NCBI RefSeq assembly: GCF_021432085.1
Contig: NZ_CP090366.1
Span: forward strand, 1,178,001-1,242,000
Direction: 5' to 3'
Source: Stutzerimonas kunmingensis
Lineage (GTDB): Bacteria; Pseudomonadota; Gammaproteobacteria; Pseudomonadales; Pseudomonadaceae
DNA length: 64,000 nt
Both the position numbers and the translations under genes were made by a program. The notes under the pieces were generated by a model. The model did no database searches, was not told the DNA's origin, and saw only the letters and a list, made by a program, of their open reading frames with translations. Of the stretch, positions 1 through 64,000 are shown in pieces. Numbering within the stretch: the first letter of the stretch is position 1; every line of letters begins with the position of its first letter.

Positions 1-1747
1 GGATGATCTGTCCCGGCTCGTCGCTCTGATGGGTATGGATGGCCTGTGCAGCGTTCTTCAGCAGGTTGAGCAAGACCTGCTCCAGCTCGTTGCCGATGCA
101 CGGTACGCGGTCGATCCGCGGGTCGAAGTCACGAACGATATCGATGGCCTTGAAGTCGAAGCCTTCCATCAGGGCGAAGTCGTTTCCGGCGATCTCCAGT
201 GCCTGATCGATCAGAACGGGCAACTGGCAGTCCGCCAGCTGACGGTTGCTCATGCGGCTGAAGCTGAGCATGTGGCTGACGATCTTCGCCGCGCGCGAGC
301 CGGCCTGCTGGATACCATCGAGCAGCTGCGGCACTTCGCGGCGCTGCAGGTACTGGTTGACCGCTTCCAGGCGCACGCCGGTTTCCTCCGCGGCCTCGCG
401 ATTGCGCTCGAGCTCGGGCGAGAGCCGGCGGCGGATGTTCTGCGCGTTGTGCAGGATGGCGCCGAGAGGATTGTTGATCTCGTGGGCCATGCCGGCCGCG
501 AGGCTGCCCACCGAGAGCATCTTTTCCGACTGCACCATCATTTCTTCCATGTTGATGCGCTGGGTGATGTCGTCGATGCGGATCACCACACCGCGGCCAC
601 CTGCGCCGGTCAGCGGGTAGCAGGTCAGCGCATAGTGGTGCGGCTCGTCGTTGCGCATCCAGGTCACCCGCTCGATCTTCGCCACCACGTGCTGTTCCGA
701 AGTGCGCCGGATCTGCGCGAGAAACGGCTTGAGCGGCTCAAAGGCGACGAACACCGGCTGGTTGAGCGCGTCATCCAGCGGCGTTCCGGAGAGGGCGCTG
801 GCTTCCTGGTTCCATTGGGTGACGTAGAGCTGTTCGTCGAGTGCGATCAGCGCCGAGGGCATCGAATCGATGATGCTGTTGAGGTACTTCTGAAAGCCGG
901 TCAGCTTCTGCTCGATCTTGCTGCGCACCTGCACTTCCAGCTCCAGCTTGCGGTTGGAGTGGCGGGTTTCCTCGGCCAGGCCCTGGGCATGATCGAATGC
1001 CTCCTGGGCATCGTCACGGGCGCGCTTGAGCTGCTGCTCGCGGGCCTCCATGCGCGACAGCATGGTGTTGAAGGCATCGGCCAACCGGCCGATCTCGTCC
1101 TGGTTGCCGGGCTTGGCGCGCAGGGAATAGTCCTCCTCGCGGGTGACCTGGCGTGACAATGCTTCGAGTTCGCGAATCGGGCGGGTGATGAGTTGACGGA
1201 TCTGCCGGGCGACCGACACCCAGAGCAGCAGGCTGGCGACGAGAATGGCCAGGCTGGCGGTCAGCGTACCGGTGTAGAAGGCGCCGGGCAGCTCGCTGCT
1301 GGCGACCATCAGCAGATGCCCGGCACTGCCATCGGCTTGCGGCAGCCTGACCAGCAGGTTGGCGCGAATCTCGCTGGCACGCCAATGCTCGACATCGCTG
1401 AGCTGCTCGGGCAGACGCAATCGGTCGCCTTGCTGGAGTTGCGCGAGGCTGTTGCCGTTGCGGTCGTAGATCATCGCGGCTCGCAGCGGCGCATAGCCGT
1501 CCAGGCGTTTGAGCAGTTTGCTGGCGGCTTCCGGCGAAGACAGCGCCCGCGCGCTCAGTTCTTCGGTAGCGAACAGCTCGCCGAGGGTGTGCATGGCCTG
1601 CGGCGCAACGCTCTGCCGTGAAATCCAGTAGGCCGCGCTGATGAACGTCAGGTTGGAAACCAGCAGAACGGCGGCAAGCAGGACGAGCAGGGCCAGCAGC
1701 AGTTTACGGCCGACCGGAAGGTTTTCGAGGCGCTGACGCAGGATCAT
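1..1747 (-). CDS. Membrane sensor histidine kinase (HAMP-PAS-HisKA), 3' end cut by window
   Basis: Partial gene; the reading frame starts at an ATG at 1747 and runs open off the left edge, giving about 582 residues. The start reads MILRQRLENLPVGRK and is followed by a hydrophobic segment near residues 18-38, an extracytoplasmic part, a second membrane segment near 165-185, a HAMP linker, a PAS-like domain and a histidine phosphorylation box with the motif MAHEINNPLGAI. The NPLG form of the H box is typical of kinases acting on response regulators of NtrC or CheY type. The ATP-binding domain begins (NELEQVLLNLLKNA, the N box) but its end lies outside the window. The signal sensed cannot be read from the sequence. 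A response regulator lies two genes downstream at 2708-3673, a possible but unproven partner. Confidence 0.9.
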   Translation of the reverse strand, partial: MILRQRLENLPVGRKLLLALLVLLAAVLLVSNLTFISAAYWISRQSVAPQAMHTLGELFATEELSARALSSPEAASKLLKRLDGYAPLRAAMIYDRNGNSLAQLQQGDRLRLPEQLSDVEHWRASEIRANLLVRLPQADGSAGHLLMVASSELPGAFYTGTLTASLAILVASLLLWVSVARQIRQLITRPIRELEALSRQVTREEDYSLRAKPGNQDEIGRLADAFNTMLSRMEAREQQLKRARDDAQEAFDHAQGLAEETRHSNRKLELEVQVRSKIEQKLTGFQKYLNSIIDSMPSALIALDEQLYVTQWNQEASALSGTPLDDALNQPVFVAFEPLKPFLAQIRRTSEQHVVAKIERVTWMRNDEPHHYALTCYPLTGAGGRGVVIRIDDITQRINMEEMMVQSEKMLSVGSLAAGMAHEINNPLGAILHNAQNIRRRLSPELERNREAAEETGVRLEAVNQYLQRREVPQLLDGIQQAGSRAAKIVSHMLSFSRMSNRQLADCQLPVLIDQALEIAGNDFALMEGFDFKAIDIVRDFDPRIDRVPCIGNELEQVLLNLLKNAAQAIHTHQSDEPGQII

Positions 1748-1793
1748 TGGCGGGACACGGCATAGCAGAGAGTTTCTGCAGGGTAGCTGCGGC

Positions 1794-3673
<1,880 letters not shown>

Positions 3674-3747
3674 GGCAAGCTCAATCAATTGAAGGGGGAC
3701 GTCCTGTCACTCCTTGCCGTAGGGCGGGCGCTGACACGTCGAATCGT

Positions 3748-3753
3748 TATAAT
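3748..3753 (+). promoter_or_regulatory. Possible -10 element of the yajQ promoter
   Basis: A consensus TATAAT lies 78 bases before the yajQ start, in the divergent space between yajQ and the response regulator gene. I could not place a convincing -35 element at 16-18 bases, so this is only a candidate. Confidence 0.35.
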
Positions 3754-3830
3754 GACCGCGCTTTCTTAACCGTCAAGACATACGCGCTCGGCTCATGCGG
3801 CCGGTCGCGCTATACAGTGGAGGAATCCCC

Positions 3831-4310
3831 ATGCCCTCGTTCGACGTGGTGTCCGAACTGGACAAGCACGAAGTCACCAACGCGGTCGATAACGCGATCA
3901 AGGAACTGGATCGTCGTTATGATCTGCGCGGCAAAGGCAGCTTCGAACATAAGGATCTGACCGTGCAGCTGACGGCGGACGCCGAGTTCCAATTGGAGCA
4001 GATGCTCGAGATCCTCAAGTTGAGCCTGGTCAAACGCAAGATCGATATCCAGTGCCTGGAGATCAAGGACGCCTACGCTTCCGGCAAGAGCACCAAGCAG
4101 GAAGTGGTGCTGCGCGAGGGCATCGACAAGGAGCTGGCGAAGAAGATCGTCGCCTACATCAAGGATGCCAAGCTCAAGGTGCAGGCCGCCATCCAGGGCG
4201 AGCAGGTGCGGGTCACCGGCAAGAAGCGCGACGATCTGCAGGAAGCCATCGCCCTGCTGCGTGGCCATGAATTCGGCATGCCGCTGCAGTTCAACAACTT
4301 CCGCGACTGA
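3831..4310 (+). CDS. yajQ: YajQ-family nucleotide-binding protein
   Basis: Small cytosolic protein of 159 residues, the usual length for YajQ. The sequence begins [20 protein letters not shown] and continues with the family's D-R-R-Y-D-L-R-G-K block and the C-terminal [12 protein letters not shown]. Family members bind c-di-GMP or other nucleotides, and the Xanthomonas homologue acts as a c-di-GMP effector; whether this one does is inference. The chosen ATG has a strong site, GGAGG, seven bases upstream. A longer frame from 3795 lacks such a site and is not conserved in the family as I know it. Confidence 0.93.
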
Positions 4311-4399
4311 TCCTCCCTCCGCGCCTCGGCGCGTGCATTCATCCCCCGCTTTCCGTCGGTGCTCGCGCTGCGGGCACCAATCCTCACAAGGAGTAATCC

Positions 4400-5224
4400 A
4401 TGGACCTGAGCGTCGACTACCTGGTCGATCTTTCCGAATCCTGGCTGCCTGTGGTGCTGCAATACGGTGCCCAGGTGACCCTGGCGATATTGACCCTGCT
4501 GTTCGGCTGGTGGTTGATCAACACCCTGACCGGCAAGGTCGCCAGCCTGCTGCAGCGTCGTCATGTGGATCCGACTCTGCATGGTTTCATCGGCAGCCTC
4601 GCCAGCATCGTGCTCAAGGTGCTGCTGCTGGTCAGCGTGGCTTCGATGATCGGCGTGGAGACCACCTCGTTCATCGCCGTGATCGGTGCCGCCGGCCTGG
4701 CCATCGGTCTGGCGTTGCAGGGCAGCCTGGCGAACTTCGCTGGCGGCGTGCTGATTCTGCTGTTCCGTCCGATTCGGGTCGGCGAGTGGATCGAAGCCCA
4801 GGGCGTAGCGGGCACAGTGCATTCCATCCAGATATTCCATACGGTGCTCAAGTCTGCCGACAACAAGACCATCGTGGTGCCCAACGGCAGTTTGTCCAAC
4901 GGTCATATCACCAACTACTCCCGCGAACCGCGGCGTCGTGCCGATATCAACGTCGGGATCGATTACGGCGCGGACATCAAGCTGGCGCGGCAGATACTGC
5001 TGGAAATCGCGCAGGACGAGCGCGTGTTGCGCGATCCCGAGCCGGTGGTATTCGTCACTGGACTGGGGGACAGCTCGGTCAATCTGTCGTTGCGGGTCTG
5101 GGTCGCGACCGGTGATTTCTGGCCGGTGACCTTCGGTTTCACCGAACTGTTGAAGGAGCGTTTCGACGAGGCGGGGATCGGCATTCCGTTTCCGCAGCGC
5201 GTGGTGCACCTGGTTCAGAGCTGA
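4400..5224 (+). CDS. mscS: Small mechanosensitive channel, MscS family
   Basis: Predicted inner-membrane channel that opens under high membrane tension and protects against hypoosmotic shock. The protein has 274 residues, close to the E. coli MscS (286). Three membrane segments lie near residues 18-40, 65-85 and 90-112; the third carries the pore pattern of alternating glycine and alanine (AVIGAAGLAIGLALQGSLAN). The beta domain follows, with the typical VGEWIEAQGVAGTVHSIQIF and VPNGSLSNGHITNYS segments. The start has a clear AAGGAG site. It lies 90 bases after yajQ and may share its transcript; a terminator hairpin follows at 5242-5267. Confidence 0.93.
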   Translation: MDLSVDYLVDLSESWLPVVLQYGAQVTLAILTLLFGWWLINTLTGKVASLLQRRHVDPTLHGFIGSLASIVLKVLLLVSVASMIGVETTSFIAVIGAAGLAIGLALQGSLANFAGGVLILLFRPIRVGEWIEAQGVAGTVHSIQIFHTVLKSADNKTIVVPNGSLSNGHITNYSREPRRRADINVGIDYGADIKLARQILLEIAQDERVLRDPEPVVFVTGLGDSSVNLSLRVWVATGDFWPVTFGFTELLKERFDEAGIGIPFPQRVVHLVQS

Positions 5225-5241
5225 GGTCTTGCCTGAACGAA

Positions 5242-5267
5242 GCGAAGCCGGCATTTGCCGGCTTCGT
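5242..5267. terminator. Bidirectional intrinsic terminator between mscS and ampG
   Basis: An inverted repeat GAAGCCGGC - ATTT - GCCGGCTTC lies between the converging mscS and ampG genes. The stem is perfect over nine base pairs and extends with a C-G and a G-T pair. T-rich sequence follows on the plus strand (CGTCGTTTCTGCTTGT), so it can serve mscS and perhaps ampG. Confidence 0.75.
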
Positions 5268-5284
5268 CGTTTCTGCTTGTCGCC

Positions 5285-6985
5285 TCAGGAATGTTCGGAG
5301 GCTGTTTCGTGCGGCGTGTCGTCCGGCTGCTGGCGGGTTCTGCGCCACTGCCAGACGATCAGAATCAGCGTTGGCACACCGAGCAACGCGGTGACTAGGA
5401 AGAAGTCGCTGTAGCCGAGGTGTTCCACCATGACCCCGGAGTAGCCACCCAGCAGACGGGGCAGCAACAGCATGAGCGAACTCAGCAGGGCGTATTGGGT
5501 GGCCGAGAACTTCAGGTTGGTCAGGCTGGACAGATAGGCGACGAAGGCGGTGGAGGCGAGGCCGCCGCTGAAGTTGTCGCAGGAGATGGTGACGATCAAC
5601 ATGTTCAGATTCGCGCCCATCTCTACCAGCAACATGAACATCAGGTTGGTCGCTGCCGAGGCGACTCCGCCGATGAACAGGATCGGCAGGATGCTGAAAC
5701 GCACGATAAGCAAGCCGCCGAAGGCCGCGCCGAGCAGCGTCATCACCAGACCGAACAGCTTGCTGACGCTGGCGATCTCGTCCTTGGAAAAACCCTGATC
5801 GATGTAGAACACGTTGGCCATCACGCCCATCACCGTATCCGACATTCGGTAGGTGGCGATCAGCCCCAACAGCAGCAGCGCCTGCCAGCGGTAGCGCAGG
5901 ATGAAGTCGGTGATCGGCGTCAGCACCGGCCCCATCAGGATGCGCCCAGGTGCCGACAGGCAGCCCCAGCAGATCAGCAGGTACATGGTGCCGCGCGGCC
6001 AGTAACCTCCCCAGTAGGACTGGAACATACCGGTGGTCGACACCATGAGGATAATCAGCACGATCACCGATACCGCCTGATGAGCGAAGTCGAAGCGCGC
6101 CGGTCGCTGGCGTTGCTTCGCTTGGCTGAAGATATGCCGTACCGGCACGAACAGCGCCCGGCCCATCGGCGAAATGCTGCCGAGGATGAATAGTGCATAC
6201 AGCGTCGCCCGCGGCCAGGCCTGGGCGATCAGCGCGTTGATCATCGCCGGTATCGAGATCAGCAGCACCAGCAGCAGGCCGACTGCAGCGAGCTGATGAT
6301 TGAAGGTGTAGCGCGAGGGCTCGTTGGGCAGCGGCGGGGCGGCGTCCGGCTCGCGGATCACCAGGCTGGTGATCAACCCCGGAAGGATCAATAGGGCGAA
6401 GGCCAGATAGGTCGTGGTCCAGGCTGCCTGGTTGTAGTCGAGGCTGCTAGAGCCCAGCCATTCGGCGAGGAAGAGCGCGCCGGCGCTGGCGAGCAGCATG
6501 GCGATGCGATAGCCGGTCATGTAGCTGGCCGCCAGGGTCGCCTGCAACTTGTCCTCGGCGATCTCCAGGCGATACGCATCGATGGCGATGTCCTGGGTAG
6601 CCGACGAAAACGCAACGACCACCGCCAGCGCGATGAGCATCGTGAGGTTGTATTGCGGGTTGCAAAGGGCCATGCCAACCAGGCCGATGGCGATCAGCGC
6701 CTGCGACAGCACCAGCCAGGAGCGTCTGCGCCCGAGCGCGCCGATCCAGGGCAGTCGCCACTGGTCGAGCATCGGCGACCAGACCCATTTGAATGCATAC
6801 GCCAGGCTGATCCAGCTGGCAAAGCCGATAGTTTCCCGCGAGACGCCCGCTTCGCGCAGCCAGACCGACAGCGTGGAGAACACCAGAACGGCGGGAAGAC
6901 CCGCAGCGAAACCCAGCAACAGCAGGGCCAGCGTAGCGGGGCTGGCGTAGGCGGCTAGCGCATCGCGCCAGGTTTCACGGGACAT
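5285..6985 (-). CDS. ampG: AmpG-type muropeptide permease (MFS)
   Basis: Predicted inner-membrane importer of anhydromuropeptides released in cell-wall turnover; in related bacteria this supply also controls AmpC beta-lactamase induction. The 566-residue protein has the AmpG start pattern (LLLLGFAAGLPAVLVFSTLSVWL), the motif FKWVWSPMLDQWRLPWIG after the second helix, and SSATQDIAIDAYRLEI, which is very typical of AmpG. It is longer than the E. coli protein (491), with an extra pair of hydrophobic segments in the middle (residues about 230-340); extended versions are known in pseudomonads. It converges with mscS. Confidence 0.9.
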   Translation of the reverse strand: MSRETWRDALAAYASPATLALLLLGFAAGLPAVLVFSTLSVWLREAGVSRETIGFASWISLAYAFKWVWSPMLDQWRLPWIGALGRRRSWLVLSQALIAIGLVGMALCNPQYNLTMLIALAVVVAFSSATQDIAIDAYRLEIAEDKLQATLAASYMTGYRIAMLLASAGALFLAEWLGSSSLDYNQAAWTTTYLAFALLILPGLITSLVIREPDAAPPLPNEPSRYTFNHQLAAVGLLLVLLISIPAMINALIAQAWPRATLYALFILGSISPMGRALFVPVRHIFSQAKQRQRPARFDFAHQAVSVIVLIILMVSTTGMFQSYWGGYWPRGTMYLLICWGCLSAPGRILMGPVLTPITDFILRYRWQALLLLGLIATYRMSDTVMGVMANVFYIDQGFSKDEIASVSKLFGLVMTLLGAAFGGLLIVRFSILPILFIGGVASAATNLMFMLLVEMGANLNMLIVTISCDNFSGGLASTAFVAYLSSLTNLKFSATQYALLSSLMLLLPRLLGGYSGVMVEHLGYSDFFLVTALLGVPTLILIVWQWRRTRQQPDDTPHETASEHS

Positions 6986-7024
6986 ACATCGAGGATCTGT
7001 GCAGTTTTGGACGAAGCGCGCACT

Positions 7025-7384
7025 CTAACCGCTGTGCTCCGTCGAATGCCAGCCGTGCCGACGCATGTCCACCCGGTCGTTGATGATGGTCAGCCCTTCA
7101 GCCCGCAGGCGCATGCGCTGCTCGTGCCCGGCAGGGGAACCGGCCGGCAGGCTGAGCCGTCCGCCAGCGGCGATCACCCGGTGCCAGGGCAGGCTGGTGC
7201 CGTCGGGCAGCTGAGACATCAACCGGCCAACCCAGCGGGCCGCGCGACCGAGTCCGGCCATGGCGGCCAGTTCGCCGTAGCTCACCACCTTACCCGGCGG
7301 TATCTGCGACATCACCAGATAAACAGCGGCACGCCGTGCATCGGCGTCGGCAGCGGGTGGCAGCAGTGGTGGAAGGTCGGCCAT
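7025..7384 (-). CDS. Alkyltransferase-like DNA-binding protein (ATL, MGMT family)
   Basis: Small protein of 119 residues corresponding to the DNA-binding domain of O6-alkylguanine-DNA alkyltransferase. It has the winged-helix part VYLVMSQIPPGKVVSYGELAAMAGL and the arginine-finger region ARWVGRLMSQ. The active-site signature normally PCHRV reads PWHRVI here, so the acceptor cysteine is tryptophan. This is the hallmark of ATL proteins, which flip and flag alkylated bases for nucleotide excision repair rather than repair them directly. It lies 39 bases from the ampG start in the same direction. The start ATG has a GGAG site eight bases upstream. Confidence 0.9.
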   Translation of the reverse strand: MADLPPLLPPAADADARRAAVYLVMSQIPPGKVVSYGELAAMAGLGRAARWVGRLMSQLPDGTSLPWHRVIAAGGRLSLPAGSPAGHEQRMRLRAEGLTIINDRVDMRRHGWHSTEHSG

Positions 7385-7520
7385 GACAGGTGCTCCGGTG
7401 CAGGCAGGCGTACTGCGCGCCGAACTAGCGCTCCATTCGGCGGTCTTTGCTTGCTGTAGTTAAACGCATAGGGATAATGCCAGCCTTTCAACCGCCCTCG
7501 ACCAGATTTTCAGCACATAT

Positions 7521-8525
7521 ATGTTCTCCAGAACCCTGCTTTGCGTGACCCTTTCCGCCATTGCCCTGCCTTCGTTCGCCGACACCGTGTGGTTGAAGAA
7601 TGGTGATCGTCTGACCGGCAAGATCAGTGTGCTCGACGGCGGCAAGCTGCTCATCGAAACCGAATACGGCGGCTCGATTCCGCTGAAGTGGAGCAAGATC
7701 GCCACGCTGGAAAGCGACCAGAAGCTGCTGATCAAGCAGAACGACGTGACCGGCGAGGTCGCGCAGTCGCTGCAGGCAGCCGACGAGGGCAAGGTTGTCA
7801 TCGCCAATGGTGCCGCGCCACGCACGGTGGATTTGGCGAGCATCACGCAGATCATCCACCCCAAGCCGTTGATCCAGGATTTCACCTGGAGTGGCAATGT
7901 CGACGTGGCTATGGATTACAAGCGTGCCGAAACCGACACCGATGACTACGACGTTTCCTTCGACACCAAGGCGCGCCATGGGCTCTGGCGCCACAACGGC
8001 ACCGGTAACTACAACCGTGAGTACCGTGACGGTGTGACGGTCACCGACAACTGGGATGCCGAGTACGCGCTGGACCGCTTCCTCGATCAGCACTGGTTCT
8101 GGCAGGGGCGGTTGAGCTACAAGCGCGACCAGATCGAGGACGTGCGCCGTCAGCGCACCATCGGTACCGGTCCGGGTTATCAGTTCTGGGACAACGAGCT
8201 GGGCGCCTTCTCCCTGGCAGGGCTGATCAACCGTAGCGACTACGAGTTTGCCGACGGCGAAAAGGAGAACTTCTACCTGGCGGTGATGAAGTGGGACTAC
8301 AACCGCTACCTGGTGGGCAAGACCTTCGAGCTGTTCAGTACCGGCGAACTCGGCAAGCCGCTGGAGAACGTGGCCGATTACGCGCTCGATGCCGAGGTCG
8401 GCCTGCGTTACAAGGTGACCGACTGGGCTTCGCTGAACATGAAGGCAGAGAAGGACATCATCAGCGGTGCCGACAACGATCTCGACTTGACCCGCTACAG
8501 CATCGGTTTCGGCGTGGGCTGGTAA
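7521..8525 (+). CDS. DUF481 (YdiY-like) outer-membrane beta-barrel protein
   Basis: A 334-residue protein with a signal peptide (MFSRTLLCVTLSAIALPSFA, cleavage expected after AFA-like SFA). The N-terminal part (DTVWLKNGDRLTGKISVLDGGKLLIETEYGG) is a small beta domain seen before DUF481 barrels. The rest has the alternating aromatic pattern of an outer-membrane barrel and ends in a terminal aromatic residue (YSIGFGVGW), as expected for BAM-assembled proteins. The function of the family is not known to me beyond salt or acid-stress associations in other bacteria. No strong ribosome site precedes the ATG. A terminator hairpin follows. Confidence 0.88.
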   Translation: MFSRTLLCVTLSAIALPSFADTVWLKNGDRLTGKISVLDGGKLLIETEYGGSIPLKWSKIATLESDQKLLIKQNDVTGEVAQSLQAADEGKVVIANGAAPRTVDLASITQIIHPKPLIQDFTWSGNVDVAMDYKRAETDTDDYDVSFDTKARHGLWRHNGTGNYNREYRDGVTVTDNWDAEYALDRFLDQHWFWQGRLSYKRDQIEDVRRQRTIGTGPGYQFWDNELGAFSLAGLINRSDYEFADGEKENFYLAVMKWDYNRYLVGKTFELFSTGELGKPLENVADYALDAEVGLRYKVTDWASLNMKAEKDIISGADNDLDLTRYSIGFGVGW

Positions 8526-8551
8526 GCCTTATCGATCCGGTGTGCATATAT

Positions 8552-8581
8552 AAGAAAGGCAGCCATCTGGCTGCCTTTCTT
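8552..8581. terminator. Bidirectional intrinsic terminator
   Basis: A perfect 13-base-pair stem, AAGAAAGGCAGCC / GGCTGCCTTTCTT, with loop ATCT lies between the converging DUF481 gene and the SDR gene. The A-rich left and T-rich right sides make it work as an intrinsic terminator in both directions. Confidence 0.88.
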
Positions 8582-8601
8582 CTTTGGCCCTGACGCCCCG
8601 A

Positions 8602-9360
8602 TCAGAGACGCAGCCCGCCGTCCAGTTCGAGGATGCGGCCGGTGTAATAGTCGTTCTCGAAGATGTACGCCACCGAGTGGGCGATCTCCGCCGGCTTGCC
8701 CATGCGCTTGAGCGGAATGCCGGACGTCATTTTCTCCAGGGCTTCGGGCTTCATGCTGGCGACCATCTCGGTCTCGATGAAGCCGGGCGCCACGCCTGCC
8801 ACGCGAATGCCGTAGCGCGCCAGCTCCTTGGCCCAGACCACGGTGGCCGAGGCCACGCCGGCCTTGGCCGCGGAGTAGTTGGTCTGGCCCATGTTGCCGG
8901 CGCGGGAGATCGACGAGATGTTGATGATCGCGCCTTCGCTCTTCAATTCGACCATCTTCGCCGCGACTTCGCGGGTGCAGAGGAACACGCCGGTGAGGTT
9001 GACGTCGATCACCGCCTGCCACTGCGCCAGGCTCATCTTGCTGATCTCGCCGTCCTTGACCTTGAGCAGCAGGCCGTCGCGCAGGATGCCGGCATTGTTC
9101 ACCAGGCCATGCAGGCCGCCGAAGTCCTCGGCGACGCGCGCAACCATGTCGCTGACCTGCTCTTCATTGGCGACATTGCACAGATAGGCGCGGGCGTCAC
9201 CGCCAGCGGCCTTGCAGGCCGCGACGGCCTCGTCCAGACGCTCCTGGTTCAGGTCCACCAGCGCCAGCCGCGCGCCCTTGCTCGCCAGGTACTCGCCCAT
9301 GGCGCGGCCGAGGCCCTGGCCGCCGCCGGTGACGATGATGACTTTGTCTTGAAGCTGCAT
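8602..9360 (-). CDS. SDR-family oxidoreductase, FabG-like
   Basis: Predicted NAD(P)H-dependent short-chain dehydrogenase of 252 residues. It shows the cofactor motif [12 protein letters not shown], the NNAG motif (LVNNAGIL), the catalytic serine in [12 protein letters not shown] and the YxxxK pair (NYSAAKAG), and ends with the tetramer-forming [12 protein letters not shown]. The pattern resembles 3-oxoacyl-ACP reductases (FabG), but it is not in a fatty-acid gene cluster and the true substrate is unknown. I use the ATG at 9360 because GGAG lies six bases before it; an ATG four codons earlier lacks a site. It is divergent from the HugZ-like gene. Confidence 0.9.
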
Positions 9361-9460
9361 GCCTATCTCCATGTGGTCGTTCTGCTGCGGGAACGACGCC
9401 CGCCGGGGAAACCGTTATGCTGAGCGCCCGTCGATCCGGACCCGTCTCGAGGAGCCTCAG

Positions 9461-10168
9461 GTGAGCGCCGAAGCCAGCAAGCATGCCCGACAACTCCTGC
9501 TCAAGGAATACCGCGGCGTGCTCTCCACCCATTCCCAGGCCATGCCCGGCTTTCCGTTCGGCTCGGTAGTGCCTTACTGCCTGGACGCCAATGGCTGGCC
9601 GCTGATCCTGATCAGCCGCATCGCCCAGCACACGCGCAATCTGAAGGCCGATGGGCGGTGCTCGCTGCTGGTCGGCGAACGCGCCGCCGAGGATGTGCAG
9701 GCGGCCGGTCGACTCACGCTGCTTGCCGAAGCCCGTCAGCTCGCCGAGCCCGCTGCAATTGAGTCGGCGGCACAGCGCTACTACCGCTACTTTCCCGAGT
9801 CGCGCGACTACCATCGTGTGCATGACTTCGATTTCTGGGTGCTGGAGCCGGTGCGCTGGCGCTACATCGGCGGCTTCGGCGCCATTCACTGGCTGGACCA
9901 CGTCGCGCTGGCCAATCCCTTCGCAGTCGAAAGCGGCGAGGTGGAGCAGGGCATGGTCGAGCACATGAACGATGACCACGCCGCTGCCATCGCCCGCTAT
10001 GTCGAACAGGCGGGGCTGCCGCAGAGCGCGCCAGCGCAAATGGTCGGGATCGATAGCGAGGGCTTCCATCTGCGTATCGGCCAGGCACTGCATTGGCTGG
10101 CGTTTCCGGAGCCATGCGAAACGCCAATGGCGGTGCGCCAGGCGCTGGTTGCCATGGCGCGAGGTTGA
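9461..10168 (+). CDS. HugZ-like protein, pyridoxamine 5'-phosphate oxidase fold plus DUF2470
   Basis: Protein of 235 residues with a GTG start and a GAGGAG site six bases upstream. The N-terminal domain is a split-barrel flavin/heme-binding fold (YRGVLSTHSQAMPGFPFGSVVPYCLD ... ISRIAQHTRNLKADGRCSLLV broken over the strand pattern), and the C-terminal part is DUF2470 with the histidine-bearing motif MVEHMNDDHAAAIARY. HugZ of Helicobacter degrades or uses heme; other family members have no known role. A heme-linked function is inference. It is transcribed away from the SDR gene. Confidence 0.85.
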   Translation: MSAEASKHARQLLLKEYRGVLSTHSQAMPGFPFGSVVPYCLDANGWPLILISRIAQHTRNLKADGRCSLLVGERAAEDVQAAGRLTLLAEARQLAEPAAIESAAQRYYRYFPESRDYHRVHDFDFWVLEPVRWRYIGGFGAIHWLDHVALANPFAVESGEVEQGMVEHMNDDHAAAIARYVEQAGLPQSAPAQMVGIDSEGFHLRIGQALHWLAFPEPCETPMAVRQALVAMARG

Positions 10169-10299
10169 GGGGATTCAGTTTCGCTTCAGCCGTGTCGCGC
10201 ATAATCCGGTTACAGGCCGATTGTCACCCGGGTTGAATTAGACCCCTCCTGCCGCCATCTACAGAGGACTGGAAGCTGATCTTCCGTCAAGGACCATCG

Positions 10300-10758
10300 A
10301 TGCGAATCTTCTTTGTACTGTTTCTGTTGTTTCCGCTGGCCGAGCTGTATGTGCTGATCAAGGTCGGCGGCTCCATTGGCGCGCTGGCGACCATCCTGCT
10401 GCTGGTGCTCAGTGGCATCACCGGCATTCTGCTGCTGCGCCTGGCGGGTTTCGCCACCGCCTGGCGCGCCCGCGAACGTCTGGCCCGCGGTGAACTGCCC
10501 GAGCGCGAGATGTTGCAGGGGCTGATGATGGCCATTGGCGGTGGCTTGCTGTTCCTGCCCGGTTTCATCAGCGATGTGCTGGCGCTGGTTGTGCTTTTCC
10601 CACCGACACGCAACTTCCTGTTCCGCCAGATCAATCGGCGGATCGAGGCGCAGGTGCGCCGCCAGCGTGCTTTTGCCGACGATCTGCAGGCGCGCTCCAA
10701 CCCGCAACGGCCGAACGTGATCGAAGGCGAGTGGGAGCGCAATGACCGCGACCGCTAA
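10300..10758 (+). CDS. fxsA: FxsA family membrane protein
   Basis: Small inner-membrane protein of 152 residues. It begins MRIFFVLFLLFPLAELYVLIKVG, followed by a second pair of hydrophobic segments (ATILLLVLSGITGILLLRLAG and GGGLLFLPGFISDVLALVVLF), and a charged cytoplasmic tail rich in arginine. This is the FxsA/UPF0716 pattern; E. coli FxsA reduces exclusion of phage T7 by F plasmids, but the normal role is unknown. It lies upstream of groES in the same direction, as in P. aeruginosa and E. coli, separated by a hairpin. An AAGGA site precedes the ATG. Confidence 0.9.
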   Translation: MRIFFVLFLLFPLAELYVLIKVGGSIGALATILLLVLSGITGILLLRLAGFATAWRARERLARGELPEREMLQGLMMAIGGGLLFLPGFISDVLALVVLFPPTRNFLFRQINRRIEAQVRRQRAFADDLQARSNPQRPNVIEGEWERNDRDR

Positions 10759-10775
10759 GCTGCTCAGCCGACAAT

Positions 10776-10807
10776 CCGGCATGCCATCAGGCATGCCGGT
10801 TTCGTTT
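10776..10807 (+). terminator. Intrinsic terminator after fxsA
   Basis: The inverted repeat CCGGCATGCC - ATCA - GGCATGCCGG is a perfect ten-base-pair stem, followed by TTTCGTTTG. It separates fxsA from the heat-shock promoter of groESL. Confidence 0.75.
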
Positions 10808-10834
10808 GTGGCCATGAAAATTTCATCTGCGCCC

Positions 10835-10863
10835 CTTGAAATGCACTTGAACGCCCGCATGTA
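10835..10863 (+). promoter_or_regulatory. Sigma-32 (RpoH) promoter candidate for groESL
   Basis: CTTGAAA at 10835-10841 is an exact match to the heat-shock -35 consensus. After a 13-base spacer, CCGCATGTA at 10855-10863 matches the -10 consensus CCCCATNTA with one mismatch. It lies about 140 bases before the groES start, leaving a long leader. This is what is expected of a heat-shock operon. Confidence 0.8.
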
Positions 10864-11005
10864 GCGGACACCGCAAGGTCGCTGTCGTGTTCGACAGTCC
10901 GTCTTCTGCGGCTCGCATCGCGGGCCGCAACCGGCACAGCCGGATTTGCCCAACCCGCCGATGAAGGTCATCGGCATGGAACAACTCTACTAGGAGAGAT
11001 CGACA

Positions 11006-11299
11006 ATGAAGCTTCGTCCTCTGCATGACCGCGTCGTGATTCGTCGCAGCGAAGAAGAAACCAAGACCGCAGGCGGCATCGTCCTGCCGGGCTCCGCTGC
11101 CGAGAAGCCGAACCGTGGCGAAGTCGTTGCTGTGGGTACCGGCCGCGTGCTTGACAACGGCGAAGTACGCGCCCTGGCCGTGAAGGTCGGCGATAAGGTG
11201 GTGTTCGGCCCTTATTCGGGTAGCAACACCGTCAAGGTTGACGGCGAAGACCTGCTGGTGATGAGCGAGAACGAAATTCTCGCTGTCGTCGAAGCCTGA
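11006..11299 (+). CDS. groES: Co-chaperonin GroES
   Basis: The 97-residue heptameric lid of the GroEL folding chamber. It begins [31 protein letters not shown] split around the mobile loop (residues about 17-34), which docks onto GroEL, and ends [16 protein letters not shown]. Length and sequence are standard. It is the first gene of the groESL operon, with an AGGAG site six to seven bases before the ATG and a heat-shock promoter candidate upstream. Confidence 0.98.
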
Positions 11300-11336
11300 T
11301 CGCCCCGCGAATCTCCGTAAATAATTCACGAATTGA

Positions 11337-12998
<1,662 letters not shown>

Positions 12999-13024
12999 GC
13001 CGACCGGCCCTTAGCTACAAAAAG

Positions 13025-13050
13025 AACCCCGCCTTGTGCGGGGTTTTTTT
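13025..13050 (+). terminator. Intrinsic terminator of groESL
   Basis: Stem AACCCCGC / GCGGGGTT with loop CTTGT, followed by a run of seven T. It stands 27 bases after the groEL stop. Confidence 0.93.
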
Positions 13051-13165
13051 ATGCCTGCTGAACAGTGACGTCACAGGCCGTACATACCGTTCGTCCAAAA
13101 TTGCACAGGAATTAAACAACTGAACTACGGTCAGTTAACTACTCGCTTAATCAAGGGCTTACGCC

Positions 13166-13387
13166 ATGAAGCTGGAAATAGCTCGAGGATTGTTCCTGGC
13201 TGGCGCTCTGGGAGTGACCACGCTGTGCGTGGCGGCCTGGAATGAGCCCGGAGCGACGCTGGTGCAGAGCAGCGAAAGCCGCAGCTATTGTCCGGTGCCG
13301 CCTGGTGGGCGCCCGCAGTTCGAGGCGATGCGGCCTGATCAGGATTTGCTGTTGTTGCTGTATGGCCTGTCCCAGGGCATGCGGTGA
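13166..13387 (+). CDS. Small exported or membrane-anchored protein of unknown function
   Basis: Short reading frame of 73 residues between groEL and the efflux operon. Residues 1-24 (MKLEIARGLFLAGALGVTTLCVAAW) look like a signal peptide or membrane anchor; the rest is short and polar with one cysteine (SYCPVPPGG) and a leucine-rich stretch near the end (DQDLLLLLYGLSQGMR). I recognise no family. The ribosome site is weak (AAGGGC). The hydrophobic N-terminus and the placement in an otherwise empty interval support it, but it could be a chance frame. Confidence 0.6.
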   Translation: MKLEIARGLFLAGALGVTTLCVAAWNEPGATLVQSSESRSYCPVPPGGRPQFEAMRPDQDLLLLLYGLSQGMR

Positions 13388-13419
13388 GCTGGAGGCTATC
13401 CTCGCAGCCCACACCGCAC

Positions 13420-16400
13420 TCAGCCGGCGCTCGGTACGGCCGCCGCGGACGGGCTTTGGTCGGGCTTGGCCAGCAGGTCATAGACCGCCGGTAGCACGAA
13501 CAGGGTGAACAGCGTACCCACCGACATGCCGGTGGCAATCACCAGGCCGATGTCGAACCGGCTGACCGCGCCGGCCCCACTGGCGATGATCAGCGGCACC
13601 ATGCCGAACACCGTCGCCGCTGTGGTCATCAGCACCGGCCGCAGGCGAATCGCCGCCGCTTCTTCCACCGCTTCGCGTCGACTCAGGCCCTGTTCGCGGC
13701 GCAGCTGATTGGCGAACTCGACGATCATGATGCCGTGCTTGCTGATCAGTCCGATCAGCGTCACCAGGCCCACCTGGGTATAGATGTTCATGCTCGACAG
13801 GCCAAGGAACAGCGGCACCAGCGCGCCACAGACCGACAGCGGCACGGTGACCAGGATCACCAGAGGATCGCGGAAGCTCTCGAACTGCGCGGCCAGGACC
13901 AGGAAGATCACCGCCAATGCCAGCGCGAAGGTCAGGTACAGCGCGTTGCCTTCCTGGATGTACTGGCGCGAGGCGCCGGCGTAATCGAAGCTGAAACCTT
14001 CGGGCGCTTCTTCGCGGGCGATGGTCTGCAGCGTTTCGATCGCCTCGCCCATGCTGACGATCGGAAAGCCCTGGATCATCGCGGCGTTGAGTTGCTGGAA
14101 CTGCTTGAGCTGAGTCGGTCGGGCGCGATCGTGCACCTGGATCAGCGTCGACAGCGGCAGCATCTGGCCTTGCCCATTGCGCACGTAGTAGTTGCTCAGC
14201 CAGTCCGGGTTGTCGCGGTAGGCGCGCTCGACCTGGGCGATGACCTTGTAGCTGCGGCCTTCGATGGTGAAACGGTTGATCTCGCCTTCGCCGAGCAGGG
14301 TGCTCAGGGTCAGGCCGAGGTCTTCCATGGATACGCTCATCTGCGCCGCCTTCTCGCGGTCGATCTCGACCACGATTTCCGGTTTGTCGAAGGCCAGGTC
14401 CACGTCGAGGAAGGCGAACTTGCCGGACTCCTCGGCGCGCTTGCGGATGCGCTCGGTCACCTGCAGCAGCGTCTCGTAGTCGTTGGCGGTGTTGATCACG
14501 AACTGGAAGGGCAGGCCTTCGCCGGTGCCCGGCAGAGACGGCAGGTTGAAACCGAAGATCTGCAGGCCCGGCAGGCGATCGAGCTTGGCCTGCACCTCGG
14601 GAAGGATTTCCATCTGCGAGCGCTCGCGCTCGTCCCAGGGCTTGAGCAGGAAGCCGCCGATGCCGCTCTGCACGCCGTCGAAACCGTTGATCTGGAACCA
14701 GGAGTAGTACTCCGGAAAGCTCTTGAAGATCTCCAGGAACTGGTCGGTGTAGGCGTTCAGGTAGTCCAGGTTGGCGGTCTTCGGTGCGCTGGCCATCATG
14801 AAGACGATGCCCTGGTCCTCCTCCGGTGCCAGTTCGCTCTCGGTGAACATCAGCAGCACCGGAATCAGCGCCAGCACGAGCACGGCGAACACCAGTACCA
14901 CCGGGCGGGTATTGAGGGTGCCGTGCAGCGCGTGCTGATAACGCTGCTTGAGGCGTTCGAACAGTTCGTCCAGGCGATGGGCGAAGCCGCTGGGGTTCTC
15001 CTCATGGCGCAGCAGCTTCGAACACATCATCGGTGACAGCGTCAGCGCCACCACGCCGGAAATCAGCACCGCGCCGGCCAGGGTCAGGGCGAACTCCTGG
15101 AACAGCGCGCCGGTCAGCCCCTGCAGGAAGCCGATGGGGGCATAGACCGCCGCCAGGGTGATGGTCATGGTCACCACCGGCATGGCGATTTCCCGTGCGC
15201 CGTCGATGGCCGCCTGGAACGGTGACTTGCCCTGTTCTATATGCCGGTGGATGTTCTCCACCACGACGATGGCATCGTCCACTACCAGGCCGATCGCCAA
15301 CACCATGGCCAGCAGCGTCAGCAGGTTGATCGAGTAACCCATCGCCTGCATGAAGAACAGCACGCCGATCATCGACAGCGGAATGGTCACCACCGGAATC
15401 AGCACGGTGCGCAGCGAGCCGAGGAAGAGAAACACTACGACGATGACGATCACTGCGGCTTCGGCCAGGGTCTTCACCACCTCGTCGATGGAGGCCTGGA
15501 TGAACTCGGTGGCGTCGTAGGCGATGGTCGCCTTGAGGCCCGGCGGCAGCTGTGCCTCGATCTGCGGCATGATCGCGCGCACTTCCTTGATCACGTCCAG
15601 CGGGTTGGCGCTGGGTGTGCCCTTGATGCCGATATAGACCGAGGGGATACCGTCGAACGAGCTGATCGAGTTGTAGCTTTCGGCGCCCATCTCCACCCGC
15701 GCCACATCACCCAGCAGAACGCGACTGTCGCCCTGCGTGCGCAGCGGGATGGCGGCGAACGCTTCCGGCGTCTTCAGCTCGGTGTCGGCGTTGATGCTGG
15801 TGACCACGTACTGGCCCTTCACTTCGCCGGCCGCCGAGAGGAAGTTGTACTTGCGTACCGCCTCGTTCACGTCGCTGGCGGAAACCCCATAGGCCGCGAG
15901 CTTCACCGGGTCCAGCCAGAGGCGCATGGCGAACACCTGGTTGCCGAGGATTTCCGCTTCGGCCATGCCCGGCAGCGTCGCCAGCTTGGGCTGGATGACC
16001 CGCGACAGGTAGTCGGTGATCTGCGGGTTGCTCAGCTGGTCGCTGTAGAAGCTGATGTACATCAGCGCGGTGGAGTCGGCTGCCTGCTTGTTCAGCACTG
16101 GGTCCTCGGCATCCTGCGGCAGCTGGTTCTTCACCGAGTTGGCCTGGCTCAGCAGCTCGGTGTAGAGGCGATCGGTGTCGGCGCCAATACGCGCATAGAC
16201 CGAGATCACCGAGGCGTTCTGCTGGCTGACCGAGGTCATGTAGTCGACGCCTTCGGCGCTGGCCAGACTCTGCTGCAACGGCTGGGTGATGTAGCCCTGG
16301 ATGGTCTCGGCGTTGGCGCCGGGGTAGGCGGTGGTCACCGTGATCAGCGCACTTTCCATCTGCGGGTACTGACGGATGGTCAGGCTGTTGAAGGCCTGGA

Positions 16401-16476
16401 TGCCGAGCAGCACGATCAGCAGGCTAATGACGCTCGCCAGCACGGGGCGGCGGATGAAGGGGTCGGTGAACGCCAT
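13420..16476 (-). CDS. mexW: RND multidrug efflux permease, MexW-like
   Basis: Inner-membrane proton-driven pump of 1018 residues, full length for the hydrophobe/amphiphile efflux RND family. It begins MAFTDPFIRRPVLASVISLLIVLLG and has the periplasmic docking and porter domains, and the proton-relay helix with the paired aspartates (AIGLVVDDAIVVVENIHRH). It works with the adaptor encoded just upstream; no outer-membrane factor gene is present, so it would borrow one such as OprM. The MexW name rests on the two-gene layout without an OMF and on remembered gene order near groESL and icmP in P. aeruginosa. Substrates are unknown. Confidence 0.85.
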   Translation of the reverse strand: MAFTDPFIRRPVLASVISLLIVLLGIQAFNSLTIRQYPQMESALITVTTAYPGANAETIQGYITQPLQQSLASAEGVDYMTSVSQQNASVISVYARIGADTDRLYTELLSQANSVKNQLPQDAEDPVLNKQAADSTALMYISFYSDQLSNPQITDYLSRVIQPKLATLPGMAEAEILGNQVFAMRLWLDPVKLAAYGVSASDVNEAVRKYNFLSAAGEVKGQYVVTSINADTELKTPEAFAAIPLRTQGDSRVLLGDVARVEMGAESYNSISSFDGIPSVYIGIKGTPSANPLDVIKEVRAIMPQIEAQLPPGLKATIAYDATEFIQASIDEVVKTLAEAAVIVIVVVFLFLGSLRTVLIPVVTIPLSMIGVLFFMQAMGYSINLLTLLAMVLAIGLVVDDAIVVVENIHRHIEQGKSPFQAAIDGAREIAMPVVTMTITLAAVYAPIGFLQGLTGALFQEFALTLAGAVLISGVVALTLSPMMCSKLLRHEENPSGFAHRLDELFERLKQRYQHALHGTLNTRPVVLVFAVLVLALIPVLLMFTESELAPEEDQGIVFMMASAPKTANLDYLNAYTDQFLEIFKSFPEYYSWFQINGFDGVQSGIGGFLLKPWDERERSQMEILPEVQAKLDRLPGLQIFGFNLPSLPGTGEGLPFQFVINTANDYETLLQVTERIRKRAEESGKFAFLDVDLAFDKPEIVVEIDREKAAQMSVSMEDLGLTLSTLLGEGEINRFTIEGRSYKVIAQVERAYRDNPDWLSNYYVRNGQGQMLPLSTLIQVHDRARPTQLKQFQQLNAAMIQGFPIVSMGEAIETLQTIAREEAPEGFSFDYAGASRQYIQEGNALYLTFALALAVIFLVLAAQFESFRDPLVILVTVPLSVCGALVPLFLGLSSMNIYTQVGLVTLIGLISKHGIMIVEFANQLRREQGLSRREAVEEAAAIRLRPVLMTTAATVFGMVPLIIASGAGAVSRFDIGLVIATGMSVGTLFTLFVLPAVYDLLAKPDQSPSAAAVPSAG

Positions 16477-16544
16477 GGGAAGTCCCTGGAACCTTGTCTG
16501 AGTCTGCTGTGCGTCGGGCCTGCCGCGTGAGGAACAGGCTTTTT

Positions 16545-17681
16545 CTATTCGGTCGCCGGCTGCTGAGAGCCTTCCAGCTTGAGCGTGCGGCTTTCGGCGA
16601 TGGCGACATGGGCGCCGCTGTCCAGCTTGAGCTGGCCGGCGGTGATCACCTGTTCGCCGCCCTCCAGGCCGTCGAGGACGACCGTCAGTCCGTCGCGCCG
16701 CTCGCCGGTGGTGACGAAGCGGCGCTCGACCACCAGGTAGGGCTCGTCGCTGCTGACGCCTTCCGGCGGCGTGCCCTCGGTCACCAGCAGCACCGAGTTG
16801 CCATACAGGGTGTAGGTGATGGCGGTTTCCGGGACCACCACCTGGGCGGTCTCGGTCGGCAGCAGCACCTGCAGGTCGGCAAACATGCCGGGCAGCAGAC
16901 GTCCGTCCGGATTGCCCAGTTCGGCGCGCACCTGAACGTTGCGGGTAGTGGTTTCCACCTTCGGGTTCAGCGCGCTGATCAAGCCTTCGAAGCGTTCGCC
17001 GGGATAGGCGGCGACCTGTAGCTGCACTCGCTGGCCGAGCTTCAGCAGCGGCACATGCTGCTCGGCCAGGAAGAAGTCGACGTACAGCGTGGTCAGGTCC
17101 TGAAGCGTGGCGATCGGCGTGCCGGCGGCGATGTAGTCGCCGACATCCACCTGACGGATGCCGATGGTGCCGGAGAAGGGCGCCAGGATGCGCTTCTTCG
17201 ACAGACTGGCGCGCAGCTGCGCAACGCTGGCCGCGGCCTTCTGCGATTCGGCATTGAGCCGGTCGTACTCGCTGCGCGAAATGGCCTGGCGATCCAGCAG
17301 GCTACGCGCGCGCTGGAATTCCAGGCGCGACAGGTTGAGGTCGGCTTCGGCGCTGGCCAGGCTGGCCTGCTCCATCTCGCTGTCGAGCAGCACGATGGCC
17401 TGGCCCTTGCTGACCTTCTCGCCGGACTGGAACTGCACGTCGGTGATGGTGCCGGCGATCTCGACGCTGAGGTCGATGCCCTGCGACGCCTTGAGCGTGC
17501 CGATGGCTGGCAGGCGGCTTTGCCAGTCCATGCGGCGGGCGAGCTCGGTTTCGACGTCGATCGCAGGCTTGGGGGCCTGGAACTGTTGAATCTGCTGATA
17601 GATCGAGTTGAATTTGAGCGCGGCAAGAATCGCAACGACGACGACCACCGCGCCCAGCATGAACAGCATGCGGCGCAACAT
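16545..17681 (-). CDS. mexV: RND efflux periplasmic adaptor, MexV-like
   Basis: Membrane-fusion protein of 378 residues linking the RND pump to an outer-membrane channel. The N-terminal hydrophobic anchor (residues 5-24) is followed by the lipoyl half-motifs (GTITDVQFQSGEKVSKGQAIVLL broken by the hairpin), an alpha-helical hairpin (residues about 100-160), the second lipoyl half (APFSGTIGIRQVDVGDYIAAG) and the beta-barrel domain. No lipobox is visible, so it is anchored by a transmembrane helix. It lies 68 bases before the permease gene and has an AAGGAAA site. No local regulator gene is next to it. Confidence 0.88.
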   Translation of the reverse strand: MLRRMLFMLGAVVVVVAILAALKFNSIYQQIQQFQAPKPAIDVETELARRMDWQSRLPAIGTLKASQGIDLSVEIAGTITDVQFQSGEKVSKGQAIVLLDSEMEQASLASAEADLNLSRLEFQRARSLLDRQAISRSEYDRLNAESQKAAASVAQLRASLSKKRILAPFSGTIGIRQVDVGDYIAAGTPIATLQDLTTLYVDFFLAEQHVPLLKLGQRVQLQVAAYPGERFEGLISALNPKVETTTRNVQVRAELGNPDGRLLPGMFADLQVLLPTETAQVVVPETAITYTLYGNSVLLVTEGTPPEGVSSDEPYLVVERRFVTTGERRDGLTVVLDGLEGGEQVITAGQLKLDSGAHVAIAESRTLKLEGSQQPATE

Positions 17682-17903
17682 TTTCCGATTTCCTTGGAGA
17701 TGTGAGCCGGCTGTCTACTGCCGTGATCGAGGCAGCCGTTCGAACGGTCCGGTCGCCAGCTTCGGCGACCTGCTGGCACCTGACTCAGCAGGACCGGAGA
17801 GCGAGGAACTTAGCCCCGAAACGAGGCCAAGTAAAGGGGGAGCGGGGCGGAATGCAGCGCAGGTGTGGGGCGGGCGACAGACTGTCGGCCCGCCCGCAGA
17901 TCA

Positions 17904-19526
17904 TCAGCCGGCAAGGCGTTGGGTGACCTCGGTAAGTTGCGCCGACAGCCCGTGCAGGTTCTGGCTGGCGGTTTCGGTGCGCTCGACGTTCTGCTGGTTG
18001 ATGGTGGCGATGGAGGTGATCTCGGTGATGTTGCGCGAAATGTCTTCGGCCACCGCGGTCTGCTCCTCGGCGGCCGTGGCGATCTGGCGGTTCATGTCGC
18101 GGATCGCCTCGACCGCTTCGGTGATGCGCTGCAGCATCTGACCGGCCTCGGTCACCTGGCCGACGCCCTGTTCGCTGCGCGCCTGACCGCTCTCGATGGC
18201 GCGTACGGCATTGCTTGCGCCGGTCTGCACGGTGTCGATGATCTGGTGAATCTCGGCGGTGGACTCGGCGGTGCGCTGGGCCAGGGTGCGCACCTCGTCG
18301 GCGACCACGGCAAAGCCACGGCCGGCGTCACCCGCTCGGGCCGCCTCGATGGCGGCATTGAGCGCGAGCAGGTTGGTCTGGTCGGCGATCCCGCGGATCA
18401 CCTCCAAGACCTTGCCGATGCGCCCGCTATCACCCTCCAGGCGGCGGATGACGTCTGCCGTGCTGGCGATCTCGTTGCTCATGTCGGTGATAGTGGCGAT
18501 AGTGCCGCGCATCACCGCTTCGCCCTGCTGGGCGGAATGGTCGGCGGCGTCGGCGGCCTGCGCGGCTTCGGCGGCATGCCGCGAGACTTCCTGAGCGGTC
18601 GCGGACATCTCGTGCATCGCCGTGGCGACCTGATCGGTACGCGAGAACTGCTCGCGGGCGCCGTCGGCCATCAGCCTGGCGATGGCGTTCAACTCGCCGC
18701 TGGCACTGTCCAGATTCGAGGTGCTCTGCTGCAGGCGGGTGAAGGTGTCGGCGAGGAAGTCGCGCAGCACGTTGGCGGCAGCGGCAAGGCGGCCCAGTTC
18801 GTCGCTGCGGCTGGCATCCACGCGGTCGGCGAACTTGCCCTGGCTGAGGCGGGCGATGTGCTCGATCAGGTTGCGAATCGGTTCGATGATCCGGCGATTG
18901 ACCAGCCACAGGCTGAACAGCGCCACCACCACACTGGCGAGGATCATGATGATCGGGCCGAAGGACGCGGTGCTCTGAGCGTCGGCACGGATGGTCTCCG
19001 AGCGCTGCGCGGCGGCGTCGCCCAGCTGTTTGACCAGCTCGCTCAGCTGAGCGCTGGTCGCCCGGTCGATACCGGCTACCGCGGCGTCCCCGGCGAGCGG
19101 GTCGCTGTCGGCGGCAATGTAGGCATCCAGGCCCTTGCGATAGGCAACGCCGAGAGTGCGGTGCTCGCTACGCAGGCTCTCGATCTGCTTGGCCAGCTGC
19201 GGTTCGTCGGCGGTCAGTACCAGTAGATCGCCCAGAATCTTCTGCACCTTCGCTTCCTGGGCCTCGAACTGGCTCCAGTAGCGGTTGCGAGAGTCCGGCT
19301 GTTTGCCACGCAGCAGAACGTTCTTCCATTCCTGGACCTGCACCTTGAACTCGAGGTTGGCCTCGTCGATCAGTTGCACTTCGGCCAGCGGGCCGTCGAG
19401 CAGCGCCTGGAAGTGGTCGATGTTGTTGCTGAGCAGGCGAATGCAGGCGAGGGCGATGAGCAGCGTCAGCAGCAGGCTGCCGCCGATCAGCGCGAGGATC
19501 TGCGCGCGCAGGGATTTCTGGAGCAT
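17904..19526 (-). CDS. Methyl-accepting chemotaxis protein
   Basis: Transmembrane chemoreceptor of about 540 residues. The N-terminal membrane helix ([25 protein letters not shown] split) is followed by a helical periplasmic sensor domain of about 150 residues, a second helix near residue 195 ([18 protein letters not shown]), a HAMP domain and the signalling hairpin with the conserved tip [17 protein letters not shown]. No C-terminal CheR/CheB-tethering pentapeptide is present. The ligand cannot be told. The frame extends upstream to an ATG at 19565, but I prefer 19526, since MLQKSLRAQ is the more typical receptor start. Confidence 0.92.
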
Positions 19527-19611
19527 GGGCAAGGTCTCGGCATTTGAGAAAACGTCAATCAGCATCCGTGCCGTTTCCCAGCATCATCGGCCGGGGGACG
19601 CTTTTCTTGAG

Positions 19612-20706
19612 CTAGACGATGCGCAGATGGTTGTCCCAGAGCCCCGCGGGCAGGTCCAGCGGTGTGCTGGCGATACGTTCGCCACGGCAGTCGAACAGGC
19701 GGCAGCGGCCCTGCCCGGAGCTGACCACGAAGCCCTCGGTGACTGCCGCGACGCCCGCGCAATCGGGCACATGGGCTGCCTGCCGCAGCTCGGCACTGTC
19801 CAGGTCCCAGATGAACACCTTGTTGCCGCGCGGCGCGGTGACGGCCAACAACCGCAGCTCGTCGTGGATGGCGAGGCTGGCGGTGTACTGGTTCATGATC
19901 TGCCGCTGTGCCTCGCCCAGCGGAAAGTGCTGGAAGGCCTGCCCGGGCCGCTTGATCGCCAGCAACGGGATACGGTCCATGGCATCCCCTTCGTACTGCT
20001 GGCCGCTGACCACGGTACCGTCGGCGGCCACGGCGAGGTGACGCACGCTGTTCATCTGCTCCGGCAGCTGTTCCTTGCTGACCAGCGTACCGTCGCGGCG
20101 TAGCAGCACCAGGCTCGGCTCCATCGCATCGAGATTCATCATCTCGCGGCTGTCGGCTTCGGTGCGGATCCCACCATTGGCGATGACCAGGGTTTCGTTG
20201 TCCGGCATCCACAGCAGCTGGTGCGGGCCGATGCCATGGGTCGCGTGCTCGCCGACGCGCACCAGCTGTCGGCCTTCCAGTCGATAGACGCCGAGGACGC
20301 CACGGCCGGCATCGGCGGTGTCGTTTTCGGTGGTGTAGAACCACTCGCCGTCCTTGTGAAACACCCCGTGCCCGTAAAAGTGGCGGTCGGCCGGCGAGGC
20401 CATGACCTGCAGCAGACGCCCGTCACGCGCATCTATCAGGTAGCTCTCGCGGCTCGGGCGACGGCCGACGAACACGGCCAAGGGCAGGTACGGGTGCGGG
20501 TAGACGTCATGGCAGCGCTCGGCGACTGGTGTGGCAAATACCTGGCTGCCATCGAGGCGGTAGCCGACGGCGTAGTGTTGCCCGTCGGCGCCATCACGTG
20601 CGGAGAGCAAAACCTGTTGCCCGTCGTGACGCGTCAGTGACCAGCCAGCGATGCCGCTGGCGGCAAGCATGGCGCCGGTCAGGCCAAGCAGGGTGCGGCG
20701 CTTCAT
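19612..20706 (-). CDS. DUF1513 protein of the iron-regulated imelysin operon
   Basis: Exported protein of 364 residues. The N-terminus MKRRTLLGLTGAMLAASGIAGW has a Tat-like or Sec signal peptide with paired arginines but without the full twin-arginine consensus. The rest is a repeating beta pattern that suggests a seven-bladed propeller (blades such as VFVGRRPSRESYLIDARDG). It is the last gene of the operon and begins two bases after the stop of the imelysin gene before it. The family's biochemical role is unknown; the operon points to periplasmic iron handling. Confidence 0.85.
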   Translation of the reverse strand: MKRRTLLGLTGAMLAASGIAGWSLTRHDGQQVLLSARDGADGQHYAVGYRLDGSQVFATPVAERCHDVYPHPYLPLAVFVGRRPSRESYLIDARDGRLLQVMASPADRHFYGHGVFHKDGEWFYTTENDTADAGRGVLGVYRLEGRQLVRVGEHATHGIGPHQLLWMPDNETLVIANGGIRTEADSREMMNLDAMEPSLVLLRRDGTLVSKEQLPEQMNSVRHLAVAADGTVVSGQQYEGDAMDRIPLLAIKRPGQAFQHFPLGEAQRQIMNQYTASLAIHDELRLLAVTAPRGNKVFIWDLDSAELRQAAHVPDCAGVAAVTEGFVVSSGQGRCRLFDCRGERIASTPLDLPAGLWDNHLRIV

Positions 20707-20708
20707 GA

Positions 20709-21785
20709 TCAGTCCCCGTCGTGCGCGTTGAAGCCGATCTGCACGCCGAGGGCGCGTGCCAGCTCGAGCTGGTGCAGGCGATGCAGTTGGTCTATCCGCT
20801 GGTACAGCGCATCGAGCTGCGCCCGACTCTCCTCGTTGGCGAGCATTTCGCCGAACGGCTCGGGCATGGCTTTCAGTTGTTGCAGCAGATCGGCGTAACC
20901 GGCGTCGATGCGCTTGGCCAGATCAGCCTGCTCAGCGCCGAGCAGCGCGCGCAGACCGTCCTGGTCGGCACCCAGCCAGAGGCTTTCGGCGCCTTTGACG
21001 GTGGCAGCGATATTGCTCAGGGTCGTGTCGCTGCGCCAGCCGTCGGCCTGGTACGGCTGCGGATGGCCCTTGGTCTGGCGACCGAGCGGCGCGCCGAGCT
21101 TCTTCTTCAGGCCGTCGAGGGCCGTGACCTGAACCCGCAGCAGTTCGGCGATGGCTTCGCTCGGTTCGGCATAACGCTCGTTGGGAAAGCTGCGCAACTG
21201 ATCGGCCATGCCGTCCTTGTCCTGCCATTGCTGCAGGACGCTGGCTGCAAGCTGCTGCTGGTGCTCGCCGATGGCCGTCAGCAAGGGGCAGTAGCGCGTC
21301 CTGGTGGTGGGGTCGGCGAGGTCGATGCTGCTGTCGAAAAGGACGTACTCGTAGGCGCTCAGGCCCTGCACCACGACGCTGGCGTTATCCAGATCGGCCT
21401 GGGTCAGCTCGGGCTTGGTCTTGAGCAGTGCCGTGACCTGGCGTGCAACGAGGTTCTTCTTGTCCGGCCAGAACTGGACCTGCCAGGCCAGATTGCCTTC
21501 GCCCATTGGGCCGATCAGCAGCGGCTGCAGGCCGGCCCAGGCGGTTTGCGCATGCACGAAGGCTGCATGCGCTTCGTCCAGGGTCTGGTTGTCGGCACAG
21601 AAGGCGATCGCGCTGGCCGCCAGGCGGCGGTCGGCTTCCGACCACTGTTTATAGGCTGGCAGCAATACGCCATCAGCCAGGGTTTTGCTGGTCTCGGCCT
21701 GCGGGTCGGTGGGCGTGCAGGCGCTCAGCAACAAGGCGGTGAGCAGAGCGCCGCTGGCGATGCGCAGGGTGTTCGAACGGATCAT
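20709..21785 (-). CDS. Imelysin-family (M75) lipoprotein
   Basis: Predicted lipoprotein of 358 residues; the signal peptide ends in the lipobox LLSAC (residues 18-22). The all-helical imelysin fold is shown by the internal repeats of the family, with the motifs QTAWAGLQPLLIGPMGEGN and the GxHxxE-like region replaced here by YEYVLFDSSIDL. Imelysins of the EfeO/IrpA/IcmP type are linked to iron uptake; peptidase activity has been claimed for IcmP but is not general. This is the second imelysin in the operon, separated from the first by the di-heme oxidoreductase gene. Confidence 0.85.
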   Translation of the reverse strand: MIRSNTLRIASGALLTALLLSACTPTDPQAETSKTLADGVLLPAYKQWSEADRRLAASAIAFCADNQTLDEAHAAFVHAQTAWAGLQPLLIGPMGEGNLAWQVQFWPDKKNLVARQVTALLKTKPELTQADLDNASVVVQGLSAYEYVLFDSSIDLADPTTRTRYCPLLTAIGEHQQQLAASVLQQWQDKDGMADQLRSFPNERYAEPSEAIAELLRVQVTALDGLKKKLGAPLGRQTKGHPQPYQADGWRSDTTLSNIAATVKGAESLWLGADQDGLRALLGAEQADLAKRIDAGYADLLQQLKAMPEPFGEMLANEESRAQLDALYQRIDQLHRLHQLELARALGVQIGFNAHDGD

Positions 21786-21855
21786 GGTGTCCTCATCGGC
21801 AAGGCCGGTTGCAGCGCTTTTCGCGCCGGGAAAGCATGGTGAATAGCATGGGCAT

Positions 21856-23274
21856 TCAGAGCGACTCGAGGAAGCTCAGCAGCGCGGTACGTTCGTTCTG
21901 GTCGTAGCCGAGCACGATCTGGCGCGCCTTCTCGGCCTCGCCGCCGTGCCAGAGTATGGCTTCGAGCAGGTTGCGAGCGCGGCCGTCGTGCAGGAACTGG
22001 GTATGCCCGCTGACTGCCTGGGTCAGGCCAATGCCCCACAGCGGTGGCGTGCGCCATTCCCGGCCTTTGGCCTCGAATTCGGGGCGGTTATCCGCAAGAC
22101 CTTCGCCCATGTCATGCAACAGCAGGTCGGTGTAGGGGCGAATCAGCTGATTGGCCAACTCCGGTTCCGCGGCGTCGGCAGCGGTGGTGAACTGTGGCAC
22201 GTGGCAGCTCTGGCAGCCGGCGCGGTGAAATAGCGTCTTGCCGGCGAGTACCTGTGGGTCGTCGACGTTCCGTCGCGCAGGTACGCCGAGATTGCGGGTG
22301 TAGAACAGCACCTGGGCGAGGATGTCGTCGCTGACTTCCGGCTCGCCACCGTCCGGCATCGCGCGACACTCGGTCTGCCGGTCGGTGCAGCTGTTGCCGC
22401 TGAACAGGCTGGTGGACAGACCCATATCGTTGAAGAAGGCGTCGGCGTTCTGCTGATTGAGGCTCGGCTGTCCGGCCTTCCAGCCGAAGCGGCCAATCAC
22501 GGTCTGCCGGCTGGTCTGGTCGAAGACCCGGTTCGGGCGGCCGGAGATGCCGTCGCCGTTGCGGTCATCGGGGTCGGCATTGGCCAGCAGCGCTTCTTCG
22601 GGAATGGCTTCGAGCAGGCCCAGGCCGATCATCGGTGGCGCGATGCGCAGGGACATCCGGGTATCCGGATGCATGTCACCATAGGCCAGGTCGTTCAGTT
22701 CGATTTCCGGCCTGCGCAGCTCGACTTCGGTGCCATCGGCGAAGCGCACCTGCTCGGTCGAATAGCGCAGCCGTACCTTGCCTTCCGGGGCGACGCCGGG
22801 AATCGCCATGTCCTGCAGCTGGCCGCCGTAGCTTGGCTCCGGTGCGATGCCACGTTCTCGGACGACTTCGGCAAGCTCAGGACCGGCCGGAATGGACAGC
22901 CGTACCAGCATCGACACGGCGCTGGTCGCATCGGGTGCCGGCGGATGGCCGCGGCCGTCCTTGATATGGCAGTTTTGGCAGGCGTTGGTATTCAGCAGCG
23001 GGCCAAGACCATCGCGAGCGGTGGTGGATGCCGGGGCGATGACCCAGGGATTTCGGAAGAAGCTGTTGCCGACGCTGAAGTCGAGTCGACGCATCGGTGC
23101 CAGATTGGCCGAAGGCATGGAGTAGGCGTTCTGGTCGAACTTCATCACCGTGGTGCTGCCGCCGGAGAGCGCCTCACCAGGTTCGGGCTGGGAGAAAGTC
23201 GGTGTTTCAACGTTATCGCAGGCGACCAGGGCCAGAGCCAGCAGCGGGAAGAGGCGGCGAAACAGCGGGCGCAT
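21856..23274 (-). CDS. Di-heme cytochrome c oxidoreductase-like lipoprotein (DHOR family)
   Basis: Exported protein of 472 residues with a lipobox (LALALVAC, cysteine near residue 19). Two heme c binding motifs are visible, CQNCH (near residue 100) and CQSCH (near residue 355), in the arrangement of the family once called putative thiol oxidoreductases. It lies between two imelysin genes, and an electron-transfer role, for example oxidation or reduction of iron at the periplasmic face, is inferred from that company only. A Fur-like site lies about 60 bases upstream. Confidence 0.88.
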   Translation of the reverse strand: MRPLFRRLFPLLALALVACDNVETPTFSQPEPGEALSGGSTTVMKFDQNAYSMPSANLAPMRRLDFSVGNSFFRNPWVIAPASTTARDGLGPLLNTNACQNCHIKDGRGHPPAPDATSAVSMLVRLSIPAGPELAEVVRERGIAPEPSYGGQLQDMAIPGVAPEGKVRLRYSTEQVRFADGTEVELRRPEIELNDLAYGDMHPDTRMSLRIAPPMIGLGLLEAIPEEALLANADPDDRNGDGISGRPNRVFDQTSRQTVIGRFGWKAGQPSLNQQNADAFFNDMGLSTSLFSGNSCTDRQTECRAMPDGGEPEVSDDILAQVLFYTRNLGVPARRNVDDPQVLAGKTLFHRAGCQSCHVPQFTTAADAAEPELANQLIRPYTDLLLHDMGEGLADNRPEFEAKGREWRTPPLWGIGLTQAVSGHTQFLHDGRARNLLEAILWHGGEAEKARQIVLGYDQNERTALLSFLESL

Positions 23275-23334
23275 CGGAAGTACCTGCGGGGCGGTGAATT
23301 AAGCCGCGCAATCTTAGCAGGCTAATCGTAATGG

Positions 23335-23353
23335 AATAAGAGGGATTTGCATT
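23335..23353 (-). promoter_or_regulatory. Weak Fur-box-like site before the di-heme gene
   Basis: Read on the minus strand the 19 bases are AATGCAAATCCCTCTTATT, 14 of 19 matching the Fur box form AATGAGAATCATTCTCATT. The match alone is weak; position 61 bases before the start of a gene in a presumed iron operon adds some support. Confidence 0.3.
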
Positions 23354-23443
23354 TGCGCGAGAGGAGCGCGCGCTCTGGGACCAAGCAGGGGCACAGCGAA
23401 AAGCCCGACACGGGCGCAACAGCTGCGCCCGTGTCGGCGCCGA

Positions 23444-24778
23444 TCAGAACTCGTGATCGGCGGTGTCAGGGTTGAGGTCGCTGATGCCGAGGGCACCGGC
23501 GGCCTGCTCGATCGCGGCGGTCTGCTTGACCAGTGCGCCGATGGCATCGCGTACTTTCTGCTGGCCTTCGGTGTTGTCCGAGGCGATCAGCTGATCGAAG
23601 GCCTCTCCGTTCTCAGCACTTTCCACCAGAACCTGCAGCTTGGCTTCGGTAGTTTCCAGGTCGGTCTTCAGCGTGCTGTCCACCTCCGGGCTGACGCCCT
23701 GAACCAGCGAGGCCAGGCTCGGGCCGGTCAGTGTGGTGCCGTCGACGCGCTTGTACTCGCCGAGATAGACGTTGCGAACGCCACGGGCATTGAAGAAGTG
23801 CGAGTTGTGAGTGTTGTCGCTGAAGCAGTCGTGCTCGTCTTCGGTGGAGTTGGCTTCCAGAGCGACTTTCATGCGCTCGCCAGCCAGTTCGCCGAGGGAC
23901 AGGCTGCCCATGCCGAAGAACATCTTGCGCAGGCCGTTTTCCGCGGTATCGGCTTCGAGGCTGGCGCGGTAGTTCTCGGCATTCGGCTGCCACTGCTCGA
24001 CCATTTCCTGCAGGTCGCTGACCAGCAGTTCGGTCGCGACTTTCAGGTAGGTGCGGCGGCGGTCGCAGTTGTCGCCGGTGCAGCCTTCGCCTTCCACGTA
24101 GTCGGTGTAGGGCCGCTCGCCGGCACCTGGGTCTGTGCCATTGAGGTCCTGGCCCCAGAGCAGGAACTCGATCGCGTGGTAGCCAGTGGCGACGTTCGCT
24201 TCGGAGCCGGCCAGTTCGTTGAGGCTGGCCAGCAGCTCGGCGTTGATTTCGCTGGTGTCGACCTTGTCTTCGCCAATCTGCAGTTCGCTGTTGGCGATGA
24301 TATTGGCTGTGGCGCCCGGGTTGCCGAGGGCGTGCTGGTAGTCGCCCTCGATGTAATCGATCAGGCCCTCATCGAGCGGCCAGGCATTGAGCTGACCTTC
24401 CCAGTCATCCACGACGGCGTTGCCGAAGCGGAATACTTCGGTCTGCATGTAGGGAACGCGGGCCGCCAGCCAGGCCTGACGCGCGGCCTGCAGGGTCTCT
24501 TCGCTGGGGTTGGCGAGGAGGGCGTCGACAGCTTCCTGCAGTTTCACGCCGGTGGCGTGGGCATCGCTGAATACCGCCAGCGCCAGATCGGCGTAGTGGC
24601 TGACGACTGCCTTGGCCGCTTTCTCATCGGGCGCCTGCGCCTTTTCGGCTGGCACGCTTTCGGTAGTGCTTTGCGGGGCAGCAGTCTGGTTCGCGGGGGT
24701 CTTGTCCTCACCACAACCGGCGAGTGAGATGGCCACAGCGAGGAGGCTGGCGGTTGCCCAGATGGGGGTGCGTAGCAT
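23444..24778 (-). CDS. icmP: IcmP-like imelysin lipoprotein, iron-regulated
   Basis: Predicted outer- or inner-membrane-attached lipoprotein of 444 residues; the signal peptide ends with the lipobox ISLAGC. The imelysin core is clear, including GYHAIEFLLWGQD, which carries the family's GxHxxE motif, and EGDYQHALGNPGATANII. Length and context match IcmP of P. aeruginosa, first gene of an iron-repressed operon; it was described as an insulin-cleaving metalloprotease, though an iron-uptake role is now more often assumed for the family. The ATG at 24778 has an AAGGA site; the longer frame lacks one. A Fur-like box lies 59 bases upstream. Confidence 0.88.
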   Translation of the reverse strand: MLRTPIWATASLLAVAISLAGCGEDKTPANQTAAPQSTTESVPAEKAQAPDEKAAKAVVSHYADLALAVFSDAHATGVKLQEAVDALLANPSEETLQAARQAWLAARVPYMQTEVFRFGNAVVDDWEGQLNAWPLDEGLIDYIEGDYQHALGNPGATANIIANSELQIGEDKVDTSEINAELLASLNELAGSEANVATGYHAIEFLLWGQDLNGTDPGAGERPYTDYVEGEGCTGDNCDRRRTYLKVATELLVSDLQEMVEQWQPNAENYRASLEADTAENGLRKMFFGMGSLSLGELAGERMKVALEANSTEDEHDCFSDNTHNSHFFNARGVRNVYLGEYKRVDGTTLTGPSLASLVQGVSPEVDSTLKTDLETTEAKLQVLVESAENGEAFDQLIASDNTEGQQKVRDAIGALVKQTAAIEQAAGALGISDLNPDTADHEF

Positions 24779-24836
24779 GTGCGGGTTCCTTTGCGTGCGA
24801 GTGAACGAAGCCGAGGGCTGCTCGGAAGCCGTCAAT

Positions 24837-24855
24837 AATGCGAAAGATTTTCATT
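24837..24855 (-). promoter_or_regulatory. Fur-box-like operator before the icmP-like operon
   Basis: On the minus strand the site reads AATGAAAATCTTTCGCATT, 16 of 19 matching the Fur form AATGAGAATCATTCTCATT. It stands 59 bases before the icmP-like start, where a promoter would lie. Fur repression with iron is the expected control for this operon. Confidence 0.55.
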
Positions 24856-24950
24856 TTGTGCAAAGCCAATGCGTGCACAGGCTCTCTCTTCCGTTTCGGT
24901 GCAGCCGGTAGAATGCTGGCGTTCTGACGGCCTTTGTCCCTGGAGATGCT

Positions 24951-25523
24951 ATGAGCCTGAGCGCGGTGGTTGTGCTGGTTGTGCTGTTTCTCGTCGCCGC
25001 TTATGCGGTGATTCTCTACAACGGGCTGGTGCGTCTGAAGCATGGCGTCGGCAAGGCCTGGGCCAATATCGACGTGCTGCTGCGTCAGCGCCATGAAGAG
25101 TTGCCCAAGCTGGTGGAGACCTGCCGGAAGTACATGCAGCATGAACGCAATACGCTGGAGCAGGTGATCAGTGCGCGCAATGCCGTGTCCAGCGCGCGGG
25201 AGCAGGGCGATGTGAGTGCGCTGGGGCAAGCCGAAACCGGTCTGCGTGCCGGCCTCGGGCGGCTGTTCGCGCTGGCCGAGAACTACCCCGAGCTCAAGGC
25301 CAACGAGAGTTTCCGCCATCTGCAGCAGCGCATCAGCGGACTGGAAAGCGGAATCGCCGATCGCCGTGAGCTGTACAACGAGGCGGTCAACCTGAACAAC
25401 GTGCGCATCGAGCAATTTCCCGATGTACTGCTGGCGCGGACGTTCGGTTTCAAGGAGGCTGCCCTGCTGCAGTTCAGCGAGGCGGAGAAGGCCGACGTCG
25501 ATCTCAAGGCGCTGTTCGGCTGA
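24951..25523 (+). CDS. lemA: LemA family membrane protein
   Basis: Protein of 190 residues with one N-terminal membrane helix (residues 4-24) and a helical bundle outside, the standard LemA form. Typical motifs are YNGLVRLKHGVGKAWANIDVLL and the internal IEQFPDVLLARTFGFKEA. The true function of LemA is not settled. A GGAG site precedes the ATG. The next gene starts two bases after its stop, so the two are probably made together, as is usual for LemA with a GIDE-domain partner. Confidence 0.92.
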   Translation: MSLSAVVVLVVLFLVAAYAVILYNGLVRLKHGVGKAWANIDVLLRQRHEELPKLVETCRKYMQHERNTLEQVISARNAVSSAREQGDVSALGQAETGLRAGLGRLFALAENYPELKANESFRHLQQRISGLESGIADRRELYNEAVNLNNVRIEQFPDVLLARTFGFKEAALLQFSEAEKADVDLKALFG

Positions 25524-25524
25524 A

Positions 25525-26418
25525 ATGCATCCGGGCCAGGTTTTCACACTCATTCTCGCCGCCGCGCTTTGCGTCGGCGGGGCGTGGATCTGCATCGGTC
25601 GCTGGTCGCGTGCCCGTCATTTGCTAGATACCCCGACTTCTCGCATTCGCTCTGCAGCCCAGGGGTATGTCGAGCTGGTTGGTGTGCTGCGCGAGCTGAT
25701 GGTGCCGCAACCGGTGGCGCCGCTGACCGGCGAGCGCTGCCTGTGGTGGCGCTATCGTATCGAGGAGTACCGTTCCAACGGCAAGCGCAGCAGCTGGAGT
25801 GTGGTCGAACGCGGTGTCAGTGAAGCCTGGCTGCGCCTGGCCGATGCCACCGGCGAATGCCTGATCGACCCGCGTGGCGCGGAGGTCCATCCCGCCTTCC
25901 GCAAGGTCTGGACCGGCGATCTGCGCCACCCGCGCGGTGTCGCTCCGAGTGGCTGGCTCGGCCTGTTCAGCATCGGCAAGCGCTATCGCTACACCGAGGA
26001 ACGTCTGCACGAGGGTGAACCGCTTTACGCACTCGGTGATTTCCGCACGAGCGGCGGCGGGCGACAGGGCCTCGACCTGCAATCCGCCAAGCGCGACGTG
26101 ATCCGTCAGTGGAAGGGGGATTTCGCCGGCCTGCTGCAGCGTTTCGACAGCAACGCCGACGGTCAGCTCGACGAGCAGGAGTGGAGCCGCGTACGCCTGG
26201 CGGCGCGCCTCGAGGCGGAAGATCGGCATCGCGAGAGCAGCGCCGCGCCGGCATTGCACCAGCTGGGGCAGCCAAGCGAGGCGCTGCCTTTCGTACTGTC
26301 CAGCCACGGCGAAGAAGTGCTCACGCAGCGCTTCTACTGGCAGGCCGCCGGTGGTGCACTGATGTGCCTGGCTGGCGCCGTCTGGCTGGCGTCGCAGCTG
26401 GGTGTGACGGCCTGGTAA
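25525..26418 (+). CDS. GIDE-domain membrane protein with an EF-hand
   Basis: Protein of 297 residues with membrane helices at both ends (residues 6-25 and about 274-292). The central part matches the GIDE domain (VELVGVLRELMVPQPVAPLTGERCLWW), also found in mitochondrial E3 ligases, but no RING domain is present. An almost textbook EF-hand loop, DSNADGQLDEQE at residues 208-219, holds all calcium-ligand positions. The start ATG overlaps the end of lemA by coupling (one base apart). A joint role with LemA is likely, but its nature is unknown. Confidence 0.85.
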   Translation: MHPGQVFTLILAAALCVGGAWICIGRWSRARHLLDTPTSRIRSAAQGYVELVGVLRELMVPQPVAPLTGERCLWWRYRIEEYRSNGKRSSWSVVERGVSEAWLRLADATGECLIDPRGAEVHPAFRKVWTGDLRHPRGVAPSGWLGLFSIGKRYRYTEERLHEGEPLYALGDFRTSGGGRQGLDLQSAKRDVIRQWKGDFAGLLQRFDSNADGQLDEQEWSRVRLAARLEAEDRHRESSAAPALHQLGQPSEALPFVLSSHGEEVLTQRFYWQAAGGALMCLAGAVWLASQLGVTAW

Positions 26419-26428
26419 ACCGGCCGGC

Positions 26429-27112
26429 TCAGCGCTTGCGTTTTTCGGCGATCCAGATGGTATGCCGGGTGCCGCGGTTGCCGTGGGCGAACACCTGCAC
26501 TTCTTCGGCCTTGAAGCCGGCCTTGGCGAGCTTGTCGGAAAAGGCGCAGTCGGCGCTGGCCGACCAGACCGCGAGGATGCCGGACGGGCGCAACGCGCGG
26601 GCGCAGGCGTTGAGGCCGTCAGCCGAGTACAGCCAACTGTTGCTCTTCTGCGTCAGTCCCTCGGGACCGTTGTCGACGTCCAGCATGATCGCATCGAAGC
26701 CCTGGGCTTGATCCCGCAGTAACTCGGCGACGTCCTGGTTCAGCACCCGTGCGCGGGCATCGCGCAGCGGATTGCCGGACTTCTCACCGAGTGCACCGCG
26801 GTTCCACTCGATCACCCCTGGCACCAGTTCCGCGACCAGCACCTCGGCGTCCGGCCCGAGATGGCGCAACGCAGAAGCGAGGGTAAAGCCCATCCCCAAC
26901 CCACCGATCAGCACGCGGGCCTGCGACCGTGCAGCGATCCGTTTGCAGGGAATCTCCGCCAGCGCGTCCTCTGAGCCATGGGTGCGGGTGTTCATCAGCT
27001 GATTGCCGTTTCCGCCCTGGATCTTGATGACGAAGTCATCGCCATATTCGAACAGGCACAAGGCGCCGCCAGTGGGAATGGCGGCGGTATCCAGGAGTAC
27101 GAAGCGTTTCAT
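26429..27112 (-). CDS. Spermidine-synthase-like methyltransferase-fold protein
   Basis: Protein of 227 residues with the Rossmann fold of polyamine aminopropyltransferases. It has the motif ARVLIGGLGMGFTLASALRHL and then VLVAELVPGVIEWNRG and the DAIMLDVDNGPEG strand, where true spermidine synthases have D-S-T-D-P. The N-terminal tetramerisation domain of real spermidine synthases is nearly absent and the acidic substrate motif is changed, so another substrate is likely. It converges with the GIDE-domain gene. Confidence 0.8.
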   Translation of the reverse strand: MKRFVLLDTAAIPTGGALCLFEYGDDFVIKIQGGNGNQLMNTRTHGSEDALAEIPCKRIAARSQARVLIGGLGMGFTLASALRHLGPDAEVLVAELVPGVIEWNRGALGEKSGNPLRDARARVLNQDVAELLRDQAQGFDAIMLDVDNGPEGLTQKSNSWLYSADGLNACARALRPSGILAVWSASADCAFSDKLAKAGFKAEEVQVFAHGNRGTRHTIWIAEKRKR

Positions 27113-27244
27113 CGGGGACTCGTTGTAGGCGCGGGCGATAAAAGGCTGGAAGTGTGGCCCATGTGCTCATGACTGGCCAGCGCCAGGGGGCAAGTGCGGG
27201 TGGCGATTCGAGGCGGCGATGCGCGCCAGCGGCGCGCTGTCGGG

Positions 27245-29305
27245 CTAGCGCAGCTCGGAATTGACTGCCCGATCGAATGGCGTCGACTGGCGCAGCAGCA
27301 GGTCGAGATCGCGGGCGGGCAGCGGCTTGCTGTAATAGTAGCCCTGGCCTTCCTGGCAACCTTCAGCGATCAGATAGGCTTCCTGCTCCGGTGTTTCGAC
27401 GCCCTCGGCGATCACCGTCATGCCGAGGCTTTTGCCCAGCTGGATGACCGCGCGCACGATGGTCGCGCCCTCGTCCTGGCCGATGTCCTGGACAAAGCTC
27501 TTGTCGATCTTGATCTTGTCCAGCGGCAGGCTCTTGAGATAACTCAGCGAGGAGTAACCGGTACCGAAATCGTCGATCGCGATCAGCGCGCCGGAGCGCC
27601 GCAGGCTGTGCAGGTTGTGCGCTGCCGCGTCGATGTCTTCCATCAGCCCCGTCTCGGTCACCTCCAGTTCGAGGGTTTCGGCCGGCAACTGGTGCTTCTG
27701 CAGCAGCTCGCCGATCATCTGCGGTAGCTGCGGGTGGCGCAGTTGTACGGTGGAAAGATTCACCGCAACGCGCAGACCGGTGTAACCCTCGGCATGCCAC
27801 TGCCGCAGCTGGCTGCAGGCCTGATCGAGCACCCATTTGCCGATCTCGATGATGCTGCCGTTCTGCTCCGCCAGCGGGATGAACAGATCCGGTGGGACCA
27901 GCTTGCCCTGGGGGTGTTTCCAGCGGATCAGTGCCTCGACGCCGGTGATGCGGTTCTGGTGGTAGTCGACCTGGGGCTGGTAGACCAGATGGAACTCGTT
28001 GCGCTTGAGCGCTTCGCTGAGGTCCTTTTCCAGCTCCCGACGGGCGCGCATCTCGCTGTCGATGCTGGCGACATAGAACTGGTAGCGGTTGCGCGAGCGG
28101 CTCTTTGCCAGCGTCATGGTCTGCTCGGCCTTTTGCAGCAGCTTCTCGGTATTGTCGCCATCTTCCGGGTACAGCGTGATGCCGATGGTAGCGCGCAACC
28201 GAATCGGGTCGCCGTCGAATTCGATGGGGTTTTCCAGATCGTCCAGCAGCGCCTGAGCGAGCTCGGCGGCCTCGTAGGGCTGCTCGATGCCGCTGAGTAC
28301 GAGGACGAACTGATCGCCGCCCAGTCGTGCCAGCGCACCGAGACGGCCAGCGGAGCCGCGCAGGCGGTCTGCCAGGGCCTTGAGCAGGCAGTCGCCGGCC
28401 TGATAGCTGTACTGCTCGTTTACACCCTTGAAGTCGTCAAGCCCCAGACAAAGCACTGCGACGCGCCGCTGCATGCGTCGAGCCTCGTCGAGAATGTGGT
28501 CGAGCTGACTTTGCAGCTGCTGCCGGTTCGGCAGACCAGTCAGGGAGTCGTACTGGGTCATGCGATACAGGCTGCTTTCAGCCTCCTGACGCAGGTGCAT
28601 GTTGTGTTCGATGGAGGCGAGCAAGCCGTTGGCCGTTTCCACCCACAGGCCTAGCTCGTTGCGCTCGTGCCCACGGATCATCGGCAACTTGTGCTCGCCG
28701 GGACGGTCGGGGTTGATCCGCGCCAGATGCTCGATGAGCTTGGTCAACGGACGGGTCAGCAGCCACTGGTAGATCAGGAAGAGCACGAAGCCCAGCGTAA
28801 GCGCACGGAGGATGCCGACGATGAAGATCACGATGGAGTCGTTGATGAATTCCTGGCCGTATTTGGCGGTGTCCAGGGTTATGCGCAGCTCGCCGTAATA
28901 TTCGTTGTAAGGCGGTTTGCCGATCAGCGGAATCGAGAACTGTCGGTCGCGGTGGAGAATCGGATCGGTCAGCCAGCGTGTCGGCAGGTCGATAGGTGGT
29001 CTGATCTTCAGCGCCAGCATGCCTTCGTCCGGATGGCCGATGGATGCCATGCGAATCGATTCGTGCTGGAAGAGCCCCTCCATCACCTGGGCGCCCATCT
29101 CGCGGTCGAGGCTGTAGATCGCCTGAGTGGATGGGTCGCGGGTCATGCGCAGGATGCGTTGGGCATCGGCTTCGATCAACTGGCGTGTCTTGTAGGCACC
29201 GAAGATGATCTGTGCGCAGCTGAGCACCAGCCCTACCGCAAGCGCCGATAGCAGGACTACACGCAGGAGCTTACGCGACAGGCTATTGCGCATTTCCAGC
29301 TTCAA
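27245..29305 (-). CDS. bifA: BifA c-di-GMP phosphodiesterase (GGDQF-EAL)
   Basis: Inner-membrane protein of 686 residues, the length of P. aeruginosa BifA. Two membrane helices (residues about 14-36 and 158-184) frame a periplasmic domain; a HAMP-like linker follows. The GGDEF domain has the changed signature GGDQF (residues 329-333), so it is not expected to make c-di-GMP, as known for BifA. The EAL domain is intact: EAL at 457-459, DDFGTGYSSLSYL, KIDKSFV and EGVE. Loss of BifA in relatives gives more biofilm and less swarming. The start is probably the TTG at 29305, seven bases after AAGGA; an ATG four codons later is the alternative. Confidence 0.93.
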   Translation of the reverse strand: MKLEMRNSLSRKLLRVVLLSALAVGLVLSCAQIIFGAYKTRQLIEADAQRILRMTRDPSTQAIYSLDREMGAQVMEGLFQHESIRMASIGHPDEGMLALKIRPPIDLPTRWLTDPILHRDRQFSIPLIGKPPYNEYYGELRITLDTAKYGQEFINDSIVIFIVGILRALTLGFVLFLIYQWLLTRPLTKLIEHLARINPDRPGEHKLPMIRGHERNELGLWVETANGLLASIEHNMHLRQEAESSLYRMTQYDSLTGLPNRQQLQSQLDHILDEARRMQRRVAVLCLGLDDFKGVNEQYSYQAGDCLLKALADRLRGSAGRLGALARLGGDQFVLVLSGIEQPYEAAELAQALLDDLENPIEFDGDPIRLRATIGITLYPEDGDNTEKLLQKAEQTMTLAKSRSRNRYQFYVASIDSEMRARRELEKDLSEALKRNEFHLVYQPQVDYHQNRITGVEALIRWKHPQGKLVPPDLFIPLAEQNGSIIEIGKWVLDQACSQLRQWHAEGYTGLRVAVNLSTVQLRHPQLPQMIGELLQKHQLPAETLELEVTETGLMEDIDAAAHNLHSLRRSGALIAIDDFGTGYSSLSYLKSLPLDKIKIDKSFVQDIGQDEGATIVRAVIQLGKSLGMTVIAEGVETPEQEAYLIAEGCQEGQGYYYSKPLPARDLDLLLRQSTPFDRAVNSELR

Positions 29306-29421
29306 ATGAAGGTCCTTTTCCGTGCCGACGCTCGGTTGCGGAAGTATTGTTAGTCATTCGGCAATCGTCAAAGGCAATTAAACCAGTAAGTCAGCAAGCT
29401 CCGACTGTGCCGGCAGTACGT

Positions 29422-29454
29422 CTTAGGATGCAAGCCCAAAGGCGTAATCCTAAG
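29422..29454. repeat. Inverted repeat upstream of bifA
   Basis: Perfect eight-base arms CTTAGGAT and ATCCTAAG are separated by 17 bases, about 120 bases before the bifA start and beyond the sodB terminator. It may be an operator or the base of a leader hairpin. I know no regulator with this site. Confidence 0.4.
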
Positions 29455-29543
29455 GAAACATTGCGCGTCGATTACCGATACCGTAAGGCGACTTTTTTCC
29501 GGGCTGCAAATGTATAGCGGCAGGCGACACCGAACCCTTAAAT

Positions 29544-29574
29544 GAAAATGCCCGCAACAAGTGCGGGCATTTTC
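29544..29574. terminator. Intrinsic terminator of sodB
   Basis: A perfect 13-base-pair stem, GAAAATGCCCGCA / TGCGGGCATTTTC, with a five-base loop lies 17 bases after the sodB stop. The A/T-rich base gives a T tract in either direction. Confidence 0.9.
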
Positions 29575-29590
29575 GTTAGCGCTGGGTGGC

Positions 29591-30172
29591 TCAGCCGGCG
29601 AAGTTCTTCGCGACGAATTCCCAGTTGACCAGGTTCCAGAACGCTTCGACGAACTTCGGACGAGCGTTGCGGTAGTCGATGTAGTAGGCGTGCTCCCAGA
29701 CGTCACAGGTCAGCAGTGGCTTGTCACCTGCGGTCATCGGGTTGCCGGCACCGATGGTGCTTGCCAGGCCGAGGCTGCCGTCGGACTTCTTCACCAGCCA
29801 GGCCCAGCCGGAGCCGAAGGTGCCGATGGCGGTCTTGGTGAACTCTTCCTTGAACTTGTCGAACGAGCCGAAGGATGCGTTGATGGCATCGGCCAGCGCG
29901 CCAGTCGGCTGACCACCGGCGTTCGGCGCCAGGCAGTTCCAGAAAAAGGTGTGGTTCCAGACCTGAGCGGCATTGTTGAAGATGCCACCGGAAGAGGTCT
30001 TGATGATGCTTTCCAGATCCTTGCCTTCAAACTCGGTGCCCGGGATCAGGTTGTTCAGATTGGTCACGTAAGCAGCGTGGTGCTTGTCGTGGTGAAACTC
30101 GAGCGTCTCGGCGGACATGTGCGGCTCGAGAGCGTTCTTTTCGTACGGCAGCGGCGGCAATTCGAAAGCCAT
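29591..30172 (-). CDS. sodB: Superoxide dismutase, iron type
   Basis: Cytosolic enzyme of 193 residues that converts superoxide to hydrogen peroxide and oxygen. The metal ligands are seen in [12 protein letters not shown] (His27), VWNHTFFW (His about 74) and [13 protein letters not shown] (Asp and His about 157 and 161). Gln in AAQVWNH is the mark of iron enzymes; manganese enzymes have glycine there and a glutamine later, where this protein has GSGWAWL. Strong GGAG site before the ATG. It is followed by a terminator and is monocistronic. Confidence 0.97.
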
Positions 30173-30572
30173 GATGTATCTCCTACTCAGGTGTCGAGGA
30201 TTGATGCGGCAAGCTGGAAGGAGCGTGCGAGGCGTGCCGGCGATACCGGTGAGCAGGAGCGAATGTGCGTCCCACCCTGACCTCTGTCGTTCCCTTCGCT
30301 CGCTACATGCTTGCGCAATCTCTGGCCGTTCACGGTCGGCCGAACAGACAGACTGAAGCCTTCCGCTTCATGTCTGCGAGCCAGCGATCATAGCACCCGA
30401 CCTGCGGCAAAACCACGCGGCAACTGTATGGAATATAGGTTCCAGAGGGGTTGGCGAGGCGAAGCAGCGGATGCAAACAACTGGCTGCGCCTTGCGTGGA
30501 CCGCGCCGTCGGGCTGGGCGTTCCTTGCGACCTGCAAAAATGGCGCGCGGCCGGTTGTCGCGCGCCAGGGCG
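30173..30572. other. Intergenic region between argO and sodB
   Basis: No convincing gene is seen in these 400 bases. The right end holds the argO terminator. The part next to sodB must carry its promoter, but I could not fix one. Short imperfect hairpins occur near 30348-30388 without a clear role. Confidence 0.5.
30535..30566 (-). terminator. Intrinsic terminator of argO
   Basis: On the minus strand GGCGCGCG and CGCGCGCC form an eight-base-pair stem with a nine-base loop, followed by ATTTTT. It starts seven bases after the stop of the exporter gene. Confidence 0.85.
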
Positions 30573-31181
30573 TCAGCTGGCGAATGCGAGCTGTGCGGCA
30601 ATCGCGAACATCATGGCAGCGACGCCGAGGTCGATCAGACGCCAGGTCAGCGGGCGGGCCAGCCAGGGCGCAAGCCAGGCGCCACCGAGCGCCAGGGTCA
30701 TGAACCACAGTGTCGATGCACTGGCAGCGCCCAGTGTGTAGGCGCCTGGCTCGGGCTGCTGTGCGCCGAGTGAGCCGATCAGTACCACTGTATCGAGATA
30801 GACGTGCGGATTGAGCAACGTCACCGCCAGCGCGGCCAACAGCACCGCCCGCAGCGGTCGTGGCTGCGCATCAGCGCTGCGCAGGCTCTGTGGCTTGAAC
30901 GCGCGACGCAGCGCCAGGGTGCCGTACCAGAGCAGGAACGCAACGCCGCCCCAGCGCGTGATCTCCAGCAGTAGCGGGTTGTCCGCCAGCACTGCTGCCA
31001 GCCCGAAGACGCCGACGCTGACCAACAGTACGTCACAGAGGATGCACAGCGCCGCCACTGGCAGATGGTGCTCCCGGCGCAGGCTTTGCGCGAGCACGAA
31101 CGCATTCTGCGCGCCGATCGCCATGATCAGCCCCGCCGCGACCAGAAGGCCGTTGATATAGCTTTGCCAGATTGCATTCAT
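30573..31181 (-). CDS. argO: LysE/ArgO family amino-acid exporter
   Basis: Inner-membrane protein of 202 residues with six hydrophobic segments, the usual LysE size. The N-terminal GLIMAIGAQNAFVLAQSLRREH and the middle LLNPHVYLDTVVLIGSLGAQ are typical of the arginine/lysine exporters ArgO and LysE. It is divergent from an ArgP/LysG-type LysR regulator, which is the classic arrangement: the regulator activates export when basic amino acids build up. A terminator follows. Confidence 0.92.
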   Translation of the reverse strand: MNAIWQSYINGLLVAAGLIMAIGAQNAFVLAQSLRREHHLPVAALCILCDVLLVSVGVFGLAAVLADNPLLLEITRWGGVAFLLWYGTLALRRAFKPQSLRSADAQPRPLRAVLLAALAVTLLNPHVYLDTVVLIGSLGAQQPEPGAYTLGAASASTLWFMTLALGGAWLAPWLARPLTWRLIDLGVAAMMFAIAAQLAFAS

Positions 31182-31271
31182 GCCGCACGCCTCGTCCGAT
31201 TTACTGGCGAGTCTGGGCAGTGGGGCGTTATAAGAGAAACAAATTCTCTTCAGGGTGCATTAGGAATACTG

Positions 31272-32162
31272 ATGTTCGATTACAAATTACTCGCGGCGCT
31301 TGCGGCGGTTGTCGAGCAGGCGGGTTTCGAACGAGCCGCGCAGGCGTTGGGGCTTTCGCAATCGGCCATATCCCAGCGGATCAAATTACTCGAGGCGCGC
31401 GTCGGCCAGCCGGTGCTGCTGCGCGATACGCCGCCCCGGCCGACCGAGCTGGGTCAACGATTGCTCAACCATGTGCAGCAGGTGCGCTTGCTCGAGCGGG
31501 ACCTGCAAGGGCAGGTCCCGGCGCTGGACGAAAATCGCCTGCCCGAGCGATTGCGTATTGCCCTGAATGCCGACAGCCTGGCGACCTGGTGGGCCGGCGC
31601 GGTGGCGTCGTTCTGCGCCGAGCATCGGGTGCTGCTCGATCATGTGGTGGAAGACCAGGCGGTCGGGCTCAAGCGCATGCGCGCTGGCGAGGTCGCAGCC
31701 TGCGTGTGCGCGGCGGAACGGCCGCTGGCAGGTGCGCGCAGTCAGTTTCTTGGGGCGATGCGCTATCGCGCGCTGGCCAGTCCGGTCTTTGTCAGTCGGC
31801 ATTTCCAGCGACCGGCAGCCGCTGCGGATCTGGCTCGGGTGCCTGCCGTGGTCTTCGGCCCGGATGACCAGCTGCAACACCGCTACATGGCAGCAGTCGG
31901 CGGGGGAGAGGCGTTCGTCCATCACCTCTGCCCGTCGTCCGAAGGTTTCGTACGCCTGCTGCAGAGCGGGCTTGGCTGGGGGTTGGTGCCGGAGTTACAG
32001 GTGCGCGGCGAACTTGCGCGCGGGGAATTGGTCGATGTGCTGTCCGGACCGCCGATCGACGTACCTTTGTATTGGCATCACTGGCGTAATGGCGGGCAAT
32101 TGCTCGACGAGCTGACCCGGCATCTGGTGCGTTGCGCCAGCGACTGGTTACTGGTTGATTGA
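31272..32162 (+). CDS. argP: LysR regulator of the ArgP/LysG type
   Basis: DNA-binding regulator of 296 residues. The helix-turn-helix is in ALAAVVEQAGFERAAQALG and LSQSAISQRIKLLEARVG, followed by the linker RDTPPRPTELGQRLL. The effector domain has RIALNADSLATWW, seen in ArgP (IciA) proteins. It stands divergent to argO with 90 bases between them. By analogy it senses lysine or arginine and activates the exporter. The start ATG is at 31272; a longer frame from 31065 runs through the exporter gene and is rejected. Confidence 0.9.
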   Translation: MFDYKLLAALAAVVEQAGFERAAQALGLSQSAISQRIKLLEARVGQPVLLRDTPPRPTELGQRLLNHVQQVRLLERDLQGQVPALDENRLPERLRIALNADSLATWWAGAVASFCAEHRVLLDHVVEDQAVGLKRMRAGEVAACVCAAERPLAGARSQFLGAMRYRALASPVFVSRHFQRPAAAADLARVPAVVFGPDDQLQHRYMAAVGGGEAFVHHLCPSSEGFVRLLQSGLGWGLVPELQVRGELARGELVDVLSGPPIDVPLYWHHWRNGGQLLDELTRHLVRCASDWLLVD

Positions 32163-32166
32163 GCGC

Positions 32167-32433
32167 TCAGGCGAGTACGCGCTGGCCTCGGTAAATGCGT
32201 ACCGTGGCGCCGCTGCTGGCCGCGCGTGGTGGAGGTGGTGCCGGCAACCGATCACTGAACGCGGCGAGCTGGCGTCCGAGTTCGCGGGTCAGCTCATCGT
32301 TGGAGTTCATGCACCCGGCAAGCATTGCCGTAACCGCATCCGGTTGGTCGAGATGGATGTCGAGTTGCTGCTCATCGCGAAGTCTGCGTCGCAGGCTGCG
32401 CATGCAGTCGATAACCGCCTTGTTCAGCTCCAT
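32167..32433 (-). CDS. Small hypothetical protein
   Basis: Protein of 88 residues of unknown function. It begins MELNKAVIDCMRSLRRRLRDEQQ and has a charged helical first half and a proline-rich stretch (LPAPPPPRAA) before a basic end. No signal peptide or membrane segment. A GAGGAA site seven bases before the ATG at 32433 supports it; an upstream ATG at 32469 lacks one. It converges with argP, with only four bases between the stops. Confidence 0.65.
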   Translation of the reverse strand: MELNKAVIDCMRSLRRRLRDEQQLDIHLDQPDAVTAMLAGCMNSNDELTRELGRQLAAFSDRLPAPPPPRAASSGATVRIYRGQRVLA

Positions 32434-32792
32434 GCTTTGTTCCTCGTGAATTGCCCTAAGGCCCAACATCCCTGTCGGAAGTGTCTATCCGCTGGCAAGA
32501 GAGACAGAGCAAGTGGCGTACCAATTTCCGGCTTTGCTGCGCGGTTTTTGCATCTGGCAGGCGAAGCGCCCGGCTGGCGAGGCCTGCAGACTGCCCGTAG
32601 GCGATGGTCACCGCTGTGGTGTCTGTTCGCGGGGCTGCTGAGTGCGCCATTCGATGCACCGTGATGCGTATCACAGGCGGCGCACTGCTCTACCACGGTG
32701 CATCTGCTCCACCGGCGCGCCGTCACTGATGGGCACGCCCTGAATCGTTATACTGCGCGCTGTATTTCGCACCGCGCCATTGAAGGTACCCC
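32434..32792. other. Intergenic region before the coiled-coil protein gene
   Basis: These 359 bases hold no gene I can support. A TATACT hexamer at 32749-32754 may be the -10 element of the gene that starts at 32793; no clear -35 is seen. The rest holds no recognised repeat. Confidence 0.4.
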
Positions 32793-33698
32793 ATGCGCAA
32801 CGATGCTCACGACGAACTGGACAACATTCCCAGCCTGACCGCAGGCCGTGACCGCGTGGAGCCCTATCCGGCGCCGGATCTCGAGCCGATCCGCAGAACC
32901 GCCGATGAGCCTGTGGATGACGGGCGCTCCCGCCAGAAACGTCGCCCTGCAAGCACTGCTGGCAAGGTGAGCACGGCGCCGCTGTGGGTCATGGTGCTGG
33001 CCTTGCTCCTCAGCCTTGGCGCTCTCGGCTGGTGGAGTTATCAGAAGATCGCCATGCTGGAAATGCAGCTGGTCGCCACCCAGGAAAGCTTCGCGCGTAT
33101 CAGTGAGGATGCCGCGGGACGACTGCAGGACATCAGCGGGAAAGTCGTTGCGACCGAGTCCAATGTGACTACGGAAAGCGAGGCGGTGAAACTGCGCATC
33201 AAGCAGCTTGAGCAACAGACCATCGATCTTGACCGCAAGCAGCAGGCCTTTGCTACCGAACAGCAGAGTCTGACTGGCAAACAGGGCAATCAGGATCGGC
33301 GCATGGATGAGCAGGGCAAGCGCCTCGAGCAGTTGGGTGCCGACCTGCAGGCTCAGCAGGGGAGTACTGCGACACTGGCAGAGAGCGTCAAGGCGTTGGG
33401 CAGCGAGCAGGCGTCACTCAAAACGACCCTGGACGAGCAGGGCAAGCTGGCCGGACGGGTCGACAGCCTGAGCAAGGACATCGCGGCGCTGAAGCAGGGC
33501 GGTAACCAGAGTCAGGCGATCAGCCGGCTGGAGCAGGACATCCTGGTGCTGCGCAGTGAGCTGGACAATCGGCCGGCGCCCGCGCCAAACGCGATCAACA
33601 CCGCCGAGTTCGACTCCTTCCGGGCTCAGGTCACCCGCACCATCAATTCCATGCAGGGGCAGATCGCCAATCTGCAAGGTCAGCTCGACGGACGTTAA
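32793..33698 (+). CDS. Single-pass membrane protein with long coiled coil
   Basis: Protein of 301 residues with an N-terminal cytosolic tail rich in charged residues (1-60), one membrane helix (APLWVMVLALLLSLGALGWW, residues about 62-82) and a long coiled coil with many Q, E, K and L heptads (residues 85-245), ending in a shorter helical segment (FDSFRAQVTRTINSMQGQI). Proteins of this build in pseudomonads are often loosely annotated as ATPases, but no Walker motif is present. Function unknown; a structural or septal role is possible. It converges with estA. Confidence 0.8.
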   Translation: MRNDAHDELDNIPSLTAGRDRVEPYPAPDLEPIRRTADEPVDDGRSRQKRRPASTAGKVSTAPLWVMVLALLLSLGALGWWSYQKIAMLEMQLVATQESFARISEDAAGRLQDISGKVVATESNVTTESEAVKLRIKQLEQQTIDLDRKQQAFATEQQSLTGKQGNQDRRMDEQGKRLEQLGADLQAQQGSTATLAESVKALGSEQASLKTTLDEQGKLAGRVDSLSKDIAALKQGGNQSQAISRLEQDILVLRSELDNRPAPAPNAINTAEFDSFRAQVTRTINSMQGQIANLQGQLDGR

Positions 33699-33708
33699 CC
33701 GCGTAAGA

Positions 33709-33735
33709 GCCGCCGCGCGTATTCGCGACGGCGGC
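33709..33735. terminator. Possible terminator between converging genes
   Basis: GCCGCCG and CGGCGGC pair around an inner CGCG-TATT-CGCG hairpin with one bulged A. It lies between the converging coiled-coil gene and estA. The T tract (CTTTG) is poor. Confidence 0.5.
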
Positions 33736-33753
33736 CTTTGCGCCCTTCGAGCC

Positions 33754-35664
33754 TTACAGGTCCCAGGCCAGTGACAGCCCCACTCCGTGGTCGCGGTTAT
33801 CGTTGCCGCGGTAATGGTAGTTGGCGCGCAGCGCCAGACCGGGCGTCAGGCGGTGCGTCAGGCCCATGCTGAAGCGCGTCTGGTCGCCGGTCGGTACCGC
33901 GCCCGGCAGCTCGAAGCTGTTGCCCGACACACTGTTCAGCGACATGCGCAGGTCACGCCGATCCTCGTCCTCGCGCTCCACCTCCCGCGCCACTTCGCCG
34001 AATAGCCGCGTGCGTTCGCTCAGCGCATAGTCGCCGAACAGGCCGAGTGAGAGGCGCAGCGAATCCAGTTCCTGATCGTCATAGCTCAATGCAGTGGAGC
34101 GCTCGCCCTGCTCGCTGTAACCGTCGACTTCGACCTTCTGATAGCTGGCACCGACGAATGGACCGAACTGGAGTTGATCGCCTGGCTGCATCAGGTTGAA
34201 GCCAGCCTTCGCCGCCGCGCCCCATAGCGTGCCTTCGGTGTCACCCTTTTCCGTGCGCTCGCTGATGCCAAGGGCGAACGTACGCTTGAGGTCGTGGTAG
34301 TCCAGATACCCGGCGCTGAGGCTGAAGTCGGCGAACAGACGCTGGTGTTCGTAACGGGCGAAGGCCGTGGCCAGGTAGCTGCGCATGTCGTACTCGGAGT
34401 CGTTTCTGCCCAGTTCCAGCGAGTTTTCCGCCAGGCCCAGGCTGACGCCGGCCAGCCACGTCTCACTCAAACGCTGGGTAACACCAAGCGACAGGCTCAG
34501 ACCGCTACCGTCACCGCCACCGTAACCGTCGTACTCAGGCCGGTTGTAACCACCCTGGACGAAGGTGCGCCAGGCGCCGACCGCCTGCCAGTCGCCGCGC
34601 CGCGCAGACAGTTCGTTGTCCAGTTGCTGCAGGTGAGCGCGCAGTGCCGAGCGGCCCATTTCCGGTAGCAGGGATACTTCCCAGGGCGCGGAAATGATCG
34701 AGTACAGGTAGTCGGCGCTGATCTGATGAACAGCGGTGGTTGGATGGACTGCGTCGTTGAACAGCAGGCGGCTAGGATCAGGTGCTGTGCCGCCGAGGCT
34801 GTAGGTCGGGTCCGGCAGGCAGGTGCCGCCCGACGCATCAAAACACACGGCTGTCTGTGCCACGTTGGGGTCGAAGCCGAAGGCGGCCAGGTCAGCACGT
34901 ACCTCGGCCAGCAACAAGCGGTTGTTCACCAGCACGTAGTTGCCGCCCTGGGCTTGCAGCTGGCTCGCCAGCTCGGTGTTGAACTGGTCGCTCAGAAAGT
35001 TGAATGTGGCGGCCTGGCCAGTGATGAAGCCCAGGGGCGTGGTGCCGACGTCCGGCAGATCGGAGACGATGATGTAGCGCGCGCCCGCGGCCTGTAGTGC
35101 AGCGACGCCAGCCACCAGATTACCGGCGGCGTCAGCCATCGTGACCGGGTTGGTGCCGAGCTGGAAGATGTCGTTACCGCCGCCGTTCAGGTAGTAGAGA
35201 GCATTGCTGTCGACGCGCGGGTTCTCGACCAGATAGCCAGGCCGGGTCCGGGTAGAGCCGCCCGCGGAAACGGTCGAGTCGAGTGTGATCGAATCGAGAA
35301 TCTGGTCGGTGCGATAACCACCGACGGCATAGTTGGTGCCGTCCGGATTGCCTGTGAGGACTGCCGGTAACAGCGGCGTGGAGGGTAACGATTGAAGGCC
35401 CAGCATGCTCGCCAGGCGTTGCGTGCCGACCTCGCCGATATATTCGCCGGCACCGTAGGTAGGGCCGGTGCGGTTGGTGAAGCGCAGACCTCCTGTAGGG
35501 TTGCCCCCGAGTGTCGGGCTTTGCAGGTCGGGAAAGTTGCCAGCATCGCTCAGCGAGTCGCCGAACACGACGAACTGACTGAACGGGCCGTCATTGGCGA
35601 TGGCCGCGTCTGTCGCGCAGGTGAGTAGAACGGCTGCCGCAAGCGGTTTGAGGGCGCTCTGCAC
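33754..35664 (-). CDS. estA: EstA-type GDSL esterase autotransporter
   Basis: Outer-membrane esterase of 636 residues. A signal peptide (VQSALKPLAAAVLLTCATDAAIA) is followed by the GDSL catalytic block VVFGDSLSDAGNF, the GGGND block (YYLNGGGNDIFQLG) and the D-x-x-H end block (LFNDAVHPT). The last 270 residues form an autotransporter barrel ending in LSLAWDL. The start is a GTG with AGGAG six bases upstream; this gives a signal peptide directly, while the longer frame to 35730 adds an unlikely N-tail. In P. aeruginosa EstA stays at the surface and affects rhamnolipid production, motility and biofilm. Confidence 0.93.
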   Translation of the reverse strand: MQSALKPLAAAVLLTCATDAAIANDGPFSQFVVFGDSLSDAGNFPDLQSPTLGGNPTGGLRFTNRTGPTYGAGEYIGEVGTQRLASMLGLQSLPSTPLLPAVLTGNPDGTNYAVGGYRTDQILDSITLDSTVSAGGSTRTRPGYLVENPRVDSNALYYLNGGGNDIFQLGTNPVTMADAAGNLVAGVAALQAAGARYIIVSDLPDVGTTPLGFITGQAATFNFLSDQFNTELASQLQAQGGNYVLVNNRLLLAEVRADLAAFGFDPNVAQTAVCFDASGGTCLPDPTYSLGGTAPDPSRLLFNDAVHPTTAVHQISADYLYSIISAPWEVSLLPEMGRSALRAHLQQLDNELSARRGDWQAVGAWRTFVQGGYNRPEYDGYGGGDGSGLSLSLGVTQRLSETWLAGVSLGLAENSLELGRNDSEYDMRSYLATAFARYEHQRLFADFSLSAGYLDYHDLKRTFALGISERTEKGDTEGTLWGAAAKAGFNLMQPGDQLQFGPFVGASYQKVEVDGYSEQGERSTALSYDDQELDSLRLSLGLFGDYALSERTRLFGEVAREVEREDEDRRDLRMSLNSVSGNSFELPGAVPTGDQTRFSMGLTHRLTPGLALRANYHYRGNDNRDHGVGLSLAWDL

Positions 35665-36001
35665 GGGTAACTCCTTATTGTTCTTTTTGTTTGGATGCAT
35701 CGCTCGCACATGCGCGGGCGATCCGGCCACGCTATTGGGAGCCGCCAGCGAGTATAAGCGCCCGAAAGGGCGATTTTTCCGAACGGTAGATCGTTCTTAG
35801 GAGTTATTTGCAGCTTCGATTTCATTGTCCTGGCTCAAGGGTTGTTGGTGGCCAACTGATACCATTCGCCGCGCTTGCGCTTCTGTGGACGTCCGATGCA
35901 CCGGCGAACGGTGATCTTCTTTGAGACGGATATGAAAGCAGCCGGCGGCGTCCGAACCGCCGGTTGTAAGAAACCTTCCCTGCCTGGGAGCACAATAATA
36001 A
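35665..36001. other. Divergent intergenic region estA / diguanylate cyclase
   Basis: No gene is supported in these 337 bases. A TATACT on the minus strand at about 35749-35754 may be the -10 of estA. A compact hairpin with T tract at 35759-35778 is listed separately. The right part, before 36002, must hold the cyclase promoter and has a GGGAG ribosome site. Confidence 0.5.
35759..35778 (+). terminator. Orphan terminator-like hairpin
   Basis: CGCCC - GAAA - GGGCG followed by ATTTTT is a classic intrinsic terminator with a stable GNRA-like tetraloop on the plus strand, but no gene on that strand precedes it. It could end a small RNA or antisense transcript, or act in the estA leader. Confidence 0.5.
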
Positions 36002-37198
36002 ATGCCATCGATTCTCGACCTGCTGCGCAGTCGCCTGAGCTCGTTGCTGCCCAGCGAGCTCAAGCCCAGCGAGCTTCGCCATCTGCTGAGCCCGCGACGC
36101 CATCCACTGCTGCTCTGCCAGCGCCGCGCGACCCTGATTGTCAACCGCGTTCGCCTGTTCGCCTTTCTTTTCGCAGTGCTCACCCCGCTGTGGAGTTTGA
36201 TCGATCTGATGGTGTTCGAGCCCAAGCTGTGGGCGGCGCTGGCCGGTTTTCGGATGATGGCGTGCCTGGCGTTCACCTGCCTGCTGCTGTTCTACCGTCC
36301 GAGCGGCAATCTGCTGGACGCCTATCGGGCGATCGCGATCCTGTTCGCCATTCCGACCATCTTCTACATCGCCTCGCATACCTTGCTCGGCAGCTATCAA
36401 CTGGCGCAGTTCTCTGCCGTGGTCGGCGCCGGCTACGCCTTTCTACCATTCGTGCTGATGGCCGGGCTGACCATTTTCCCGCTGACCCTGGTGGAGAATC
36501 TGGTGCTCTCCAGCCTGTTGCTGCTGGCCCAGGCGCTGGCTGGCTATCTCAGCTGGGCGACGCTGAACTGGCCGTCGTTCGCCGGTGCCTTCTGGCTGTT
36601 GATCCTGATCGCCGGCGTCGCCAGCCTGGCCAGCATGAGCCAGCTGGCGTTCATGTTCGCGCTGGTGCGCCAGGCCATCCGCGACCCGCTCACCGGGGTT
36701 TTCTCCCGCGGCAGCGGAGAGGAGATCCTTCGATTGCAGTGGGACAGCGCACAGCGCAAGGATGGTCCGCTGGCGCTGGCTTTCATCGACCTCGACCACT
36801 TCAAGTCGATCAACGACAACCATGGCCATGAGTCCGGCGATCAGGTCCTGCGCGAGGCGGCCAGGCGTCTGGTGGCGACGCTGCGAGGCTCCGACAGCCT
36901 GCTGCGCTGGGGCGGCGAGGAGTTCCTGCTGATCATGCCGGAGACCGACATGCAGCAGGCGCACATGGCGCTCGAGCGCATCATTGGCCAGGGCCTCGGC
37001 GTGCGGCCGGACGGTGCGCCGCTAACGGCGAGCATCGGGTTGGCCGAGCGCCGTTGCGATCAGGTCGCGGACTACCGTGACCTGCTGGAGCTGGCGGATA
37101 AGCGCATGTACTGCGCCAAGACGAGCGGGCGCAATCGCCTCTGCGCCATGGAGCCGGAGGCTGTGCAGCCGCCCCGGGCATTCGCCGTGGGAGGCTAG
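36002..37198 (+). CDS. Membrane diguanylate cyclase (GGDEF)
   Basis: Protein of 398 residues with about five to six N-terminal membrane helices (residues 55-225) and a C-terminal GGDEF domain. The domain has DPLTGVFSRGSGEEILRLQ, the metal-binding FIDLDHFKSINDNHGHESGD and the active signature GGEEF, so it should make c-di-GMP from two GTP. An inhibitory RxxD motif is not obvious before the signature (TLRGSDSLLRWGGEEF has RGSD five residues ahead, a possible I-site). The membrane part resembles no named sensor I recall. It converges tightly with pncB. Confidence 0.92.
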   Translation: MPSILDLLRSRLSSLLPSELKPSELRHLLSPRRHPLLLCQRRATLIVNRVRLFAFLFAVLTPLWSLIDLMVFEPKLWAALAGFRMMACLAFTCLLLFYRPSGNLLDAYRAIAILFAIPTIFYIASHTLLGSYQLAQFSAVVGAGYAFLPFVLMAGLTIFPLTLVENLVLSSLLLLAQALAGYLSWATLNWPSFAGAFWLLILIAGVASLASMSQLAFMFALVRQAIRDPLTGVFSRGSGEEILRLQWDSAQRKDGPLALAFIDLDHFKSINDNHGHESGDQVLREAARRLVATLRGSDSLLRWGGEEFLLIMPETDMQQAHMALERIIGQGLGVRPDGAPLTASIGLAERRCDQVADYRDLLELADKRMYCAKTSGRNRLCAMEPEAVQPPRAFAVGG

Positions 37199-37201
37199 TC
37201 G

Positions 37202-38404
37202 TCAGCCATTGGCCAAGCCGAAGACGTGCCGCATGTAGCTGACGAATGCCTCATCGCGGCACATGGTCTTGCCCGGCGAGTCGGAAATCTTCGCCACTGG
37301 CTGGCCATTGCAGGCGGTCATCTTGATGACCATGTTGGTCGGCTCCACGCCTGGGATGTCGCAGGTCAGTCCGGTGCCGATGCCGAAACTCGGATTGCTG
37401 CGCCCGATCAGCGCGCGATGGAGTTCCAGCGCTCTGGCCAGGTCCAGGCCATCGGAGAAGATCAGCTGGCGGGTTTTCGGATCGATACCCAGGCGCTGGT
37501 AATGCGCGATGGCCTTCTCTGCCCACAGCAGAGGGTCGCCAGAGTCATGACGCAGGCCGTCGAACAGCTTGGCGAAGTACAGATCGAAATCGCGCAGGAA
37601 AGCATCCATGGTGATGCAGTCGGTGAGCGCGATGCCCAATGCCCCACGATATTCGCGAACCCAGCAGTCCAGCGCCGCAACCTGGCTGTCGATCAGCCGC
37701 GGGCCGAGTTGCTGGTGCGCCATGATCCACTCATGGGCCATGGTGCCCATCGGCTTCACATTCCGCGTGCGTGCCAGATGCACATTGCTGGTGCCGGCGA
37801 ACCGGCCGGGAAAATCGCATTGCAGTCGGTCCACCACCATCGCCTGTACGGCAAAGGAGAAACGACGGCGTGTGCCGAAATCCGCCAGGGTGAAGCTGGC
37901 CAGTTCGTCGCTGCTGGCCTGGCTGCGTAGCCAGTGCAGCTTCTCATCCAGCCGGTCGCGCGCCTGGGCCAGCGTCACCGCCGGGTAGCGCGCGCGGTTG
38001 CGCACCTCGCTGACGATGGCGAGGAGCGGCACTTCGAACAGGATCACATGGAGCCAGGGGCCGCGCAGGTGCATCACCAGCTCGCCGTCCTCGATGCTCA
38101 CCTGCAGATAACGCAGATCGAAACGGAACAAACCGAGGAAGCGGATGAAGTCGGGCTGCATGTAGGGGATGCGCTCGAGGTAGGCTAGCTCCTCGGTTGT
38201 CATCTGCAGCTCGGCAAGCGCCTCGATCTGCTGGCGGATCTCGTCGAGGTAGGGCGTCAGGTCCTCACCGGAGCGGCTGCGGAATGCCCACTCCACCTCC
38301 GCGTTCGGATAGTGATGCAGCACCGCCTGCATCATGGTGAGCTTGTAGAAATCGGTATCCAGCAGGCTCTGGACGATTCGTTCGGAAAAGGCGCTGCTGT
38401 TCAT
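37202..38404 (-). CDS. pncB: Nicotinate phosphoribosyltransferase
   Basis: Enzyme of NAD salvage that joins nicotinate and PRPP to nicotinate mononucleotide. The protein has 400 residues. It starts [34 protein letters not shown] split over the first strands, has the catalytic histidine region [15 protein letters not shown] and the phosphoribosyl-binding [18 protein letters not shown] and [13 protein letters not shown] segments. GGAG lies six bases before the ATG at 38404; the longer frame to 38452 lacks a site. Upstream lies an AT-rich region with a TGTCGAT / ATCGACA inverted repeat that could be an operator. Pseudomonads often have two pncB genes. Confidence 0.95.
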
Positions 38405-38427
38405 CGACCGCTCCAGCTTGAAATGCC

Positions 38428-38444
38428 TGTCGATGATATCGACA
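38428..38444. promoter_or_regulatory. Inverted repeat before pncB
   Basis: TGTCGAT - GAT - ATCGACA is a perfect seven-base dyad 24 bases before the pncB start. It may be an operator for a dimeric regulator. It does not resemble the NrtR or NadR sites I know. Confidence 0.4.
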
Positions 38445-38636
38445 AACGGCAAGGGATGCAGGTCATCGTTATAAGTTAGGAATGAATAAAATAACCGCAG
38501 ATATCAGCTTCTGCCTGGCCCGTCGCGTTGCGCAAAAGGCCTATAAATATAATTCTGCCGGCTATATATCGCTCGGATAGCAATATCGCATTACTTTGCA
38601 ATTTCGTTTTTTGATATTTGCTTAAAGGATTGAATG

Positions 38637-38687
38637 AAGAAATGAAGAAGGGCAGGGCCGTACGGCGCCTGCCCTTCTTCATTTCTT
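38637..38687 (-). terminator. Strong hairpin terminator of the KGG-repeat gene
   Basis: A perfect 20-base-pair stem (AAGAAATGAAGAAGGGCAGG on the left arm) with an eleven-base loop begins six bases after the stop of the KGG-repeat gene. The minus-strand right side is rich in T. It is unusually long for a terminator. Confidence 0.8.
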
Positions 38688-38693
38688 CAGCTT

Positions 38694-38864
38694 TTAGCTG
38701 CTGCGGCCACCGCCGTGGCTGTTCTGGCCACCCTTGCGGCCGGCCTCGGAGGCCTTCTCGCGGTCGTTGGCGAAGTTGCCGCCGCTGTTGTGACCACCCT
38801 TGCGGCCGGCCTCGGAAGCTTTCTCTCGATCGTTGGCGAAGTTGCCAGGATTACTATTTGCCAT
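38694..38864 (-). CDS. KGG-repeat (GsiB-like) stress protein
   Basis: Very small protein of 56 residues, found by reading the strand directly. It starts MANSNPGNFANDREKAS and is made almost wholly of two copies of a unit of about 19 residues, NFANDREKASEAGRKGG, followed by a glycine-serine tail ending HGGGRSS. This is the KGG repeat of general-stress proteins of the GsiB/ConE group, which are hydrophilic and thought to protect against drying or osmotic stress. GAGGAG lies eight bases before the ATG. The two repeats are nearly identical in DNA as well, a sign of recent internal duplication. Confidence 0.92.
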   Translation of the reverse strand: MANSNPGNFANDREKASEAGRKGGHNSGGNFANDREKASEAGRKGGQNSHGGGRSS

Positions 38865-39098
38865 GTGTTTTTCTCCTCAATTGGATAGACACGTTCACAA
38901 ACGGCTGAAAGAGAGAGATCAATCAGCCTCACTGTGTCAGAGGAAGACTTCAGACAAGAGTTTCGGTGAATTCAAAAGTGTAGACGAATGGTTTTCCCCA
39001 TGTTGCGTATGACTATGGCGGACTGAAATCACAGGCGAAGCGGCAAAGTTGCAGGAACGAATTATGATTATCCGAGCGCGGACTTATCCAGCCGCGCC

Positions 39099-39332
39099 TC
39101 AGGCCGCAAGTTTCGTCTTGCGCTCGGCCAGAAGGCGCATCACGTAGCCGATCTTCAGCGCCGTGGGGCCGAGGATGACCAACGCATGGGCTGCGATGAT
39201 GCTGCCCATCGCCAGATGTCGATCGAACAGGTAGGCGCCGCTGATGCCCAGCAGCAGGAGCAGTATGCCTGCGACCATCAGCGCATTTGCGGCGCCCATC
39301 AGGCGTTGTGGAGAAGCTGAGTGATAAAGCAT
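39099..39332 (-). CDS. ppyR: PpyR-like small membrane protein
   Basis: Protein of 77 residues with two membrane helices (ANALMVAGILLLLLGISGAYL and MGSIIAAHALVILGPTALKIGYVM region). The pair with flavohemoglobin, which lies 51 bases upstream in the same direction, matches the ppyR-fhp arrangement of P. aeruginosa as I recall it; PpyR there affects psl and pyoverdine expression. The second helix ends in a basic tail (RLLAERKTKLAA). Assignment rests on size, topology and neighbour. Confidence 0.75.
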   Translation of the reverse strand: MLYHSASPQRLMGAANALMVAGILLLLLGISGAYLFDRHLAMGSIIAAHALVILGPTALKIGYVMRLLAERKTKLAA

Positions 39333-39383
39333 GACTGAATCTCCTTCGGGGAGAGGCTCGCGCCGGGCGAGCCTCCGAATGGA

Positions 39384-40562
39384 TCAATCGAGTGCCGACG
39401 CGGGACCGAAGAACTCGTAGCGGGTTTGCTGTTCCGGCACACCGAGTGACTTCAGCTGGCGGCGGACGGCAGCCATGAAGGGTTTCGGCCCGAGGAAATA
39501 GGCGTCTACGTCGCGGTCTTCCGGTAGCCATCTGCCAAGCTGTTGCTCGGTCAGGCGGCCAACGGCATCCGGCGCGGCATCTGCGCCGTCGTGCTCCTCA
39601 TAGCAGTAGAAACGCTTGAGCTGGGCGTGACGCTCGGCCAGCCCGTCCACGCTGCGGCGGAACGCATGCACGCCGGCATTGCGCGCGCAGTGGATGAAGT
39701 GCACCGGTCGTGCGCTGGCCAGAGCCTGTTCCAGCATCGCCAGGGTAGGCGTGATACCGACGCCGCCGCTTATCAGCACCAGCGGCTTGTCGCCCGGTTC
39801 GAGGGTGAACTCGCCAGCCGGCGCGAACAGCTCCAGCACGGCACCTTCGGGCATGGCATGCAGCGCGTTCGAGGCGACGCCGCCGGGCTCGCGCTTGACG
39901 CTGATGCGGTATTCACTGCCATTGCTGGCGGCGGACAGCGAGTAGTTGCGGCGCACCTCCTGGCCGTCGACCTCCAGGCGCAGGCCGATGTACTGGCCGG
40001 GCAGAAATTCCATCAACGCGCCGCCATCTTCCGGCTGCAGGTGAAAGGAGGTGATCTCTGCGCTTTCGACGGTCTTGCGCGCAATGCGAAAACGCCGCGC
40101 CCCCCGCCAGCCACCATCCGCCTCGGCCTTGATCTGGTAGAGATTCTCCTCCTGACCGATAAGGATGTTGGCGAGTTGCTGGTAGGCGGCGCCCCAGGCG
40201 TCGATCACGGCGTCGCTAGCGATCTCGTCGCCGAGCACTTCGCGGATCGCCCGCAGCAGGCAGGAGCCAACCAGCGGGTAATGCTCGGGCAGCACCTGCA
40301 GCGCGACATGCTTATTGATGATCTGAGCGACCAGCGGACCGAGGGCGTCGAGCCGGTCGATGTGTTTGGCATACATCAGCACGCCGTTGGCCAGTGCACG
40401 CGGCTGTTCACCGCTGGCCTGGTGGGCCTGATTGAACAGCGGGCGCACTTCGGGATGCTCACTGAGCAGCAGGTTGTAGAAATGGGTGGTCAAGGCCTCG
40501 CCGCCGCTTTCCAGCAGCGGCACGGTGGCTTTGATAAGGGCAGTCTGTTCAGCGCAAAGCAT
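39384..40562 (-). CDS. hmp: Flavohemoglobin, nitric oxide dioxygenase
   Basis: Cytosolic enzyme of 392 residues that turns nitric oxide and oxygen into nitrate using NADPH. The N-terminal globin domain (residues 1-138) has the proximal and distal heme residues (YNLLLSEHPEVRPLFN, VLMYAKHIDRL with the proximal histidine, and LPEHYPLVGSCLL). The FAD domain has RNYSLSAASNG, and the NAD domain has ISGGVGITPTLAMLE and YFLGPKPFMAAV. Known as fhp in P. aeruginosa. A GAGGAG site precedes the ATG. Upstream lie an ANR/FNR-type box and a possible sigma-54 promoter, in keeping with nitric-oxide stress in a denitrifier. Confidence 0.95.
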   Translation of the reverse strand: MLCAEQTALIKATVPLLESGGEALTTHFYNLLLSEHPEVRPLFNQAHQASGEQPRALANGVLMYAKHIDRLDALGPLVAQIINKHVALQVLPEHYPLVGSCLLRAIREVLGDEIASDAVIDAWGAAYQQLANILIGQEENLYQIKAEADGGWRGARRFRIARKTVESAEITSFHLQPEDGGALMEFLPGQYIGLRLEVDGQEVRRNYSLSAASNGSEYRISVKREPGGVASNALHAMPEGAVLELFAPAGEFTLEPGDKPLVLISGGVGITPTLAMLEQALASARPVHFIHCARNAGVHAFRRSVDGLAERHAQLKRFYCYEEHDGADAAPDAVGRLTEQQLGRWLPEDRDVDAYFLGPKPFMAAVRRQLKSLGVPEQQTRYEFFGPASALD

Positions 40563-40833
40563 TGCTAACTCCTCTGATGGGACAGTCGTCCTGTATTCGC
40601 GGGGCGAACACGAAACGTTCTGCCATAGAGGCTTTCAACAATCGTTCCAGGTCGAAAATTGACTTGAATCAAGGTTTGCAGGATGTGCGAGGTAAAAAGA
40701 ACCTTGGCTTTCCATGGTGATATGGACCGTAAAGGGTCGGAATTACCTTAGTTGTTACGATCGAACCTCGCCCGCTGGCAGCTTTCTTACCAGGGGCGAT
40801 CCGCGATATTTCATTCAAGCAGGAGAGAGGGCC
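40563..40833. other. Divergent control region of hmp
   Basis: The 271 bases between hmp and the DUF2188 gene hold the ANR-type box (40659-40672) and, on the minus strand at 40634-40649, TGGAACG-ATTG-TTGAA, which resembles a sigma-54 -24/-12 element but with GA in place of the expected GC. In P. aeruginosa fhp is driven by the sigma-54 activator FhpR; no fhpR gene is next to it here. Confidence 0.45.
40659..40672. promoter_or_regulatory. ANR/DNR (FNR-type) box
   Basis: TTGACTTGAATCAA fits the FNR-family form TTGAY-N4-RTCAA exactly. It lies about 97 bases before the hmp start, in the range for an activator site given a leader. ANR or DNR control would link flavohemoglobin to low oxygen or nitric oxide. 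Confidence 0.7.
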
Positions 40834-41058
40834 ATGGAGATCTACCACATCACTCACGAAGATGACCGCTGGGTGCTACGCGAAGAAGGCGATCAGCGCG
40901 CGTTGCTCGAAGCCGGGAATCGACAGGACATTCTCGATGAGACGCGCGACTACATGAAGCTGCGTACTGCGCTGGTGAACGTCCACGGCGACGACGGCAG
41001 CGTCGAGGAGGAGCATCGCTACCCGCAGGAGCAGAACCCGCTGGAGACCAGGGGCTGA
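40834..41058 (+). CDS. DUF2188-like small protein
   Basis: Protein of 74 residues, MEIYHITHEDDRWVLREEGDQR and onwards, with the pattern of DUF2188: a short beta strand, a helix (RQDILDETRDYMKLR) and a last strand in VNVHGDDGSVEEEHRYP. These small soluble proteins are common in pseudomonads and have no known function. GAGAG precedes the ATG at 40834; the longer frame to 40714 has no site. Confidence 0.75.
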   Translation: MEIYHITHEDDRWVLREEGDQRALLEAGNRQDILDETRDYMKLRTALVNVHGDDGSVEEEHRYPQEQNPLETRG

Positions 41059-41093
41059 CAGCTTGGCCATTGTGCGCTGGGTGGGCTGCCAAC

Positions 41094-42508
41094 CTAGTCG
41101 AGGACTTCGATACGCAGCGTGTTGGTGGTGCCAGGTTGGCCGAGCGGCACGCCAGCGGTGATCAGCACCGTGTCACTACTGCCGGCCATGCCCTGGGCGC
41201 GCGCCAGCTCGAGGGCGTGGCTGCTGACCTGCTCCATATCGCGCATCGGTGCATCCACCACCGAATACACGCCCCAGGCCACCGTGAGCTTGCGCGCGGT
41301 GGCGGTGCTCGGCGTCAGGCTGAGGATTGGCGTGGCCGGGCGCTCGCGTGAGGCGCGCAGGCTGGAGCGGCCTGATTCGGTGTAATTGACCAGCACCGCA
41401 ATCGGCAGGATGCCACTGATGCGGCGGATTGCGCAGCTGATGGCATCCGGCAGCGTTGCCTCGGCATTCGTCGGTGCACATCGAGCTGGGCCTGGAAATC
41501 CGGGCCGCCTTCGACCTGGCGGATGATCTTGCTCATCATGCTCACCGCTTCCAGCGGGTAGTCGCCCGAAGCGGTTTCCGCCGACAGCATCACCGCGTCT
41601 GCACCCTCGGCGACCGCGTTGGCCACGTCGGTGACCTCGGCGCGGGTCGGCGCCGGGGCGAAGCGCATGGATTCGAGCATCTGCGTCGCCACCACCACCG
41701 GGCGGCCGAGCTGGCGGCAGATGCGCACGATGTTCTTCTGAATGCGTGGCACATTCTCCGGCGGCACCTCCACGCCGAGGTCGCCACGCGCGACCATGAT
41801 CGCGTCGGACAGCCGCGCGATCTCGCGCAGGTGCTGCACCGCCGAAGGTTTCTCGATCTTCGCCATGAGGAAGGCGCGCTCACCGATCAGCTTGCGCGCT
41901 TCGTGAATGTCCTGTGGGCGCTGGACGAAGGACAGGGCCACCCAATCCACGCCCAGTTCAAGGCCGAAAGCCAGGTCGCGGCGATCCTTCTCCGTCAGCG
42001 GGCTAAGCTCCAGCACTGCTTCCGGCACGTTGACGCCCTTGCGGTCGGACAGCTCGCCGCCGGCGACCACGCGGGTGTCGATGGCATCGCTGTGGCGCGC
42101 GGTGACCGTCAGACGCAGGCGGCCATCGTCGATCAGCAGCTGCATGCCCGGCTCCAGCGCGGCGATGATCTCCGGGTGCGGCAGGTTCACGCGTCGGTTG
42201 TCGCCCGGCGTCGGGTCCAGATCCAGACGGAAGGCCTGATCGCGATCCAGCCGCACCTTGCCCTCGGCGAAGCGGCCGACCCTGAGCTTGGGCCCTTGCA
42301 GGTCCATGAGGATGCCGATCGGTTGGTTCAACTCACGTTCCACCTCGCGAATCCAGGCGAAGCGTTCGGCATGGTCGGCGTGCTCGCCATGGCTGAAGTT
42401 CAGGCGGAACAGGTTGACCCCGGCGGCGACCAGCGCCCGTACATCATCGATGCTGCGGGTGGTGGGGCCGAGGGTGGCAAGTATCTTGACCTTCTTGTCG
42501 GGTTTCAT
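41094..42508 (-). pseudogene. pyk: Pyruvate kinase, frameshifted in the C-terminal domain
   Basis: The reading frame starts at 42508 (MKPDKKVKILATLGPTTRSI) and is a normal pyruvate kinase for about 345 residues: FRLNFSHGEH, ILMDLQGPKLRVG, and MVARGDLGVEVPPENVP are intact. At about 41470 it runs into the wrong frame and stops at 41315 after a nonsense tail. The proper C-terminal domain continues in the next frame, reading TNAEATLPDAISCAIRRIS, VLVNYTESGRSS and ending LRIEVLD at 41094. Restoring one missing base gives a 471-residue enzyme, the normal length. So the gene has lost one base, or the read has an error. The intact enzyme would make pyruvate and ATP from phosphoenolpyruvate, after the glycerate kinase encoded just upstream. 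Confidence 0.9.
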
Positions 42509-42540
42509 GGCGGGCTCGCTGGCAGGTGAGCGTCCTCGGT

Positions 42541-43812
42541 CTAGGCCGAGGGCGGCAGAATCAGGATGGCGCGGAAATCGTTGACGTTGGTACGCGTCGG
42601 ACCGGTAACGATCAGGCTATCCAGCGCGGCGAAGTAGCCATAGCCGTCGTTGTTGGCCAGCGCATCGGCGGCACGCAGGCCCTGTGCTTCGGCGCGGGCG
42701 AAGCTGTCCGGGGTCATCAGTGCGCCGGCGTTGTCCTCGGAACCGTCGATGCCATCGGTGTCGCCGGCCAGGGAGTAAACGCCGGGCAGGCCTTGCAGGC
42801 TTTCGGTGAGGGCGAGCAGGAATTCGGCGTTGCGTCCGCCACGGCCGTTGCCGCGCACGGTCACCGTGGTCTCGCCACCGGAGAGGATCACGCAGGGCGC
42901 GGCGATCGGCTGGCCGTGCAGCACCACCTGGCGGGCAATGCCGGCATGCACCTTGGCCACCTCACGCGCTTCGCCTTCCAGGTCGCCGAGGATCAACGGG
43001 GTGATACCGGCGGAACGGGCTACTTCGGCTGCCGCATCGAGCGACTGCTGCGGCGTGGCGATTAGCTGGAAGTGGCTGCGCGAGAGAATCGGATCGCCCG
43101 GCTTGAGGGTTTCCGAGCGTGGGTCTTCGAGCCAGGCGCGCACGTTGGCCGGCACCTCGATGTGGTAGCGCTCGAGGATCTCCAGTGCCTGCGCCGATGT
43201 GGTCGGATCGGCGACGGTCGGGCCGGAGGCGATCACCGTGGCTTCGTCGCCGGGTACGTCGGAAATCGCATAGGTGTATACGCTGGCCGGCCAGCAGGCC
43301 CTGGCCAGGCGGCCGCCCTTGATCGCCGAGAGATGCTTGCGCACGCAGTTCATCTCGCCGATGTGCGCGCCGGAACGCAGCAGCGCCTTGTTGATCGCCT
43401 GTTTGTCGGCCAGCGAAATCCCTTCGGCCGGCAATGCCAGCAGCGAGGAGCCGCCGCCGGAAAGCAGGAAGATCACCCGGTCGCTTTCCTCGAGGTTGCT
43501 GACCAGCTCCAATACGCGGCGTGCGACGCGCTCGCCGGCATCGTCCGGGACCGGGTGCGCGGCCTCCACCACCTCGATGCGGCGGCAGTCGGCGTGATGT
43601 TCGTAGCGGGTCACCACCAGGCCGGACAGCTCGCCTTCCCAGACCTGCTCAATGGCTTCGGCCATGGCCGCGGCGGCCTTGCCGGCGCCGATGACGATGG
43701 CGCGACCGCTGCGGTCTTCAGGCAGGTGGTCGGCGAGCACGTGGCGCGGATGGGCGGCCTCGATGGCGCTGTCGAACAGCTGGCGCAGCAGGGCTTGGGG
43801 ATCGATGGGCAT
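42541..43812 (-). CDS. ttuD: Glycerate 2-kinase (MOFRL / TtuD family)
   Basis: Enzyme of 423 residues of the DUF4147-MOFRL family, predicted to phosphorylate D-glycerate to 2-phosphoglycerate. Motifs include VIGAGKAAAAMAEAIE, FLLSGGGSSLLALPAEGI, SDVPGDEATVIASGPTV and, in the MOFRL domain, LSGGETTVTVRGNGRGGRNAEF broken across the loop. Older names call it hydroxypyruvate reductase (TtuD). AAGGAG lies seven bases before the ATG at 43812. It stands between glxR and pyk, which fits the path tartronate semialdehyde to glycerate to 2-phosphoglycerate to pyruvate. Confidence 0.92.
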   Translation of the reverse strand: MPIDPQALLRQLFDSAIEAAHPRHVLADHLPEDRSGRAIVIGAGKAAAAMAEAIEQVWEGELSGLVVTRYEHHADCRRIEVVEAAHPVPDDAGERVARRVLELVSNLEESDRVIFLLSGGGSSLLALPAEGISLADKQAINKALLRSGAHIGEMNCVRKHLSAIKGGRLARACWPASVYTYAISDVPGDEATVIASGPTVADPTTSAQALEILERYHIEVPANVRAWLEDPRSETLKPGDPILSRSHFQLIATPQQSLDAAAEVARSAGITPLILGDLEGEAREVAKVHAGIARQVVLHGQPIAAPCVILSGGETTVTVRGNGRGGRNAEFLLALTESLQGLPGVYSLAGDTDGIDGSEDNAGALMTPDSFARAEAQGLRAADALANNDGYGYFAALDSLIVTGPTRTNVNDFRAILILPPSA

Positions 43813-44141
43813 CTCTGGCTCCTTGGGTCTTTTTTTGCAGAGGCCGATTGCAGACCTTAGGGCTCGGCAATGCAAGCGCTAAGGGTTGAAATCGACCCGC
43901 CCGGCAGTCGGGCCGTGACTCCTTGTGCCGGGCGAATCGAAAAGATGCCGTCCGCAGACGGCGGTTGGTGTGCAGGCGCGCGGGGCCCTGGTCGTGGGGG
44001 AGACGCGATGATTCCGACCCCGCGTACCTGCACACCAACCCTTTGAGCATCACTGGTGCTGAGCGTTGCGCTGATCCCACCACCTGGTCTGTCTGTCCCT
44101 GAAGGTGGGGGCGCAGGCCCGACTCAGTGCGCTCGAAGGCT
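43813..44141. other. Intergenic region glxR-ttuD with large hairpin
   Basis: These 329 bases inside an otherwise tight operon hold no gene. The main content is the 78-base inverted repeat listed separately. The rest shows no known motif. Confidence 0.6.
43963..44040. repeat. 78-base element with long inverted ends
   Basis: The ends GGTTGGTGTGCAGG (43963-43976) and CCTGCACACCAACC (44027-44040) are perfect inverted copies of 14 bases. After two mismatches pairing goes on for seven more (CGCGGGG / CCCCGCG), so the arms match in 21 of 23 positions around a 32-base centre. In RNA it would be a very stable stem. It may be an operon-internal attenuator or RNA-stability element, or the relic of a small mobile element. 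Confidence 0.7.
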
Positions 44142-45032
44142 TTACTCCTTGCGGATCGAGAAATTGGCCATGTGCTCCAGGCCCTTGATCAGTGCCGAGT
44201 GGTCCCAGCCGCTGCCGCCGATGGCCGCGCAGGTGCTGAACACCTGCTGGGCGTTGGCGGTGTTGGGCAGGTTGAGGCCCAGCTCGCGGGCGCCGGCCAG
44301 GGCGAGGTTGAGGTCCTTCTGGTGCAGGCTGATGCGGAAGCCCGGATCGAAGGTGCCCTTGATCATGCGCTCGCCGTGCACTTCGAGGATCTTCGAACCG
44401 GCGAAGCCTCCCATCAGCGCCTCGCGCACCTTGGCCGGGTCGGCGCCGTTCTTCGCGGCGAACAGCAGGGCCTCAGCGACCGCCTGGATGTTCAGTGCAA
44501 CGATGATCTGGTTGGCCACCTTGGCGGTCTGGCCGTCGCCGTTCTCGCCGACGCGGGTGATGTTCTTGCCCATCGCCTGGAACAGCGGCAGGGCGCGCTC
44601 GAAGGCCGCTTCGCTGCCGCCGACCATGATCGACAGGCTGCCTGCCTTGGCGCCGACTTCACCGCCGGAGACCGGGGCGTCGAGGTACTCGGCGCCGCTC
44701 GCCTTGATCTTCTCGGCGAACTGTTTGGTAGCACTGGGGGAGATCGAGCTCATGTCGATCACCACTTTTCCTGGGCCGACGCCAGCCGCAATGCCCTGGT
44801 CGCGGAACAGCACGTCTTCGACCTGCGGGGTATCCGGCACCATGACGATGATGAACTCGGCTTCCTGTGCGACTTCTTGCGGCGTGGCCAGGGCGATGGC
44901 GCCGGCCTGCAGCAGGTCGGCGGGTGCCTTGTCGTGGTGTTCGGAAAGGAATATTTGGTGGCCTGCGTTCTGCAGGTTGCTTGCCATGGGCTTTCCCATG
45001 ATTCCGGTGCCGATAAATCCGATCTTAGCCAT
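44142..45032 (-). CDS. glxR: Tartronate semialdehyde reductase
   Basis: NAD(P)H-dependent enzyme of 296 residues, beta-hydroxyacid dehydrogenase family, that reduces tartronate semialdehyde to D-glycerate. It starts MAKIGFIGTGIMGKPMASNL, the Rossmann motif, and has the substrate signature DAPVSGGEVGAKAGSLSIM and the catalytic lysine helix GQTAKVANQIIVALNIQA. GAGGAG lies before the ATG. Order gcl-hyi-glxR-ttuD-pyk is the classic glyoxylate-to-glycerate operon. Confidence 0.96.
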   Translation of the reverse strand: MAKIGFIGTGIMGKPMASNLQNAGHQIFLSEHHDKAPADLLQAGAIALATPQEVAQEAEFIIVMVPDTPQVEDVLFRDQGIAAGVGPGKVVIDMSSISPSATKQFAEKIKASGAEYLDAPVSGGEVGAKAGSLSIMVGGSEAAFERALPLFQAMGKNITRVGENGDGQTAKVANQIIVALNIQAVAEALLFAAKNGADPAKVREALMGGFAGSKILEVHGERMIKGTFDPGFRISLHQKDLNLALAGARELGLNLPNTANAQQVFSTCAAIGGSGWDHSALIKGLEHMANFSIRKE

Positions 45033-45060
45033 GGTCGTTTCTCCTCAAATTCTGTTCGGG

Positions 45061-45843
45061 TCAGATGGCGTTGTGCGTCTTCAGCCAGGCGAGGCCTTCG
45101 GCGGTGCTGGTGGCCGGCTTGTACTCGCAGCCGACCCAGCCCTGGTAGCCGATGCGATCCAGATGCTCGAACAGGAAGCGATAGTTGATCTCGCCGGTGC
45201 CCGGCTCGTTGCGACCGGGGTTGTCCGCCAGCTGGATATGGTTGATGGCCGCCAGGTTGTTCTCGATGGTGCGCGCCAGGTCTCCTTCCATGATCTGCAT
45301 GTGGTAGATGTCGTACTGCAGGAACAGGTTGGCGTGACCGACCTTGCCGCGAATCTCCTGCGCCTGGGAGGTGTTGTTGAGGAAAAAGCGCGGGATGTCG
45401 CGGGTGTTGATCATCTCCATCACCAGGCGGATGCCGGCTTCCTCGAGCTTCTGCGCGGCGTAGCGCAGGTTTTCGATAAAGGTGATTTCCAGCTGGCCGA
45501 GGTCGGCGCCACGCGGGGCAATGCCGGCCAGGCAGTTGACCTGGGTGTTGCCCAGCACCTTGGCGTAGGCGATGGCCTGGTCCACGCCGGCGCGGAATTC
45601 CTCGACCCGCTCCGGCAGGATGGCGATGCCGCGCTCGCCGCCAGCCCAGTCGCCGGCCGGCAGGTTGAACAGCACCTGGGTCAGCTGGTTGGCGTCCAGC
45701 CGGGCCTTGATCTCCTCGGGCGGGTAGTCGTAGGGGAACAGGTATTCGACGCCGGTAAAGCCGGCTTCGGCAGCGGCAGCAAAGCGGTCAAGGAAATCGA
45801 CCTCGGTGAACAGCATGGACAGATTGGCGGCAAAGCGGGGCAT
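45061..45843 (-). CDS. hyi: Hydroxypyruvate isomerase
   Basis: Enzyme of 260 residues with a TIM-barrel fold that interconverts hydroxypyruvate and tartronate semialdehyde. It begins MPRFAANLSMLFTEVDFLDRF, the standard Hyi start, and has metal-binding residues in RLVMEMINTRDIP, FLQYDIYHMQIMEGD and HIQLADNPGRNEPGTG. An AGGAG site precedes the ATG at 45843; the longer frame to 46053 covers a repeat region and is rejected. It lies between gcl and glxR. Confidence 0.95.
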   Translation of the reverse strand: MPRFAANLSMLFTEVDFLDRFAAAAEAGFTGVEYLFPYDYPPEEIKARLDANQLTQVLFNLPAGDWAGGERGIAILPERVEEFRAGVDQAIAYAKVLGNTQVNCLAGIAPRGADLGQLEITFIENLRYAAQKLEEAGIRLVMEMINTRDIPRFFLNNTSQAQEIRGKVGHANLFLQYDIYHMQIMEGDLARTIENNLAAINHIQLADNPGRNEPGTGEINYRFLFEHLDRIGYQGWVGCEYKPATSTAEGLAWLKTHNAI

Positions 45844-45923
45844 GGTTCTCTCTCCTGATCTGTAGGGATCAAATTCGGTTCTGCATTGCGGCGGTGTGGT
45901 GACCACCCTGGGTGTTGCGTTGC

Positions 45924-46008
45924 GGTGGATATGCTTCGCGATATCCACCCTATGGTTGCACTGCGCTGGCGTGGCGTAGGGTGGAAAACCGCGAAGCGTT
46001 TTCCACGC
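45924..46008. repeat. Pair of REP-like palindromes in inverted orientation
   Basis: Two related hairpins lie between gcl and hyi. The first (45924-45952) has stem GGTGGATAT / ATATCCACC. The second (45977-46008) has GTGGAAAAC / GTTTTCCAC. The first, read on the other strand, matches the second, including TAGGGTGGA and the central CGCGAAGC. This is the build of a REP doublet. Such units often modulate mRNA decay between operon genes. Confidence 0.75.
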
Positions 46009-46021
46009 GTACGAGTGATGC

Positions 46022-47803
46022 CTAATCCAGCAATCCAACCGCGGTCGGGGCATCTTCCCGGCCTGCGGCCAGCGCCTCGAACTCGTTGATGGCGTCGATC
46101 TCGGTGCCCATGGCGATGTTGGTCACCCGTTCGAGGATCACCTCGATCACCACCGGCACCTGATGCTCGGCCATCCAGGCCTGCGCCTGTTCGATGGCCG
46201 GGCGCAGGTCTTCCTGCCTGAACACGCGCAGTGCTTTGCAGCCCAGCCCCTCGACCACCGCGACGTGATCGACGCCGTAGCCTTCCATGCCGCTCTGGTC
46301 GGCATTGATGTTCTCGAAGCCGAGCTGCACGCAGTAATCCATCTCGAAACCGCGCTGCGACTGGCGGATCAGCCCGAGGTAGGCGTTGTTCACCAGGATG
46401 TGGATGTAGGGCAGCTTGAACTGTGCCCCCACCGCCAGCTCCTCGATCATGAACTGGAAGTCATAGTCGCCCGAAAGCGCCACCACCTTGCGCGCCGGGT
46501 CCGCGGCAACCACGCCGAGCGCTGCCGGAATGGTCCAGCCAAGCGGGCCGGCCTGGCCGCAGTTAATCCAGTGGCGCGGCTGGTAGACGTGCAGAAACTG
46601 CGCGGCGGCGATCTGCGACAGGCCGATGGTGCTGACGTAGCAGGTGTCCTTGCCGAAGGCGTTGTTCATGCACTGGTACACACGCTGCGGCTTCATCGGC
46701 ACGCTGTCGAAGTTGGTCTTGCGCAGCATGGTGCGCTTGCGCTCCAGGCAGTCGGCGGCCCAGGCGCGACGATCCGGCAGACGACCTGCGGCCTTGCGCT
46801 CCTTGGCTACCTCGACAAACAGCTCGAGCGCGGCGCGGGCGTCGGAGACGATGCCGTAGTCCGGCGCGAACACCCGGCCGATCTGCGTCGGCTCGATGTC
46901 GACGTGAACGAATTTGCGGCCCTTGGTATAGGTCTCCACCGAGCCGGTGTGGCGGTTGGCCCAGCGGTTGCCGATGCCGAGCACGAGGTCGGATTCCAGC
47001 ATGGTCGCGTTGCCGTAGCGGTGGCTGGTCTGCAGTCCGCACATGCCGGCCATCAGCGGATGGTCGTCGGGGATCGAACCCCAGCCCATCAGGGTCGGGA
47101 TCACCGGCACGCCCACGGTCTCGGCGAATTCCACCAGCAAGGCCTCGGCCGCGGCGTTGTAGATGCCTCCACCGGCGACGATCAGCGGGCGCTCGGCGGC
47201 GCAGAGCATGTCGATGGCTTTGTCGATCTGCTTGCGGGTCGCCGCCGGCTTGTACACGGCGAGCGGCTCGTAGGTGTCGATGTCGAATTCGATCTCGCCC
47301 ATCTGCACATCGAACGGCAGGTCGATCAGCACCGGGCCGGGGCGACCCGAGCGCATCACATGGAAGGCCTGCTGGAACACCCGCGGCACCAACGCCGGTT
47401 CGCGAACGGTAACCGCCCATTTGGTCACCGGCTTGGCAATGGATTCGATGTCGACGGCCTGAAAGTCCTCCTTGTGCAGCTTGGCACGCGGCGCCTGACC
47501 GGTGATGCACAGGATCGGGATCGAGTCGGCCGAGGCGGAATACAGGCCGGTGATCATGTCGGTGCCGGCCGGGCCAGAGGTGCCGATGCACATGCCGATG
47601 TTGCCCGGCTTGGCACGGGTATAGCCCTCGGCCATGTGCGAGGCACCCTCGACGTGGCGGGCGAGGATGTGACGAATGCTGCCGTCGGCCCGCAGGGCGG
47701 AATACAGCGGGTTGATCGCGGCACCGGGGATGCCGAAGGCGGTGTCGATGCCTTCCTTGCGCAATACCGCGACGGCGGCGTCGATTGCTCTCATGCGGGC
47801 CAT
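46022..47803 (-). CDS. gcl: Glyoxylate carboligase
   Basis: Thiamine-diphosphate enzyme of 593 residues that joins two glyoxylates to tartronate semialdehyde and CO2. It begins [31 protein letters not shown] split over the first fold; the position of the usual catalytic glutamate in ThDP enzymes is valine-like here, as known for Gcl. The ThDP motif is [19 protein letters not shown] with the partner asparagine in [13 protein letters not shown]. It is the first gene of the operon, divergent from a LysR regulator with 109 bases between them. AGAGGTG precedes the ATG. Confidence 0.97.
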
Positions 47804-47912
47804 GGATCACACCTCTTATTCGATAGTTTTTCTACGTGGCTCAAGCATGCCGCCCTGGATTCGCTGGCGGAATTGGTCGAGACTTCAGTTCTGTCGATAT
47901 CAGGAGTATCGA

Positions 47913-48821
47913 ATGGATCGCTATACGACCCTGCGCAGCTTCGTGCTGGTGGCCGACTGCGGCAGCTTCGCCGCGGCTGCGCACAAGGAGAACGTCACCC
48001 CGGTGGTGATGGGCCGGCGGCTGGATGCGCTGGAGCGGCATCTGGGTGTGAAGCTGATGCACCGCTCGACGCGCGGGCTGTCATTGACCGATCTGGGCGA
48101 GCAGTATCTGGAGCGCGCCCGTGGGCTGCTGAAGGATTTCGACGAGGTGGACGCCAGCATCAGCCATGACCGCACTTCGGTGCGTGGCCATCTGGTGGTG
48201 TCGGCGCCGGCGGCATTCGGCCGGCGACATATCGGCCCGCACGCACCGGCGTTCCAGGCGCGCTATCCGGACCTGCAGCTGTCGTTCAACTTCACCGACA
48301 GCGTGGTCGACCTGGTGCGCCACGGTTACGACATGGGCATTCGCATCGGCGAGGTGACCGACCCCAACTATGTGGCGGTGCGGCTGTTTCCGAACAGGCG
48401 GGTGGTATGCGGCTCGCCAGAGTATTTCGCCCGCCATGGCACGCCGACGGCATTGGAAGAGCTGACGCAACACAACTGCCTGGCCTTCAACCTGCAGGGC
48501 GGGCAGCAGCGGGGCTGGACCTTCCTGCGTGACGGCAGACAGGTGGCGATCCGCGTGGCTGGCAATCTGGACTGCAATGACGGTGAGCTGCTGTTCGACT
48601 GGGTCAAGCAGGGGCTGGGCATCGGCTGGCGCTCGACCTGGGAGATCCAGGCCGAGCTCAAGCGCGGCGAGCTGGTCACGGTACTCGACGAGTACGCGCT
48701 GCCGGCCTACGACATCCAGGCGGTGTACCCGCAGCAGCGCTACCTGCCGGCCAAGGTGCGTTTCTTCATCGACTACCTGAAGGACATCTACAACGCACCG
48801 GGCTATTGGGAAGTGCGCTGA
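47913..48821 (+). CDS. LysR-family regulator next to gcl
   Basis: Regulator of 302 residues with an N-terminal helix-turn-helix (MDRYTTLRSFVLVADCGSFAAAA and GRRLDALERHLGVKLMHRST) and a periplasmic-binding-protein-like effector domain. It is of the CrgA-like group often found beside metabolic operons. It is divergent from gcl, so control of the glyoxylate operon is the natural guess; the inducer could be glyoxylate, allantoin or tartronate semialdehyde. AGGAG lies before the ATG at 47913. The frame to 47676 overlaps gcl and is rejected. Confidence 0.92.
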   Translation: MDRYTTLRSFVLVADCGSFAAAAHKENVTPVVMGRRLDALERHLGVKLMHRSTRGLSLTDLGEQYLERARGLLKDFDEVDASISHDRTSVRGHLVVSAPAAFGRRHIGPHAPAFQARYPDLQLSFNFTDSVVDLVRHGYDMGIRIGEVTDPNYVAVRLFPNRRVVCGSPEYFARHGTPTALEELTQHNCLAFNLQGGQQRGWTFLRDGRQVAIRVAGNLDCNDGELLFDWVKQGLGIGWRSTWEIQAELKRGELVTVLDEYALPAYDIQAVYPQQRYLPAKVRFFIDYLKDIYNAPGYWEVR

Positions 48822-48826
48822 GCGGC

Positions 48827-49237
48827 TCAGTTGCCGCGGTAGGTGGAGAAGCCGTAGGGGCTCAGCAGCAGCGGGATGTGGTAGTGCTCGACGCTGCCAT
48901 CGGCTTCGAAGATCACTGGAACTTCGGGGAAAAAGGTGCTGGCCTTCTGCGCGGCGAACCAGTCGCCGGTCTTGAAGGTGACGCGGTAGGTGCCTTTTTC
49001 CAGCGCCTTGCCTTCGGGATACAGCGCGGTGATGCGGCCTTGGGCATTGGTCTCGCCGCTGTTGAGTGATTTCCAGGCATCACCCTGACGTTGTTCGAGG
49101 GTGACGCGCACGTCCGGTGACGGCAGGCCGTTCTCCAGATTCAGCACATGCACGCTGAGCGGGTTGCCGGCGGCCAGGGTGAGACCGGACAGGCCGCTGA
49201 GCATCAAGCCGGCGGCGATTGAACGTAGTGCTTTCAT
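48827..49237 (-). CDS. hiuH: 5-hydroxyisourate hydrolase, secreted
   Basis: Transthyretin-like enzyme of 136 residues that opens 5-hydroxyisourate (HIU) to OHCU. A signal peptide (MKALRSIAAGLMLSGLSGLTLAAG) puts it in the periplasm. The catalytic pattern is seen in LSVHVLNLENGLPSPDVRV (His in the first strand), in the arginine of GRITAL, and in VEHYHIPLLLSPYGFSTYRGN. The hallmark C-terminal tetrapeptide, normally YRGS, reads YRGN here. The gene starts 16 bases after the HbpS-like gene's stop, so they form one unit, divergent from a two-component system. Distance from uraD means the purine genes are split. Confidence 0.93.
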   Translation of the reverse strand: MKALRSIAAGLMLSGLSGLTLAAGNPLSVHVLNLENGLPSPDVRVTLEQRQGDAWKSLNSGETNAQGRITALYPEGKALEKGTYRVTFKTGDWFAAQKASTFFPEVPVIFEADGSVEHYHIPLLLSPYGFSTYRGN

Positions 49238-49253
49238 GGGGTTTTCCTTTTCT

Positions 49254-49757
49254 TCAGTGGGAAGAGGGCAGCAGTTTTTCGATGGCGGCCATGGCGCAGG
49301 CCTCGTCGTTCTTGGCACCGCCGGCACCGGCCACGCCGATGGCACCAATCACCTCGTCGCCGACCTTCAGCGGCACGCCACCGCCGAGCAGCAACAGCTC
49401 ATCCAGCGTGTTGAGGTTGGCGGCGTCCGGCGTAGCGGCGGCGCGCTCGGCGAACAGACGGGTCGGGGTCCTGCTCGACAGCGCGGTGTAGGCCTTGCGC
49501 TGGGCGGCGAGAGTGTTGTGCGGGCCGACGTTGTCGTCGCGGCGCAGAGCCACGAGGTTGCCGCCGCGATCCACCACCGCGACCACCGCCGTGCGGTTTT
49601 CCGCGTGGCACTGATCCAGCGTGGCCTGGATCAGGCCGTCGGCCAGGGCCAGCGAGACGTTCTGCTGGGTGATCGGTGCTGGCGTGGCGGCGTTGGCGCT
49701 TAGGGCCGGGGTAAGTAATGCCAGCGTCAGCAATGACAGTGTGGCTGCGATACGCAT
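49254..49757 (-). CDS. Secreted HbpS/GlcG-like heme-binding family protein
   Basis: Protein of 167 residues of the DUF336 family. A signal peptide (MRIAATLSLLTLALLTPALSANA) is followed by the family core: AVVAVVDRGGNLVALRRDDN, AQRKAYTALSSRTPT and the glycine-rich GGVPLKVGDEVIGAIGVAGAGGAKNDEACAMA end. Relatives include GlcG and Streptomyces HbpS, an extracellular heme-binding partner of a redox-sensing two-component system. The gene is first in the unit with hiuH and is divergent from the hprRS-like genes. AAGGAAA precedes the ATG. Confidence 0.88.
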   Translation of the reverse strand: MRIAATLSLLTLALLTPALSANAATPAPITQQNVSLALADGLIQATLDQCHAENRTAVVAVVDRGGNLVALRRDDNVGPHNTLAAQRKAYTALSSRTPTRLFAERAAATPDAANLNTLDELLLLGGGVPLKVGDEVIGAIGVAGAGGAKNDEACAMAAIEKLLPSSH

Positions 49758-49829
49758 ATCGGTTTCCTTGGGTGGCTGAGCTTCGGGGCGCATGGTGCCG
49801 ATGCCTGCCCGTCAGAACCGTTGCCTGCG

Positions 49830-49847
49830 CATTACGCTTTTGTAATG
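49830..49847. promoter_or_regulatory. HprR/CusR-type operator
   Basis: CATTACGCTTTTGTAATG has perfect six-base arms CATTAC and GTAATG with a six-base spacer, matching the E. coli HprR/CusR box form CATTACAAAATTGTAATG in all arm positions. It lies in the 142-base divergent space between the HbpS-like/hiuH unit and the two-component genes, 53 bases before the regulator start, so it could control both. Confidence 0.8.
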
Positions 49848-49899
49848 GCTCGCAGTGCGGCGACTCCCATAACCTATGCGCCATCAGCGAGGTGATCCG

Positions 49900-50574
49900 A
49901 TGCGAATTCTGGTGGTGGAGGACGAGGCCAAGACGGCCGACTACCTCAAGCGTGGGTTGGAGGAGTCCGGCTACCGCGTCGAGGTCGCGCGCAATGGCGT
50001 CGACGGCAAATACCTGATCGAGGAGGAGACCTTCGACCTGGTGATCCTCGACGTCATGCTGCCGGGGCTCGATGGCTGGCAGCTGGTGCAGGTGGTGCGC
50101 AAACGCTCTGCGCATACGCCGGTGCTGTTCCTGACGGCGCGCGATGCGGTGGAGGACCGTGTGCGCGGGCTGGAGCTGGGCGCTGACGACTATCTGGTCA
50201 AGCCGTTCTCCTACGCGGAGCTGCTGGCGCGGGTACGCACCCTGCTGCGCCGCGGCCCGCCGCGTGAGGTCGAACGTTTCCACGTCGCCGATCTGGAGCT
50301 GGACCTGCTGCGCCGCCGCGTCACCCGCCAGGGCGAGCGCATCAACCTGACCAACAAGGAGTTCGCCTTGCTACACCTGTTGCTCAGTCGCCAGGGCGAG
50401 GTGCTGTCCCGCGCGCAGATCGCCTCGCAGGTCTGGCAGATGAATTTCGACAGCGACACCAACGTGGTCGACGTCGCGATCCGCCGCCTGCGCGCAAAGG
50501 TCGACGATCCCTATCCGCTCAAGCTCATCCACACCGTGCGCGGTATGGGTTACGTGCTGGAGACAGCATCGTGA
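49900..50574 (+). CDS. hprR: OmpR-type response regulator, HprR/CusR-like
   Basis: Response regulator of 224 residues. The receiver domain has [20 protein letters not shown], the phosphorylated aspartate in [15 protein letters not shown] and the [13 protein letters not shown] end. The winged-helix domain ends in [26 protein letters not shown]. The sequence is of the CusR/CopR/HprR group of copper- or oxidant-responding regulators. Divergence from hiuH is the arrangement of E. coli hprR (yedW), and a matching operator lies in between, so HprR is the best call. It overlaps the kinase gene by four bases. Confidence 0.85.
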
Positions 50575-51932
50575 GGCTGTTGCCGCGCTCGCTCAGCCTG
50601 CGCCTGGCCATCGCTTTCGCCCTGGTGGCGGTGGTGCTGCTCGGTGCCATCGGCCTCTATCTGTACCGCTCGCTGGACCGGGAAATCAGTTGGCGTGACG
50701 ATCAGGCGCTGCTCGGCCGGCTGGAGCGCATGCAGGCCTTGCTCGAGGACAGCACCAGCGTTGAGGCGCTTCGGCAACGTCCGCAGCTTTACGAAAACAT
50801 GCTGGGTAATCGCGACAGCCTGCTCTGGTTGCTCGACGCTCAGGGACGCGCGCTGATCGAGATCAACCCGGCGCGGCTGGCGATACCACCACTGCCGGCC
50901 GGCGATGCTGCGGAGCTGACCGATACTGACGGAGCGCGTCTGGCCTGGCGGCGCCTGCCGGGCGAGGCGGGCCTGACCCTGGTGGCCGGGCGCATGCTCG
51001 TCGAGCGCGAACAGATGCTCGCCGCCTACCGTGTGAAGCTGTGGTGGGCGCTGAGCCTCGGTGCGCTGCTGGCGTCAGTGCTCGGTTGGCTGATCAGCCG
51101 GCGCGCGCTACGTCCCGTACGGCATCTCACGCGCCAGGCGCTGGCGATCGATGTGCAGCATCTGCACTTGCGCCTGGACGAATCGGCGATGCCGAGCGAA
51201 CTGGAACCGCTGCGTGCCGCGCTGAACCAGATGCTCAACCGGTTGGAACAGGGTTTCGCGCGGCTGTCGCGCTTCAGCGAGGACCTGGCCCACGAAATGC
51301 GCACGCCGCTCGGCAATCTCATGGGCCAGACCCAGCAGCTGTTGCACAAGGATCGCGATGCCGAGGCCTATCACGCGCTGCTGGTGTCCAATCAGGAGGA
51401 GTATGAACGCCTGGCGCGGATGATCGACAGCATGTTGTTTCTCGCCCGTGCCGAGCAGCCGGCTGCGGCCATCGAGCGGCAGCGCTTTGCATTGCCGGCA
51501 CTGGTCGAGCAGCTGTGCGACTACTTCGAAGGCGTCGCCGAAGAGCGCGGCATTCAGCTGCTCGATGAAACCGAGGGTGAGCTTTTCGGTGACCCTGAGA
51601 TGATCCGCCGGGCGCTGGCGAACCTGCTGGCCAATGCGCTGCGCTACGGCGCCAGTGACAGCCCGGTGCGTATCGTCAGTGGTGGCTCAGGAGTAGGTTG
51701 GCGGTCGGTCAGCGTGATCAATCTGGGACCTCCGATCCCGCCCGAGCATCTGCCGCGGCTGTTCGATCGCTTCTACCGCTGCGACCCATCGCGCGCCGAG
51801 CCGGGCGATACCGGCGGCCTGGGGTTGGCCATCGTGCGCTCGATCATGCAGCTGCATGGCGGCGAGGTGAGTGTTCGCAGCGACGCCGGGGTGACCGAAT
51901 TCACCCTGCGTTTTGCCGAAACGCCGGCCTGA
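50571..51932 (+). CDS. hprS: Sensor histidine kinase, HprS/CusS-like
   Basis: Membrane kinase of 453 residues, GTG start overlapping the regulator stop (GTGA). Two membrane helices (residues about 10-30 and 152-172) frame a periplasmic sensor of about 120 residues. HAMP, the phospho-histidine box ([19 protein letters not shown]), the N box ([11 protein letters not shown]) and the G box ([15 protein letters not shown]) follow. The layout is that of CusS/HprS heavy-metal or peroxide sensors. The periplasmic part shows no methionine-rich copper site, which leans towards the peroxide-sensing HprS, although that is inference. Confidence 0.85.
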
Positions 51933-52015
51933 TTCCGATCGTTGGCACCGGATCGGGAAGCCTCACTGCGCTGTCACAGCTAAGGTGGATATAACCGCCT
52001 GTGAGAGACGCGCTT

Positions 52016-52861
52016 GTGGATAGTCTGAAAATCGCTACCTACAACATCAATGGCATCCGTGCACGTCGGGCCAATCTGCTCGAATGGCTGACGCGCGAGC
52101 AGCCTGACGTGGTCTGCCTGCAGGAACTCAAGGCGCAGGATGCCGATTTCCCCATCGACGACATCCGTGCGGCCGGCTACGGCGCGATCTGGCACGGGCA
52201 GAAGTCCTGGAACGGGGTGGCGATTCTGGCCCGCGATTGCGAGCCGCTGGAGATCCGCCGCGGGCTGCCGGGCGATCCGGGTGACAGCAACAGCCGCTAT
52301 CTGGAAGCGGCGGTGCAGGGTGTGATCGTCGCCTGCCTCTACCTGCCCAACGGCAACCCGCAGCCGGGGCCGAAGTTCGATTACAAGCTGAGCTGGTTCG
52401 AGCGCTTCATCGAGCATGCCGCCGGTCTGCTCGCCAGCGGCCATCCGGTGGTGCTGGCCGGCGACTACAACGTGGTGCCCACCGACGAAGATATCTACAA
52501 CCCGCGCTCCTGGAAGAAGGACGCGCTGCTGCAGCCGGAAAGCCGTGAATGTTTCGAGCGCCTGCTGGCGCAGGGCTGGACCGACGCGTTGCGCGCCAGG
52601 TACCCCGACGAGCGCATCTACACCTTCTGGGACTACTTTCGCCAGCACTGGCAGAAGAACTCCGGGCTGCGCATCGACCATCTGCTGCTTAGCCCGGACC
52701 TTGCGCCGCGGCTGCAGGATGCCGGCGTCGATCGCTGGGTACGCGACCAGCAACATGCCAGTGACCATGCGCCTACCTGGATAACCCTGAAAGGTGACGC
52801 GAGCGCGGCGGCCGAGCCGGCGAAGTCGAGCAAGCGTGGCAAGACGGGGGCGAGCAGCTAG
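52016..52861 (+). CDS. xthA: Exodeoxyribonuclease III
   Basis: Metal-dependent AP endonuclease and 3'-5' exonuclease of about 281 residues, for base excision repair after oxidative damage. Motifs in order are LKIATYNINGIRAR, VVCLQELKAQD (metal glutamate), VVLAGDYNVVP, and the C-terminal SDHAPTWITL with the catalytic histidine. The start is GTG; 52016 gives the standard short N-terminus, and a GTG at 52001 would add five residues. A basic tail (KSSKRGKTGASS) extends beyond the usual end. Its place after a peroxide-type two-component system is suggestive. Confidence 0.94.
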   Translation: MDSLKIATYNINGIRARRANLLEWLTREQPDVVCLQELKAQDADFPIDDIRAAGYGAIWHGQKSWNGVAILARDCEPLEIRRGLPGDPGDSNSRYLEAAVQGVIVACLYLPNGNPQPGPKFDYKLSWFERFIEHAAGLLASGHPVVLAGDYNVVPTDEDIYNPRSWKKDALLQPESRECFERLLAQGWTDALRARYPDERIYTFWDYFRQHWQKNSGLRIDHLLLSPDLAPRLQDAGVDRWVRDQQHASDHAPTWITLKGDASAAAEPAKSSKRGKTGASS

Positions 52862-53079
52862 AGGCAGGCGGTGAGAGGCGGGGTTCGAACGATGCGGCAA
52901 CGTGCGACGCGGCCGGTTCTACAAGGCCTTGTGCCAATCGTCGCTGAGGCATCGGCAGATCGACGGGCGCGACTAGTATCCGGGCAACTGGTCGGCAAAC
53001 GACATCGCGGGCTCCAGAGGCTCGCTGTCGACGGTATTCATACGGCAGCAATGGCAGCCAGCAAACGGGGAGGGACTCC

Positions 53080-54348
53080 ATGTCTGATGACATACAGCAG
53101 GATCAGGTCGATCAATTCGGGATGGCCGATGATCCGCTCTCCATTCTGCGTCGCCTGGAGAGCGCCAACCTTTCATTGAGCGAGATGCTCGTCGAAACCC
53201 TGCATGCCGTGCGCACGCATCTGGGGATGGATGTCGCGTTTATCAGCGAGTTTCGCGGCGGCAGCCGGATTTTTCGCTACCTGGACGGAAATTTCGTACC
53301 CCTGCAGCTCGAGGTCGGGGCGTGCGATCCTCTGGACGACAGTTACTGTCAACGCGTGCTCGACGGGCGCTTGCCCGAGCTGATTCAGGACGCGGCGACT
53401 CTACCGGAGGCGTTGGCCATGCCGGTGACCAAAGCCTTGCCGGTCGGCGCGCACCTCAGCGTTCCGCTGCGCTTCAGCGATGGCCGGCTCTACGGCACCT
53501 TTTGTTGCTTCAGCACCACGCCGGACAACAGCCTCAACGAGCGAGATCTGAATACGCTGCGGCTGTTCGCCGACTTCGCCGGCAGATTGCTGGAACGCCA
53601 TGCGCTCAATGAGATCCGCTATGCCGAGACGCTCACGCGCATTCGCTCGGTGCTCGAGCAACGCGCGTATTCGGTGGTGTACCAACCCATTGTGCATCTG
53701 GTGGAAAACCGCATCGTTGGCCACGAGGCGCTGGCTCGATTCAGCGCGCAGCCGCAGCGAACCCCGGACAAGTGGTTCGCCGAGGCCGGGCTGGTCGGCT
53801 TGCAGCAGGAGCTGGAGGTCGCCCTGATCGAGGCGGCCCTGCACGACTTCGATCAGCTGCCGGCAGACAGCTACCTGTCGCTCAATGTTTCGCCGGAAAC
53901 CATCCTCGTCGGCGCGCTTGACACGGTGCTCGCCGATCAACCGCTGGCGCGGCTGATGCTCGAGGTGACCGAACACGCATCGGTACAGGACTACTCGCAG
54001 CTGGCCGAGGCACTCGAACCACTGCGCAGCAAGGGGCTACGGCTGGCGGTTGACGATGCCGGCGCCGGTTACGCGAGTTTCCGCCATATCCTCAAACTCA
54101 AGCCGGATGTGATCAAGCTCGACAGCAGCCTGATCCGCAATGTCGACAGCGACACCGGCTGCCGCGCGCTGGCCGCCGCGTTGATCCGCTTCGCCGAGGA
54201 AACCGGCTGCAAGGTCGTCGCCGAAGGGGTTGAGACCCAGGAGGAACTGGCCATGTTGCGGCGGCTTGAAGTGAACAAGGCGCAGGGCTACCTGATCGGT
54301 CGCCCGATGCCATTGCATCACGGGCTCGCCATGAGCCGACAGGCATAG
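53080..54348 (+). CDS. GAF-EAL c-di-GMP phosphodiesterase
   Basis: Cytosolic protein of 422 residues. A GAF sensor domain (residues about 30-175, with LHAVRTHLGMDVAFISEF and CDPLDDSYCQRVL) is followed by an EAL domain. The EAL signature HEALARF, the E in LEVTEHASV, the K in KPDVIKLDSSLI and EGVET are present, but the DDFGTG loop reads VDDAGAGYASF, with the two key aspartates kept. So it is probably active. GAF ligand unknown. A GGGAGG site precedes the ATG. Confidence 0.9.
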   Translation: MSDDIQQDQVDQFGMADDPLSILRRLESANLSLSEMLVETLHAVRTHLGMDVAFISEFRGGSRIFRYLDGNFVPLQLEVGACDPLDDSYCQRVLDGRLPELIQDAATLPEALAMPVTKALPVGAHLSVPLRFSDGRLYGTFCCFSTTPDNSLNERDLNTLRLFADFAGRLLERHALNEIRYAETLTRIRSVLEQRAYSVVYQPIVHLVENRIVGHEALARFSAQPQRTPDKWFAEAGLVGLQQELEVALIEAALHDFDQLPADSYLSLNVSPETILVGALDTVLADQPLARLMLEVTEHASVQDYSQLAEALEPLRSKGLRLAVDDAGAGYASFRHILKLKPDVIKLDSSLIRNVDSDTGCRALAAALIRFAEETGCKVVAEGVETQEELAMLRRLEVNKAQGYLIGRPMPLHHGLAMSRQA

Positions 54349-54486
54349 CCGGCGTTGCCGGGGGATGAGCCAGGAGGGTGCCTTCGGGCGGTTTCGATGA
54401 ACCTTTGTGGTGCGTGGGCAGTCGACTTTATAACGCGGGCGGCAGCGATGTGGCCCTTTCCGAGTCGACTTGTCAGGAGGTACAAG

Positions 54487-54939
54487 ATGGATACGAAAGA
54501 CACGATTTCAGTGCTCAACGACCTGATTGAAACCAGCAAGGATGGCGAAAAGGGCTTCCTCGAATGCGCCGAAGACCTGCGCGATCCGCAGCTCAAGAGC
54601 ACCATGAATCAGCGTTCGCGCGACTGCGCTACTGCCGCCGCCGAGCTGCAGCAACTGGTGCGCTCCATGGGCGGCGATCCGGAGACCAGCACCAGTGTGG
54701 CTGCCGACATGCACCGTCGCTGGGTCGACCTCAAGTCGATGATCACCGGCAAGGACGACGAGGCCATTCTCAACGAGTGTGAGCGTGGTGAGGATGTCGC
54801 GGTTAAGAGCTACCGCAAGGCGCTGGAAAAAGACCTGCCAGCCGAAGTGCGGATCGTGGTCGAACGTCAGTACCAGGGCGTACAACGCAACCATGATCAG
54901 GTGAAGGCTTTACGCGACGCGGCTCGCGCCCGGAGCTGA
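54487..54939 (+). CDS. PA2169-type four-helix (DUF2383) protein
   Basis: Soluble all-helical protein of 150 residues. It begins MDTKDTISVLNDLIETSKDGEKGF and has the ferritin-like four-helix pattern with QRSRDCATAAAELQQLVRSMGG and NECERGEDVAVKSYRKALE. This is the DUF2383 family, common in pseudomonads and thought to be stress related; no metal site is proven. AGGAGG precedes the ATG. A terminator follows. Confidence 0.88.
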   Translation: MDTKDTISVLNDLIETSKDGEKGFLECAEDLRDPQLKSTMNQRSRDCATAAAELQQLVRSMGGDPETSTSVAADMHRRWVDLKSMITGKDDEAILNECERGEDVAVKSYRKALEKDLPAEVRIVVERQYQGVQRNHDQVKALRDAARARS

Positions 54940-54967
54940 TGCTTCGCGAGCCGGTCAGGGTTTGAAG

Positions 54968-54995
54968 AACGCCAGCGCATGCTGGCGTTTTTCGT
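54968..54995. terminator. Intrinsic terminator
   Basis: AACGCCAGC - GCAT - GCTGGCGTT, a nine-base-pair stem, followed by TTTTCGTTT on the plus strand. It lies between the converging DUF2383 gene and the TetR gene. Confidence 0.88.
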
Positions 54996-55004
54996 TTCCG
55001 CCGG

Positions 55005-55628
55005 TCAGTCAACCTGAGCCGGCTCGGCGATTTCGCAACCCTTGAGTACCAGGCGAATGATGGTGTCGGCCGCCGCATCGTAGTCGGCGTCGTCTAGGCG
55101 GTTCTTGCCGGTGACGGTGCTGATCTGCCAGTCGAAATCGGCGTAGGTCTGGGTCGCCGCCCAGATGCTGAACAGCAGGTGATTGGCATCGACCTTCGCC
55201 ATCAGGCCGTCGTCGATCCAGCGCTGGATGCAGGCGATGTTGTGTGCCGCCTGGGCGTTGAGTTGTGCAGTGCGTTCCGGTGACAGGTGCGGAGCGCCGT
55301 GCATGATCTCGTTGGCGAACACCTTCGAGGCGCAGGCGTGGTCGCGGGAAATCCTGATCTTGGTGCGGATATAGGCGCGCAGGACCTCGGCCGGGTGGCC
55401 TGGCTGGTTGAACGGTGCCGAGGCTTCGAGCAAGGGTTCGACGATGCTCTCCAGCACCTCGCGGTAGAGGTTTTCCTTGGACTTGAAGTAGTAGTAGACG
55501 TTGGGCTTGGGCAGCCCGGCGCGGGCGGCGATGTCACTGGTCTTGGTCGCGGCGAAGCCCTTTTCGGCGAATTCTTCGCTGGCGGCGTTGAGGATCAGCT
55601 CTTTGTTGCGCTCACGGATACTGGACAT
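55005..55628 (-). CDS. TetR-family regulator, RutR-like
   Basis: Repressor of 207 residues. The helix-turn-helix is in AASEEFAEKGFAATKTSDIAARAG, followed by KPNVYYYFKSKENLYREVL. The C-terminal domain resembles RutR of E. coli: RTKIRISRDHACASKVFANEIMHGAP split, and IWAATQTYADFDWQI. RutR senses uracil and thymine and controls purine and pyrimidine genes. Being just downstream of the nucleoside channel and xanthine permease genes, it probably responds to a nucleobase. Start at 55628. Confidence 0.88.
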   Translation of the reverse strand: MSSIRERNKELILNAASEEFAEKGFAATKTSDIAARAGLPKPNVYYYFKSKENLYREVLESIVEPLLEASAPFNQPGHPAEVLRAYIRTKIRISRDHACASKVFANEIMHGAPHLSPERTAQLNAQAAHNIACIQRWIDDGLMAKVDANHLLFSIWAATQTYADFDWQISTVTGKNRLDDADYDAAADTIIRLVLKGCEIAEPAQVD

Positions 55629-55720
55629 GGGGGCCTTTCGCTGGCTGCCGGCGATACGAACAAGCGCCCGCATGCTAGCACCCTGTCCGCGAGCCCCTCA
55701 ACCGAAGCGCCGGAGGAGAG

Positions 55721-55745
55721 GCGAAGGGGCCCGGAGCCCCTTCGC
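55721..55745. terminator. Stem-loop after the Tsx-like gene
   Basis: GCGAAGGGGC and GCCCCTTCGC form a perfect ten-base-pair stem with a five-base loop, nine bases after the stop of the Tsx-like gene. No T tract follows on the minus strand, so termination by it alone is uncertain. Confidence 0.5.
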
Positions 55746-55753
55746 GACAGCAC

Positions 55754-56566
55754 TCAGAAGTGCGCTTTGACGATAGCGCTGAAGGTGTTCTGGTCGGTTT
55801 TGCCAACGAAGTTTTCGCTGACGAAGCCGCCATTCTCGATGCCGTACTTGTCCGACCAGTAGTCGTACTCGATACCGACGTAGAGCTGCTTCTCGCCCCA
55901 GTTCATCGCCTTGCCTAGGTCGTACTTGATCTGCGGGTTGATGTGCAGGTTGGCGTGATATTCCTCACCGCGGGAGTTGCTGTCGTTGTCGACCACCCAG
56001 TCGATGAAGCCGTCGATGAGGATGTCGGAGTTGCCCACCGGCAGGGTGTAGCCCCACACCGGGGTGACCTGCCAGGTGCCGTCGCCTACGCGGTCACCGT
56101 CAGTGTCGCGGTGGTAGACGTTCACCGAGACATAGTCGAAGCCGGGCACGTCCAGATCGAAGCCCGGGCCGATCATGTAGGTTTCCACATCGCCTTCGCC
56201 GAACTCGTAGGTCATTGCGACCAGCACATCCTTGATCGGGCCGAAGCTCAGGTCGCGCTGGAAGATCTTGCCGAACGACAGGCGCGGTGAGAATTCGCCG
56301 TAGAAGGTGCTGTCGTCGTTGCCGTTGTCGTTACCCTTGCCGTTGAAGTGGATCGAGTCGAGAAACAGGAACGTGTCGCCATACTTCCAGCCGTTGACGT
56401 GCTCGAAGGTGACAGTCTGCTGGATCGGCGCATCGATCTTGTAATCCTTGCCGTACAGGTAGGTCAGGCTGTTGCTGTGCCAGTGGAGCAGGCCTTCGGC
56501 CATCGCCGGGGCGGTCAGCAGGCTGCCGGCGAGCGCGACGGCGAGGGGAGCGGTCTTCAGTTGCAT
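55754..56566 (-). CDS. Tsx-like nucleoside-specific outer-membrane channel
   Basis: Outer-membrane barrel of 270 residues. A signal peptide (MQLKTAPLAVALAGSLLTAPAMA) is followed by the Tsx-like start EGLLHWHSNSLTYLYGKDYKI and a series of amphipathic strands, ending in a terminal phenylalanine (SAIVKAHF). Tsx in enteric bacteria passes nucleosides; this protein belongs to the wider nucleoside-channel family. It lies between the XanP-like permease and the RutR-like regulator, so it probably admits purine bases or nucleosides through the outer membrane. AAGGAAA precedes the ATG at 56566. Confidence 0.9.
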   Translation of the reverse strand: MQLKTAPLAVALAGSLLTAPAMAEGLLHWHSNSLTYLYGKDYKIDAPIQQTVTFEHVNGWKYGDTFLFLDSIHFNGKGNDNGNDDSTFYGEFSPRLSFGKIFQRDLSFGPIKDVLVAMTYEFGEGDVETYMIGPGFDLDVPGFDYVSVNVYHRDTDGDRVGDGTWQVTPVWGYTLPVGNSDILIDGFIDWVVDNDSNSRGEEYHANLHINPQIKYDLGKAMNWGEKQLYVGIEYDYWSDKYGIENGGFVSENFVGKTDQNTFSAIVKAHF

Positions 56567-56661
56567 GTGGATTTCCTTGAAGTGGGTGACGGCTTTTTTT
56601 GGGCGCCATTGTCTTTCAAGACTGGCGTGGCGAGAAGCGCACGATGGCGTGATTCTGACCA

Positions 56662-58155
56662 TCAGACGGATCGCCCCGCACAGGGAGTCGTGGCGTTATC
56701 CCTGCGCGCCGAATAGTCAGGAATATTCACCGACAGCGTATTGGTGCCGACGGCATCCTCGACCAGTTCCTCGGGGTCGAATACATCGACTTCGCTCGGT
56801 TCGCGCGGCAGGAACAGGTTGAGCAGGATGGCGCTGAAGGCGCCGATGGTGATCGGCGAGCCGAAGATGTTCTTCAACACCTCGGGCATCGCGCTCAGCA
56901 CTTCCGGCACGCCGGCGACACCTAGGCCAAGACCCAGGGAAATCGACACGATGAGCATGTTGCGGCGATGCAGGCCGGCTTCGGCGAGGATCTTGATACC
57001 GGCGATGGCCACCGTGCCGAACATGATCAGCGTGGCGCCGCCGAGCACCGGCTTGGGCATCAGCTGCAGCACACCGCCGACGAAGGGGAACAGACCCAGC
57101 AGTACGAGGACCGCGGCGATGTAGTAGCCGACGTAGCGGCTGGCGACGCCGGTGAGCTGGATGACGCCGTTGTTCTGGCTGAAGGTGGTCATCGGCAGGC
57201 TGTTGAACACCGCGGCGACCGCCGAGCTGCAGCCATCGGCGAGGATTCCCGACTTGATCCGCCGCAGATACACCGGCCCGCGCACCGGCTGACGCGAGAT
57301 CATCGAGTTGGCGGTGAGGTCGCCGGCGGTTTCCAGCGGTGTGATGAGGAAGATCACCGCGATCGGGATGAAGGCCATCCAGTCGAATGCGAAACCGAAG
57401 CGGAACGGTTGCGGCACGCTGAGCAGCGGCAGTTCGCCCAGCTCGGCGAAGTCCACCTTGCCCATGGACCAGGCCACCAGATAGCCCGCGGTCAGCGCGA
57501 TGATCACCGCCGACAGCCGCAGGATCGCCCAGGGAAAGCGGTTGAGCACCACGATGATGCCGATCACCAGGCCGGCCAGCGCCAGGTTGGGCAGGGCGCC
57601 GAGGTCATCGGCGCCGTAGCCGCCGGCGATATCGGTCATCGCCACCTTGATCAGCGAAAGGCCCATCAGGCAGATGATGGTGCCGGTGACCACCGGCGTA
57701 ATCACCCGGCGCAGCTTGTTGATGCACTGGCTGAAGGCGATCTCGACGAACGCGGCGCAGAAACTCACGCCGAACAGCGTCGCGAGGATCTCCTCCGGCG
57801 TGCCGCCACGCGCCTTGACGATGAAGCCGGCGCTGAGGATGGCGCTGAGAAAGCCGAAGCTGGTGCCCTGCAGGCATAGCAGTCCGGAGCCGATGGGGCC
57901 GAAGCGCCGGGCCTGGACGAAGGTACCGAGACCGGAGACGAACAGCGCCATGCTGACGAGGTAGGGAACGTATTGATCGAGGCCAAGCGCGCTGCCGACG
58001 ATCAGGGTGGGGGTGATGATACCGACGAAGCTGGCCAGCACGTGCTGCAAGGCGGCGAAGGTCGCGGGTAGCGGGCCGGGGCGATCATCGAGCTGATAGA
58101 TGAGGTCCTGATTCGCTTGCGGAGCGGTGCCGCTCCTGTTTTCGGTTGCGGTCAT
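56662..58155 (-). CDS. Xanthine/uracil permease, XanP-like (NCS2)
   Basis: Inner-membrane nucleobase-proton symporter of about 497 residues with some 14 hydrophobic segments. It has LIYQLDDRPGPLPATFAALQ, GSGLLCLQGTSFGFLSA and the substrate-binding SQNNGVIQLTGVASRYVG, the last nearly identical to E. coli XanP, so xanthine (or urate) is the likely substrate. The family signature QxxxxLGGATLIMFG is present. Three starts are possible (58155, 58188, 58206 as GTG); I chose 58155, but the GTG at 58206 has a good GAGG site. It stands with the Tsx-like gene in one direction. Confidence 0.9.
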   Translation of the reverse strand: MTATENRSGTAPQANQDLIYQLDDRPGPLPATFAALQHVLASFVGIITPTLIVGSALGLDQYVPYLVSMALFVSGLGTFVQARRFGPIGSGLLCLQGTSFGFLSAILSAGFIVKARGGTPEEILATLFGVSFCAAFVEIAFSQCINKLRRVITPVVTGTIICLMGLSLIKVAMTDIAGGYGADDLGALPNLALAGLVIGIIVVLNRFPWAILRLSAVIIALTAGYLVAWSMGKVDFAELGELPLLSVPQPFRFGFAFDWMAFIPIAVIFLITPLETAGDLTANSMISRQPVRGPVYLRRIKSGILADGCSSAVAAVFNSLPMTTFSQNNGVIQLTGVASRYVGYYIAAVLVLLGLFPFVGGVLQLMPKPVLGGATLIMFGTVAIAGIKILAEAGLHRRNMLIVSISLGLGLGVAGVPEVLSAMPEVLKNIFGSPITIGAFSAILLNLFLPREPSEVDVFDPEELVEDAVGTNTLSVNIPDYSARRDNATTPCAGRSV

Positions 58156-58268
58156 TGTTAAGCCTGCCATTTGTTGTTTTACGGTCATGGGCTTGCGAGG
58201 CTTCACGGCACCTCTATCGCTGTCCGTCGAAAGCTGTTCGATCGGTCAGGACGCCTGGACTATAGCAA

Positions 58269-58315
58269 CCTGTAGACAGGCTGATAAACAATAAATCAGA
58301 AAATTGTGCACAATT
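58269..58315. promoter_or_regulatory. Two dyads before the XanP-like gene
   Basis: CCTGTAGACAGG (58269-58280) and a perfect 14-base palindrome AATTGTGCACAATT (58302-58315) lie about 115-160 bases before the permease start. Either may be an operator. The second overlaps an AT-rich promoter-like area. No known regulator is matched with certainty. Confidence 0.45.
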
Positions 58316-58364
58316 GGATCGACGGCAGTTGGTCCAGATCGCGCGAGCGGCTCTGGACCGGGCC

Positions 58365-59915
58365 TCAGCGCGGTGCCTGCAATTCCCGCGAGACATTTTC
58401 CGCAAGGCCCGCGCCGGCCTCGCTCATGGTCAGGTAGGTGCGGTCGGCGCCGGCTTCCTGGATGCGCTGGGCGATATCCTCGTACATCGCGTGGGACACG
58501 ATCAGCCCGCCAAATCCGCTTTCGCGCAGCTTGCGGGTGGAGATGATCTTGGCCTCGGGATCGTTCATCGCCAGGATCACCGCTTCGACCTCGTTCATCT
58601 CCAGGCTCTGCCAGAACATCTGGTCCTCGGCGTCGGCAAAGAGGATATGTCGGCCCTCGGCGGTGTTCTTTTCCACCATGACCGGGTCGGAATCGAGGCT
58701 GACCAGGGCGAAACCCTTCTCCGCCAGGTAGTCGTAGGCGGCGCGCCCGGTACGGCCCATGCCCATGATCAGAATGCGCGCATCGCCCAGGGACACCGGT
58801 TGTTCGTCGGGGTGGCGAATGTTGCGCTCGTAGCGGAGCAGACGCGGCGCCAGGCGTTCGTACAGCGGGTGGGCGAAACGGTTGATCTGCGCCGAAACGA
58901 TGAACGAAAACGCCACGGTGATCGCCAGCGGCATCAGCCACTGCGGCAGCACCACGCTGACGACGATCAGGCCGAATTCGCTGTAGTTGGTCAGGCTGGC
59001 GGCGCTGAGAAAGGCGCTGCGGGCGCGCAGGCGGAAGGCGACGAACAGGCCGAAGAACAGCACCGCCTTGAGCGGCAGCAGCAGCGACATGGCGAAGGCG
59101 AACCAGAGGGCGTTGGCATCCGGCAGCCCACCGATGCCGATCTTCAGGAAGAAGCCGACCAGGAACACTTCCTTGATTGCCCACAGCGAATTCGACAGCT
59201 CGCTGGCGCGCTTGTGTTTGGCGAGCATCGCGCCAAAGGCCAGCGCTCCCAGTTCGGAACTCAGGCCGACGTATTCGAAGCCGAGACCGCCGGCCACCAG
59301 CGCCAGCATCAGGCCCAACAGCACCATCAGTTCTTCGTGGCCACTGTGGTCGAGCAGGCGGAACAGCACGGGGCGCAGCAGCGGCAGCAGGAACACCAGC
59401 AATGCCCAGGCGGAGGGGACCTTGCCCGCGGCGAGGCTCATGACCACCAGAGCGATGAGGTCCTGGATGATCAGCACGCCGATGGCGACGCGGCCGTGAA
59501 AGGCGCGCAGCTCGCGCTTGCTTTCCAGCACCTTGGCCGCCAGCACGGTGCTGGAGAACGACAGCGCGATGGCCAGCAGCATGGCCTCGCGCCAGCTGTT
59601 ATCGAGGATCAGCATGATCGCCGGCATCACCAGCACGCTGGAGATGAAGAAGTGCAGCAGGCTGCCGCCGATGACTTCGCGGCGAACCAGATTGCCGAGC
59701 TTGAGCTTGAGCCCCACGGTGAACAGCAGCAGGAGCACGCCCAGATGCGACAGGTGATCGAGAATGATGCTGTCGTCACGGGTCACGCCCACGTAGTCGC
59801 CCGCCGCGGCCAGCGCGAAGCCGGCACCGAGGTAACCGATCAGCGGCGGCAGGCCGATGAAGCGGGCAAGCAGCCCGAGGGCGAAAGCGAAGGCAATCCA
59901 GCTGGCTTCAATCAC
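58365..59915 (-). CDS. Cation:proton antiporter, KefB/Ybal-like, with TrkA-N domain
   Basis: Inner-membrane transporter of 516 residues. The first 380 residues are a monovalent-cation/proton antiporter (CPA2) with about 12 membrane segments; GLLARFIGLPPLIGYLGAG, LLLFTVGLKLKLGNL and SFSSTVLAAKVLE are typical. The C-terminal part is a TrkA-N (RCK) domain (ILIMGMGRTGRAAYDYL, a nucleotide-binding fold). It would exchange K+ or Na+ for H+, gated by NAD(H) or another ligand. GTG start. It is between two purine genes, without a known link to them. Confidence 0.9.
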   Translation of the reverse strand: MIEASWIAFAFALGLLARFIGLPPLIGYLGAGFALAAAGDYVGVTRDDSIILDHLSHLGVLLLLFTVGLKLKLGNLVRREVIGGSLLHFFISSVLVMPAIMLILDNSWREAMLLAIALSFSSTVLAAKVLESKRELRAFHGRVAIGVLIIQDLIALVVMSLAAGKVPSAWALLVFLLPLLRPVLFRLLDHSGHEELMVLLGLMLALVAGGLGFEYVGLSSELGALAFGAMLAKHKRASELSNSLWAIKEVFLVGFFLKIGIGGLPDANALWFAFAMSLLLPLKAVLFFGLFVAFRLRARSAFLSAASLTNYSEFGLIVVSVVLPQWLMPLAITVAFSFIVSAQINRFAHPLYERLAPRLLRYERNIRHPDEQPVSLGDARILIMGMGRTGRAAYDYLAEKGFALVSLDSDPVMVEKNTAEGRHILFADAEDQMFWQSLEMNEVEAVILAMNDPEAKIISTRKLRESGFGGLIVSHAMYEDIAQRIQEAGADRTYLTMSEAGAGLAENVSRELQAPR

Positions 59916-60158
59916 GGGGCGGCGTCCGGCGTCGAGGGAGGGCGCGGCATTTTAACGGGGCGTCGGCGATTGGGTAGCGTTGGCAGCGATATTCCTTGCG
60001 GGAATCTGCTCGTTCGTCGTCGTGGAAGCGGAGTTGCCGTACCGCAGCGCTAGCTGGCCAATGCCGCCTGGGGCGCGGAGGAGGGGATGGCGGTCAGTGC
60101 GCCAATGGGCACGGTGCGGAAGGGGAAACGCCGCGCGGATGGCGCGCGGCGTCTTTGC

Positions 60159-61391
60159 TCAGTCGATGGACGCGCCCTTGGCGATCCAGTCACCCAGCAG
60201 GTCACGCTCGTCCTGGGTCATCTGGGTAATGTTGCCCAGCGGCATGATCTGGCTAGCCACGGTCTGCGCATGGATCTTCGCCGCCTGCTCGCGTATCTGC
60301 TCGGCGGTATCGAACATCACGCCCGCAGGGGCCGCGCTGAACAGCGGGCTGCTCGGCTGCGCTGAGTGGCAGACGGTGCAACGCTCGTGAATCACCTCGC
60401 TGACCTGGTCGAACTGGCTGGCACTGGCGCCGCTCTGCTGTGCACTCGTGCTGGCCTGCTCCGGCGAGGTCGCCGCCAGGTTTGGTGCTGTCGGCTGACG
60501 ATTCGGCGCGGTGACGTAGGCCAGGCAGATCATGCCCAGTGCCGCGGCCGGTAGCGCCCAGGCAAAGCGATTACTGTTGTGGCGGGTGTTGAAGTAGTGG
60601 CGCGCCAGCACCGAAAGCGCGCCGAGCGCGGCGAGGATCAGCCAGTTGTATTCGCTGCCGTAGGTGCTCGGGAAGTGGTTGCTGATCATGATGAACAGCA
60701 CCGGCAGGGTGAAATAGTTGTTGTGCCGCGAACGCAGCAGGCCCTTGGCCGGCAGCACCGGATCGGGCGTGCGGTTCTGTTCGATGGCGGCGACCAGCGC
60801 ACGCTGGGCCGGCATGATGATGCGGAACACGTTGCCGACCATGATGGTGCCGATCAGCGCGCCGGTATGGATGTAGGCTGCGCGGCCGCTGAATACCTGC
60901 GAATAGCCCCAGCACGCAGCGATCACCAGCACGAACAGCACCAGGCCGAGCAGGGCGGGGGTCTTGCCCAGCGGCGAGTCGCAGAGCAGGTCGTAGACGA
61001 ACCAGCCGACGATCAGCGAGCCGAAGCCGATAGCGATGGCCGCCGCAGGGGACAGTTCGCTGCCCGGTGCGATCAGGTACAGGCTGGGGTTGAGGTAGTA
61101 CACCACCATCAGCAGCGCCACGCCCGACAGCCAGGTGGTGTAGGCCTCCCACTTGAACCAGTGCAGGTTTTCCGGCATCTGCGGCGGCGCCAGCTTGTAT
61201 TTCTCCAGGTGGTAGATACCGCCACCGTGGATGGCCCAGAGATCGCCCGACAGGCCCTCACGCGGGTTGGCGCGGTTGAGGTTGTTCTCCAGCCAGACGA
61301 AATAGAAGGAAGCACCGATCCAGGCGACGCCAACGATCATGTGAATCCAGCGGATACTCAGGTTCAACCATTCGGTCAGATGGGCGTCCAT
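60159..61391 (-). CDS. puuD: Urate hydroxylase PuuD (membrane urate oxidase, cytochrome c)
   Basis: Inner-membrane enzyme of 410 residues, predicted to oxidise urate to 5-hydroxyisourate and pass the electrons to the respiratory chain. The first 300 residues have about eight membrane segments of the PuuD family (LSIRWIHMIVGVAWIGASFYF, LWAIHGGGIYHLEKYK, IHTGALIGTIMVGNVFR). The C-terminal part is a cytochrome c domain with CTVCH at about residue 338 and the distal methionine in SQIMPLGNIT. This replaces soluble urate oxidase. It is the last gene of the puuE-uraD-alc-allA-puuD run. AGAGGTG precedes the ATG. Confidence 0.94.
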   Translation of the reverse strand: MDAHLTEWLNLSIRWIHMIVGVAWIGASFYFVWLENNLNRANPREGLSGDLWAIHGGGIYHLEKYKLAPPQMPENLHWFKWEAYTTWLSGVALLMVVYYLNPSLYLIAPGSELSPAAAIAIGFGSLIVGWFVYDLLCDSPLGKTPALLGLVLFVLVIAACWGYSQVFSGRAAYIHTGALIGTIMVGNVFRIIMPAQRALVAAIEQNRTPDPVLPAKGLLRSRHNNYFTLPVLFIMISNHFPSTYGSEYNWLILAALGALSVLARHYFNTRHNSNRFAWALPAAALGMICLAYVTAPNRQPTAPNLAATSPEQASTSAQQSGASASQFDQVSEVIHERCTVCHSAQPSSPLFSAAPAGVMFDTAEQIREQAAKIHAQTVASQIMPLGNITQMTQDERDLLGDWIAKGASID

Positions 61392-61504
61392 TTGTCATGC
61401 ACCTCTTGCGGCCTGCAGGCGGCCGTATTTCTTCTTATTGGAATCGGCTTGAGCGCGGCGCGAACGCAGGCAAGGCAACGCCGAATGACCCAGCGCAGTA
61501 GCGG

Positions 61505-62017
61505 TCATGTCGATTCCGGTTGGGGGTCGAGGAGGAGTTGCTGATCCTCCGTGAAGAAGTACTCGTCGCAGTTGTTGCCAGAACCGCTGCGATCGACCAC
61601 CAGGAATTCATCCCGCTTTTCGATCGTCAGCACCGGGTGGTGCCAGACGCCGCGGTGGTAATTGACGCCCTGCCTGCCGTTGCTGCGGAAGGCGCGGACG
61701 TGGTCCGGTACAGGCGCATCGCCAAGTGGCGCGACCACGACCAGAAAGGGGTTGCCGAGCAGCGGGATGAAGGCCTGGCTGCCCAGCGGATGACGTTCGA
61801 GCATGCGGATGACCAGCGGCATCTCCAGCGCCTCGGCGGCGAAGATGCTGATGATCGCCTGGTCATCGGGCGCGGCGGTCTTGACCGTGGCCAGCTTGTG
61901 ATAGCGGCGGGTCGAGCCGTTGTTGATCATGAAGTAGTCGCTGCCTTCGGTCTCGATGACGTCGCCGAAGGGGGCGAAGGCTTCCTTGGTCAGTGGCTCG
62001 ATGGTCAGGGTGCGCAT
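61505..62017 (-). CDS. allA: Ureidoglycolate lyase
   Basis: Enzyme of 170 residues that cleaves ureidoglycolate to glyoxylate and urea. The cupin fold is shown by MRTLTIEPLTKEAFAPFGDVIE, the metal/substrate loop LVVVAPLGDAPVPDHVRAFRS region, and the conserved HRGVWHHPVL with its histidines. Its glyoxylate product is the substrate of Gcl at 46022-47803. It lies upstream of puuD in the same direction, with a 113-base gap, and 162 bases after alc with a repeat in between. Confidence 0.95.
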   Translation of the reverse strand: MRTLTIEPLTKEAFAPFGDVIETEGSDYFMINNGSTRRYHKLATVKTAAPDDQAIISIFAAEALEMPLVIRMLERHPLGSQAFIPLLGNPFLVVVAPLGDAPVPDHVRAFRSNGRQGVNYHRGVWHHPVLTIEKRDEFLVVDRSGSGNNCDEYFFTEDQQLLLDPQPEST

Positions 62018-62065
62018 GGTGTGCTCGTTCTTTGTTGAAGGATCGTTATTCGCGTGGGGCTGCTC

Positions 62066-62168
62066 CCCCTCACCCTAACCCTCTCCCCGGAGGGGAGAGG
62101 GAACTGGCGCGGGGAAACGGCGGACCTCGTTCCTCCCTCTCCCCTTGGGGAGAGGCCGGGGTGAGGGG
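62066..62168. repeat. Nested hairpin repeat between alc and allA
   Basis: Outer arms CCCCTCACCC and GGGTGAGGGG enclose two inner hairpins, CTCTCCCC / GGGGAGAG and CCTCTCCCC / GGGGAGAGG. This looks like the C/T-rich intergenic repeat I know from several pseudomonads and xanthomonads. It lies inside the allantoin operon and may change the relative mRNA levels of alc and allA. Confidence 0.75.
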
Positions 62169-62179
62169 AAAGGCGCTTC

Positions 62180-63175
62180 CTACTTCGCCACCTTGCCAAA
62201 CAACCGCAGCCGGCTTACACCGCCATCCGGGAAGATGTTCAGGCGCACGTGGGTGATCGGGCCGAGCTTGGCGATCTGCTCGCTGAACTCGTGTTCGGCG
62301 TGCATCGACAGCTTCTGGCTCGGCAGCAGCTCGCGCCAGAACAGGCTCTGGGTCTCGATCTGGCTGTCGGTGCCGCCTTTGACGTAAGCCGCCTGGATCG
62401 AGCAGCTGTCCGGGTAGTTGCCCTTGAAGTGCAGGGTATCGACGACTATGTGCTCGATTTCGCCTGGATGGCCGAGGGCGACGATGACCCAGTCGTTGCC
62501 GGGCGTGCGGCGGCGGGCGGTTTCCCAGCCGTCGCCCATGTTCTCGCCACGGTTCGGGTTGAGGATGTTGCTCATGCGGCCGAAATGCTCGTCCGAGCAG
62601 GCCAGCGCGCGACCGCCATTCAGCGCCGCCGCCAGGTCGATCTGTTCGTTGTCGCCGACGCTGCTCCAGTCGCGGAACGGAATGCCGTGCACGCGCAGAC
62701 GCGCGACGCCGCCGTCCGGGTAGATGTTGAAGCGCAGGTGGCTGACCGGCTTGTCGACGGCGATCTCGTGGTAGTGGTGGCTGTTGCCCTGGAGCTCGAC
62801 AGCCGGGAGGATTTCCGTCCAGACGGTGTCGTCGCTCGGGTCGCCGTCAGCGACGAAGCAGGCTTCCAGCGAGGCGGACGGCGGGTAGTTGCCGGTGAAG
62901 TGGCTGGTGTCGATATCCACGCCCTTGATCTGACCCGGCACGCCCAGGCGGATCACCGCATGGTCGTAACCTTCGAAGCGCTTGCGGCGCGACTCCCAGC
63001 CGTCCATCCACTTGCCGTTGTCATCGAAAACGCCCTCCTTCCATACGGCCGGTGTTGGCTGGAACAACCGGTTGACGTCGGCGAACCAATCGTCGGTGAC
63101 GGAGATGGCGCGGGTGCCCAGGCGGGCATCGGCCAGGTTGACGTATTTTTCGAAGGGTACGGCGTAAGCTTTCAT
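62180..63175 (-). CDS. alc: Allantoicase
   Basis: Enzyme of 331 residues that hydrolyses allantoate to ureidoglycolate and urea. It is made of two related jelly-roll domains; the repeat is visible in [20 protein letters not shown] (first) and [20 protein letters not shown] (second), and in [17 protein letters not shown] against [17 protein letters not shown]. The start at 63175 has [20 protein letters not shown]; the frame extends far upstream through uraD in another frame and is rejected. It lies 65 bases after uraD. Confidence 0.96.
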
Positions 63176-63240
63176 GGACTCGTCTGCCTTGGATGAGAAG
63201 CGGTTTCTGTCATTACTGCCTTTGTTGCGGTTGGTGCTCG

Positions 63241-63756
63241 TTACATCGCCTGCAGGCGGAACAGGGCGATCTTGTTGATTTCCGCCAGCGCCCGGGCGAA
63301 TTCCTGCTCGGGTTCGTTGTGGATGCGTTCTTCGAATGCGGCGAGGATCTGGTGCCGGTTGCTGCCCTTGACCGCCATGATGAAGGGGAAGCCGAACTTG
63401 GCCTTGTAGGCCTCGTTGAGTTCGGTGAAGCGGGCGAACTCCTCCTGCGTGCATTCGTGGATGCCGGCGCCGGCCTGCTCCGAGGTGCTGGAGGCGGTCA
63501 GCTCGCCACGCACGGCGGCCTTGCCGGCCAGGTCGGGGTGAGCATTGATCAGTGCCAGCTGAGTGTCATGGTCGGCGGCGAGCATCGCCTGGGACAGGCG
63601 GGTGTGCAGCACCTCGATGTCGTCCAGCGTCTCGTCGACGCCCGCCTGGTAGACGGTTTCGGCAACCCAGGGCGAGTGCTCGTAGACGTCGGCAAAGGCG
63701 GCGACGAAGGCGTCGCGATCCAGCGTCGAGGGTTTGATCGTCTTGAACGGGGTCAT
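63241..63756 (-). CDS. uraD: OHCU decarboxylase
   Basis: Enzyme of 171 residues that decarboxylates OHCU to S-allantoin, the step after HIU hydrolase. All-helical UraD fold; the catalytic histidine and glutamate lie in [11 protein letters not shown] and [22 protein letters not shown]. No signal peptide, so it is cytosolic, unlike the HIU hydrolase of this cluster. Its ATG overlaps the last base of the puuE stop (TGATG), showing coupled translation. Confidence 0.95.
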
Positions 63757-64000
63757 CAATTGCGCTCCGCGATAAAAGGGTGGGTGGCGTGCCAGTGGCG
63801 GGCGATGTCGACACGACGGGCGCACCAGACCTTCTCATGACCCTTCACGTACTCAATGAAGCGTGCCAGCGACGCCAGACGCGCCGGGCGCCCGAGCAGC
63901 CGGCAGTGCATGCCGATGGACAACATCTTCGGCGCGCCTTCGCAGCCTTCGGCGTAGAGCACGTCGAACGCATCCTTCAGGTAGGTGAAGAAGTCATCGC
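63756..64000 (-). CDS. puuE: Allantoinase PuuE, C-terminal part only
   Basis: Last 81 residues of a gene running off the right window edge. The fragment DDFFTYLKDAFDVLYAEG, then SIGMHCRLLGRPARLASLARF and HWHATHPFIAE is typical of the end of PuuE, the cofactor-free polysaccharide-deacetylase-type allantoinase that opens allantoin to allantoate. Position directly before uraD, with one base overlap, supports it. Confidence 0.92.
   Translation of the reverse strand, partial: DDFFTYLKDAFDVLYAEGCEGAPKMLSIGMHCRLLGRPARLASLARFIEYVKGHEKVWCARRVDIARHWHATHPFIAERN

Follow-up and report, generated by a model that had tools for sequence, protein, structure and literature searches.

The window analysed here, that is, the whole 64,000-nucleotide stretch of Stutzerimonas kunmingensis DNA, carries on its minus strand the genes gcl, hyi, glxR, ttuD and pyk in this order. 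Between glxR (stop codon 44142–44144) and ttuD (start codon ending at 43812) lies a gap of 329 bases, a length that agrees with the one given in an earlier note on this DNA. That note had drawn attention to a 78-base element with 23-base inverted ends inside the gap, and its coordinates and description proved correct: 21 of the 23 arm positions pair (91%; arms 43963–43985 and 44018–44040, with 32 nt between them), and the fold of the 78 bases on the plus strand (−55.6 kcal/mol, z −7.2) was matched by 0 of 200 dinucleotide shuffles. On the operon (minus) strand, with four extra bases, the fold reached −50.9 (z −6.0, the control here being mononucleotide shuffles). On the operon strand most of the gap is structured, and the reported hairpin, P2, is only one part of this structure; five hairpins follow one another in the RNA in the order P1, P2, P3, P4 and P5, before the ttuD start (Table 1). 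A search of positions 43600–44400 for a promoter-like site found none.

Table 1 Features of the glxR–ttuD gap and its flanks, in RNA order (positions in the window)
Feature	Position	Strand	Basis or remark
glxR (tartronate semialdehyde reductase), upstream flank	44142–45032	−	Match to the solved GlxR via a relative
P1, hairpin with a CAGACAG loop, directly after the glxR stop	44045–44134	−	Invariant loop; two-sided changes in the outer helix
P2, reported 78-base hairpin	43963–44040	−	Long stem that differs from species to species; GGAATCA...CCCCACGAC at the apex
P3, terminator-like short GC hairpin with ATCTTTTCGA after it (T-tract weak)	43947–43962	−	Two-sided changes in genus alignment A1
P4, core hairpin with closing helix A:B, loop TCACGG at 43918–43913	43892–43940	−	Invariant CACGGC, G-U bias
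Segment A, 5' half of the helix closing P4	43935–43940	−	A:B pairing
Segment B (GGTCGA), alternative partner of A and C	43892–43897	−	Pairing, forced-energy and duplex tests
P5, core hairpin directly after P4	43842–43891	−	Two-sided changes; R2 match
Segment C, 3' foot of P5, rival of A for B	43842–43847	−	B:C pairing
AAGGAG, likely ttuD ribosome-binding site	43819–43824	−	Seen in the sequence; role inferred
ttuD / glxK (glycerate kinase-type), downstream flank	42541–43812	−	Function from the accessible part of PMC12694930

At E ≤ 0.001 the 329-base gap had a DNA match in 51 of the 56 genus genomes, some of the matches being partial. The 53 loci fetched from the genus yielded 51 glxR–ttuD gaps (L048 and L053 gave none), of which 50 remained after the duplicate of the window was dropped; the extracted gaps measured 273–426 bases, and the element held the same position between the same genes in these 50. 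P2 itself is present in a single copy, with one match at E ≤ 0.001 in its own genome. The nine outer pairs of its stem are formed in 84% of cells (272/324) across the 36 rows of alignment A2, which holds 36 of the 42 distinct sequences, and in 78% (294/378) when all 42 rows are counted, and sliding these pairs by 1–3 columns lowers pairing to 29–47%. The stem columns exchange T-A for C-G, G-C for A-T, and C-G for G-C and T-A. Pairs were counted from the anchored ends, because MAFFT misplaces the rewritten stems in a sequence-only alignment, which also accounts for the few pairs that RNAalifold returned on such alignments (5 for P2 and 9 for P1). The earlier note had linked a negative outcome to a single copy lacking covariation; the copy is indeed single, but covariation is present. 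At the apex of P2, GGAATCA is kept in 34 of the 42 distinct genus sequences, and the hairpin is altered or enlarged in six of the 42 (L041, L042, L045, L046, L050 and L051). Its strand bias (35 G-U against 18 A-C) is weaker than that in the core described below. P2 was not recognised outside Stutzerimonas, and the gaps of other genera hold different upstream hairpins.

The two other hairpins upstream of the core are P1 and P3. The CAGACAG of P1 is invariant in all 42 rows of alignment A3 (42 of 44 distinct sequences, two being omitted), and its outer helix is changed on both sides at eight of nine predicted pairs. P3 passes a loose scan for intrinsic terminators in the window, with a weak T-tract, and was not seen by eye in other genera. 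An attenuator, one of the options of the earlier note, may be present, with P3 as its terminator-like hairpin, but the T-tract is weak and P3 is not conserved outside the genus, judged by inspection.

Analysis of the two downstream hairpins, P4 and P5, revealed the most widely conserved part of the gap. Alignment A6 comprises 41 of 56 sequences, the 15 omitted ones all being Stutzerimonas rows; five loci with a broken or divergent P5 (L036, L051, L098, L099 and L100), four opposite-strand matches and near-identical sequences had been removed beforehand, and L104 and L122 were absent from the sequences entered, while L105–L107 were entered and dropped out below the cut. Over 29 pairs of P4–P5, 92.6% of the cells of A6 are paired, compared with 84.7% in column shuffles and 23–49% when the pairs are slid. 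Cells changed on both sides numbered 97 against 31.3 in the shuffles, and pairs with two-sided change 15 against 9.9, and in either case 0 of 500 shuffles scored as high; the number of further pair types was less clear-cut (35 against 30.8; 8/500 as high). In P5, eight of 12 pairs are changed on both sides. The compensatory changes thus exceed a column-shuffled control, as expected of an orphan structured RNA, with the reservation that this control ignores the relatedness of the A6 rows.

The helices of P4 contain 36 G-U against 2 A-C combinations when read on the operon strand (25 to 9 at two middle pairs, which were counted apart), and the helix B:C contains 33 against 2, whereas P5 shows no strand preference (11 G-U, 18 A-C). 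Because G-U exceeds A-C on the operon strand, RNA read on that strand appears to be the conserved object in P4. The structured-RNA option of the earlier note is well supported in this respect, by covariation in the P2 stem and by covariation together with operon-strand G-U bias in the adjacent core. All 41 rows of A6 have the P4 loop sequence CACGGC unchanged; in the genus of P. aeruginosa, UACGG replaces CACGG in four of 23 matched loci (L282, L283, L288 and L291). A pseudoknot partner for the CACGG loop within the gap was sought and rejected, since CCGTG occurs below expectation there (2 of 50 against 17.1 expected, 7 of 34 against 9.9, and 0 of 24 against 5.4). Nor does the loop word GTCACGGCCNGA stand out by itself, occurring at six places in the window's own genome, compared with four for the reversed pattern.

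Two models were used to follow the core. R1, a model of P3–P5 built from 41 Stutzerimonas sequences and applied with strict filters at E ≤ 0.01, matched 116 of 398 Pseudomonadaceae genomes in seven of 19 genera, namely 50 of 56 in Stutzerimonas and 66 outside; in G107, one of the latter, the match covers the P4 part only. Forty core loci were fetched, 39 of them from outside the genus, and 37 of the 40 have the core in the interval from glxR to ttuD. The exceptions are L112, in which the core precedes ttuD without an adjacent glxR; L104 (G107, 2487–2542), in which P4 alone follows glxR, ttuD was not found downstream and the next open frame is one that we take to be pirin-like; and L122 (G039, Stutzerimonas, 1609–1875), where P4 and P5 are separated by an insertion in front of ttuD and another gene, presumably of the aminomethyltransferase-type oxidase kind, takes the place of glxR. 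The distance from the core to ttuD ranges from about 30 to 250 nt. R2, a model of P4–P5 alone, matched the window's own genome only at 43842–43944 (contig positions 1221842–1221944), giving a match there on both strands. With strict filters at the level of order and class, R2 matched nine of 390 sampled order genomes, all Pseudomonadaceae, and two of 274 sampled class genomes, both Stutzerimonas; a search of 80 of at least 119 stretches from named genomes gave at least 16 true matches, all in Pseudomonas, Stutzerimonas or Pseudomonadaceae, the next best having an E value of 0.41. P4–P5 is the older part of the structure, present in several genera, and three further hairpins including P2 were added upstream in Stutzerimonas.

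In the genus of P. aeruginosa, R2 matched 23 of 25 loci, including that of a probable P. aeruginosa (L276, 45.6 bits). This probable P. aeruginosa is genome G168, the GlxR of which shows 100% identity with PDB entry 9rb2 over 295 aa. The other three matches of the GlxR structure search were 1VPD, 1YB4 and 4DLL, which the accessible part of PMC12694930 names as other tartronate semialdehyde reductase structures; since these account for the remaining matches, the two crystal forms of P. aeruginosa GlxR described in that paper are very likely 9rb2 and 9rfa, although neither code occurs in its accessible text.

Segment B of the core can pair either with A, closing P4, or with C, at the foot of P5. 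In A6, A:B pairs in all 246 cells (0–58% when slid) and B:C in 89.8% (2–47% when slid). When either helix was forced, the two energies lay within 3 kcal/mol of each other in 40 of 41 rows. Two of these, L102 and L103, allowed no B:C pair to be forced and carry no information on this point; without them the count is 38 of 39. The probable P. aeruginosa differs completely from the family consensus in the sequence of all three segments, and yet its A and C are both the 7-mer GGAAGCG and its B is CGCUUCC (energies −61.7 and −63.0). Of 97 sequences tested, 41 had a B:C duplex better than that with shuffled C at p ≤ 0.05 (16/40 in Stutzerimonas, 19/34 in other genera and 6/23 in the genus of P. aeruginosa). 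Two-sided change in B:C was found at one of six pairs, no more than in shuffles (287/500 as high), and a statistic of A/B/C overlap did not discriminate, since 73–93% of sequences still scored with the 3' flank shuffled. From the sequences, a competition between A:B and B:C is likely in many species and not universal. As a separate observation, the apical GGAATC of P2 (44014–44009, minus strand) can pair with 43893–43888, directly 3' of B, one of the pairs in this genome being G-U. It is identical to part of the P5 foot of related species and may act as a third competitor.

The core is dispensable, since ttuD is present in 254 of the 398 family genomes and the core was scored by R1 in only 116. 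Among 20 R1-negative ttuD loci, R2 found the core in two (L145 and L146); glxR adjoins ttuD in 16 of the remaining 18, and L147 and L148 contain ttuD with neither an adjacent glxR nor the core. Several core-negative loci carry a long Pseudomonas REP-type hairpin instead, and a REPIN-like hairpin was found in the glxR–ttuD gap of all three core-less genomes tested; the hairpin from G166 had 80, 104 and 80 matches in the three genomes, with both strands of the palindrome counted and 40 candidates scored per genome. The remark in the earlier note that the element is unlike REP units thus holds for this genome, but not for the same gap of these relatives. Because a different strong hairpin fills the gap where the core is missing, some strong hairpin at this place is suggested to be useful. 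One genome (G262) contains two hyi-glxR-ttuD-pyk clusters (L139 and L140), each with its own long palindrome in the glxR–ttuD gap.

We tentatively take P2 to be part of a cis-acting structured RNA, conserved between glxR and ttuD in the gcl-hyi-glxR-ttuD-pyk operon, that would act as an mRNA boundary, a reading to which we give somewhat less than an even chance. The element would hold the 3' end of the gcl-hyi-glxR message, by blocking 3'-to-5' decay, by marking a site of cleavage or termination, or both; ttuD–pyk would thereby have an expression of its own, weaker than that of hyi-glxR. A protein or nuclease may bind at the conserved loop, and the competition between A:B and B:C could allow the boundary to be tuned in many species. 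This reading comes from taking the structured gap jointly with two results in the accessible part of PMC12694930: RT-PCR across glxR–glxK (= ttuD) in P. aeruginosa gave no cDNA product, whereas genomic DNA worked, and the glxK message was very low, from which the authors concluded that the genes form separate units. The structure of the gap is not mentioned in the accessible text of that paper ('secondary structure', 'riboswitch' and 'intergenic': 0 occurrences). The failed RT-PCR could also be an artefact, with the stable fold blocking reverse transcriptase. Weighing against a boundary are the absence of strand preference in P5 and of a strong one in P2, as well as the excess of ttuD genomes over those with the core and the retained adjacency of glxR and ttuD in most core-negative loci. 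The element may belong to the upstream or to the downstream gene, since L104 has P4 without ttuD, L112 has the core at ttuD without glxR, and L147 and L148 have ttuD with neither an adjacent glxR nor the core.

The same structures could instead form a switch controlled by a ligand or protein (riboswitch or attenuator), in which P4 with its CACGGC loop would be the sensor, the bound state favouring A:B and the free state letting B:C extend P5, such that the strand change alters read-through or translation into ttuD–pyk; glyoxylate, tartronate semialdehyde and glycerate are candidate signals. The close forced energies in 38 of the 39 informative rows, the preserved complementarity of the identical A and C 7-mers to B in the probable P. 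aeruginosa despite new sequence, and the 41 duplexes above shuffles are in line with such a switch, but B:C taken alone changes on both sides no more often than in shuffles, 56 of the 97 sequences fail at p ≤ 0.05 (including 17 of the 23 from the genus of P. aeruginosa), and similar energies are partly expected, as TCGA is palindromic. Moreover, no conserved terminator or sequestered ribosome-binding site was seen at the variable distance separating the core from ttuD, and a gap inside an operon is an unusual location for a riboswitch. We therefore consider a switch unlikely. It is also rather improbable that P4–P5 represents a novel riboregulator within an operon, perhaps the first riboswitch to respond to an intermediate between glyoxylate and glycerate, that gates glycerate kinase and pyruvate kinase through exchange of strand B between A and C, with P2 as an added Stutzerimonas control whose apical GGAATC could compete for the GATTCC 3' of B. 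A passive, REP-like stabiliser, for which any strong hairpin would suffice and the core would just be the ancestral one, accords with the REPIN-like hairpins in core-less gaps and with upstream hairpins that differ between genera; we nevertheless regard it with doubt, as it leaves both the unpaired, invariant CACGGC loop and the conserved apical motif of P2 unexplained.

Several closed hairpins and conserved single-stranded loops would also suit the release of a distinct small RNA from the operon transcript by cleavage. Such a role of the gap has little probability, considering that the region lacks a promoter-like site and an Rfam match, that its position is tied to the glxR–ttuD junction and that the named P. 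stutzeri RNA, NfiR, is located elsewhere (PST2408/PST2409; PMC6606865). A DNA element, such as binding sites for regulators upstream of ttuD, would explain the palindromic arms, and according to the accessible part of PMC12694930, SELEX placed sites of PA3782 and AmrZ ahead of glxK in P. aeruginosa; we hold it to be very improbable, since the G-U bias of P4 on the operon strand is not expected of strand-blind DNA, even if the rows behind this count are related and not independent. As for the non-autonomous mobile element (MITE) proposed in the earlier note, the long inverted ends are its one recommendation, and the absence of other copies in the genome, the same junction in relatives, with a fixed position in 50 Stutzerimonas gaps, and the compensatory changes between the arms largely refute it, leaving it hardly any probability.

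REP hairpins in operon gaps have been proposed to protect upstream mRNA. The present element resembles REP and REPIN sequences in being a strong hairpin in an operon gap, and mRNA stabilisation is named for REP hairpins in the accessible part of PMC3733652; it differs in its single copy, fixed place, conserved loop and operon-strand bias, whereas REPINs occur in many copies. Membership of the REP/REPIN class was rejected on the single copy at E ≤ 0.001 and the single place matched by R2 in the genome. Another likeness is to orphan motifs of Pseudomonas named in the accessible part of PMC2864571, such as gabT, sucA-II, rmf and Pseudomon-groES RNA, which are family-restricted, covarying and tied to one gene, with a function that is at best guessed; unlike these, the element lies inside an operon and has no sequence or structure match in Rfam 15. 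With riboswitch expression platforms it shares a segment, B, that in many species has two alternative partners of similar pairing energy, but no conserved terminator or sequestered start was seen, the competition is not universal and any ligand is only a candidate.

No Rfam 15 family reached its gathering score in the gap or in two relatives, in which only below-threshold matches of eukaryotic type appeared. Elsewhere in the window, the only family to do so was Pseudomon-groES RNA (RF01721), at 10861–10975 on the plus strand, with 100.9 bits, well above the gathering score. In the accessible part of the 104-motif paper (PMC2864571), no motif is tied to glyoxylate genes, and glyoxylate, tartronate, hydroxypyruvate and glycerate have 0 occurrences; a description of an RNA in the glxR–ttuD gap was not found in the open-licence PMC literature. 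Because neither an Rfam match nor a description was found, the glxR–ttuD gap RNA is apparently an undescribed, new orphan structured mRNA element. It places a conserved mRNA structure in the pathway for carbon from allantoin, glycolate and ethylene glycol, with a homologue in a probable P. aeruginosa, and offers a testable cause for the unexplained missing RT-PCR product across glxR–glxK. The gap RNA may set the expression strength of the later pathway genes, which is relevant to engineering of the operon for use of plastic monomers, where the gap is usually taken as empty.

Apart from these structures, the sequence AANAANAA, which we take to be a CA motif of the Hfq/Crc type, was found just before ttuD (45 nt upstream) in 27 of 30 loci of the genus of P. 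aeruginosa (25 genomes, some loci being counted twice). It precedes ttuD in 15 of 16 core-negative and 14 of 35 other core-positive loci, and in one of 53 in Stutzerimonas; catabolite control of ttuD may thus differ between clades.
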